DNA from: Aphanocapsa sp. GSE-SYN-MK-11-07L
Lineage (GTDB): Bacteria > Cyanobacteriota > Cyanobacteriia > Thermosynechococcales > Thermosynechococcaceae
Length of the DNA stretch: 37,189 nt
NCBI GenBank assembly: GCA_019359715.1
Contig: JAHHGS010000115.1
Span: 1-37,189 of the forward strand
Direction of reading: 5' to 3'
Below, in pieces: positions 1 to 37,189 of this stretch; the first letter of the stretch is position 1, and every line of letters begins with the position of its first letter. The notes below the pieces were generated by a model that did no database searches, was not told the origin of the DNA, and worked only from the letters and a program-made list of their open reading frames with translations. A program made the translations under genes and the position numbers.

Positions 1-129
1 TCGGCGAAGCTCAGTCGAGCCGTTGCGGATGCGGTATTGACCTTTCATGGCTTCTAGTTTGGGTTTGGCGATTCAAACTTACCATGACACATCCCTTCCG
101 CAACTTCCATTCATGCAACAACGCCGATC
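1..129. other. Left edge, no gene; repeat-like sequence
   Basis: No reading frame here resembles a protein. The first 25 bases contain CGGC...GAGCCG with a GAAGCTCAGTCG core. This is the same flavour of GCTGAG/CTCAG-rich, GTCGAAG-rich repeat seen again near 23280-23375. The segment sits exactly where the missing amino-terminal coding part of the dehydrogenase downstream should be, so it is probably unrelated DNA joined to the broken gene. Confidence 0.4.
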
Positions 130-1068
130 GGCGATCGGGTTGTGGTTCCGTTTACGATCGCCTGCGGAAGCTGCTTCTTTTGCAACCGCACTCTGTGGTC
201 ACTGTGCGACAACTCTAACCCCAATGCCTGGATGGTTGAAAAAGTGATGGGGCATTCTCCGTCAGGGTTGTTTGGCTACTCTCATTTAACGGGTGGCTAT
301 GCCGGAGGACAAGCAGAATATGTCCGAGTTCCGTTTGCTGATGTCGGTTTGTTTAAAATTCCAGACGGATTGACCGATGAGCAGGTAGTATTTTTGACGG
401 ATATTTTTCCAACTGGATACATGGCTGCTGAAAACTGTGACATTCAGCCTGGGGATACAGTTGCGATCTGGGGCTGTGGCCCAGTTGGGCAATTTGCAAT
501 CAGAAGCGCTTTGATGTTAGGTGCAGAGCGGGTGATTGCGATCGATCGGGTGCCAGAGCGGCTCCAGATGGCCAAAGCTGGCGGGGCAGAAATTCTCAAC
601 TATGAAGAAGTTGAAGTTGGGGAAGCCCTGAAAGAAATGACTGGTGGACGTGGGCCCGACTCAGTGATGGATGCAGTCGGGATGGAAGCCCACGGTATGG
701 GTCTAGAAGGCTTCTATGACCAAGTGATGCAAGCAGTGAAATTGGAACGCCCGAATGTATTGCGACAAGCGATCGTTGCCTGTCGGAAAGGAGGGACAGT
801 TTCAGTTCCCGGTGTTTATACCGGCCTCGTCGATAAAATTCCGATGGGCGCTTTCATGAACAAAGGCTTAACAATGAAAACGGGGCAGACCCACCTGCAT
901 CGATATTTACAGCCACTGCTCGATCGGATTCAGAACGGCGATATTGATCCGTCATTTGTGATTACCCATTGTCTACCGCTAGAACAAGCTTCCCACGGCT
1001 ACGAAATCTTCAAGCATAAGCAAAACAATTGCATCAAGATTGTGCTCAAGCCTGGTCAAGCTGCTTGA
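130..1068 (+). pseudogene. 5'-truncated zinc-dependent alcohol / glutathione-dependent formaldehyde dehydrogenase-like gene
   Basis: The frame encodes the carboxy-terminal three quarters of a medium-chain dehydrogenase of the FDH-like type. Homology starts at GDRVVVPF (base 130). It keeps the structural-zinc cysteines (C-GS-C-FF-C-x7-C) and the NAD-binding GCGPVGQFA loop followed by an acidic end (AIDR), and it ends in a normal carboxy terminus. Family members are about 390 residues and begin some 80 residues earlier with the catalytic-zinc segments (CGSDLH and GHE). These are absent: the frame is closed by a stop at 85-87, and neither other plus frame supplies the missing part. The only start inside the homologous part is GTG at 142. 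Without the catalytic zinc ligands it should be inactive as a dehydrogenase. A rearrangement or an assembly join at the left edge are both possible. Confidence 0.8.
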
Positions 1069-1095
1069 AGAGAACTCTAATCTTCTACGCCTGAA

Positions 1096-1429
1096 CTAAT
1101 TATGCTGAATGTTTGAAATCTGACTAGGTTTTAAGCACTCACTCCCCCTGAGAAAATGATCCACAATCGAAGAAGGTTTAGCCGTTGCAACTCCGGCGCG
1201 GTAGCGATCGCAGATAGATTTTGGCATGAACTGCCAGCGTCTTGCCAGTTTGGTTACGGCAGTTCGATCGCTCCCCAAAGGTTTCCAAGATGTATTGCTG
1301 AAACCGCAAATCCGCCAGTTTTTGCTGAATCGCTGTCGGTGTTAGGTTCGATCGTTTGGCGGGATTGGTTAAGTCTGCTTTCATCATGATCTGCTTTTCG
1401 ATCAAAAAATAATGTTCAAAATGTTCCAT
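1096..1429 (-). pseudogene. Unrecognised small ORF, possibly frameshifted
   Basis: On the minus strand a frame opens with ATG at 1429, 12 bases after the cadD stop, and runs to 1178. A second frame (about 1278 down to 1096) continues a similar-looking basic protein. They join smoothly if one G of the GGGG run near 1271-1274 is removed, giving ILETFG-SDRTAVTKLARRW. I do not recognise the product. A one-base indel in a gene once downstream of cadD is my inference; both frames could also be chance. Confidence 0.3.
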
Positions 1430-1441
1430 CCAATCAATTAG

Positions 1442-2068
1442 CTATTGGATCAAAAGTCGATGGGTTCCACTGTCAATGAAAATGAAAATGCCCAAACCAA
1501 TCAGCACAAAAGGAACCAGTCGATGACCGTAGCGGCTGAGGGCGCCAGACAGGAGGGGCTGTCTGGCAAGTTGATCGGCAATTCCACACCAGACCCCAAT
1601 CATGGTCAGAAAAACACTTAGAATAATCGCTAATTCCGCTAGGTTGCTCTTGGCAAATAGGGGAAGGTAGATGCCGATGTTGTCTCCGCCATTGGCCAGG
1701 GTGACAGCGGCCACCTGATAGGTCTGGGGACTAAGGATGCTGGCGAAATGCAATTGCTTTTGAGGCACAGTCGTCTGGAGGGTTATGTGATCGGTTGCTG
1801 GCTGCAATAGATAGTGAATGCCGATCGCGATCGGCAGCAACCCTAGCCATCCTAACCAGACTTTCGGAATGATCATGCCGCCCAAAAATCCGGGCAGGCT
1901 AGCCACAATTAAACCCAAGAAGCCAAGGTACTGCCCGGCCACAATATGCCGTTGCCGCAAAGTCTTGTCCACTCTGGCGAAAAAAAGCGTCAGGATCACA
2001 ATGTCATCAACATTTGTAGCGGCAAAGGCAGTCATTCCAGTCAGCATTGTGGCAATCATCCAGTTCAT
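1442..2068 (-). CDS. cadD: CadD-family cadmium resistance transporter
   Basis: The 208-residue hydrophobic protein begins MNWMIATMLTGMTAFAATNVDDIVILTLFFARV. The NVDDIVIL segment in the first membrane helix, five to six predicted helices and a VPFVLIGLGIFIFIDSGT tail are typical of the cadmium resistance transporter family (CadD), inner-membrane proteins linked to cadmium efflux or tolerance in Gram-positive bacteria and also common in cyanobacteria. The length fits the family. The start lies 19 bases downstream of the stop of a decayed second copy, so the two were once consecutive genes on the same transcript. The real substrate in cyanobacteria is not established and could be another cation. 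Confidence 0.85.
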   Translation of the reverse strand: MNWMIATMLTGMTAFAATNVDDIVILTLFFARVDKTLRQRHIVAGQYLGFLGLIVASLPGFLGGMIIPKVWLGWLGLLPIAIGIHYLLQPATDHITLQTTVPQKQLHFASILSPQTYQVAAVTLANGGDNIGIYLPLFAKSNLAELAIILSVFLTMIGVWCGIADQLARQPLLSGALSRYGHRLVPFVLIGLGIFIFIDSGTHRLLIQ

Positions 2069-2087
2069 TCGTTGGCGGATTAGTGGA

Positions 2088-2264
2088 TTAGTCTGTTAAA
2101 GTTTCTTCTGGTTCAGACTTTATTGTCACCGTTTGCTCCGCATTTCGGAATAGCATCAGGAGCAGCAATCCCCCGACTGCTGGCGTCAGTGTCGTCAAGC
2201 CCCGATTTTCCAACGTCTGACTGTCGATCAGAATTAATAGCCTTAACCCAATTAGCACAAATGG
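2088..2264 (-). pseudogene. Carboxy-terminal remnant of a second cadD copy
   Basis: Read on the minus strand, 2264 to 2088 encodes 58 residues starting PFVLIGLRLLILIDSQTLEN and ending KSEPEETLTD at a stop. The first 15 residues match the carboxy-terminal helix of the intact neighbour (PFVLIGLGIFIFIDSGT) at nearly every position, which identifies it as the end of a paralogous CadD transporter with a longer tail. An in-frame stop (2265-2267) precedes it and nothing upstream resembles the rest of the protein, so roughly 170 residues have been lost. It has no usable start and cannot make a transporter. Confidence 0.7.
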
Positions 2265-2539
2265 TCATCATTGGGGAGTGAATCGCTTCAATTCTCCAAA
2301 TGGGGTTTTTAGAGCAAGTTTGCCGTTGCTCTAACCCAAGGGACGAGAAGCAACCCACCAAGATTGTTGCAGATGTAAAAATTTCTAGTTGATTTAAAAG
2401 TATAGAGCAGAGAAAAGCTATAGCTATTGCAAATAGATCTTGAACAAGGTAGGTGTTAAGAGACACTTCTTGCAGTTCAGGGTCGTAATTTGGCTATGCC
2501 AAAAGTTAATTATTTTTCTTGGTGCGAGTTGGAAATTTT
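2265..2539. other. Spacer upstream of the exoprotein gene, with an inverted repeat
   Basis: No gene is supported. The long minus-strand frame across it is not protein-like and overlaps the cadD remnant in another frame. TTAGAGCAA (2309-2317) and TTGCTCTAA (2326-2334) form a 9-bp inverted repeat with an 8-base loop. AT-rich stretches at 2380-2440 and 2500-2520 could hold the promoter of the downstream exoprotein, but I see no convincing -35/-10 pair. Confidence 0.4.
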
Positions 2540-5500
2540 ATGAAAGCAAAAATAGTTGTTCAGCGCTTACTTTTAATTTCTTTGCTCAGCAGCTTAACGG
2601 GCAAGGCGGCTCAAGCCCAGCCTGTGGCTGCCCCGAATACAACAGGCACAAACGTCACCGTCAACGGCGATCGCTACGACATCGGCGGCGGCCAACTCTC
2701 GGCTGATCAGGCCAACCTGTTTCATAACTTCAGTCAGTTTGGCCTGAGCAAAAATCAAATTGCTAATTTCTTATCGAATCCCCAGATCCAGAACATCTTA
2801 GCGGGCGTTTCGGGCGGCAATCCATCGATTATTAACGGCTTAATTCAAGTCAGTGGTGGGCAATCTAACCTTTACCTGATGAACCCCGCCGGGATTGTAT
2901 TTGGAGCCAATGCCAGCTTAAATGTCCCGGCTGCGTTTATTGCCACCACCGCCAACGGGATTGGGTTTGGCAATGGCTGGTTTAGCGCCAGTGGGCCCAG
3001 CAACTACAGTCAACTGGTGGGCAACCCGATCGGGTTTGCGTTTACGGTGCAGCAGCCAGGGGCAATCATTAATGCTGGTGATTTGAGCGTTGGCAGCGCC
3101 CAGCGTCTGGCGTTGATTGGCGGCACTGTCGTTAACACTGGTGAACTGAACGCCCCGGCTGGGCAGGTGATTTTAGCTGCTGTGCCTGGCGAGAGCTTTG
3201 TCCGCCTCAGCCAAACTGGGCAGTTGTTGAGTCTGGAGTTTCAGCCGCTATCGACCCTGACCAGTCAGCCCAATGCCTGGACAATTCCGGTTCTTTCCTT
3301 ACCGCAATTGCTGACCGGGCCAGGGGCAGATGAGGCGACAGGCGTGACGGTGAATCCCGATGGCACGGTGCAACTGACGGGGGGCGAGCCGATCGCCCCG
3401 ACTACTGGACTGGCGATCGCCGCGGGCCGGATTGATGTTTCAAGTTCCCAGGTGGGCGGCACCGTGCAGGTGCTGGGTGATCAGGTGCAGGCGATCGGGG
3501 CGAACATTAACGCCTCTGGTCTAACAGGTGGGGGCAAAGTCCTCATTGGCGGTGACTATCAAGGACAAGGCAGCCTACCCACGACTCAGCAGACAACCAT
3601 TAGCCCTGACTCAATCATCCAGGCTGACGCGCTCAAGCAGGGCAATGGCGGTCAAGTTGTGGTTTGGTCAGATGGGACAACTCGCTTTTCAGGACAGATC
3701 ACCGCCAAGGGTGGGGTAGAAGGCGGCAATGGCGGCTTAGTTGAAACCTCTGGTAAGCAGAGCCTCCAGGTGCTAGATGCTACCGTCAACGCCAGCGCCC
3801 CGGCGGGCTTGGCGGGTACTTGGCTGCTGGATCCAACCGATATTACGATCGCTGCCACAGGGGGTAGGATTGGCGAGCCAACTGTGGCAGTGTCTGCAAT
3901 CAATACTGCCCTCAACCAAGGCACCAGTGTTGTAATTACGACCAATATTGGTGAAGGTTCAGACGCAGGCAACATCACGCAGTTGGCGGAAGCGCCAATT
4001 AGCTATACCGGCACGGCTGCCGATGTTCGACTGGTGTTGGAAGCCGCCAATGACATTACGCTCAATGGTGGGATTACTGCCAGCAACGGCCCGCTCAACG
4101 TCACACTGAATGCCCAAAGCACTGCTGGAGGCAACCCACTCGGTGCAACGGGCGCCGTCAATCTCAATGCCCCAGTCAGTACGAATGGCGGCAGTTTTAC
4201 AGCCACAGGACAAACAATTACTAGCGCCAGCGGAGCCAATATTGAGACGACTGGCGGTAACATTGACCTGAACAGCACAGGTCAAATTGATACCTCACGC
4301 AGCAGTTTGAGCACTGGCGTTAGCACAGGCAACGCTGGCTCAATTACTTTGACAGCATTAGCCAACATGACCACTGCGAATCTTTCCTCTGCTGCTTCCA
4401 ACGGGACTGGGGGAGGCATTGGCCTCTCGACGACTGGGGGCAGTATTAATACCACTGCTGGCAGTGTTGATGCTTCCGGGCAAACCGCAGGCGGTAACAT
4501 CACCTTCTCGGCGGTCGGCCCAATTACCACAGCCGCTTTGACCTCTACTGCCAGTTCTGGGACGGGCGGAGTCATTGATCTAAGTAATGTTGCAGCAACA
4601 ACTGCTAGCCCGATCGATACCAGCGGCGGTTTGATCCAGGGGGGGCAAATTAAGGTCAATGCCTCTGGCAACATTGTGACAGCTAGCTTGACGGCAACCG
4701 GAACCACCGGGGAAAGGATTACTTTAGTCAGCAACCCTGGCAGTATCACGGCCAGCACTGGCTCGTTCACAACTTCTGGTGCCGATGTCCAACTGCTTGC
4801 GGGTCAAAATATTGCCGTGACCTCCATCACAACCGACGGAGGCGATATTGTCCTCGACACAACCCAGGGCAGCATTACGGTCAGTGGCACCCTTGATGCC
4901 TCTAGCTCAACCAATGGCGGCAGTGTTGGATTGGAGGCGAACCAAGGCAGCATTAATGTGGACGGAATCAACTCGCAGGCAAATTCAAGCCCGGGCACGC
5001 AAGGGGCGATCGCCATCCTGGCTAACCAAGACATTACCGTTGATTCAATCACAACTCGCTCTGATGGCACCGGGGCTACGGTCAGCATCACCAGCCAAAA
5101 TGGGGCGATCAGCTTGGGCAGCACAGACTTAGGCAGTAACTTTGGTCAGGGAGCAAGTATTAACATCTCCGCTGCCAATAACATTCAAATCAACGGCACG
5201 CTATTTGCTGATGCTGGTTCGCTCAATGGCGGCACAATTCAAATCACTAGCCAGAACGGCAGTATTAGCACTGACAATTTGGTGGCGGCGGCCACCACCA
5301 GTTTTGGTTTGAGTGGCACGCCTCAAGGCAATGGTGGCCGCATTGCTCTCCAGGCTGCTACTGGCATTACGACCGGCGATTTGTCTGCCTTTGCTGAGTT
5401 GGGCACCGGTGGCACAGTTACCTTAAATTCAGGCGGTAATACCCAAGTTAACCTGATCAATGCTCAGGGGGGCACCAGCGGCACAGGTGGCACAATTAAT

Positions 5501-7234
5501 GTTTCAACCGGACAGTTTTTTCAAGCAACGAGCGATTTTACAGACCAGAATGGACTCACGACCAGCTTGTCGAGCGCTGGGGCAACCGGGGATGGCAGCA
5601 TTTCAATTCGACACGGCGGCATCCTAACCCCGTTTATCGTTGGGGATGCTAGCTCAAATGGGACAGCCGCGGCAATTAGTACAGGAGCCAACAATTCAAT
5701 TTTGCCCACCCGCAGCTTTTTGGGTAATTTTCAGCAGGGCAATATTCGAATTTTGAATGGGTTGAATCCAACTCCAGCACCACCGCCTTCTCCAAACCCA
5801 TCTCCAACCCCAGTTCAGCCTCAGCCTGTGCCGCCCTCATCGCCACTCCCCATCTTCAGCCTAGCCAACACGCTAGCCCAAGTCGCCACCGATTTACAGG
5901 GTCAACAAATTCCTTTCACGACAATCACTAATCTGGCTACACCGGCTCTAGTCACTGCCGTTTTGTATCCTGGGGCTGAGATTGCTCTGACCCAGATTGA
6001 TACAGCTTTGGCAGCAGGCAACATCGACCAAGCAATCCTGCTGATTGGGCAGGTTTGGGATCAGCAGTTTGAAGATTTCTTTGGCCAAAGCTTGGGCACA
6101 AGTCCGCTCTCGATCGCAGGTATGCAAGATGTCTTGAAGAAAATCACCCTCCAAACCGGCAAAAAGCCAGCCATCGTGTACGTGCTCAGTCGTCCAGAGC
6201 AACTCGAACTGCTGCTGGTGACGCCAGAGGGTAAACCGATCCACAAAACCGTGACGGAAGCCAATCGGGCCACCCTGCTGGCGATGGCCAAGACTTTTAC
6301 CGATCAGGTGAAAGACCCCCGCAACATCAATAGCACCAGCTATTTAAAGTCGGCGCAACAGCTTTATGGGTGGCTGATTCAGCCCTTAGCAGCCGATTTA
6401 CAAGCCCAAAACATCAACACCATTGCCTTTGCGATGGATGCCGGTTTGCGATCGCTACCTGTAGCCGCCCTCCACAATGGACAGCAGTTTTTGGTCGAAC
6501 AGTACAGTTTGGGGCTAATGCCCAGCATCAATTTGACCGATACTCGCTACCGGAATATTCGCCGCGATCGGATTTTGGCGATGGGGTCTTCCGAGTTTTC
6601 TGATCAAGCTCCTTTGCCCTCCGTACCAGTTGAAGTCGCAACGATTAGTCAAGACTTGGGCGGCGGGCAGTCGCTGTTAAATCAAGACTTTACGGTCGCC
6701 AACTTGGAAGCCCAACGGCAGCGGCAAAAGTTTGGGGTAATTCACCTGGCTACCCACGGCAGTTTTGATCCCGGTACGCCGAGCGATTCATACATTCAGT
6801 TTTTCAATGGCAAGCTGCAACTGAATCAATTGCGCGAGTTAAATCTGAATCAACCGCCCACTGAACTGCTGACGCTGAGCGCCTGTCGGAGTGCGATCGG
6901 TAATGAGCAGGCTGAACTGGGCTTTGCCGGGCTGGCAGTGCAGGCTGGAGTTAAAACAGCCGTCGCCAGCCTCTGGTTCGTCAGCGATGAGGGAACCTTG
7001 GGGCTGATGACCGAATTTTACAATCAGCTTGCCACTGCCCCAATTAAGGCAGAAGCGCTCAGGCAGGCGCAAATTGCCATGCTGCAAGGACAGATTAAGG
7101 TCAGCAATGGGCAGCTCCAGCTTCCCCAAGGGGAAAGTATTGCCCTGCCGCCAGCGATCGCGCAGCAGGGCGATCGCGTACTTTCTCACCCCTACTACTG
7201 GTCAGCTTTCACGATGATTGGCAGCCCCTGGTAG
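2540..7234 (+). CDS. Two-partner-secretion filamentous-haemagglutinin-like exoprotein with C-terminal CHAT protease domain
   Basis: The 1564-residue product starts at the ATG at 2540 (an upstream in-frame TTG at 2519 is less likely), giving a signal peptide MKAKIVVQRLLLISLLSS...AAQA. Residues ~30-270 form a TPS/haemagglutination-activity domain (NPAGIVFGANASLNVPAAFIATTA), the part recognised by a TpsB outer-membrane pore. Residues ~270-1070 are Gly/Ser/Thr/Asn-rich beta-helix-like repeats, including GTWLLDPTDITI near 422. A proline-rich linker (~1075-1105) leads to a CHAT domain (~1195-1560) with the caspase-like dyad His1406 (ATHGSF) and Cys1449 (LSACRS). CHAT domains are cysteine peptidases of clan CD. 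The layout suggests a surface or secreted adhesin carrying a peptidase. No tpsB-like gene is in the window. Cyanobacteria have many FHA-CHAT proteins; the substrate is unknown. Confidence 0.88.
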   Translation: MKAKIVVQRLLLISLLSSLTGKAAQAQPVAAPNTTGTNVTVNGDRYDIGGGQLSADQANLFHNFSQFGLSKNQIANFLSNPQIQNILAGVSGGNPSIINGLIQVSGGQSNLYLMNPAGIVFGANASLNVPAAFIATTANGIGFGNGWFSASGPSNYSQLVGNPIGFAFTVQQPGAIINAGDLSVGSAQRLALIGGTVVNTGELNAPAGQVILAAVPGESFVRLSQTGQLLSLEFQPLSTLTSQPNAWTIPVLSLPQLLTGPGADEATGVTVNPDGTVQLTGGEPIAPTTGLAIAAGRIDVSSSQVGGTVQVLGDQVQAIGANINASGLTGGGKVLIGGDYQGQGSLPTTQQTTISPDSIIQADALKQGNGGQVVVWSDGTTRFSGQITAKGGVEGGNGGLVETSGKQSLQVLDATVNASAPAGLAGTWLLDPTDITIAATGGRIGEPTVAVSAINTALNQGTSVVITTNIGEGSDAGNITQLAEAPISYTGTAADVRLVLEAANDITLNGGITASNGPLNVTLNAQSTAGGNPLGATGAVNLNAPVSTNGGSFTATGQTITSASGANIETTGGNIDLNSTGQIDTSRSSLSTGVSTGNAGSITLTALANMTTANLSSAASNGTGGGIGLSTTGGSINTTAGSVDASGQTAGGNITFSAVGPITTAALTSTASSGTGGVIDLSNVAATTASPIDTSGGLIQGGQIKVNASGNIVTASLTATGTTGERITLVSNPGSITASTGSFTTSGADVQLLAGQNIAVTSITTDGGDIVLDTTQGSITVSGTLDASSSTNGGSVGLEANQGSINVDGINSQANSSPGTQGAIAILANQDITVDSITTRSDGTGATVSITSQNGAISLGSTDLGSNFGQGASINISAANNIQINGTLFADAGSLNGGTIQITSQNGSISTDNLVAAATTSFGLSGTPQGNGGRIALQAATGITTGDLSAFAELGTGGTVTLNSGGNTQVNLINAQGGTSGTGGTINVSTGQFFQATSDFTDQNGLTTSLSSAGATGDGSISIRHGGILTPFIVGDASSNGTAAAISTGANNSILPTRSFLGNFQQGNIRILNGLNPTPAPPPSPNPSPTPVQPQPVPPSSPLPIFSLANTLAQVATDLQGQQIPFTTITNLATPALVTAVLYPGAEIALTQIDTALAAGNIDQAILLIGQVWDQQFEDFFGQSLGTSPLSIAGMQDVLKKITLQTGKKPAIVYVLSRPEQLELLLVTPEGKPIHKTVTEANRATLLAMAKTFTDQVKDPRNINSTSYLKSAQQLYGWLIQPLAADLQAQNINTIAFAMDAGLRSLPVAALHNGQQFLVEQYSLGLMPSINLTDTRYRNIRRDRILAMGSSEFSDQAPLPSVPVEVATISQDLGGGQSLLNQDFTVANLEAQRQRQKFGVIHLATHGSFDPGTPSDSYIQFFNGKLQLNQLRELNLNQPPTELLTLSACRSAIGNEQAELGFAGLAVQAGVKTAVASLWFVSDEGTLGLMTEFYNQLATAPIKAEALRQAQIAMLQGQIKVSNGQLQLPQGESIALPPAIAQQGDRVLSHPYYWSAFTMIGSPW

Positions 7235-7265
7235 CTTTTATCGCAACCCTCCTGGGGATGAAATA

Positions 7266-7316
7266 TTGGTTGATTTTTGTCAGCTTTGCTCTCCAAAGCT
7301 GACAAAAATCAACCGA
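7266..7316 (+). terminator. 21-bp perfect hairpin after the exoprotein gene
   Basis: Bases 7268-7288 and 7294-7314 are exact reverse complements with a 5-base CTCTC loop, extended by one wobble pair and one A-T pair. It begins 31 bases after the exoprotein stop. It lacks a U run after the stem, so it is not a textbook intrinsic terminator. It may still end transcription or protect the 3' end of the long mRNA. Confidence 0.55.
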
Positions 7317-7345
7317 TGGGTCTAAACGCCTGAAGTTGACCTGAT

Positions 7346-7531
7346 TGACATCCTCTCCTTCAAGGGTCACTTCACTGCCGCATGGCGCAGGAGGTGACCA
7401 ATTTGTAACCTGAGCGGCGTTTCTCCCAAGTGATGATGCTTGACTCTGCCTGTGGCTCTGATGCCCAGTCCTTCACTTCTGACTTTCATTGCCATCGAGA
7501 TCACCTCTGGGGCGGTTCGCAGTCTTGCCAT
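7346..7531 (-). mobile_element. Probable 3' remnant of an IS200/IS605-type element (tnpB tail)
   Basis: A 54-codon minus-strand frame (7531-7367) contains SEGLGIRATGRVKHHHLGET, which has the look of the variable carboxy-terminal tail of TnpB proteins. It is followed 7-20 bases later by GGAGAGGATGTCAA, very like the right end of cyanobacterial IS605-type elements. The TnpB catalytic core, zinc finger and left end are missing; the frame begins immediately after the acyltransferase stop. The identification rests on pattern memory only, without a database match. Confidence 0.35.
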
Positions 7532-7533
7532 TA

Positions 7534-8919
7534 CTAAGAAATGATCAAGCTTTTCAAGGCGGTCTGCAGGTCTTGAGTTAAGTCTGTCACGGCTTGCTTG
7601 GCACTGCGGCGATCGCGCTGATACGTGGGCCAGCGATCAGAGATAGATAGCGGTTCGCCAATCGTCATGGTGGCGCGTCGCTTGCCCAATTTCAAGGTTT
7701 GGTAAGGGTTTCCACCCTTCAACCAAGTGGTCACTTTCCAGAGAATGACCAGGACTTCCGCAAACCGATCTCCGGTTGGCTTTTCTAGCACATACCTACC
7801 GCTGACTGCTGTAAAGCGTTCCACCAAGCGCATGTGCCCTAAGAACAAGCTGGCTTCTTCTGCCAACCAATCTGCCAGCCCGCGTTCAACTGCTGACATT
7901 TGCTCCAGGTTATCCCGAAACATCCGATCCCAGGCTGCTTGCTCTAAACGGCGGCAGCGATCAACAAAACAGCCGTTGGGTTTAACGCCAAAGTAAGCTT
8001 CTGATACCCCAAGGGCGATCGCCATCAGACGCTGGAGGCGGGCTTCTAAAAGCAAATTCTGTCTGTCTTGGTCTGCCTCTGAGAAAGCTGGCAGTTCTGG
8101 CAGGGTTTGCCCATAAAACCGCGTGTAGAAATCTTCCAGCAGTCCCAGCAAATGCTCTGCCAAGTCCAGCAGACGGCGGTATAGATTTTCTTCTACGCTG
8201 CTGGCTGGGTCAGCGGAGACAACTAGCCCGGCATCCTGTTCTAACTGACTGAGCACCTCTGCCATCCGCTGCCAGGGGGCTTGCCAGTAGCGATATTGAA
8301 TCCCCACCGGCACAATTAGGACTTGCTCTATCCGGCCAGCACTTAACAAATCTTCCATACACCAGAACCCCATTTGGGCAATGCCTGGCTCCAAAGGGCT
8401 AACTAACTCACTGTGGTCATTGGTGCCTCCTTCCGGGGCGGCGGCGATCGGGAATTCTCCATTCACAAATAAATTTCGGGCTGCCCGGAGGCCCTGGCGG
8501 TCTAATTTGCCCCGGACAATTGAACTGCCTCCCATGCGGGGAAACAGCCAGCCCACCCCCGCCCCCGCCCAGAGCGGAATCCCCCGATCGTACAAAAAGT
8601 AGCTGTGAACCGGCGATCGCAACCGCATCCCTTGCTGGCGTGCCACCCGGGGGACAATTCGCCCCAGTAGATAGGACATACAGAGCGGATCATCCGTGCT
8701 AGGGTGGCGAAAAGCCAGAAAGAACCGCAGTTTACCCGCCTGAAATCGCTGGTAAAGATCCACCAGCCGCTCGGCATTTCTGGCCTCAACTTTAGTGATG
8801 GAAGTTTGGGAACGCAGCCACAGGGGCAACAATGTCTGCACAAAGCCCGTCACCCCTGAGTTAAACTGCTGGGGGACGAAGCTCAAAGCGGGTTGAGCGG
8901 GGCGAACAGATGGGGGCAA
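7534..8919 (-). CDS. 1-acyl-glycerol-3-phosphate acyltransferase-like protein (PlsC/LPLAT superfamily)
   Basis: The 461-residue protein has the acyltransferase block HPSTDD (H72-x4-D77) after FFLAFR, and further on FPIAAAPEGGTNDHSELVSP, matching the glycerolipid acyltransferase EGG/EGT motif, then PLEPGIAQMGFW. These are the catalytic and phosphate-binding signatures of PlsC-type enzymes that transfer acyl groups to lysophosphatidate or related acceptors at the membrane. The carboxy-terminal ~250 residues are alpha-helical and not diagnostic. It is longer than classical PlsC (~240 residues), so the acceptor is uncertain. Monocistronic; the next gene diverges at 9136. Confidence 0.8.
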   Translation of the reverse strand: MPPSVRPAQPALSFVPQQFNSGVTGFVQTLLPLWLRSQTSITKVEARNAERLVDLYQRFQAGKLRFFLAFRHPSTDDPLCMSYLLGRIVPRVARQQGMRLRSPVHSYFLYDRGIPLWAGAGVGWLFPRMGGSSIVRGKLDRQGLRAARNLFVNGEFPIAAAPEGGTNDHSELVSPLEPGIAQMGFWCMEDLLSAGRIEQVLIVPVGIQYRYWQAPWQRMAEVLSQLEQDAGLVVSADPASSVEENLYRRLLDLAEHLLGLLEDFYTRFYGQTLPELPAFSEADQDRQNLLLEARLQRLMAIALGVSEAYFGVKPNGCFVDRCRRLEQAAWDRMFRDNLEQMSAVERGLADWLAEEASLFLGHMRLVERFTAVSGRYVLEKPTGDRFAEVLVILWKVTTWLKGGNPYQTLKLGKRRATMTIGEPLSISDRWPTYQRDRRSAKQAVTDLTQDLQTALKSLIIS

Positions 8920-9135
8920 AGCTGATCTCCTGTGCAGTTTCTGAACCTACTGTAGCGATCGCAGCATCGTTCAAACAGCTTCAGTGTGCCAGCTTAGCAA
9001 TCGGGTTAAGGTTACAGCATCAGCCCATCGCGAGTGGTAGAGGGGAAATGAATTTAGGAGATTAAGATTTACCAGTTGAGCCAAAGCACAATAGCGCTTC
9101 GGACTCACACAGATTGCCCTTACTTTTGATCAGCC

Positions 9136-9822
9136 ATGCACGAGCCAAATATCAGCCAGCGTCCGCATACGACCGTCGTTTTAGCAATCAGTGCCGATGG
9201 CAAAATTTCTGATCAGTGGCGATCGCATCCTCAGTTTGGCTCGGCCAATGACTACGCCCACCTTGAGCAACAAGTTGCGGCGGCTGACGGAGTTTTGTTT
9301 GGGGCAGCCACCCTGCGGGCAGGCGGTTCAGCCATGCGGGTTTTGCAGCCAGAGTTAATTGCTAGCCGAGTTGGAGCGGGCAAGCCGCCGCAACCTGTCC
9401 AGATTGTCTGCTCCCGGATCGGCAAATTTGACCCCCAGTTAACCTTTTTTCGGCAACCCGTGCCCCGCTGGCTCGTCACCAGCCAATCAGAACAAGAATA
9501 TCCAGGCTTCGACCAAGTGCTAGCATTTACGGTCAACGGCGAGATTGACTGGCGATCGGCGTTTAGGCAAATGTTTGACCTCGGAGTCAAGCAATTGGCC
9601 GTCTTAGGCGGTGGTGAGTTAATTTCCTCTCTGCTCCACCTGGGTCTGATTGATGAACTCTGGCTCACCGTCTGCCCAATTCTATTAGGCGGAGCAACCG
9701 CCCCAACGCCAATTGGCGGAGAAGGATTTTTAGAGTCCGCCGCCCCTCGGCTGCAATTGTTAGAAGTTAAACCCGTCGATCAAGAAGTTTTCTTGCATTA
9801 TCGCGTCCAGCCGCAAACCTAA
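9136..9822 (+). CDS. RibD C-terminal (dihydrofolate-reductase-like) domain reductase
   Basis: The 228-residue protein opens RPHTTVVLAISADGKIS, the start of the RibD_C/bacterial-archaeal dihydrofolate reductase fold. It carries ADGVLFGAATLRAGG and the NADP-binding and closing strands LAVLGGGELISSLLHLGLIDELWLTVCPILLGG. In riboflavin synthesis this domain reduces the ribosylamino-pyrimidinone phosphate. Here the deaminase half of RibD is absent, so it may be the stand-alone reductase or an unrelated reductase of the same fold. No other rib genes are nearby. The start ATG follows a short AT-rich region, with no strong ribosome-binding site. Confidence 0.8.
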   Translation: MHEPNISQRPHTTVVLAISADGKISDQWRSHPQFGSANDYAHLEQQVAAADGVLFGAATLRAGGSAMRVLQPELIASRVGAGKPPQPVQIVCSRIGKFDPQLTFFRQPVPRWLVTSQSEQEYPGFDQVLAFTVNGEIDWRSAFRQMFDLGVKQLAVLGGGELISSLLHLGLIDELWLTVCPILLGGATAPTPIGGEGFLESAAPRLQLLEVKPVDQEVFLHYRVQPQT

Positions 9823-9857
9823 CTTCCCAACCGGATCGCTGAGACGTATCCCCGCTC

Positions 9858-9947
9858 TTAGAGCGTTGCTAATAGCGACATCGCCAATGAAGAGACAAAA
9901 ACCCAAAACGTCATGTGGAACAGGGGCTTCAAGGCATTAGCGATCAT
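9858..9947 (-). CDS. Possible 29-residue single-helix membrane peptide
   Basis: On the minus strand ATG (9947) to TAA (9858) encodes 29 residues: MIANALKPLF followed by one hydrophobic helix containing HMTFWVFVSSLAMS. An AGGA ribosome-binding site lies about 9 bases before the ATG, and the frame sits alone in an otherwise gene-free spacer between the RibD-C gene and crtQ. Its size and layout resemble the small subunits of photosystem, cytochrome b6f or NDH complexes, but I do not recognise the sequence as any of them. It could still be a chance frame. Confidence 0.4.
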   Translation of the reverse strand: MIANALKPLFHMTFWVFVSSLAMSLLATL

Positions 9948-10095
9948 TGTTATTATCCTGACAGAGGGAACATCTTTATTATTCCCAGGGTGCCCAACTT
10001 CAACGATGATCTAAACAGGCTTGAGCTGTGTTTGTGATCACTCAGCAATTGAGCTACAGGCATCCCAAAAGATAATTAATTGCAGCAGGCTTGGC

Positions 10096-10133
10096 AATCA
10101 ACTGAAAATCAACTGACCCAATATCGTTACAAT
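10096..10133 (+). promoter_or_regulatory. Candidate crtQ promoter with tandem direct repeats
   Basis: AATCAACTGA occurs at 10096-10105 and again at 10107-10116, an 11-base period (one helical turn). A good -10 element, TACAAT (10128-10133), lies 11 bases beyond. No matching -35 box is visible, so the repeats occupy the place where an activator would bind. GTTACAAT (10126-10133) also equals one half of the HLR1 motif bound by RpaB, but the second half-site is lacking. This is inference from sequence only. Confidence 0.4.
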
Positions 10134-10172
10134 ACTCAAAGCGCAAGAAAGATACGAGTCAGGAAAGGGTGA

Positions 10173-11642
10173 ATGCGAGTTGCGATCGTTGGAGCAGGGT
10201 TAGCGGGTCTAGCAGCCGCCGTAGAGCTAGTCGATGCTGGGCATGAAGTCGAAATTTATGAGGCGCGTCCGTTTGTTGGCGGTAAAGCTGGGAGCTGGGT
10301 TGATGCTGACGGCAACCATATTGAGATGGGACTACACGTTTTTTTTAATAACTATGCCAACCTGTTCGCCTTGATGCAAAAGGTCGGCGGTTACAAAAGC
10401 CTGCTGCCGAAAGAGCACGTTCACACCTTTATTAATCGGGGTGGAGAAGTTGGAAAACTCGATTTTCGATTTCTGCTCGGCGCTCCTTTCCACGGGCTAA
10501 AAGCATTTTTCACGACCGGGCAACTGACGCTGCAAGACAAGCTGCAAAACGCGATCGCCCTTGGCACCAGCCCGATTGTGGCTGGACTGGTCAACTATGA
10601 CCTCGGGATGAAAATTATCCGGGCTTTGGATGGAATTAGCTTTGCCGACTGGTTTCGTCGCCACGGTGGCTCACAGCACAGCCTGAAGCGGCTGTGGGAT
10701 CCGATTGCCCTTGCCCTTGGCTTTATCAATACAGAAGACATTTCTGCCCGCTGCATGTTAACCATCTTTATGATGTTTGCCGCCAAAACAGAAGCCTCGC
10801 GACTCAATCTGCTGGCGGGTTCACCGGATCAACACTTGCATCAGCCGATCGTCGATTACCTGCAAGGGCGCGGGGCAAAAATTTATACCCGCCGCCAGAC
10901 CCGGCAAATTTTATTTGCCGAGTCTGACCAAACCACCCAGGTCACAGGACTCCTGATTGCTGATGGTGAGAGCGAAGCCACCATCACGGCTGATGCCTAC
11001 TTGGCCGCCTGCGATGTTCCCGGCATCCAGCGCCTGTTGCCGCTAGAGTGGCGGACTTGGCCAGAATTCGACAATATTTACAAACTCGAAGGCGTGCCCG
11101 TGACGACGGTGCAATTGCGGTTCGATGGCTGGGTAACAGAGTTGAATGATCCTGAGCAACGCCAGCAGCTCAATCATGCTGCCGGGATTGACAATTTGCT
11201 CTACAGCGCCGATGCTGATTTCTCCTGTTTTGCCGACCTGGCCCTGACTAGCCCCCAAGACTATTACCGACCCGGACAAGGCTCGTTAATGCAAGTTGTC
11301 CTCACCCCCGGCGATCCGTTTGTCAAAATGAGCAATCAGGCGATCGCTCAGCATGCGCTCAAACAAATTCATGACCTGTTTCCCTCTGCCCGTCAGCTCA
11401 ATATGACTTGGTACAGTGTGGTTAAGCTGGCTCAATCGCTTTACCGTGAGCAAGCAGGCATGGATCCTTACCGTCCAGACCAAAAAACGCCGATTCCTAA
11501 CTTTTTCTTGGCCGGTAGTTATACCAAACAAGACTATATCGACAGTATGGAAGGGGCAACAATTTCTGGAATGCAGGCAGCGGCGGCAATTCTGGAGCCA
11601 ACCGGCTACAAGGTCAAAGGCACAGGCTTGTTTAAGTATTAA
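10173..11642 (+). CDS. crtQ: Zeta-carotene desaturase
   Basis: The 489-residue protein begins [20 protein letters not shown], an FAD-binding Rossmann motif, and continues with [14 protein letters not shown] and [19 protein letters not shown], typical of plant/cyanobacterial zeta-carotene desaturase. The end has [20 protein letters not shown], the conserved carboxy-terminal flavin segment. It introduces the double bonds that convert zeta-carotene through neurosporene towards lycopene at the thylakoid or cytoplasmic membrane, using FAD and a quinone acceptor. Length fits the family (about 480-490). It is followed after 35 bases by an SRPBCC gene, an arrangement I recall as common in cyanobacteria, so the pair probably forms an operon. 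Confidence 0.95.
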
Positions 11643-11677
11643 TCAAGTATCAATTTATCGGAGAGGTAGGGTTTCTC

Positions 11678-12130
11678 ATGTCCGATTGGCTCGAACACAG
11701 TGTCCAAGTTGAAGTTACGGTGCCGATTGAGTTGGCGTGGAGTCTTTGGTCAGATTTAGAGCAAATGCCGCGCTGGATGCAATGGATTGACTCGGTCAAT
11801 ATCCTAGAGGAGCAGCCGGAGCTGTCGCGCTGGAAGTTGGCCGCCGGTGGTCTGGAATTTAGCTGGCTGTCTCGGATTCTCAAGCAGGTGCCCAACCAAA
11901 TTATCCAGTGGGAATCAGTCGATGGCTTGCCAAACCAAGGAGCGATTCGCTTTTACGATCGCCACGGCAGCAGCATTGTTAAGCTAACGGTCGCCTATGC
12001 GATTCCTGGGTTTCTGGGGAAACTGATGGATAATCTGTTTCTCGGTCGCTTGGTTGAGTCTAACCTGCAATCCAGCCTCAATCGCTTTCGTGACTATGCC
12101 CTAGCAGCCCAAGCCGAGGGACAAAGCTAG
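11678..12130 (+). CDS. SRPBCC (polyketide cyclase/START-like) family protein linked to crtQ
   Basis: The 150-residue protein starts with HSVQVEVTVPIELAWSLWSD, the first strand and helix of the SRPBCC ligand-binding fold, followed by MPRWMQWIDSV and a carboxy-terminal long helix. GAGAGG about 10 bases before the ATG is a good ribosome-binding site. Such proteins bind hydrophobic ligands. Placement directly after crtQ suggests a role in carotenoid or lipid handling, but no reaction is known. The stop lies 2 bases from the stop of the convergent gene downstream. Confidence 0.8.
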   Translation: MSDWLEHSVQVEVTVPIELAWSLWSDLEQMPRWMQWIDSVNILEEQPELSRWKLAAGGLEFSWLSRILKQVPNQIIQWESVDGLPNQGAIRFYDRHGSSIVKLTVAYAIPGFLGKLMDNLFLGRLVESNLQSSLNRFRDYALAAQAEGQS

Positions 12131-12132
12131 GA

Positions 12133-12924
12133 CTAGTTGTTGAGCCGTCTCACGTAGCCGCGTAAATCGGGGCGGATGTGGCTTTGGGCGTGCGATCGAG
12201 AGTAAGCCGTTTCATGGCTGGTCTTTTTGAGCCAAACCACCATGTCAGTCGAGTCAAACGACACTTCGCCGCCCAGCATTTTGATAAACAGTTGCCCATG
12301 CCGACAGTCCATGCCTTTGATCGGATACCAAGTTTCTTTTCGGCCGGCTGGCCCACGGCTGTAGATCAGCAAATCCATCGGAATGCCATAGCGGCTAGAG
12401 TAGCCCTGTCCCCAACAAACCCGCCAAAGGTCTTTGGCGGTTGTGCAGTGAATTTTATATCCCTCCGGAATATCGCGCCGGTGATAGCTATAGCAGGTCT
12501 TAACCTTTAAATCCATCAGCGGGAAAAAGCTCTGCTCGACCAAAGCCTGATGCACCAGCGCCCAATAGGACGACGTGCTCTTGACCATTGCATTCAGAGT
12601 TGGCTCGTTCAGCTTGGCGGTTGAAATGATTCCTTCTTTCTTGGAGAGAAGCTGGACACTGCCACAAACTGGCTCAGTCCGCAGATTGCCATTGCAGAGC
12701 AATACAGATTGACCTTGAGCAAAGCCATCCACAAATGTCCGAATTAGTCCACAGTCGTCCAAGGATTGCTGCGGATCTGAAATCGACTGGATCGATCGAG
12801 AGGGCTTACGTTCAGACAGCTTAGGACTTGGCTCAGTCACCTGGCTATCATCCGGCGAAGGGTTGTTAAAAGCTGCCATGGAATAGGCTCTTCTAACTTG
12901 GGGGGCTAGTTTTGAAAGCGTCAC
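12133..12924 (-). CDS. Conserved-looking hypothetical protein
   Basis: The 263-residue product is not one I recognise. Residues ~1-60 are polar and low in order (PSPDDSQVTEPSPKLSERKP). The remainder is compact with many aromatic residues and cysteines, including LLCNGNLRTEP, YKIHCTTAKDLWRVCWGQGY and WYPIKGMDCRHGQLFIKMLGG. No signal peptide or membrane helix is evident. An internal ATG at 12879 (MAAFNNPSPDD) could be the true start. It lies between carotenoid genes but convergent with them, so no functional link can be claimed. Confidence 0.65.
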   Translation of the reverse strand: MTLSKLAPQVRRAYSMAAFNNPSPDDSQVTEPSPKLSERKPSRSIQSISDPQQSLDDCGLIRTFVDGFAQGQSVLLCNGNLRTEPVCGSVQLLSKKEGIISTAKLNEPTLNAMVKSTSSYWALVHQALVEQSFFPLMDLKVKTCYSYHRRDIPEGYKIHCTTAKDLWRVCWGQGYSSRYGIPMDLLIYSRGPAGRKETWYPIKGMDCRHGQLFIKMLGGEVSFDSTDMVVWLKKTSHETAYSRSHAQSHIRPDLRGYVRRLNN

Positions 12925-13206
12925 TGATCAGTTCCTCTATCAACAGGTTTACTCGTTATCTAGACTCTAATGAGACTAGAATCAATCACATCATCAGCAC
13001 TCGCATGAACCCAGTCTCAGACTGCTGGTTCATTACAGATTATTGGCTGAAGAAACACAAGATCCCCCCGTAGAGCTATAGCCTAACAAAAGAATGTTTA
13101 GAGTCATAGCCGATTTGACTAGCTTAAGAAAATTTTAACTTGGTGTCCAGAGGGCTGAGCAATGTGTCTACAAGTCAGGAACTAACAGATTGATAATCCA
13201 GAGTTT

Positions 13207-14712
13207 TTATGCTGACTCAAAAAGTTGCGGCGTGAAGCTGCCATGCAATCCGTAGGGGACATGATGCTTGAGGTGAAGCCGAGCAACTGGGCCGGGCTGC
13301 AAGCGGCTGGCATCTAAAATTACTAAATCAGAGCGGTGGTGGGCGGCATCATAAACCAACGCTAGCAGCCAGCCATCATCCTCATCTTTAGCTGAGTCTG
13401 GGGCTTGCCAAAGCTGCTGTCCTAATTGCTTGGGGACAAATACAGGTTCCCCCATAAATCCTCTCGGTGCAGCGCTCCAAACTGCTTGCTCACCTGTAAC
13501 TAAGTCGAGCTTCAGTAAGCCTTGCAGGGGGGCATTGCCCTGGGGTTGGTGGGCGATCGCCAAATAAGCATAGCGATAGTCTTGACCAACTAAGCCCGGA
13601 TGCACGGCTGGAAACTCGCAGGAACGGGAATTAAGGCAAGTCTGCTTAGCCGTTTGAGTGGTTAAGTCAAGCTGAAAGCGCCAAATTTGTCCGGCTGGGA
13701 CGCTGTTGAAATCAACCTGTCGGTAGGCTTGCTCCCGTTCCAGGCTGGGGAAGCGATCGTAGCAAATCGAGTCAACAATGATTTGGTCGCCCTGCTCGTA
13801 GGCATTAATGTGGTGAAAAACAAAGCAGGCCGGCGTTTCTAAGCTCTTGGCTTTGCCTTGACCGTGGCGGGGAATCAGCCAAATCCGGGTCGGCTGGCGG
13901 GGCTGAAATTGAATGCATTCCCCTGGCGATCGCAGCCCCAACAAAAACGGAAACGGATTAAACTGCACTGGATTCTGGAAAAAAATGCAGTAGTTGGGCG
14001 TAATTGCAAAGTCGTGGATGAAGGCGAACCCTGGCACAGTCTGGCTGTACTGCTCAACGATTTGGCCCGCCAAATCCAGCTCGTAGATCACAATTTCAGT
14101 CGAAAGCCCTGGCTTGAGGGCAAAGTTAACCAGCCGGGGCGGACGCTGCTGATCGCCAGGGTCAATCCGCGGATGGGCAGCAAAACCATCGCCTAGCTGC
14201 AATCCGCCGTCAAAAAATTCTCCCCCCAGAGTTTCTAAACTGGCTGGATCAAGCCGATAGGGATGATCGGCCTCCCAGAGGGCCAGTAATTTCCCTCCCC
14301 AGTAAATCACTTGGGTGTTGGCAATATTTTTGAACTTGAGGTCGAACATGTTCGCCAGCCAGCCGCCAGGTTTGTCGGTACCAAACACGCCCCGATAGAG
14401 AATTTTGCCAGCCGCCTGTTCTGCCAAATAGCCTTCGGTGCGGACATAGCGATTGCGGAAGTGGGCCCGCCCTTGGTCAAAGGCGATCGCGCAGACCATG
14501 CCATCGCCATCAAAGGGGTGTCGGAGCGGCATACCCCCCACTTCCAATAGCCCTGGCCCATTTCGAAACAAAGTGCCGTGCAGGTCAGCCGGAATTTCCC
14601 CCTCAACCTGATCAATCCAGTAGTCATACTCTTCGGTTAAGGAAGCAGTTCCCCCTTGCCAATCTTCCGGGTCGTAGGTTGCAGGATCAATCGTTGGCGG
14701 TGAGTAGGTCAT
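13207..14712 (-). CDS. Carotenoid cleavage oxygenase (RPE65/ACO family)
   Basis: The 501-residue protein has the seven-bladed-propeller oxygenase signatures: GTLFRNGPGLLEVGG, HPFDGDGMV, and four iron-ligand histidines at 180 (AAHPRID), 233 (FIHDFAIT), 300/301 (FHHINAYE) and 490 (GLHGSF). Spacing is close to that of the structurally known Synechocystis apocarotenoid oxygenase. It should cleave carotenoids or apocarotenoids oxidatively to aldehydes such as retinal; which substrate and bond cannot be read from the sequence. It lies about 1.6 kb from crtQ, in the same carotenoid neighbourhood but on the other strand. Confidence 0.92.
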   Translation of the reverse strand: MTYSPPTIDPATYDPEDWQGGTASLTEEYDYWIDQVEGEIPADLHGTLFRNGPGLLEVGGMPLRHPFDGDGMVCAIAFDQGRAHFRNRYVRTEGYLAEQAAGKILYRGVFGTDKPGGWLANMFDLKFKNIANTQVIYWGGKLLALWEADHPYRLDPASLETLGGEFFDGGLQLGDGFAAHPRIDPGDQQRPPRLVNFALKPGLSTEIVIYELDLAGQIVEQYSQTVPGFAFIHDFAITPNYCIFFQNPVQFNPFPFLLGLRSPGECIQFQPRQPTRIWLIPRHGQGKAKSLETPACFVFHHINAYEQGDQIIVDSICYDRFPSLEREQAYRQVDFNSVPAGQIWRFQLDLTTQTAKQTCLNSRSCEFPAVHPGLVGQDYRYAYLAIAHQPQGNAPLQGLLKLDLVTGEQAVWSAAPRGFMGEPVFVPKQLGQQLWQAPDSAKDEDDGWLLALVYDAAHHRSDLVILDASRLQPGPVARLHLKHHVPYGLHGSFTPQLFESA

Positions 14713-14782
14713 TGGGTTCTTAAACTAAGTCAGCATCTGCAAGCGGATACGTCTAGTTTACAGTTCTTTACATCGCTTGGGA

Positions 14783-14801
14783 AAGGCAGAGGGCAGAAGG
14801 T
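14783..14801 (+). repeat. Dispersed repeat copy 1
   Basis: AAGGCAGAGGGCAGAAGGT occurs here and identically at 15580-15598, on both sides of the M41-like protease gene. A shorter relative (AAAGGCAGAAGCAGG) is near 17518. Purine-rich GGCAGA-type repeats of this kind are scattered in many cyanobacterial spacers. Confidence 0.7.
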
Positions 14802-14930
14802 GCCATCAAGGCGAATCGCGTTTGACCAGGATTTTTTGAAATGGGTTTTCATATCGACTCAGGGTAGTGTTTTGATCCGCTCTTTGGGCCGAAATTAATG
14901 CAGACTGAAAATAGTTCTTGCGTTACCTTT

Positions 14931-15575
14931 ATGAGTCAAACTGCCCTCAATTTAGCTGCCATCTGCGTTTTCTTGATCACCTTTAGCATTCTGCTGGGGC
15001 CGTTTTTGTCGATTCCGCCAGAACTGCCGGCGATCGCCACCATCAGTCTTTTAGGGTTGGCGACTGTGGACACTTTTAAATTTCAAGGACAAGGCGGCAG
15101 TTTGCTGGTGGATTGGTTTGCTCAGCGATCGCCCGCCCACCGAGCCAGAATTGCTCACCATGAAGCGGGGCACTTTTTGGTTGCTCATCACTTCGGAATG
15201 ACAGTTACAGACTATAGCCTGTCTGCCTGGTCAGCCCGCCGCAAAGGTCAACCGGGGCTAGGCGGGGTAAGCGTGGCTGAACCGACCAGCAATCAACTTT
15301 CGGCTCAGGACATCGATCGCTACTGCACCGTCTGGATGGCTGGCATCGCCGCTGAGCAAATTGTTTATCAAACCGCTGAAGGCGGCAGCGATGATCGAGC
15401 CAAGCTGCAAGGACTACTCGCACCTCTCGGCCTTGACCCGCAGCAAAAAGAGCGCCTAGCAATTTTTCAAGCCAAGAACTTACTCCAAACAAATTGGTCA
15501 ACCTACCAAGCCCTCGTCGCAGCAATGCAATCAGGCAAATCTATCGCGGAGTGCCAGCAAATTTTGGCAGCTTAG
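14931..15575 (+). CDS. AAA-less M41-like membrane zinc metalloprotease
   Basis: Starting at the ATG at 14931 (MSQTALNLAAICVF), the protein has 214 residues; an ATG at 14898 would add 11. Two membrane helices (ALNLAAICVFLITFSILLGP and IATISLLGLATV) precede a cytoplasmic domain with HHEAGHFLVAHHFG. H77, E78 and H81 form the HExxH zinc site of the FtsH (M41) peptidase, and EGGSDDRAKLQG supplies a likely third ligand like the FtsH aspartate. The AAA ATPase module is absent. Cyanobacteria and plastids carry such FtsH-protease-like proteins with unknown substrates. The gene stands alone and ends at a strong terminator. Confidence 0.82.
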   Translation: MSQTALNLAAICVFLITFSILLGPFLSIPPELPAIATISLLGLATVDTFKFQGQGGSLLVDWFAQRSPAHRARIAHHEAGHFLVAHHFGMTVTDYSLSAWSARRKGQPGLGGVSVAEPTSNQLSAQDIDRYCTVWMAGIAAEQIVYQTAEGGSDDRAKLQGLLAPLGLDPQQKERLAIFQAKNLLQTNWSTYQALVAAMQSGKSIAECQQILAA

Positions 15576-15579
15576 ATTA

Positions 15580-15630
15580 AAGGCAGAGGGCAGAAGGTCG
15601 AAGGAACTATCCCCTCCTGCCCTCTGCCTT
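15580..15630. terminator. Bidirectional hairpin terminator between convergent genes
   Basis: AAGGCAGAGGGCAG (15580-15593) and CTGCCCTCTGCCTT (15617-15630) are perfect 14-bp complements. The hairpin starts 4 bases after the protease stop and ends 3 bases before the HEAT-repeat gene's stop, so it can serve both converging transcripts. Its left arm is copy 2 of the dispersed repeat at 14783. Confidence 0.8.
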
Positions 15631-15633
15631 CAC

Positions 15634-16299
15634 CTACAAACTTCCTTCCAAAGCAGCCGCAACGACATAGTGATTTTGATCGGTTTGCAGATCTGCCAGC
15701 ACTTGTCTGGCTTTGGGGTCAGCCGATCGCCGCAGGGCAGTGGCAGCTCGCCAGCGATCGCGCCAGTCAGGCGCTTGCGCCAGGGACGTGAGTAACTCCA
15801 AAGCTTCCTCATGGTACCGACGGTCAAGCAACCCTCCGAGGGCTAAGATTGCGGTTTCTTTGACGGTTTGAGTTTCGTCGATCAGCGCTTCTTTAATCAC
15901 TGCCAGGAGCACCTGATCTTGATTGGCTTCGGTGAGAATGGCCAAAATCGTTTGCCGGGTCAGCCAGTTGCGATCGCGGTAAAACAATTGCTCCAGTAAA
16001 GGGATAGCCAAATTACCAAACTCAAACAGCGAGTTAGCAACTTCGGCAATCACATTGCTGTCCTGCTCTTTGGCCAAGAGGTCTTTGAGAATCGTTAACG
16101 ATTCGGGTGTCTGATGGTTGCCTAGTCCCATCACCGCAAAGCGACGACGCAGGAAATCTGGATTTTCCGAGAGCCGCTGCAAAATTGGCACTGCCAAATC
16201 TGAGGGAGTCTGAGCCAGGTCATCTAAAGCCAATTTGCACTGATCAAGGGAGCCAGAGCGCAGTAAAGATTCAAGCTGAGCTAGGCGATCGCTGTCCAT
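15634..16299 (-). CDS. HEAT-repeat protein (CpcE/NblB-like PBS-lyase repeats)
   Basis: The 221 residues form about six HEAT-like helix pairs, for example LRRRFAVMGLGNHQTPESL, VIAEVANSLFEFGNLAIPLL and WRDRWRAATALRRSADPKAR. This PBS-lyase HEAT type occurs in phycobilin lyases (CpcE/F) and in the phycobilisome-degradation protein NblB (about 220 residues). Length makes NblB-like an option, but no diagnostic residue proves it, and adaptor functions are equally likely. It is the last gene of a three-gene operon: its ATG lies 2 bases after the ankyrin gene's stop. Confidence 0.78.
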   Translation of the reverse strand: MDSDRLAQLESLLRSGSLDQCKLALDDLAQTPSDLAVPILQRLSENPDFLRRRFAVMGLGNHQTPESLTILKDLLAKEQDSNVIAEVANSLFEFGNLAIPLLEQLFYRDRNWLTRQTILAILTEANQDQVLLAVIKEALIDETQTVKETAILALGGLLDRRYHEEALELLTSLAQAPDWRDRWRAATALRRSADPKARQVLADLQTDQNHYVVAAALEGSL

Positions 16300-16301
16300 G
16301 T

Positions 16302-16997
16302 TTACTCCGTTGCGCCAGCTCTAATTAACAATTCGCTGGCTTGGCTCGCCCGAAAAGACTGCCGCGCTTCGCTCAAGGCCGTTGCTCCCCAGCGGTTTTG
16401 AGGGCGAAAATCGGCTCCGTGCTCTAGCAGGAGGGTGATGGTTTCTAATTCGCCTCTGGCGGAGGCCATCATCAGCGGTGTCCAGCCGCCCAGGTTTTCT
16501 GTGTTGACCTCGCCACCGAGTTCAATCAGCGCTTTGACGGTATAGAAATGTCCGCGATCGACGGCTAGGTAAAGGGCTGTGTCGCCAATTTTATTCCTGG
16601 CATTGACTTCTGCCCCCATCTGCACCAGCCGTTGCACCAGATCCGTCTCGCCATGCCGGGCCATTGACATCAAAATTGTCTCGCTATAGCGGTTGCGGCT
16701 GTGAATGTCAGCTCCCTGATCGAGCAAAAGAGCAACAATTTCACGATGGTTTGATTCGGCAGCGTACATCAGGGCTGTAAAGTCGGCCGCATTTTTAGCC
16801 TGCACCTCTGCCCCATGCTCAATCAGCAGTTGAGCAATCTCTAAATACCCCTCCGCCGCCGCCCACATTAAGGCTGTATTGCTCTCACCGACAGGCGTAA
16901 CGCCACCGATCGCGTTTACATCTGCGCCCTCGGCTAGCAGCGTGGCTACACCTGCCTGATCGCCACGGACAATCGCTCGAATCAGTTGGCTATCCAT
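16302..16997 (-). CDS. Ankyrin-repeat protein
   Basis: The 231 residues contain six consecutive ankyrin repeats with the usual TALMWAAAEGYLEIAQLLIEHGA pattern split over each unit (ALMYAAESNHREIVALLLDQGAD, ALYLAVDRGHFYTVKALIELGG, PLMMASARGELETITLLLEHGAD). It has no signal peptide or membrane helix, so it is a cytoplasmic protein-protein interaction scaffold. The start overlaps the end of the upstream gene by 8 bases, and the HEAT-repeat gene follows after 2 bases, which implies coupled translation and possibly a common complex. The partner is unknown. Confidence 0.85.
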   Translation of the reverse strand: MDSQLIRAIVRGDQAGVATLLAEGADVNAIGGVTPVGESNTALMWAAAEGYLEIAQLLIEHGAEVQAKNAADFTALMYAAESNHREIVALLLDQGADIHSRNRYSETILMSMARHGETDLVQRLVQMGAEVNARNKIGDTALYLAVDRGHFYTVKALIELGGEVNTENLGGWTPLMMASARGELETITLLLEHGADFRPQNRWGATALSEARQSFRASQASELLIRAGATE

Positions 16998-17460
16998 GGT
17001 CGAGTTCTACTTTGAAAATGCTGTCGCTCGGTTTTTGGGCGATCGTGGCTTCCCAGGCGATCGCCTGTAAAAAAGCCTGGGCAGAGAGCGTTTCTACCAC
17101 ATCCACTCCCCACTGATTGGGTTGCAGCGCCTCCGGTGAGCTGCTAGTGGCTGGAGTCGTTTTCAGACCGCCTAAAATCAAAATCGCTGGCAGTTGGCGA
17201 TCGTGGCCGTCCTGTAAAGAATCGCGCCGCTTGGCTGCTAGGGCATGGGCACACAGTTCGCCCACCTGGGCCGGTGAAAATTTGTCGGTTGGGAATAAAA
17301 TCTCGACAATCCAATGCGGATGATCAATGGGGCAACATTGCAGGTCGGTGCTTAATCCTTCGGCAAACACAGCCGTAAACTCTGCTCGGCTGAGGGCAGG
17401 CAGAATGTCGGGCGAAAGGTCAAAGTTATGGGAAAGCAGCATTCGGCACGGATCAGTCAC
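16990..17460 (-). CDS. Hypothetical protein, first gene of the ANK-HEAT operon
   Basis: The 156-residue protein is not recognised. It has HPHWIVEILFPTDKFSPAQ and RQLPAILILGGLKTT, consistent with a small alpha/beta fold; no membrane segment is seen. It overlaps the ankyrin gene start by 8 bases, so all three products are probably made together. Its real nature as a gene is supported by this overlap and by codon use like its neighbours. Confidence 0.65.
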   Translation of the reverse strand: MTDPCRMLLSHNFDLSPDILPALSRAEFTAVFAEGLSTDLQCCPIDHPHWIVEILFPTDKFSPAQVGELCAHALAAKRRDSLQDGHDRQLPAILILGGLKTTPATSSSPEALQPNQWGVDVVETLSAQAFLQAIAWEATIAQKPSDSIFKVELDHG

Positions 17461-17583
17461 AGTCTTACCTTCTAGTCACAAAAGCTCAGCTTTTAATTTA
17501 CCGCAGCCCAGTTGTAAAGGCAGAAGCAGGAAAACAGGAGCGGGTTGCCTTGCTCAATGAACTAGTCATTTAAGAGGGGCAAT

Positions 17584-18888
17584 TTAGACAAACACGAGCG
17601 GCTTATTTTTGAGCGGTGCAAAGGCTTCTGAGTCGAATCGATAAAGGCTGGCCGGGCGACCTGCGCCGCGAGTGACTTTTTGACCCGTATCCTGCAAAAA
17701 GCCCAGCTTGAGTAAGCGAGTCCGAAAGTTAGAATAGTCGGCGAAATCTTCCCCTAAAACGGTGCTGTAGAGCTGATAGAGGTCGTTTAAGGTAAAGGTT
17801 TCGGGGAGTACCTCAAAGGCGATCGGGCTGTATTCCAGCTTGCTGCACAGCCGCTGATGCCCATAGGCCAAAATTTGCTGATGATTGAAGGCTAGGGTTG
17901 GCACTTGCTCTAACGGATACCAAATGGAACCACGATCGCGAATTAGCTCAACGGCCTCATAGCGAACTAAGGCAAAGTAGCTAATCGACAAATAGCGCTC
18001 TTCAGTGATCGGGGTTTTTCCAGGCTGGATCTGCGGGTTGCTAAAAGTGTAGAGCTGCTCTAGATAAAGATTTTGGACGCGAATTTTTTCCGACAGAATC
18101 CGATCGGCGGCGGCTTCCAGGGATTCTCCCTGCCGAACCAAAGTGCCCGGCAAGCACCATTCGCCTAAAAACGGAGCCTGATCCCGTTTGACGAGTAAAA
18201 CCAGCAAGCGATCGCGTTGGGTATCAACGGAGAAAATCACGTTATCGACGCCAACTCTAAAACTGGGTAGAGCGGGTGCAGACGGATTGGCGGCGTAGAG
18301 GTTTTCTTGCTGAATATAATTGGCGATGGCTGAAATTAAGCCTTGGGTGCTGCCCTGCTGACGATAGGCAGTGGAAGAAATTTCGGGGCCGGTAAAATCA
18401 GCGATCGTTAGCCTAGCGCCTTGAGATTTGAGCCAGGTCAGGTCAGACTCCACCAGTTGCACCCCTGGACGAGCCACAATCAGCAGCTTCACCTGCGGCA
18501 ATAATTTCTGAATTTGATACCAGTGCAGCATCGTTGCGATGACATCTGTCCCAACTACCAAGGTCAGGTCTGCCTTTGGCCAGCGTTGCCTGGCCGTTTC
18601 TACGGTTCGCAGGGTGCGCCAATCGCTCAGTTCTGGCTCCAGGGTCAGGTTAGAAGATTGATTTTGCAGGTGTTCAATTAGCAAACCCAACATGGCCTGT
18701 CGATGCAGCAGGGGAGTCTGCCCCTGCTTAAAAGGATTGTCTGCCGCCCAGACTGCGACTTGATCAAACTGCTGAGCCAGCCATTCTAAAATCGCCTGAT
18801 GAGCAAACGTGGGTGGATCAGCGCTGGTGCCAAACAGAGCCAGTCTCAGCATTGTCGTATTCGTTGAGGGCGAGATGAGACTTGCCAT
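17584..18888 (-). CDS. nadD: NadD nicotinate-nucleotide adenylyltransferase fused to an NrtR-like Nudix/winged-helix module
   Basis: Residues ~13-190 are a NadD nucleotidyltransferase: LFGTSADPPTFAHQAIL holds the T/HxGH nucleotide site (here TFAH, Gly to Ala), and ISSTAYRQQG is the ISSTxxR motif. NadD makes deamido-NAD from nicotinate mononucleotide and ATP. Residues ~210-340 are a Nudix fold with a broken box (LPGTLVRQGESLEAAADRIL then SEK): the second Gly is Thr, and the catalytic REUxEE reads RILSEK. Residues ~350-425 look like the winged helix of NrtR regulators. The downstream half may therefore sense an NAD metabolite and bind DNA or regulate NadD. GAAGG 5 bases before ATG 18888 favours that start; ATG 18852 gives the conserved MLRLALFG start. 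Confidence 0.85.
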   Translation of the reverse strand: MASLISPSTNTTMLRLALFGTSADPPTFAHQAILEWLAQQFDQVAVWAADNPFKQGQTPLLHRQAMLGLLIEHLQNQSSNLTLEPELSDWRTLRTVETARQRWPKADLTLVVGTDVIATMLHWYQIQKLLPQVKLLIVARPGVQLVESDLTWLKSQGARLTIADFTGPEISSTAYRQQGSTQGLISAIANYIQQENLYAANPSAPALPSFRVGVDNVIFSVDTQRDRLLVLLVKRDQAPFLGEWCLPGTLVRQGESLEAAADRILSEKIRVQNLYLEQLYTFSNPQIQPGKTPITEERYLSISYFALVRYEAVELIRDRGSIWYPLEQVPTLAFNHQQILAYGHQRLCSKLEYSPIAFEVLPETFTLNDLYQLYSTVLGEDFADYSNFRTRLLKLGFLQDTGQKVTRGAGRPASLYRFDSEAFAPLKNKPLVFV

Positions 18889-18962
18889 AAGCCTTCTGCC
18901 GTCAAGTTTAGCAAAGCGATAGCGATCAGGATTACAAGTGCTTTCTAGCTGGGGTCTGGAAA

Positions 18963-19286
18963 CTACTGTGACAGTTGGGCACCGTCAAGACTAGCTTTGC
19001 GACAAGCCAGCCGCTGCTCGGAAGGCAAGATTGTTTGATCGCTACAGGCTTGCCTCAACTGCACCGCCCTTGGTTGTGAGGTTGCCTTTTCAAACTGTTT
19101 GTAAGTCTCACTAAATAGAGTGTTGATAATACCAACGGTCATGGCTAACAAGCTGAAAGTAATTACCAGTTTGACCGCTACTTTTTGGGGAGACCGCGAT
19201 CGCTCTAACCGGCTGCCACAATGCGGACAAATAGGCGCGTGATTGCCAACCTGCTGATGGCAGGCAGGGCAGTTGATTGAAGCCAT
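18963..19286 (-). CDS. Zinc-ribbon single-pass membrane protein
   Basis: The 107-residue protein begins with two CxxC knuckles (CPACHQQVGNHAPICPHCGS) forming a zinc ribbon, then a basic stretch and one membrane helix (VKLVITFSLLAMTVGIINTL). A polar tail with two cysteines (CSDQTILPSEQRLACRK) follows, probably outside the cytoplasm. Proteins with this layout are common and of unknown function. It is separated from nadD by about 75 bases on the same strand and could be co-transcribed with it. Confidence 0.72.
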   Translation of the reverse strand: MASINCPACHQQVGNHAPICPHCGSRLERSRSPQKVAVKLVITFSLLAMTVGIINTLFSETYKQFEKATSQPRAVQLRQACSDQTILPSEQRLACRKASLDGAQLSQ

Positions 19287-19394
19287 AGAACGTATCTCAG
19301 GGAACGAATGAACTTAATGTTCACCCCTGATGCAGGTTTCATAGCAGCGATCGTAAAGTTCAGTGATTCCCCCTAAAACGCCAGTACGCTTTCA

Positions 19395-19429
19395 ACTGGA
19401 GAGGATAAGTAAGACCGATCCTCTCCAGT
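19395..19429 (-). terminator. Hairpin after the pirin gene
   Basis: ACTGGAGAGGAT (19395-19406) and ATCCTCTCCAGT (19418-19429) are a perfect 12-bp inverted repeat with an 11-base loop. It starts 4 bases beyond the pirin stop on the minus strand. There is no U tract, so termination efficiency is unclear. Confidence 0.65.
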
Positions 19430-19433
19430 AAAT

Positions 19434-20138
19434 TTAAGCAACCATATCAAACAACAGGACTTCCGATCCGGCAGCGGTTGCTTGCAGCTTAATCAGCGAT
19501 TCTTGATCAACTGCGGCCCCGTCGCCAGCGGTAAGGGTTTGATCATTCACCTGCACCGATCCACGCGCCACTTGCAGCCAAGCAACTCTACCTGGAGCCA
19601 GGGTGTAGCTGACTGACTCACCTTGCTGCAAAGCAGCGGCGTAAAAATCAACGTTTTGGTGAATCGTGATCGAACCGTCTCGACCGTCACGAGAACCAAC
19701 CAGCCGGAGCTGACCGCGTTTTTCTGCTGCGGTAAACGTTTTTTGCTCGTAGCCGGGTGCAATTCCGTTTTGCTCTGGCAGAATCCAAATTTGCAGGAAA
19801 TGAACGGGTTCAGTTTTAGAAGCGTTGAATTCACTATGGCGAATGCCGGTGCCAGCCGACATCCGCTGCACATCACCAGGGCGAATGACCGAGCCAGTGC
19901 CGATGCTGTCTTTATGCTCTAGGGCACCTTCCAGCACATAGGAAATAATTTCCATGTCTTTGTGCCCGTGAGTATTAAAGCCCTGACCGGGAGCTACTTT
20001 GTCTTCATTGATCACCCGCAGATCGGCGAATCCGATCTGGTTTGGGTCGTAATATTCGCCAAAGGAAAACGTATGCCGGCTATCGAGCCAGCCAAAGTTA
20101 GCTGTGCCTCTGGCCTGGGCGGGTCGAATCGTAATCAT
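19434..20138 (-). CDS. Pirin-family cupin protein (YhhW-like)
   Basis: The 234-residue bicupin begins [20 protein letters not shown] and carries [18 protein letters not shown] and [10 protein letters not shown], the His/His/Glu and His ligands of the pirin metal site. Some bacterial pirins are quercetin 2,3-dioxygenases; others bind partner proteins. Here the natural substrate is unknown. AGGAGG lies 8 bases upstream of the ATG, a strong ribosome-binding site. The gene diverges from a LysR regulator across a 149-base spacer with a candidate operator, implying that LysR controls it. Confidence 0.9.
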
Positions 20139-20208
20139 GGCAGGGGCCTCCTAAGTGCAGTCGGCGAATTGCTCTCAACACTACTATTATGAATTGAGTC
20201 CACAAAAA

Positions 20209-20240
20209 AGACAATATACTAAAATATAAACACATTGTCT
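20209..20240. promoter_or_regulatory. Candidate LysR operator between pirin and lysR genes
   Basis: AGACAAT (20209-20215) and ATTGTCT (20234-20240) form a perfect 7-bp inverted repeat separated by 18 AT-rich bases. LysR-type regulators usually bind interrupted dyads of this kind in the spacer between their own gene and a divergent target. The dyad is about 50-80 bases from each start codon. Confidence 0.5.
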
Positions 20241-20287
20241 CTATCTGTTCTACAATCTTCGGTCAGTCAATCTAGCATTTAGCAACG

Positions 20288-21208
20288 ATGAATAAGTTTG
20301 AACAAATGCGGGCTTTTGCTCAAGTGGTGGAGTCGGGCGGATTTGCGGCCGCAGCTCGCAGCATGGGGCTATCGCGATCGGCGGTCAATAAGCTGGTGAT
20401 TGGATTAGAAAACGAATTGGGCGTGCAACTGCTGCACCGCAGTACGCGGGTGGTCAGTCCAACCGAAACTGGGTTGGCGTTTTATGACCGCTGCCTGGAG
20501 ATTTTAGCCAGCCTGGCAGAAGCAGAGCGCTCAGTCACGCAGCTTCATGCTGAGCCAAAAGGACGGCTATGGGTCAATGCACCAATGACCTTCGGCACAA
20601 TGTACTTGGCCCCTGCCTTGGCAGATTTTCTGGTGCAGTATCCCGACCTCCAAATGCAACTGACGCTCAGCGATCGGTTTATTAACCCAATTGAAGAAGG
20701 CTTTGATGTCACCGTCCGGATCGCAGAACCGCGACTGATCGCCAGTTTAATTGTCCAACCCTTGGCCCCCGCCCAGCGCCTCCTCTGCGCTGCCCCAGCT
20801 TACTTGGCCACCCACGGCATTCCCACCCACCCCAATCAACTGCGCTCCCATTCCTGCTTACACTACGGACAAATTGCTGTCGATAACCAGTGGGCCCTCA
20901 CAGGAGCAGATGGCGAACATGCGATTCGAGTCCAAGGTCTACTCTGCTCTAACAATGGCGAGGCGCTCAGAGATGCGGCAATTCAAGGGCTGGGAATTAC
21001 TTTACTGCCCAGATTTATTGTGGCGGTAGCCCTCCAGCAGGGCAGACTGCAAATTGTGCTACCAGACTATCAACCGACTGAGCTTTCGATTGATCTGCTT
21101 TATCCGGTTAATCGACACCTCTCGACTAAAATTCGCCTAGTAGTTGACTTTCTGCGCCAACGCTTTGGATCGCAATTCGGCCCCAGCAACCATACCCCAC
21201 GGTTATAG
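20288..21208 (+). CDS. LysR-family transcriptional regulator
   Basis: The 306-residue protein starts MNKFEQMRAFAQVVESGGFAAAARSMGLSRSAVNKLV, the LysR winged helix-turn-helix, followed by a linker helix and a periplasmic-binding-protein-like effector domain (residues ~90-295, RLWVNAPMTFGTMYLAPAL). The RSAVNKLVIGLENELGVQLLHRSTR pattern is that of the CrgA/AaeR subgroup. Effector unknown. It is divergent from the pirin gene, which is its most likely target; a redox or aromatic-aldehyde signal is possible by analogy but not shown. Confidence 0.92.
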   Translation: MNKFEQMRAFAQVVESGGFAAAARSMGLSRSAVNKLVIGLENELGVQLLHRSTRVVSPTETGLAFYDRCLEILASLAEAERSVTQLHAEPKGRLWVNAPMTFGTMYLAPALADFLVQYPDLQMQLTLSDRFINPIEEGFDVTVRIAEPRLIASLIVQPLAPAQRLLCAAPAYLATHGIPTHPNQLRSHSCLHYGQIAVDNQWALTGADGEHAIRVQGLLCSNNGEALRDAAIQGLGITLLPRFIVAVALQQGRLQIVLPDYQPTELSIDLLYPVNRHLSTKIRLVVDFLRQRFGSQFGPSNHTPRL

Positions 21209-21327
21209 CCAGCCAACCTGATCGTCATTTTTGCCTTTGGCACAAACTCTATGTGCGATCGCCAGAGGAATGCGTTAGATTCAGTGGTTAGATCAATGCT
21301 TAGCTCAACGCCATTTCTAGCCTTGCC

Positions 21328-22107
21328 ATGCACCTGACGGTTTCCCACTTGCACAAGCAGTTTCCTTCTCAAAAAGGAATTGTGGTGGCACTCAAAGATA
21401 TTAATCTGCACGTTGAAGAAAAGGAGTTTGTCTGTGCCGTTGGGGCGTCTGGTTCAGGTAAATCTACCCTACTGCGCCTAATTGCCGGGCTAGACCTGCC
21501 GACCGCCGGGGAAATTTTAGTCGATGGCGTACCCGTGACTGGCCCAGGCGCAGACCGGGGGATGATTTTTCAAAGTTATACCCTCTATCCCTGGCTGAGC
21601 GTGGCCAAGAATGTTGGCTTTGGCTTAAGGCTGCGGGGGCTAAGCCAGCGGGTGATTCAAGAGCAAGTCTCCTACTACCTGGATGTGGTTGGGCTGTCTA
21701 AGTTTGCCCAAGCTCTGCCCAGAGAGCTATCTGGCGGGATGAAGCAACGGGTAGCGATCGCCCGTGCCCTTGTCTCTCAGCCGAAAATTTTGCTGATGGA
21801 TGAACCCTTTGGAGCGCTAGATGTCCAGACCAAAGAAAAAATGCAGTTGTTTTTAGTTGATCTGTGGCAACGCACCGGTACCACGATTTTTATGATCACC
21901 CACGATGTCGAAGAAGCCGTGTTTCTGGGAGAGCGAATCTACGTCCTGAGTGCCCATCCTGGTACCGTCAAAGCCGAAATTAATTTGGCGGACTTACCCA
22001 GCGAACCAACCTATCAGGTCAAGCGTAACCTGATCTTTCAGGGCTACAAGGATAAGCTGCTCGATCTATTGCGCGATCAAGAGGCGATCAATGACAGTAT
22101 TCCATGA
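21328..22107 (+). CDS. ABC transporter ATPase, nitrate/sulfonate/taurine type
   Basis: The 259-residue ATPase has Walker A (GASGSGKST), Q-loop (MIFQSYTLYPWLSV), signature (LSGGMKQRVAIARAL), Walker B (ILLMDEPFGALD) and H-loop (ITHDVEEAVFLG). MIFQSYTLYPWLSVAKNVGFGL is characteristic of the TauB/SsuB/NrtD group that serves nitrate, sulfonate or nucleobase-precursor importers. No permease or binding-protein gene is adjacent on either side, so it is an orphan here and must pair with membrane subunits encoded elsewhere. The substrate cannot be deduced. Confidence 0.88.
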   Translation: MHLTVSHLHKQFPSQKGIVVALKDINLHVEEKEFVCAVGASGSGKSTLLRLIAGLDLPTAGEILVDGVPVTGPGADRGMIFQSYTLYPWLSVAKNVGFGLRLRGLSQRVIQEQVSYYLDVVGLSKFAQALPRELSGGMKQRVAIARALVSQPKILLMDEPFGALDVQTKEKMQLFLVDLWQRTGTTIFMITHDVEEAVFLGERIYVLSAHPGTVKAEINLADLPSEPTYQVKRNLIFQGYKDKLLDLLRDQEAINDSIP

Positions 22108-22157
22108 TTCAGACCAATCATTAGCCGGATGGCAGTATGTCCCGAAAACATTAGAAA

Positions 22158-22709
22158 TCAGGAAAAATTCCCCCGTCGTTTGCGGGCTTCCATCGCTTTT
22201 TCCAATACATCTAACAAGCCCGGCGCTTCTTCTTGAATCGTCAGCAGCAACCGCTCTCCCACTTCTACCTCGGCTGGATCTCGCCCGGAGTCCATCACTT
22301 TTTGGAGCCGAGGCATGGCAATGTTGTCTACCGTTTCGACTAAACCACTTAAACAGCGAAAGAACTGACGCTCAGTCAAGGTGGCATCTTCGATCGGAAA
22401 TTCAATCATCGCCCGCACTTCGCCATCACTTGGATCGTACTCCCACTGCAACATTTTGGTTTCCCAAGAGATGCTGAGCATGGTTTCCAAAATCGCTTCC
22501 TTGTAGCGATGCGTTTTTACCCCGGCCAAAATCTCTGGCGCAAAGAGCTTCAAAAATTCTCCGTTCTCATCAAGCTGAATCACAATCAAAAATTGCTCGA
22601 CACTGCTCGACTCAACCCCGGTCATAATCTGGGCATCCGTCTCGTTGAGGCTATATTTCAACCCCTGGTTGTCTAGATAGGTAGCAATTTGTCGCAGGTT
22701 CACACTCAT
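22158..22709 (-). CDS. YbjN-domain protein
   Basis: The 183-residue protein begins MSVNLRQIATYLDNQGLKYSL and shows the alternating strands of the YbjN fold (QFLIVIQLDENGEFLKLFAPE, MLQWEYDPSDGEVRAMIEFP, LTERQFFRCLSGLVETVD). Its carboxy terminus is a charged helix (VLEKAMEARKRRGNFS). The domain resembles type III secretion chaperones and is widespread in cyanobacteria without an assigned role. It is convergent with the ABC ATPase gene, 50 bases apart. Confidence 0.75.
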   Translation of the reverse strand: MSVNLRQIATYLDNQGLKYSLNETDAQIMTGVESSSVEQFLIVIQLDENGEFLKLFAPEILAGVKTHRYKEAILETMLSISWETKMLQWEYDPSDGEVRAMIEFPIEDATLTERQFFRCLSGLVETVDNIAMPRLQKVMDSGRDPAEVEVGERLLLTIQEEAPGLLDVLEKAMEARKRRGNFS

Positions 22710-22980
22710 CAGGGCATCCTCACTAGCGTTGAGAGAGCGATTATTTTATGGACTGGTATCTAGCATTGTCTTGAACGATGCGGGCAAAAACACGCACGAT
22801 TTAGACCCAACCCCCTTCCGATTAACAAGAGACCAGGTTAATTACGAAGGCGCTTTCTCTTACCTTAAACTTTGGACTTTGAGATTTGCTAATAGCCTAA
22901 ACTTAGTATCTTTTGTCTGCCAACTTATTTCACCCAAAGACGACAAAAGCAAAGAAACTGATACCAACCTTAGTCAACTA
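22710..22980. other. Gene-free spacer
   Basis: An 85-codon plus-strand frame runs through it, but its composition is not protein-like, it has no ribosome-binding site, and it ends inside the hairpin repeat that follows. I see no supported gene. Confidence 0.5.
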
Positions 22981-23008
22981 CCCTAAGCCGCTAACGCTGA
23001 GCTTAGGG
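22981..23008. repeat. Hairpin repeat, copy A
   Basis: CCCTAAGC (22981-22988) and GCTTAGGG (23001-23008) form an 8-bp stem with a 12-base loop CGCTAACGCTGA. A relative with a changed base pair in the stem lies at 23348-23374 in the same orientation. On the minus strand it directly follows the stop of the presumed tnpB tail, a position where IS605-type elements carry their structured end RNA. Confidence 0.6.
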
Positions 23009-23233
23009 CTTGCAATTCAAGTTCCCGTTTCCGAGCAGACTGCAATAGGCTGATTGACCGCAGCCCAAAGTGTTTAGTTTTTTTGCAAGGAGCAACCACA
23101 TCGTGTTCTCGTCCCTCTCTCCCAGAAAGCGCATTGCTTCCGAAACTGTATCCCCTGTAGTGCGTAGTCCTGCAGGTCGTGCCTTTGTTAAAGGAGTGGG
23201 CTTGTCTATGGGTTCGATTGTACCAAAAAACAC
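23003..23233 (-). pseudogene. Possible tnpB carboxy-terminal remnant
   Basis: The 76-codon minus-strand frame contains ARPAGLRTTGDTVSEAMRF and LGERDENTMW. The GD-then-variable-tail pattern resembles what follows the zinc finger in TnpB proteins of IS200/IS605 elements in cyanobacteria. The zinc-finger cysteines and the RuvC-like core are not present upstream, where an in-frame stop occurs. The call relies on pattern memory; an unrelated relic cannot be ruled out. Confidence 0.25.
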
Positions 23234-23261
23234 TCTGTCAGTGGCAAAGATTATGTGTCAA

Positions 23262-23400
23262 TCTACGCGGTATCGAACGTTCGGCTGAGCTGTTCGGCGA
23301 GCGCTTACAGTCGAAGCCTCACGCCGAAGTCTTGTCGAAGCATCCCTCCCTACGCCGCTTTGCTGAGCGTAGGGTCTTTCGGAGAATCCGATGAAGGCGG
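23262..23400. repeat. Short-repeat cluster with hairpin copy B
   Basis: The segment is made of GTCGAAG/GCCGAAG and CGGCTGAG units. It contains a hairpin CCCTACGC (23348-23355) / GCGTAGGG (23367-23374) with loop CGCTTTGCTGA. Compared with copy A, one stem pair changed from A-T to C-G while pairing is kept. It lies about 60 bases beyond the stop of the DUF3352 gene and could act as its terminator. Confidence 0.6.
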
Positions 23401-23434
23401 GGCAAGCAATCTTAATTTTCGGTTGAGCACTGCC

Positions 23435-25054
23435 TTACTGGGCAGACTCAAACTGGAGACGAATATCGTAGCGGCTGCTCCAATTTGTGGGGCTGCTGGC
23501 TGTAATCCCAATCCCAGTTACGCCTTGAGTCGTTTTACGCAGGTTGGAACCTGGCTTGGGCAAGATCGGATTTCGAGCCAACTGAGCAAAGGTACCCGGC
23601 AAATTAAAAAAGAACTGGCTGCTGATGGCGCTCAGACTAGAACGAGTCACCGTTTGAAATGGGGATGCATTAGCTAAGCTTGCCTTAGGTTTAGGCACAA
23701 ATTGGTCAGTGATGCTACCGCCAAAGGTAAAAAATGCAGTTTTATTCGCTAGCCAGCCGCGACTGGCCAGCGGTATTGTGGGCGGCACTTTCCAGGTAAC
23801 GAGGGTGCCATTGTCGGTTTTTTCCTTGCTGACAATGTAGCGCAGGCGATCGCTAGCAATTTGATCCAGTTTAGCCAGAGATTTTTCAGCCCTGGTTTGA
23901 TCATTCGCTTGGGCAAGGATGATCATCCCAGTATTCTGAACCCCTTTACCCTTCGTCGGCAGCAATGCTACCCCGAACTCACCCGTCATCCAAGGGGCAA
24001 ATTCGCGGTCAAAATCAAGCCCTGTACTCGTATTGAACTGATCTCTAAGCCGACGCGGCAAGTCACTGTAGGGCAAATTGCTGCCTTGAAGATAGTTTTG
24101 CCAAACCTGCTGAAAATTACCGATTGCAAACATCGACAGGCTATCTGATGGCAGGCGCTGGGCAATTTTCTCTCCGCCGCTGGCTTGGGCTAATTGCCCC
24201 GGACTGATCGGATTCAGCCAAAGCGCACTGCTCATCCGGATCGCCTGGGACTCTAGGTTGAAATTGGCAACCAGCCCCTGATACTCTAGGGCTTGGCTGG
24301 GAGACGGCAATGGCGATGCTCCAGTGGGAGTGAGGGTTGTTTGAGCGATCGCCGTTGGCAAATTCAGGTAAATCTGCGCGAAGGGTTGTCCCGCTTCAAT
24401 TTGACTGAGCGCCTGCGGATAGCGGGCAATTTGGGCCAGAGAAGGTTGACCCTGCTGGGTGTCGATCGCCTGCTCCATCAGCTTGGGGCCAGAGGTAATA
24501 AGCACAAATTTGTTACTGACGACAGTGACGGCGTAAGGATGGGCCGCTTGGGGGCCAGTTTGCTGAATCGTGACTCCCTTGTAAGTGCGGTTGGCCAAGC
24601 TTGTGCTGCCCAACCGAGACAGTACGGTTTGGGCGGCGGCCAGATTGGCGATCGGCAGCACCCACATTTGCAGAGACTGTTTGGCTTCGCTAGCCGTGGC
24701 CGCACTGATCGGAATCAGGGCTAGGGTCGCCTGCTGCCCAATCCAGGGCTGAATGTCTTTGCTGTAGTCCAGACCGCGATCGCTAAAAAACTGAGTTTGC
24801 CAGGCTTGCAGTTTGTCAGCAATCATCTGCTGGGTCTGGCGGGTTCCTAGCTGTCGCAGTCGCTGCCACTGGGCAGGATCAGTTGAAACAGAAACAGTCA
24901 TCACAGCAGACTGAGGAATCAGCTCTGTCCCGGCGGGCATTAACTCTTGGAGGGTGCGATTTGAGTTGAGCCAAACTAAAGCTCCGACACTGCCAACAAT
25001 CAATAAACCAGCTCCGCCCAAAGCTAAGATTAATAGTTTTGGCTTCACACGCAT
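23435..25054 (-). CDS. DUF3352 membrane-anchored protein
   Basis: From the ATG at 25054 (GGAG 9 bases upstream) the protein has 539 residues; a start at 25132 would add 26 poorly conserved-looking residues. MRVKPKLLILALGGAGLLIVGSVGALVWLNS is an amino-terminal membrane anchor. The large extracytoplasmic part matches the DUF3352 pattern: LMPAGTELIPQSAVMTVSVST, IQPWIGQQATLALIPIS, FAPWMTGEFGVALLPT and SSPTNWSSRYDIRLQFES. The family is common in cyanobacteria, with no known activity. It is monocistronic, preceded by a 250-base regulatory spacer. Confidence 0.8.
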   Translation of the reverse strand: MRVKPKLLILALGGAGLLIVGSVGALVWLNSNRTLQELMPAGTELIPQSAVMTVSVSTDPAQWQRLRQLGTRQTQQMIADKLQAWQTQFFSDRGLDYSKDIQPWIGQQATLALIPISAATASEAKQSLQMWVLPIANLAAAQTVLSRLGSTSLANRTYKGVTIQQTGPQAAHPYAVTVVSNKFVLITSGPKLMEQAIDTQQGQPSLAQIARYPQALSQIEAGQPFAQIYLNLPTAIAQTTLTPTGASPLPSPSQALEYQGLVANFNLESQAIRMSSALWLNPISPGQLAQASGGEKIAQRLPSDSLSMFAIGNFQQVWQNYLQGSNLPYSDLPRRLRDQFNTSTGLDFDREFAPWMTGEFGVALLPTKGKGVQNTGMIILAQANDQTRAEKSLAKLDQIASDRLRYIVSKEKTDNGTLVTWKVPPTIPLASRGWLANKTAFFTFGGSITDQFVPKPKASLANASPFQTVTRSSLSAISSQFFFNLPGTFAQLARNPILPKPGSNLRKTTQGVTGIGITASSPTNWSSRYDIRLQFESAQ

Positions 25055-25270
25055 TCTCTGAACTCCACTGGTTTTCAATAAATACCGTACAGCATTAAGT
25101 CTCCTAATTCTGGTTCTAGCACTATCGCCCACAGGTTGGGGACAGATTATTTTTCAGTCTGGATGCGGTCTACCCTGTCTTAGGTTCGATGACGATCGCC
25201 CTGATCGCCGCTTCACAAAGCCCCTAAATTTCACAAATCAGATCAGAGTGCGATATACATTGTTAAAGTC

Positions 25271-25295
25271 AAACAGATCTTTAATAAACAGATCT
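25271..25295 (+). promoter_or_regulatory. Tandem AAACAGATCT repeats
   Basis: AAACAGATCT is present at 25271-25280 and 25286-25295 (15-base period), both followed by TTAA/TAAA, in an AT-rich spacer about 90 bases before the downstream start codon. Each repeat holds the palindrome AGATCT. It may be an operator for the gene at 25384 or for the divergent DUF3352 gene. Confidence 0.35.
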
Positions 25296-25383
25296 TAAAT
25301 AAGTTGTGGATGGCACATTTAATTGTTGCACCCACACAACTTATCCCTATAGCAGAGGATGTGGCCGCAGTGAGGGGCTGAAC

Positions 25384-25983
25384 ATGAATCAGCAAGAATT
25401 AGAAGCGATTTTACAAGATGCCTTTCGAGCCTGCGAACTCGCTGGATTGCCCCTCAACACCACTCAGCAAGAAATTTTGCTGCACCGACTGGAGTCATCT
25501 TTTTTTAAAGACCTTGCTGACGCCGAGAATCCGCTAGATGCCCTCAGTGCCGCCGAAAGACAAGCATTGATTGAGTATGTCACCCGTTGTGACCAAAACA
25601 ACCTCGATTGGAAAGCCCAATTGCTGAATAATTGGCTGCAAGGTCTGCCTTCGGGTGACGTTCAATTTATCCGCGATCGCTGCGGTTTGCAGTGGCTAGA
25701 GCAGGTGAGGCCGGTTCACTTGGCAGCCTACGCCGATGACCAAGCGGTCAGAGTCAAACTCGGCGATCGACTAGAAGTGGCTAGCTCACTCTGGGAGTGG
25801 GTACCGGAAGCCCAGTCCGATGGGCAAGAATGGTACGGCTGTACCGTCATTCGGGTGTTTGATGACAGCGAAGCAGAGGCGAGTTATCCTGGCTGCACTG
25901 TGCGAATGGCAAATGGATTGGAATACGACATTCACGGTATGTATGAGTGGAACCGAGGCAATTGGCGCTGGAATCAAAGTTAA
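25384..25983 (+). CDS. Hypothetical protein, 199 residues
   Basis: The start is taken at ATG 25384 (MNQQELEAILQDAFRACELAG), after a purine-rich GAGGGG 7 bases upstream. An upstream in-frame start at 25306 gives an unlikely cysteine-rich leader. Residues 1-120 are helical. Residues ~130-199 form a small beta domain rich in Trp/Tyr (LEVASSLWEWVPEAQSDGQ, YGCTVIRVFDD, CTVRMANGLEYDIHGMYEW) that looks like an SH3-like barrel. I do not recognise the family. It may be in one transcript with the exonuclease gene 62 bases downstream. Confidence 0.65.
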   Translation: MNQQELEAILQDAFRACELAGLPLNTTQQEILLHRLESSFFKDLADAENPLDALSAAERQALIEYVTRCDQNNLDWKAQLLNNWLQGLPSGDVQFIRDRCGLQWLEQVRPVHLAAYADDQAVRVKLGDRLEVASSLWEWVPEAQSDGQEWYGCTVIRVFDDSEAEASYPGCTVRMANGLEYDIHGMYEWNRGNWRWNQS

Positions 25984-26045
25984 CAAACCATTTGCAAGTC
26001 AACACTCTGAATTAAAATCGCTGAGGTGATCAACCCCAACTTGCC

Positions 26046-26894
26046 ATGAAAATTGCCACCTGGAATGTCAACTCTATCCGCACCCGCCTCGATCAGGTCA
26101 TGCAGTGGCTAGTGGTTAATCCGGTCGAGGTGCTGTGTTTGCAGGAAACCAAGGTGGTCGATCCTGACTTTCCGCGATCGCCCCTAGAAGCCTTGGGCTA
26201 CAACCTCTACTGTGCTGGGCAAAAATCCTACAACGGCGTGGCAATTCTCAGCCGCGCCCCCTTAGAGCAGGTGAGCGCTGGCTTTGCACCCGTGCTGACT
26301 GACCCCGAACTGCATTCCACCGCCCTCAGCCTAGACGAGCAAAAACGAGTGATCACAGGCGTACTGCCAGGCAATCTGCGAATTGTCAATTTGTATGTCC
26401 CGAATGGTTCGGCGATCGGCAGCGAAAAATATCTTTATAAGCTGAGCTGGCTAGCCATGCTGCGCCAGTATCTCCAGCAGTTACAGTCAACCAAAGCCAA
26501 TGAAATCTTAATCTGCGGTGACTTTAACATTGCCCTCGAAGACCGCGATATTCATGACCCAACCGGGCGCGAGACGCACATTATGGCTTCCGATCTGGAG
26601 CGGCAAGCCCTGCAATCTGTGCTGGAATTAGGCTTTGCCGATAGCCTGCGAAAATTCACCCCCGACGGCGGGCAGTTTAGCTGGTGGGATTATCGAGCCG
26701 CTTCTTTTCGCCGCAATCAAGGCTGGCGGATTGATCACCACTACCTGACGGCAGGACTGTATGAACGGGCGATCGGCTGTCAAATTGACATTACCCCTCG
26801 CAAGCTCCCCCAGCCCAGCGATCATGCGCCTGTAATTATCGAATTACAGTCAAGTGAGCTTTTGCCCTCAAGCCAGAAAATTGAGGGTGAGTAA
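26046..26894 (+). CDS. xthA: Exodeoxyribonuclease III
   Basis: The 282-residue protein has the complete exonuclease III/AP-endonuclease signature: MKIATWNVNSIRTRLDQV, VLCLQETK with metal ligand Glu34, GVAILSR, ICGDFNIA with the Asp/Asn pair, FSWWDYRA, WRIDHHYLT and SDHAPVIIEL with the catalytic Asp-His. It incises DNA at abasic sites and degrades 3' ends in base-excision repair. Length is normal for the family. The last ~15 residues are a non-conserved polar tail. Confidence 0.95.
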   Translation: MKIATWNVNSIRTRLDQVMQWLVVNPVEVLCLQETKVVDPDFPRSPLEALGYNLYCAGQKSYNGVAILSRAPLEQVSAGFAPVLTDPELHSTALSLDEQKRVITGVLPGNLRIVNLYVPNGSAIGSEKYLYKLSWLAMLRQYLQQLQSTKANEILICGDFNIALEDRDIHDPTGRETHIMASDLERQALQSVLELGFADSLRKFTPDGGQFSWWDYRAASFRRNQGWRIDHHYLTAGLYERAIGCQIDITPRKLPQPSDHAPVIIELQSSELLPSSQKIEGE

Positions 26895-27094
26895 GGCGAT
26901 CGCCATCAAAGAGAATACCAGTCAGATCGGCCGGATCAGGATATTTCATTTGGGCAGCAGAGGATTGCGTTCTAATCTTGTCTCGATGGGTCGGATTTCT
27001 TGTTGGGTGAGAGAAATGCCTCTGGGATACGGCGAACTCCACCATCCGCTTCAAAAACTGGGTACGAATTCCGCTACTTTCAGAACCTGTAACC

Positions 27095-27688
27095 TTAACT
27101 ACAACTGCACTTATCTAGAAGAGTATTGAGTTCCGCAGCAATTTTCCAGGGATTTAGACCTTTGAAGGGGGCCGCAATGACTGCTTCATAGGGGTTTCTT
27201 TCCATTTGTTTAACAGCGGCGATCGCTGCTTCGTTCGAGAATCCTCGTCCAGCCACAAGCCATGCCGCTAAAATGTGCCCGGTGCGGCCAACGCCGCCAG
27301 AGCAATGGACAACTACTTTCTCCTGACTCTGGTCGGCAGCCACTAAGAATGGCAAAATCTGACCCATCAAAGTATTGCGTTTGACAAGCTGAAAATCGGG
27401 GATAGGGGCCCAACAAACCCGCTCAATGCCAAAGGTTTGTTGGTAGACTTCAAGCAAATTTGTGTAGCGAATGAGTTGAAACTCAGTCAGCAAGCAGCAG
27501 ACACGCTTGATGTCTTGATGTTGCATGAACTCAATCCACTGATTAACTTGCTCATCACTGTATCCCGGTCGAGCAGAGCCAAATACGATGAGTTCGTGCT
27601 CTGAAGCCGCTGCAAACTTATACATATCTTTGTTGTAAAATTTAAGTCCTAATGTAGCGAACGGAGGCGGCTTAGGCGACTGATTCAC
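27095..27688 (-). CDS. Dual-specificity/tyrosine-phosphatase-like protein
   Basis: The protein of 197 residues contains VVHCSGGVGRTGHILAAWL, the HCx5R phosphatase loop with catalytic Cys and Arg and a following Thr. An upstream WAPIPDF may supply the general acid Asp. The family hydrolyses phosphotyrosine/serine or phosphoinositide-like substrates. Two starts are possible: GTG at 27688, which overlaps the previous gene's stop (GTGA), or ATG at 27628 (MYKFAAASEHELIVFG), where homology to phosphatases more likely begins. The overlap suggests co-expression with the secreted protein upstream, although the two products end up in different compartments. Confidence 0.82.
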   Translation of the reverse strand: MNQSPKPPPFATLGLKFYNKDMYKFAAASEHELIVFGSARPGYSDEQVNQWIEFMQHQDIKRVCCLLTEFQLIRYTNLLEVYQQTFGIERVCWAPIPDFQLVKRNTLMGQILPFLVAADQSQEKVVVHCSGGVGRTGHILAAWLVAGRGFSNEAAIAAVKQMERNPYEAVIAAPFKGLNPWKIAAELNTLLDKCSCS

Positions 27689-28116
27689 TGGGCACCGACT
27701 CGTGGATCACCGTTGGAGAACTTTGGCTGATCTTCGCTTTTGCGATCTAAGGTTCCATCAGCTTGAACATTATTGCCGAAGCCACATTCGCTTCGCTCTT
27801 GCGACTGTTCGACCTGAACTGAAGTCTGCGTAAATTTGAAGGTAATTTCGCAGGCACCATATTCGTCGCTTTCAAAGACACCAACCGCTCCCTCAAGTTT
27901 AAACTGGCCTTCAACCCAACCTGAATTGTATGAAGGGGCACCCTTTGATAACTCAAGTTGGAAGCGAACCGTGTTGCCTGTTTGCTCGGTCTTTAGCCAC
28001 AGTCCTGATTGAGACGGGCCGTCATACGCCCATGACCCCGTGACACTCCCTGCCTGGGCAGCGTCAGCCAAGAACACGAGAGCCAAAGAAGATAGCAAGA
28101 TAGGGATTTTGGGCAT
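27685..28116 (-). CDS. Secreted hypothetical protein
   Basis: The 143-residue protein has a clear signal peptide (MPKIPILLSSLALVFLADAAQA, cleavage before GS). The mature domain is beta-rich (GSWAYDGPSQSGLWLKTEQT, VRFQLELSKGAPSYNSGWVE, GACEITFKF). Two cysteines may form a disulfide. I do not recognise a family. The fold reads like the small lipocalin-like or DUF-type domains that report GxW...V..F.LE patterns. The gene overlaps the phosphatase frame by 4 bases if the GTG start is used there. Confidence 0.7.
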   Translation of the reverse strand: MPKIPILLSSLALVFLADAAQAGSVTGSWAYDGPSQSGLWLKTEQTGNTVRFQLELSKGAPSYNSGWVEGQFKLEGAVGVFESDEYGACEITFKFTQTSVQVEQSQERSECGFGNNVQADGTLDRKSEDQPKFSNGDPRVGAQ

Positions 28117-28237
28117 GAGTGCTTAGCAGCAAAATTTAAGTGTAGTCCTCTATTCTGGGGCATGATAGTTGGATCTGAACCATCAGGTGAGATTGCAGAT
28201 AATTATCCTAATGCCGATCAAGCTGGGAGGGCCATGC

Positions 28238-29803
28238 CTAAATTAAAAACTCCGGCAGTGCTTGATCGTTCCAGACCCCGTGCAACCGCTCCGACACATA
28301 GGGACGCACCAAAAACTTGAGTGGCTCACCCGCTTGGACATCAATCCGCAGAAACGAATAGGGGCGGTGCTTCTGCGACCCTCGACCTTCACGTCCCACA
28401 AAGAGATGAGACTGGGCAACCTTTTGCTCTAGCTGATCGCCTCTCCTCTCAGTCAGGATTGGCCCCTCAGCGCGTTGCCGCCGCAGACTATAGCCACTGC
28501 CGCCACAAATCAGCCAGTGAGTATTGGCATCCCCATGCCCGGTGTCGCCTGTTTTCAGATACTCCAGGCAGTGAGCGTGACCGTTGAGAACCAAATCCAC
28601 GATCGAACGACCCTCTGCTAGCAACCCGACTTTGGCTCCCACCTGATCTAAGACTTGTCTGAGGCGGCGGCGGATGGCGATGGTTTGCGCCTGATGCCAC
28701 TTAGTCGCCTCAGTCACATAGGGAGGATGGTGGAAAAACAGCACTCGCCCCCGCACCTCCGGGGTTTGCCAAGATTGGATCAAACGATCCCGTAGCCAAT
28801 CCAGTTGTGCGATGTCTGTGACGATGGACTCGTCTGCGGTCAGTTGTTTGATGATATCCCGCTGCACCTCCTCAAGTTGCTGTAGTTTGACGCGAATATC
28901 ATCGATTCGTTCTGCCTGTTCCATTAGATCCGGATCTAATTTCCCAGATTCCGCGATCAGTTGCTGCATTTCCAACTCCACCGCAGCGTAACGAGTTTCT
29001 AACGTTCGGCGGTAAGCTTGTCCTGCGCGAGTTTTGGGTAAGGGGGCTGGCTCGTTAAAGGTATTGGAGTCTAAGCCAAAGAAATCAACGCCGCCTTGCC
29101 GAAACATGTAATAGCGGTTAGGCAGCCGGGTGAATTTTCCTGGCTCATAGGTCAGACATCGACCTGTTTCTGTTTTGGTAGTGTAGTGCCGATCGAGATG
29201 TTCTGACAAAAGACCCTGACCCGATAGCTCACGCAGCGGATCGAGAAACGCCTGAGCGTAGGCCTTGCCCTGAAAAGAACCGTGCCAACCCACATCAAAA
29301 TCTAGCTTTGACTCAAACAAGCGACGAAAAGGATAAGCGGCTTGAATCGCCAATCCATAGATCAATGGCAAATCATAATAATCATGATTACCGAGCACCG
29401 GCAAGAACGGCAGGTTAAACACCATCCGATCGTGGGCAATCTGCCGATAGTTCTCGCCACCGACTAGAAATTCTCGATAGGGTTCAATAAAGTTCTTGAG
29501 GTAGAACTCGCTAGAGCCGACTAAATAGATCACATCTCCGGTATGCAAGACAAAGCGGCATTGTTCTCGATGGTGCAACATTTGCTCAGCAATCCGTCGC
29601 TGTGGGTTGAAACCATGATGCTGCCCCGTCCCACTATCACCGATTACAAGAAAGGAAAATTCAGGCTCGTCTGATCGCTGATCTGCCAACACTAGCCGCG
29701 TTTGGTCAATCCCTCGATCATGAATCGCTGGCGATTGCCACTGCACTCGCTCCTGCATCTTCTGAATCTTCACCGCGATTGCGGGATCGCTGACAAATTT
29801 CAT
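28238..29803 (-). CDS. Calcineurin-like metallophosphoesterase
   Basis: The 521-residue protein has the metallophosphoesterase motifs in order: FLVIGDSGTG (Asp56), LHTGDVIY, LGNHDYYD, LFFHHPPY and LVLNGHAHCLEYL. Between the NHD and HHP blocks, residues ~280-345 (LETRYAAVELEMQQLIAESG, IRVKLQQLEEVQRDIIKQL) form a charged coiled-coil insertion. No signal peptide is seen, so it is probably cytoplasmic. The substrate is unknown; the acid-phosphatase-like spacing fits phosphomonoesters. Monocistronic, divergent from mnmG. Confidence 0.85.
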   Translation of the reverse strand: MKFVSDPAIAVKIQKMQERVQWQSPAIHDRGIDQTRLVLADQRSDEPEFSFLVIGDSGTGQHHGFNPQRRIAEQMLHHREQCRFVLHTGDVIYLVGSSEFYLKNFIEPYREFLVGGENYRQIAHDRMVFNLPFLPVLGNHDYYDLPLIYGLAIQAAYPFRRLFESKLDFDVGWHGSFQGKAYAQAFLDPLRELSGQGLLSEHLDRHYTTKTETGRCLTYEPGKFTRLPNRYYMFRQGGVDFFGLDSNTFNEPAPLPKTRAGQAYRRTLETRYAAVELEMQQLIAESGKLDPDLMEQAERIDDIRVKLQQLEEVQRDIIKQLTADESIVTDIAQLDWLRDRLIQSWQTPEVRGRVLFFHHPPYVTEATKWHQAQTIAIRRRLRQVLDQVGAKVGLLAEGRSIVDLVLNGHAHCLEYLKTGDTGHGDANTHWLICGGSGYSLRRQRAEGPILTERRGDQLEQKVAQSHLFVGREGRGSQKHRPYSFLRIDVQAGEPLKFLVRPYVSERLHGVWNDQALPEFLI

Positions 29804-29854
29804 CGCCCCATACCCTCTATTTTGAGCAATTCTCTCGCGATCGTACTCCCTGAC

Positions 29855-29891
29855 CTTACCCCGAAAAAATAGCGAAGGTAAGATTTTTCGG
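29855..29891 (+). promoter_or_regulatory. Interleaved, mutually exclusive hairpins upstream of mnmG
   Basis: CTTACC (29855-29860) pairs with GGTAAG (29877-29882), and the adjacent CCGAAAAA (29861-29868) pairs with TTTTTCGG (29884-29891). The two stems interleave. With no base between the left arms they can hardly coexist, so they would be alternatives. The element lies about 115 bases before the mnmG start and 50 bases from the divergent gene. Function unknown. Confidence 0.35.
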
Positions 29892-30005
29892 TGTTTCTAA
29901 CAGCAAGATCGGTTGAACCCAAGTCTAGACAGATTCAACACTTTCAACCTGATACTCGGTCAACTTGATTTTGGCGGATAATAAGAGAAAAATGCAGATT
30001 TTGCC

Positions 30006-31919
30006 ATGCCATCTGACTCGATTCAGGTTCAAGATGAGTTCGATATTGTTGTGGTCGGGGCCGGCCACGCTGGCTGTGAAGCGGCACTCGCAGCCGCTCG
30101 ACTGGGCTGCCGAACACTGCTGCTAACGCTCAATCTTGACAAAATTGCTTGGCAGCCCTGCAATCCGGCGGTGGGTGGGCCGGCCAAGTCGCAGTTGACC
30201 CACGAAGTCGATGCCCTAGGGGGTGAAATTGGCAAAATTGCCGATCGCACTTACCTACAAAAGCGGCTGCTGAACGACTCGCGGGGGCCAGCCGTCTGGG
30301 CGCTGCGGGCCCAAACCGATAAGCGAGAGTACGCCGCTGTCATGAAAGGGATTGTGGATAACCAGCCCAACTTGACCCTGCGGGAAGGCATGGTGACAGA
30401 TTTAGTCTTGGGCCAGCATGACCAAGTGATTGGGGTGGAAACCTACTTTGGGGTCGGCTTTGGCTGCCGAGCCGTCGTGATTACCACCGGCACCTTTTTA
30501 GGTGGACGAATTTGGGTTGGCAATAAATCAATGCCGGCCGGGCGGGCTGGCGAATTTGCCGCAGAGGGGCTAACCGAAACCTTAAATCGGCTGGGGTTTG
30601 AAACTGGGCGGCTCAAAACTGGCACACCGGCACGAGTCGATCGCCGCACCGTTGACTACGGCAAAATGGAGGCTCAGCCCGCCGACCCCGATCTGCGCTG
30701 GTTTAGCTTTGACCCCGCCGTTTGGGTGGAGCGGGAGCAAATGCCCTGCTACATTACCCGCACCACGGCGGAAACCCATCGGCTGATTCGAGAAAATCTG
30801 CACCTGTCGCCCGTGTATGGCGGCTGGGTCGATGCCAAGGGCCCCCGCTACTGCCCCAGCATTGAAGACAAAATTGTTCGGTTTGCCGACAAGGAAAGCC
30901 ATCAGATTTTTATTGAGCCAGAGGGGCGAGAGATTCCAGAGCTGTATATTCAGGGCTTTTCAACCGGACTGCCGGAAAGTTTACAGCTGACGATGCTGCG
31001 ATCGCTGCCGGGGTTAGAACATTGCGCCATGCTCCGCCCCGCCTACGCGGTTGAGTACGACTATCTGCCAGCCACCCAGTGCTACCCGACCCTGATGACC
31101 AAAAAAATTGAGGGGCTATTCTGCGCCGGACAAATTAACGGCACCACCGGCTATGAAGAAGCGGCCGCCCAAGGAATTGTGGCCGGCATTAACGCCGCCC
31201 GCCTGGTGCAAGACCAAGAGATGATTGTCTTTGCGCGGGAGCAAAGCTACCTGGGTACGCTGCTGGATGACCTCTGCACCAAAGACCTACGGGAGCCGTA
31301 CCGAATGCTGACCAGTCGCTCGGAATATCGGCTGCTGCTGCGCTCGGACAACGCCGATCAGCGCCTCACCCCGTTGGGACGGGAAATTGGGCTGATTGAC
31401 GATCGGCGTTGGCAGTTGTTTAGCGCCAAATATGCCAATATCACGGCTGAAAAAGAGCGCCTGCACGCCACCCGCCTCAAAGAACTTGACCCGATCGGGC
31501 TGGCGATTGCCAGCCAAGCTCAGCAGGTAATTAAAGGTTCGCTGACCCTAGCCGAACTGCTGCGTCGCCCAGGCTTTCATTACTCTGATCTGGAACACTA
31601 CGGGCTGGGCAATTCTGCCTTGAAGCCAAGCGAAAAGGAAGGGGCTGAAATCGACATTAAATATGCTGGCTACATTCAACGGCAGCAGCGGCAAATTGAA
31701 CAAGTGATTCGGCAATCGCACCGCAAACTGCCTCCAGACCTGGACTATGCCAGCATTGACACTCTGTCAATGGAAGCGCGAGAAAAGCTGACCAAGGTTA
31801 AACCGCTGACGATCGGGCAGGCGAGTCGGATTGGTGGCGTCAACCCGGCGGATATTAATGCTTTGCTAGTTTACCTCGAACTCTCCCATCGTTCTGGTCG
31901 TCTGCAAGTTACACAATAG
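30006..31919 (+). CDS. mnmG: tRNA uridine-34 5-carboxymethylaminomethyl modification enzyme MnmG
   Basis: The 637-residue flavoprotein starts with [23 protein letters not shown] (FAD Rossmann motif, residues 12-34) and has the MnmG signatures [59 protein letters not shown] and [17 protein letters not shown]. With MnmE it installs the cmnm5 group on the wobble uridine of certain tRNAs, using FAD, NADH and methylene-tetrahydrofolate. Length is normal. The carboxy-terminal helical domain ([14 protein letters not shown]) that contacts MnmE and tRNA is intact. mnmE is not in the window. Confidence 0.97.
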
Positions 31920-32047
31920 AGGCAGAGTTGCCAGCAGAAAACCTACTTTCTTGAATCAGCTTAAGTTTTGCCTTCGCCATAACTTTTTCTGGAGATACTT
32001 CAGAGATTACAATATCCACAACTTCTCACAATGGGCGTCCAGACATA

Positions 32048-32236
32048 ATGATTGATTTGCGAACAAAGTTCTTAGCAGCAATACTTGCTAGTGCAACAGT
32101 AGTGACGAGTGGTGTCTTCATTGCAGGCTGCGGTGGTGGAGACTCAGAAAGAGAAGACTCACAACCTGCCCAAGACAGCGATCGCCAAAATCAAGATCAA
32201 GATGATGATGAAAAAAGCGATCGTGAAGACGACTAA
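32048..32236 (+). CDS. Small acidic lipoprotein
   Basis: The 62-residue protein has a lipoprotein signal peptide ending in a lipobox (FIAGC, modified Cys about 27), then GGGDSE and a tail made almost wholly of Asp, Glu, Gln, Ser and Arg (QDSDRQNQDQDDDEKSDRED). The tail looks unstructured and could bind cations. No family recognised. The gene is alone between mnmG and the toxin gene on the opposite strand, 13 bases apart. Confidence 0.65.
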   Translation: MIDLRTKFLAAILASATVVTSGVFIAGCGGGDSEREDSQPAQDSDRQNQDQDDDEKSDREDD

Positions 32237-32249
32237 TCTCCTCATAGCG

Positions 32250-32696
32250 TCAGAAATCGCTGATCGAATCAAATGGGTTGAGCAGGAGAACTCCTGTATC
32301 TGCAAAGTCACTCGCATTCCGGGTGACTAAAGTTAATCCACAGGTGAGGGCTGTAGCGGCAATCTGTTTATCGAGGGCATTTTGCGGCTGGGGAACGCGC
32401 AATCTTCCCCAAACCTGGGCTTCAAGCGCTGTGAAATTTAGAATCTGGTCGGCGTAGTCTTCCACGACGGTTTGCAGCCAGGTTTCTAGCAGCTCTGCTT
32501 GGTTGCGATCGCCCCGATGCCTGATCAGTTCTACTCCCCGCCGTAGTTCGCCAATCGTGATCACACTGAGATAGAGAGGGGCTTTTTGGGCGATCGCAAG
32601 CTGGAAAAACTTCAGAACGCCAGGGTTTGCCTTGGTGCTTTTACGCAGTTCGCTAATGATGTTGGTGTCAATCAAATACGTGGCGGGCTGTGTCAT
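32250..32696 (-). CDS. PIN-domain toxin (FitB/VapC type)
   Basis: The 148-residue PIN protein has the four acidic clusters: LIDTNIISEL (Asp10), ITIGELRRG (Glu), QNALDKQIAATAL (Asp) and TLVTRNASDF (Asp). These form the Mg-dependent ribonuclease site of VapC/FitB toxins, which cleave tRNA or rRNA. It begins 29 bases inside the antitoxin frame, the typical order antitoxin then toxin with coupled translation. No truncation is seen, so it is probably active when freed of its antitoxin. Confidence 0.9.
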   Translation of the reverse strand: MTQPATYLIDTNIISELRKSTKANPGVLKFFQLAIAQKAPLYLSVITIGELRRGVELIRHRGDRNQAELLETWLQTVVEDYADQILNFTALEAQVWGRLRVPQPQNALDKQIAATALTCGLTLVTRNASDFADTGVLLLNPFDSISDF

Positions 32697-32901
32697 CCTG
32701 CACTCGCTCGAAGTCTAAATCGTTGCCAACGTTAGGGATCTGGCTGAGCACTTCTGCCAAAGATTTTCTTTGCGGTTGCATTAATACTTGTTCTAAAATC
32801 TTGCGGTGCTCGGCTTCGGCACTGACCCCATGCTGACTCGCTCTCTGCTTGAGTGCCTTGACAATGGTTTCATTGATGTTGCGGACGATTAAATTTGCCA
32901 T
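32668..32901 (-). CDS. FitA-like ribbon-helix-helix antitoxin
   Basis: The 77-residue protein opens MANLIVRNINETIVKALKQRASQHGVSAEAEHRKIL, the FitA/StbC-type ribbon-helix-helix DNA-binding domain (VRNI strand, helices KALKQRA and AEAEHRKI). Its carboxy-terminal part (NDLDFERVQDDTARHVFD) would wrap the PIN toxin's active site. It should neutralise the toxin and repress the operon by binding a palindromic operator, a candidate for which lies at 32947-32969. Confidence 0.88.
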   Translation of the reverse strand: MANLIVRNINETIVKALKQRASQHGVSAEAEHRKILEQVLMQPQRKSLAEVLSQIPNVGNDLDFERVQDDTARHVFD

Positions 32902-32946
32902 AGACCGTTTTGATTTCAGGGTGACGTTAACATCCTAAATTTCTTA

Positions 32947-32969
32947 CAATGATAGCATTGATATCATTG
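32947..32969 (-). promoter_or_regulatory. Candidate toxin-antitoxin operator
   Basis: CAATGAT (32947-32953) and ATCATTG (32963-32969) form an inverted repeat 46 bases upstream of the antitoxin start. Inside it, TGATAGCA (32950-32957) is followed after one base by TGATATCA (32959-32966). From memory, TGATAGCA/TGCTATCA are the half-sites of the Neisseria FitAB operator, so the match supports autoregulation here. Confidence 0.5.
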
Positions 32970-33371
32970 AGGGCGTAATGGGGTGGCGCTGAACCAATTT
33001 ATCATTGAGCAATATTTTCTAATTCCCCAGCCACCGGCGAACCGATACTGCAAGCTTCTACAGACGAGATCGTTCCGTGCTGCCCCTGGTTTTAGAAACC
33101 TGTTGAAATGTCTATCGGTTTGATTAGTGGAACTTTGCTCCCAACTGATTATTTTTTAACCCCTGAAATAATTAATGCTGAACTCAAAAACCATTGATCA
33201 GTCTGGGATTTGCGATCGCTGATGATTGTCCCGATAAAGAAGGGGATCGCTGATTCTACCTGATTCTTGACAGCTCAATTTTGTGCTTCCTACCTGACCC
33301 GATCAATCTAGGTCAACCGAGCTTCATGAATTCAGGGTGTTATGACGATACAGTAGACGACAGCGTGATTT
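32970..33371. other. Gene-free spacer
   Basis: About 400 bases between the antitoxin operator and the gpmI promoter hold no supported coding region, RNA gene or long repeat. The region is AT-rich, with one HIP1-type octamer (GCGATCGC near 33211). Confidence 0.5.
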
Positions 33372-33400
33372 TTGATACAATTGCTGGATTAATTTAGAAT
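33372..33400 (+). promoter_or_regulatory. Likely gpmI promoter
   Basis: TTGATA (33372-33377) and TAGAAT (33395-33400) are separated by 17 bases, a near-consensus sigma-70 promoter about 118 bases upstream of the gpmI start. CTGGATTAAT is repeated at 33384-33393 and 33407-33416, i.e. in the spacer and at about the transcription start, and may bind a regulator. Confidence 0.5.
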
Positions 33401-33517
33401 CAAGCTCTGGATTAATCAAATCTTTTGCCTTTAGCCATCAAACGCCAACTTGTTCAGCTTACATTGGGCGACGAATATGATTTACGAAGTCATTCAGTGG
33501 GAGGCAAGTCTACCCGC

Positions 33518-35116
33518 ATGGCATTAACACCCGTTTCGCCTGTCGTTCTTGTCATCTTAGATGGTTGGGGTTATCGTGAGCAGACTGAAGGCAATGCGAT
33601 CGCTGCTGCTCACACGCCAGTCATGGATAGCCTTTGGGATGCCTATCCCCACACGCTGATCCACACCTCTGGCAAAGCAGTCGGTTTGCCTAAAGGACAA
33701 ATGGGCAACTCAGAAGTTGGGCATCTCAACATTGGGGCGGGTCGAATTGTCCCCCAAGAGCTCGTCCGAATTTCTGATGCTGCCGAAGATGGCAGCTTGC
33801 TCTCCAACCCTAACCTTGTCCAAGCCTGTCAAGTTGTCAAGCAGCGCGGCAGCAAGCTGCATTTGATTGGTCTCTGCTCAGAGGGCGGTGTGCATTCTCA
33901 CCTTGACCATCTGTTTGCCTTGCTCGATTTGGCCAAAGCTGAGGGGATCAGTAACGTCTGTATCCACGCGATTAGCGATGGGCGAGACACCCTGCCCACC
34001 GATGGCAAATTAGCCATGCTCCGCTTACAGGAGAAAATTGACCAAGTTGGGGTCGGACAAATTGTCACCCTCAGCGGGCGCTATTACGCAATGGATCGCG
34101 ATCGGCGCTGGGATCGAATTCAGCAAGCCTATGACGTGATCACCTCTGACCAAAACATCCAGCCTAAATCTGCTGCGGATGTGCTGGCGGAGGCCTATGC
34201 TGCTGGGATGACCGATGAATTTTTATTGCCGACTCGGCTTGCACCCGGAGCCGTCACGGCTGGAGATGGCGTAATTTTCTTCAACTTCCGCCCCGATCGA
34301 TCGCGCCAACTGACCCATGCATTGATTGATCCCAATTTCACAGGATTTGAGCGATCGCAGATTACTCCCCTAGAATTTGTCACCTTTACGCAGTACGATG
34401 CCAGTCTGACAACGGCGATCGCCTTTCCACCCCAAAACTTGAGCAACATCTTGGGTGAAGTGATCGCTGAGCATGGCCTAAAGCAACTACGGGCCGCCGA
34501 AACTGAAAAGTATGCCCACGTCACCTATTTCTTTAACGGCGGCATCGAAGACCCGCTGGCAGGGGAAGATCGGCTGTTAATCAACAGCCCAATGGTGGCG
34601 ACCTATAATCAGGCGCCGCAAATGTCGGCAAACGAGTTGACCCAAGCCGTTAGCGCCAAGATTGCCGAACAGATTTACGCCTTGGTCGTGATCAATTACG
34701 CCAATCCCGATATGGTGGGTCATACAGGACTAATCCCGGCTACCGTACAGGCGATCGAAACCGTCGATCGCAATTTGGGCAAGCTGATTGAGAGCGTGAT
34801 CAAAGTCGGCGGTACGCTGCTGATTACGGCTGACCACGGCAACGCTGAGTGTATGATTGACCCGCAGGGACACCCGTGGACTGCTCACACGACTAATCCC
34901 GTTCCGTTCATTGTGGTGGAAGGCGAAAAACGCAAGATCCCCGGTCATGGGGCGGAAGTAAATTTGCGCGCTGATGGCTGTTTGGCCGACATTGCCCCGA
35001 CTATTTTGGAGATCCTCAATTTACCTCAACCGGAGGAAATGACTGGGCGATCGCTGCTTGAGCCAGTCGAGGTAGATTTGCGCCCCAGTCGAAGCCCTGT
35101 ACGTGTCCGGTTATAA
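33518..35116 (+). CDS. gpmI: 2,3-bisphosphoglycerate-independent phosphoglycerate mutase
   Basis: The start is ATG 33518 (MALTPVSPVVLVILDGWGYRE), with GGGAGG 13-18 bases before it; the longer open frame upstream lacks homology-like sequence. The 532-residue enzyme carries the metal-site blocks VILDGWG, GNSEVGHLNIGAGR (catalytic Ser), GLCSEGGVHSHLDH, HAISDGRDT, FFNFRPDRSRQL, NYANPDMVGHTG and LITADHGNAECM. It interconverts 3- and 2-phosphoglycerate with two Mn ions in glycolysis and carbon partitioning; in cyanobacteria the PII-interacting PirC controls this enzyme class. secG follows immediately, probably in the same operon. Confidence 0.96.
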   Translation: MALTPVSPVVLVILDGWGYREQTEGNAIAAAHTPVMDSLWDAYPHTLIHTSGKAVGLPKGQMGNSEVGHLNIGAGRIVPQELVRISDAAEDGSLLSNPNLVQACQVVKQRGSKLHLIGLCSEGGVHSHLDHLFALLDLAKAEGISNVCIHAISDGRDTLPTDGKLAMLRLQEKIDQVGVGQIVTLSGRYYAMDRDRRWDRIQQAYDVITSDQNIQPKSAADVLAEAYAAGMTDEFLLPTRLAPGAVTAGDGVIFFNFRPDRSRQLTHALIDPNFTGFERSQITPLEFVTFTQYDASLTTAIAFPPQNLSNILGEVIAEHGLKQLRAAETEKYAHVTYFFNGGIEDPLAGEDRLLINSPMVATYNQAPQMSANELTQAVSAKIAEQIYALVVINYANPDMVGHTGLIPATVQAIETVDRNLGKLIESVIKVGGTLLITADHGNAECMIDPQGHPWTAHTTNPVPFIVVEGEKRKIPGHGAEVNLRADGCLADIAPTILEILNLPQPEEMTGRSLLEPVEVDLRPSRSPVRVRL

Positions 35117-35150
35117 TTACATTACTAATAAGTCGGCTGAAGTTAATACT

Positions 35151-35378
35151 ATGCTTGTCAATATTCTGACCGGAGTTTGGGTCTTTTCAGCGATCGGGAT
35201 TGTCGTGCTGGTGCTGCTGCATAGTCCGAAGGGTGATGGACTTGGCTCATTGGGTGGGCAGGCTCAACTTTTTACTAGCAATAAGAGCGCTGAAGTCACC
35301 CTTAACCGCGTTACTTGGACACTAACAATTCTGTTCATGGGCTTAACCACAGTTTTGAGCGCAGGCTGGTTGGGGTAG
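35151..35378 (+). CDS. secG: SecG preprotein translocase subunit
   Basis: The start is ATG 35151 (MLVNILTGVWVFSAIGIVVLVLLHSPKGDGLGSLGG), 34 bases after gpmI. The 75-residue protein has two membrane helices and the SecG loop (GDGLGSLGGQAQLFTSNKSA) between them. It assists SecYE in moving proteins across the thylakoid and cytoplasmic membranes. Length is normal for cyanobacteria. Confidence 0.92.
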   Translation: MLVNILTGVWVFSAIGIVVLVLLHSPKGDGLGSLGGQAQLFTSNKSAEVTLNRVTWTLTILFMGLTTVLSAGWLG

Positions 35379-35404
35379 CCGATTCTGAATTCTGGATCGA
35401 GATT

Positions 35405-35608
35405 ATGCCTCGGATTAACTTTGATGTTTCCAATGATCTTGACCAGGTAATGACCAAACTGGTTAAAGATACTGGTAGTAGCTCAAAAAGTGAAGTTCTT
35501 CGTCGCGCTATTGCTTTGATGCAGATCGCAGCAGAAGAAAAACAAAAAGGTCGCAAGTTGGTGATCACAGAGCAAGATCGAACTCCAGTCGTAGAGATTT
35601 TGCTCTAG
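35405..35608 (+). CDS. Ribbon-helix-helix (CopG/Arc-like) protein
   Basis: From ATG 35405 the 67-residue protein reads MPRINFDVSNDLDQVMTKLV, then GSSSKSEVLRRAIALMQIAAEEK: a DNA-contacting strand followed by two helices, the ribbon-helix-helix fold. Such small proteins are transcriptional repressors or antitoxins. The tail (RKLVITEQDRTPVVEILL) may be the partner-binding part. A 43-residue membrane peptide frame begins 6 bases after its stop, so this could be the regulatory half of a two-gene unit. Confidence 0.75.
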   Translation: MPRINFDVSNDLDQVMTKLVKDTGSSSKSEVLRRAIALMQIAAEEKQKGRKLVITEQDRTPVVEILL

Positions 35609-35614
35609 CAGAGT

Positions 35615-35746
35615 ATGTCGAGTCAAACTGAAACAGAGGATACATCAGCTCAGTCCACGGTGGATGACAAAAAATGGGCGACTGGTATTATTGCCACAAT
35701 CGTTAGCGGTAGTATTGGTTTTGCAACGGGTAAAGCAATTAGCTAG
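35615..35746 (+). CDS. 43-residue peptide with one small-residue membrane helix
   Basis: ATG 35615 to TAG 35744-35746 encodes MSSQTETEDTSAQSTVDDKK followed by WATGIIATIVSGSIGFATGK and AIS. The acidic, Ser/Thr-rich amino terminus is followed by a Gly/Ala/Ser-spaced hydrophobic segment suited to helix packing. It begins 6 bases after the RHH gene, and its 3' part overlaps the start region of the zincin gene in another frame. No family recognised. Small membrane toxins look like this, but so do many neutral peptides. Confidence 0.5.
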   Translation: MSSQTETEDTSAQSTVDDKKWATGIIATIVSGSIGFATGKAIS

Positions 35747-36494
35747 ATCGTTTAAGACCTTAAGAGGTGCTCAAAAACGACTAATTTGGAGACAGGGGCA
35801 GAAAACGCTGCTGGCTTTATCAGTTTTGCTTTGTCTACTATCGTCTGCTAGCTTGAGTTCTGCGATTTCAGTCAAAAACGATCAGCCAGTGGTTTTGCCA
35901 CTTGCCCAGGTTCATCCTTTACCTGCTTCCTTGGCGGCGATCGCATCTCCCGCTACCGAGGGCGATTATTTCGATCAAGTCAAACCGATTGATGTTGGGT
36001 ATTTGGTTTGGAGTCAGTTTCCAATTCAGGTTTATATTGCTCCACCCGAAATTAGCAATGCCCAGGCTTGGTTAGCTTCAGCCCAGCAAGCAGTCAAAGA
36101 CTGGCAGGCTTACCTCCCGCTGCAACTCGTGAAAGCCCCAGCGCACGCCAATATTACAATTCAGGCGACGGCACCTCAGCAGCGCAGTGGCAGCCGCGTC
36201 CGATCGGCGGAAACTACCTATCAAATTTTTGTTAACGATCAGGGTATTCTCAGCCAGCGCTTCACCGTCATGGTGCGCCCAAATCAGACGCCGCAGTACG
36301 TGTTAGCCGCGCTTCGCCACGAGCTGGGTCATGCGCTAGGGATCTGGGGGCATAGCCCAGTCAATACAGATGTGCTCTATTTTGCGCAGGTCAGAACTCC
36401 GCCGCCAATTTCCACCAGAGACATGAATACGCTGCGTCGAGTTTATGAGCAACCGACCCAGTTGGGTTGGCCAGTCACCCGTTCTGCCGACTAA
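35664..36494 (+). CDS. Exported zinc metalloprotease (matrixin-like zincin)
   Basis: The protein carries LAALRHELGHALGIWGHSP, the HExxHxxGxxH zinc motif of metzincins, near residue 220 of 276, with the usual methionine a little downstream (STRDMNTLRRVYEQP). A hydrophobic segment (TLLALSVLLCLLSSASLSSA) near residue 50 acts as signal peptide or anchor. The start is doubtful: ATG 35664 lies inside the 43-residue peptide frame; TTG at 35715 or 35721 would shorten the leader. Secreted peptidases of this type are common in cyanobacteria, with unknown substrates. A predicted prodomain-like region (SPATEGDYFDQVKPIDVGYL) precedes the catalytic part. Confidence 0.8.
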   Translation: MTKNGRLVLLPQSLAVVLVLQRVKQLARSFKTLRGAQKRLIWRQGQKTLLALSVLLCLLSSASLSSAISVKNDQPVVLPLAQVHPLPASLAAIASPATEGDYFDQVKPIDVGYLVWSQFPIQVYIAPPEISNAQAWLASAQQAVKDWQAYLPLQLVKAPAHANITIQATAPQQRSGSRVRSAETTYQIFVNDQGILSQRFTVMVRPNQTPQYVLAALRHELGHALGIWGHSPVNTDVLYFAQVRTPPPISTRDMNTLRRVYEQPTQLGWPVTRSAD

Positions 36495-36539
36495 AACCTC
36501 TAAGCCTAAACAGACTCGCTGCACCTCTTAGCCGATTGT

Positions 36540-37124
36540 CTATAGATATCGTTGATATCCCCAGGAAACTTCCTGATATATGTTTCCTTGGCCATCAATG
36601 TATGTTTGTTCACGATTGCGGATATCTAAATCTAAGCACTTGAACGCAGTTACTCGATTACCAACAACGCCATAACCACGAACCCAGTCTGTTTGATTAA
36701 TCGCAAAGTTAACAAAACCGATCGCGCTGCAAGCAGATGTGATTGTCGAAGCAATTGAAGTCAATAAAACAGGCGAATTCATGACATTTTCCCCTAGCTG
36801 GTTATTGGCTATCACAATAAAATACTCCTGCGATCGCCCTGAAGGAAAGTTCGCGTAGCCATGTTTACGGGTTTCAGCCCTGACAACCTGAACCCCACGC
36901 ATCTTTTCAAGACGTTTTTTTGAATCTAGAAATGCTTGCTTACAATTATTCTCAGTCATCTGCTGAGCAAGCAGATTTGAGATAGGTGTAAGTCGTGTTT
37001 CACCCGCTTGTGCAGGACTTACAGTTGTCATTAGGATTGTCGAGCTAATCAAAGAAAGCAATCTTTGCTGAAAGACAGAACTTCGGCACCTTGAGTCAGA
37101 ACTTCGGCACCCTCTTAAAAGCAA
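36540..37124 (-). CDS. Secreted hypothetical protein
   Basis: The mature part begins after a signal-like segment RLLSLISSTILMTTVSPAQAG. It contains four cysteines (NNCKQAF, SACSAIG, FKCLDLD and one in the leader) and FPSGRSQEYFIVIANNQLGE and TDWVRGYGVVGNRVTAFKCL, suggesting a small folded extracytoplasmic domain. No family recognised. The frame is open to 37124, but the first ~20 residues are encoded by a 21-bp tandem repeat, so the true start may lie further in, near position 37060-37070. It is convergent with the zincin gene, 45 bases apart. Confidence 0.6.
   Translation of the reverse strand: MLLRGCRSSDSRCRSSVFQQRLLSLISSTILMTTVSPAQAGETRLTPISNLLAQQMTENNCKQAFLDSKKRLEKMRGVQVVRAETRKHGYANFPSGRSQEYFIVIANNQLGENVMNSPVLLTSIASTITSACSAIGFVNFAINQTDWVRGYGVVGNRVTAFKCLDLDIRNREQTYIDGQGNIYQEVSWGYQRYL
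37076..37111. repeat. Tandem 21-bp repeat
   Basis: CAGAACTTCGGCACC occurs at 37076-37090 and again at 37097-37111, a 21-base period, in the leader region of the secreted hypothetical gene. It could be a short tandem array or the edge of a repeat continuing past the window; the sequence beyond (CCCCTGGCAGGGG hairpin near 37126) fits a repeat-rich spacer. Confidence 0.5.
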
Positions 37125-37189
37125 CCCCTGGCAGGGGAGAAAATCGACAGGAAATGGGGGGTTAAATCCAGGCGCTCTCGGATGAACTA

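Follow-up and report, generated by a model that had tools for sequence, protein, structure and literature searches.

A cyanobacterial two-partner secretion exoprotein with a C-terminal CHAT peptidase domain, a possible regulated protease of the cell envelope

CHAT proteases have been studied as intracellular switches, as exemplified by Craspase and HetF. Caspase-like cysteine proteases that are secreted include the gingipains RgpB and Kgp, which leave the cell by type IX export. LepA is a trypsin-like serine protease. It is exported by Pseudomonas aeruginosa through two-partner secretion (TPS) (PMC5422565). Among the other exoproteins of this pathway, which include FHA, EtpA, HMW1 and HxuA, the last two are held in TpsB by a C-terminal disulfide anchor (PMC5422565). 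HetF of Anabaena, a CHAT protein, has a putative protease site that is conserved (PMC8406250).

We found no open-access paper in which the CHAT domain appears alongside two-partner secretion, or alongside hemagglutinin and cyanobacteria. ‘Secreted CHAT domain-containing proteins’ have been mentioned for marine Synechococcus (PMC7522525), and a Nostoc CHAT protein has yielded a low-confidence peptide that resembles a segment of the TPS domain (PMC9895726). Both domains are already known, and the combined TPS-CHAT architecture must already be in public databases, where one relative is annotated as ‘CHAT domain-containing protein’.

The protein described here is encoded in a stretch of 37,189 nucleotides from Aphanocapsa sp. 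GSE-SYN-MK-11-07L, the whole of which was analysed (the window). It resembles the TPS exoproteins in having a TPS domain, a predicted signal peptide, a predicted beta-helix and a predicted TpsB partner, but it ends in a CHAT peptidase, with neither the C-terminal Cys-pair anchor nor an adjoining tpsB; an anchor pair of the HMW1/HxuA type is absent, as C1449 is the only cysteine. LepA and TPS-CHAT would both be TPS-exported proteases, the latter by prediction, with the difference that TPS-CHAT would belong to the cysteine proteases of clan CD, in the separase/CHAT group. HetF is likewise a cyanobacterial CHAT protein; unlike TPS-CHAT, it is a membrane protein with TPR in the divisome and has no TPS domain.

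Domain architecture and predicted structure

The features of the gene are as follows.

2540..7234, + strand: TPS-CHAT fusion gene, 1564 aa, ATG start
2540..2617, + strand: predicted signal peptide, aa 1-26 (MKAKIVVQRLLLISLLSSLTGKAAQA, followed by Q), read from the sequence
2627..3226, + strand: TPS secretion domain (PF05860), aa 30-229 (Pfam, E 5.9e-40)
3227..5488, + strand: predicted shaft in the form of a beta-helix, roughly aa 230-983 (similar to EtpA as far as aa 810; modelled by AlphaFold2 as all-strand from aa 365)
5489..5755, + strand: conserved cap at the helix end, aa 984-1072, present in 56 of 77 TPS-CHAT proteins
5765..5977, + strand: proline-rich disordered linker, about aa 1076-1146 (pLDDT <50; sequence)
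5978..7231, + strand: CHAT module, aa 1147-1564, an N-terminal helical/strand part followed by the catalytic domain (Pfam, AlphaFold2)
6755..6757, + strand: codon of catalytic His1406 (alignment of relatives)
6884..6886, + strand: codon of catalytic Cys1449, the sole cysteine in the protein (alignment of relatives; sequence)

An alternative in-frame start is possible at a TTG (2519), 7 codons upstream of the ATG. The N-terminus is hydrophobic and carries an AQA cleavage motif, by which a Sec signal peptide was predicted by eye. The haemagglutination and CHAT domains were both found by HMM searches, far above the cut-offs. The two-partner-secretion signal domain proposed in the earlier note is thereby corroborated by Pfam and by the NCBIfam model adhes_NPXG (TIGR01901, E 1.8e-21), and the CHAT catalytic domain (PF12770, aa 1270-1562) covers profile positions 2-289 of 289 with an E-value of 2.7e-73. 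The proline-rich linker and the intact His1406/Cys1449 pair, which had also been claimed, were found at the residues given; the dyad is invariant in 50 of 50 relatives in one comparison and in 82 of 82 in another. Architecture and dyad can be read from the sequence itself. Up to an E-value of 1, Pfam recognized only the TPS and CHAT domains, and an orthocaspase or metacaspase identity was rejected for want of a Peptidase_C14 domain at this threshold. The PADLOC models gave a weak match to BovA alone (E 4e-4, 17.5 bits), across the CHAT catalytic region.

A sequence search identified EtpA as a relative of known structure for the N-terminal part (E 3.6e-33). The AlphaFold2 model of aa 365-1564 is all-strand up to approximately aa 1073, and the linker is followed by a folded CHAT; similarity and model are both compatible with the earlier prediction of a beta-helix. 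The Foldseek list for this model was taken up by matches to the CHAT part, which left the helix fold without a solved match.

Searching the solved structures by sequence, with the CHAT profile as query, returned chance matches only, and comparison of folds was needed. The CHAT module alone (aa 1140-1564), modelled from an 82-row alignment, has a pLDDT of 96. The nearest solved folds are those of the Craspase TPR-CHAT (Z ~30) and separase (Z ~24), and further matches were to the anti-sigma factor DdvA (Z ~20) and the gingipains (Z ~18). The Craspase protein (Csx29, from type III-E CRISPR) has the same kind of His-Cys dyad, but it is intracellular, carries TPR, which TPS-CHAT lacks, and is activated by RNA, and the two share 12-14% identity. 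The gingipains match as secreted caspase-like enzymes, but use another export route, have no beta-helix fusion and are only 11% identical.

Distribution and cysteine content of the family

TPS-CHAT fusions were found in 13 of the 19 genomes searched (the organism’s own and 18 relatives), all of them cyanobacteria, and in 56 of the best 80 related loci (genome contigs), again all cyanobacterial. The genera include Oscillatoria, Microcoleus, Tychonema, Nostoc, Okeania, Planktothrix and Leptolyngbya. The earlier note had presented an exported CHAT as an exception. The export signal is borne out, but its unusual status is not: the fusion represents a large cyanobacterial family, and a signal-peptide-like segment opens most of the own genome’s CHAT proteins for which the N-terminus is visible, with TPRs preceding CHAT in those scanned. 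A virus-borne origin was rejected, as viral contigs held one weak relative only.

In a tree of 134 CHAT modules, TPS-CHAT groups with short signal-peptide CHAT proteins (SH-aLRT 98), and the neighbouring clade consists of TpsB-linked TPR-CHATs. Few changes of architecture are needed across this tree. CHAT is the most conserved part of the TPS-CHAT proteins, and invariant columns concentrate there. The helix cap has 19 matches in the 19 genomes, nearly all within CHAT-fused frames. Clear exceptions occur in G018 (L228, L229, L230), where TpsAs have another C-terminal domain in place of CHAT, with no Pfam match where scanned.

Several variants were encountered. TPS and CHAT lie in two adjoining, partly overlapping ORFs at L148, L150, L152, L162 and L176, which are either split genes or frameshifts. 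At L109 (5059-7182, - strand), a signal-peptide-like segment is followed by a fusion of CHAT with a CAP (cysteine-rich secretory protein) domain. In the own genome, a signal-peptide TPR-CHAT gene on contig C3 precedes the gene of an exported subtilase, both on one strand (L031 13194-17397; Peptidase_S8, E 1.3e-46), possibly a two-protease pair, with another signal-peptide TPR-CHAT at a distance of a few kb.

The cysteine content of the fusions is low (0.17%, versus 1.01% in neighbouring ORFs), and its parity is distinctive. The number of cysteines in the mature protein is odd in 71 of 75 complete TPS-CHAT proteins (one in 37 proteins, three in 32), and the extra cysteines form close pairs, the positions of which vary between subgroups. 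By contrast, the count is odd in only two of 23 TpsAs without CHAT and even in 21 (Fisher p 2e-15, a value that ignores shared ancestry). The simplest reading is an oxidising compartment in which cysteines would be paired in disulfides, with one free thiol kept for catalysis. Such a pattern, which is that of an exported thiol enzyme, supports export of a presumably active enzyme and is as compatible with the periplasm as with the outside. Cysteine parity may offer a simple test, from sequence alone, of whether an exported thiol enzyme stays active.

Most TpsAs without CHAT have a C-terminal Cys pair inside the last ~115 aa, which looks like a TpsB anchor by analogy; in TPS-CHATs, the CHAT domain is found at this place. 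A clade of short signal-peptide CHATs (L087, L095, L102, L106 and others) has a second cysteine, in a motif FCxG located some 150 residues N-terminal of the catalytic one, and its members therefore have an even count. This cysteine could be a redox switch or a buried thiol.

Candidate transporter and gene neighbourhoods

No tpsB adjoins the TPS-CHAT gene at its locus. The own genome encodes five TpsBs and one Omp85. A CHAT and/or TpsA gene adjoins four of the five (one locus being cut by a contig end), and the fifth is a lone gene for a 612-aa protein on contig C135 (L038 4691-6529). The C135 TpsB is the ortholog of the sole TpsB in G005, G002 and G009; two of these genomes, G005 (one contig) and G009 (two contigs), are near-complete and contain exactly one TPS protein each, which is a TPS-CHAT. 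TpsBs of the C135 type occur in 10 of 10 genomes with a main-type TPS-CHAT and in 0 of 9 others, in a count of non-independent genomes that leaves a few fragmentary TpsBs unclassified. In the three genomes with a diverged clade of TPS-CHATs (G003, G008, G010), a diverged TpsB takes the place of the C135 type, and in two of the three it is immediately upstream; a TpsB different from the C135 type lies directly upstream of TPS-CHAT at L085 and L086. The cognate TpsB, which the earlier note expected elsewhere in the genome, thus has a candidate, and the lone C135 protein is likely to be the TPS-CHAT transporter. Because the TPS-CHAT gene is an orphan TpsA, this pairing is based on elimination and co-occurrence, not on an operon.

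Linkage to the TPS pathway extends to CHATs that are not fused to it. Among 55 CHAT proteins that lack a TPS domain, 21 are encoded no more than 7 kb from a TpsA or TpsB gene (1.4 expected), commonly in the order tpsA, tpsB, signal-peptide TPR-CHAT. CHAT and TPS are therefore associated, whether fused or unfused. When the neighbours of 77 TPS-CHAT genes were clustered, none occurred in more than about one eighth of the loci or at a fixed operon position, and no conserved neighbour fitted as a substrate. At four loci (L117, L121, L133, L153), the gene directly upstream encodes a small, seemingly signal-peptide-bearing protein that resembles pterin carbinolamine dehydratase.

On contig C18 of the own genome, a TpsB-linked TPR-CHAT (L035 15979-18060) ends after the catalytic His region, near the end of the contig; it lacks the rest of the CHAT profile and is truncated or frameshifted. 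Short ORFs with regular peptide repeats on the same contig (L035 757-2885) probably reflect a CRISPR-like array. ORFs near two contig ends (window 36540-37124, - strand, and L034 67-525) begin with the same peptide, LLRGCRSSDSRCRSSVFQ, which points to a repeated element where the contigs break.

Possible roles of an extracytoplasmic CHAT

We tentatively favour a reading of TPS-CHAT, quite possible though short of a firm prediction, as a regulated extracytoplasmic protease of the TPS pathway that would probably process surface fibres or envelope proteins. The protein would be a TpsA-type surface fibre in which a CHAT cysteine protease of the separase/Craspase type takes the C-terminal place of the Cys pair of sibling TpsAs. 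It would be exported by the Sec pathway via its signal peptide, and the C135-type TpsB would thread the TPS domain and the beta-helix across the outer membrane, with CHAT ending, on its flexible linker, at or outside this membrane. There, we infer, the domain would respond to a trigger as an active protease; most likely, it would stay competent and cleave proteins of the TPS pathway or others of the envelope close to its own cell, such as the fibre of which it is part, sibling fibres or the anchors of these fibres. A substrate in the TPS pathway or envelope is proposed mainly on the ground that CHAT is associated with TPS, fused or unfused. Of the roles suggested in the earlier note, fibre processing agrees best with this repeated linkage. 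A conserved self-cleavage motif in the linker was rejected: the linker differs in length and sequence among relatives, and no motif is kept. Craspases also cut at non-conserved sites (PMC11106740).

The earlier note had placed CHAT outside the cell. As the last part of a TpsA to cross, however, the C-terminal domain may stay in the periplasm. CHAT would be either released or displayed, or else a periplasmic plug. In the latter case, for which there is a reasonable though smaller chance, the beta-helix would be exported while CHAT folds and stays behind, plugging or guarding the TpsB pore as an envelope sensor-protease, similar to the C-terminal parts of FhaB, HMW1 or HxuA. The C-termini of HMW1 and HxuA remain periplasmic (PMC5422565), and CHAT occupies the place of the C-terminal Cys pair of TpsAs without CHAT. 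Many CHATs from the same clade carry a signal peptide but lack a TPS domain and are presumably periplasmic, and therefore CHAT can work in this compartment; TpsB-linked TPR-CHATs similarly have signal-peptide-like N-termini and no export domain. However, the linker and the single-Cys C-terminus suit full secretion equally well.

That TPS-CHAT is an ordinary adhesin, with CHAT as a binding or structural module whose peptidase activity is unused, we consider very improbable: CHAT is a broad and poorly characterised cyanobacterial family and activity is here a prediction, but His and Cys are invariant in all compared members, and these proteins, which avoid unpaired cysteine elsewhere, retain the catalytic one. 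Attack on neighbouring cells by a contact-dependent or secreted toxin, as in CdiA, is similarly improbable: CHAT does sit as a C-terminal payload on a TpsA, and a few TpsAs with the same cap bear another C-terminal domain (G018), but the neighbours of the 77 genes include no conserved small downstream gene for an immunity protein, CHAT is the most conserved part where CdiA-type toxins are polymorphic, and no other Pfam domain lies between TPS and CHAT.

Returning to the favoured protease, the TPS-CHAT family puts beyond the inner membrane a class of enzymes known mainly from inside the cell. We speculate, with more doubt than conviction, that cyanobacteria have built an extracytoplasmic CHAT/separase branch into two-partner secretion, as a signal-activated protease system for surface fibres or envelope proteins; this branch might comprise the TPS-CHAT fusions, the signal-peptide CHATs and the TpsB-linked TPR-CHATs. 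The enzyme, its TpsB partner and the catalytic residue are testable candidates in culturable, partly transformable genera. If the proposal is true, a caspase-type regulatory protease system is at work beyond the inner membrane, and multicellular photosynthetic bacteria would also use regulated proteolysis of the caspase/separase type in their envelope or on their surface.
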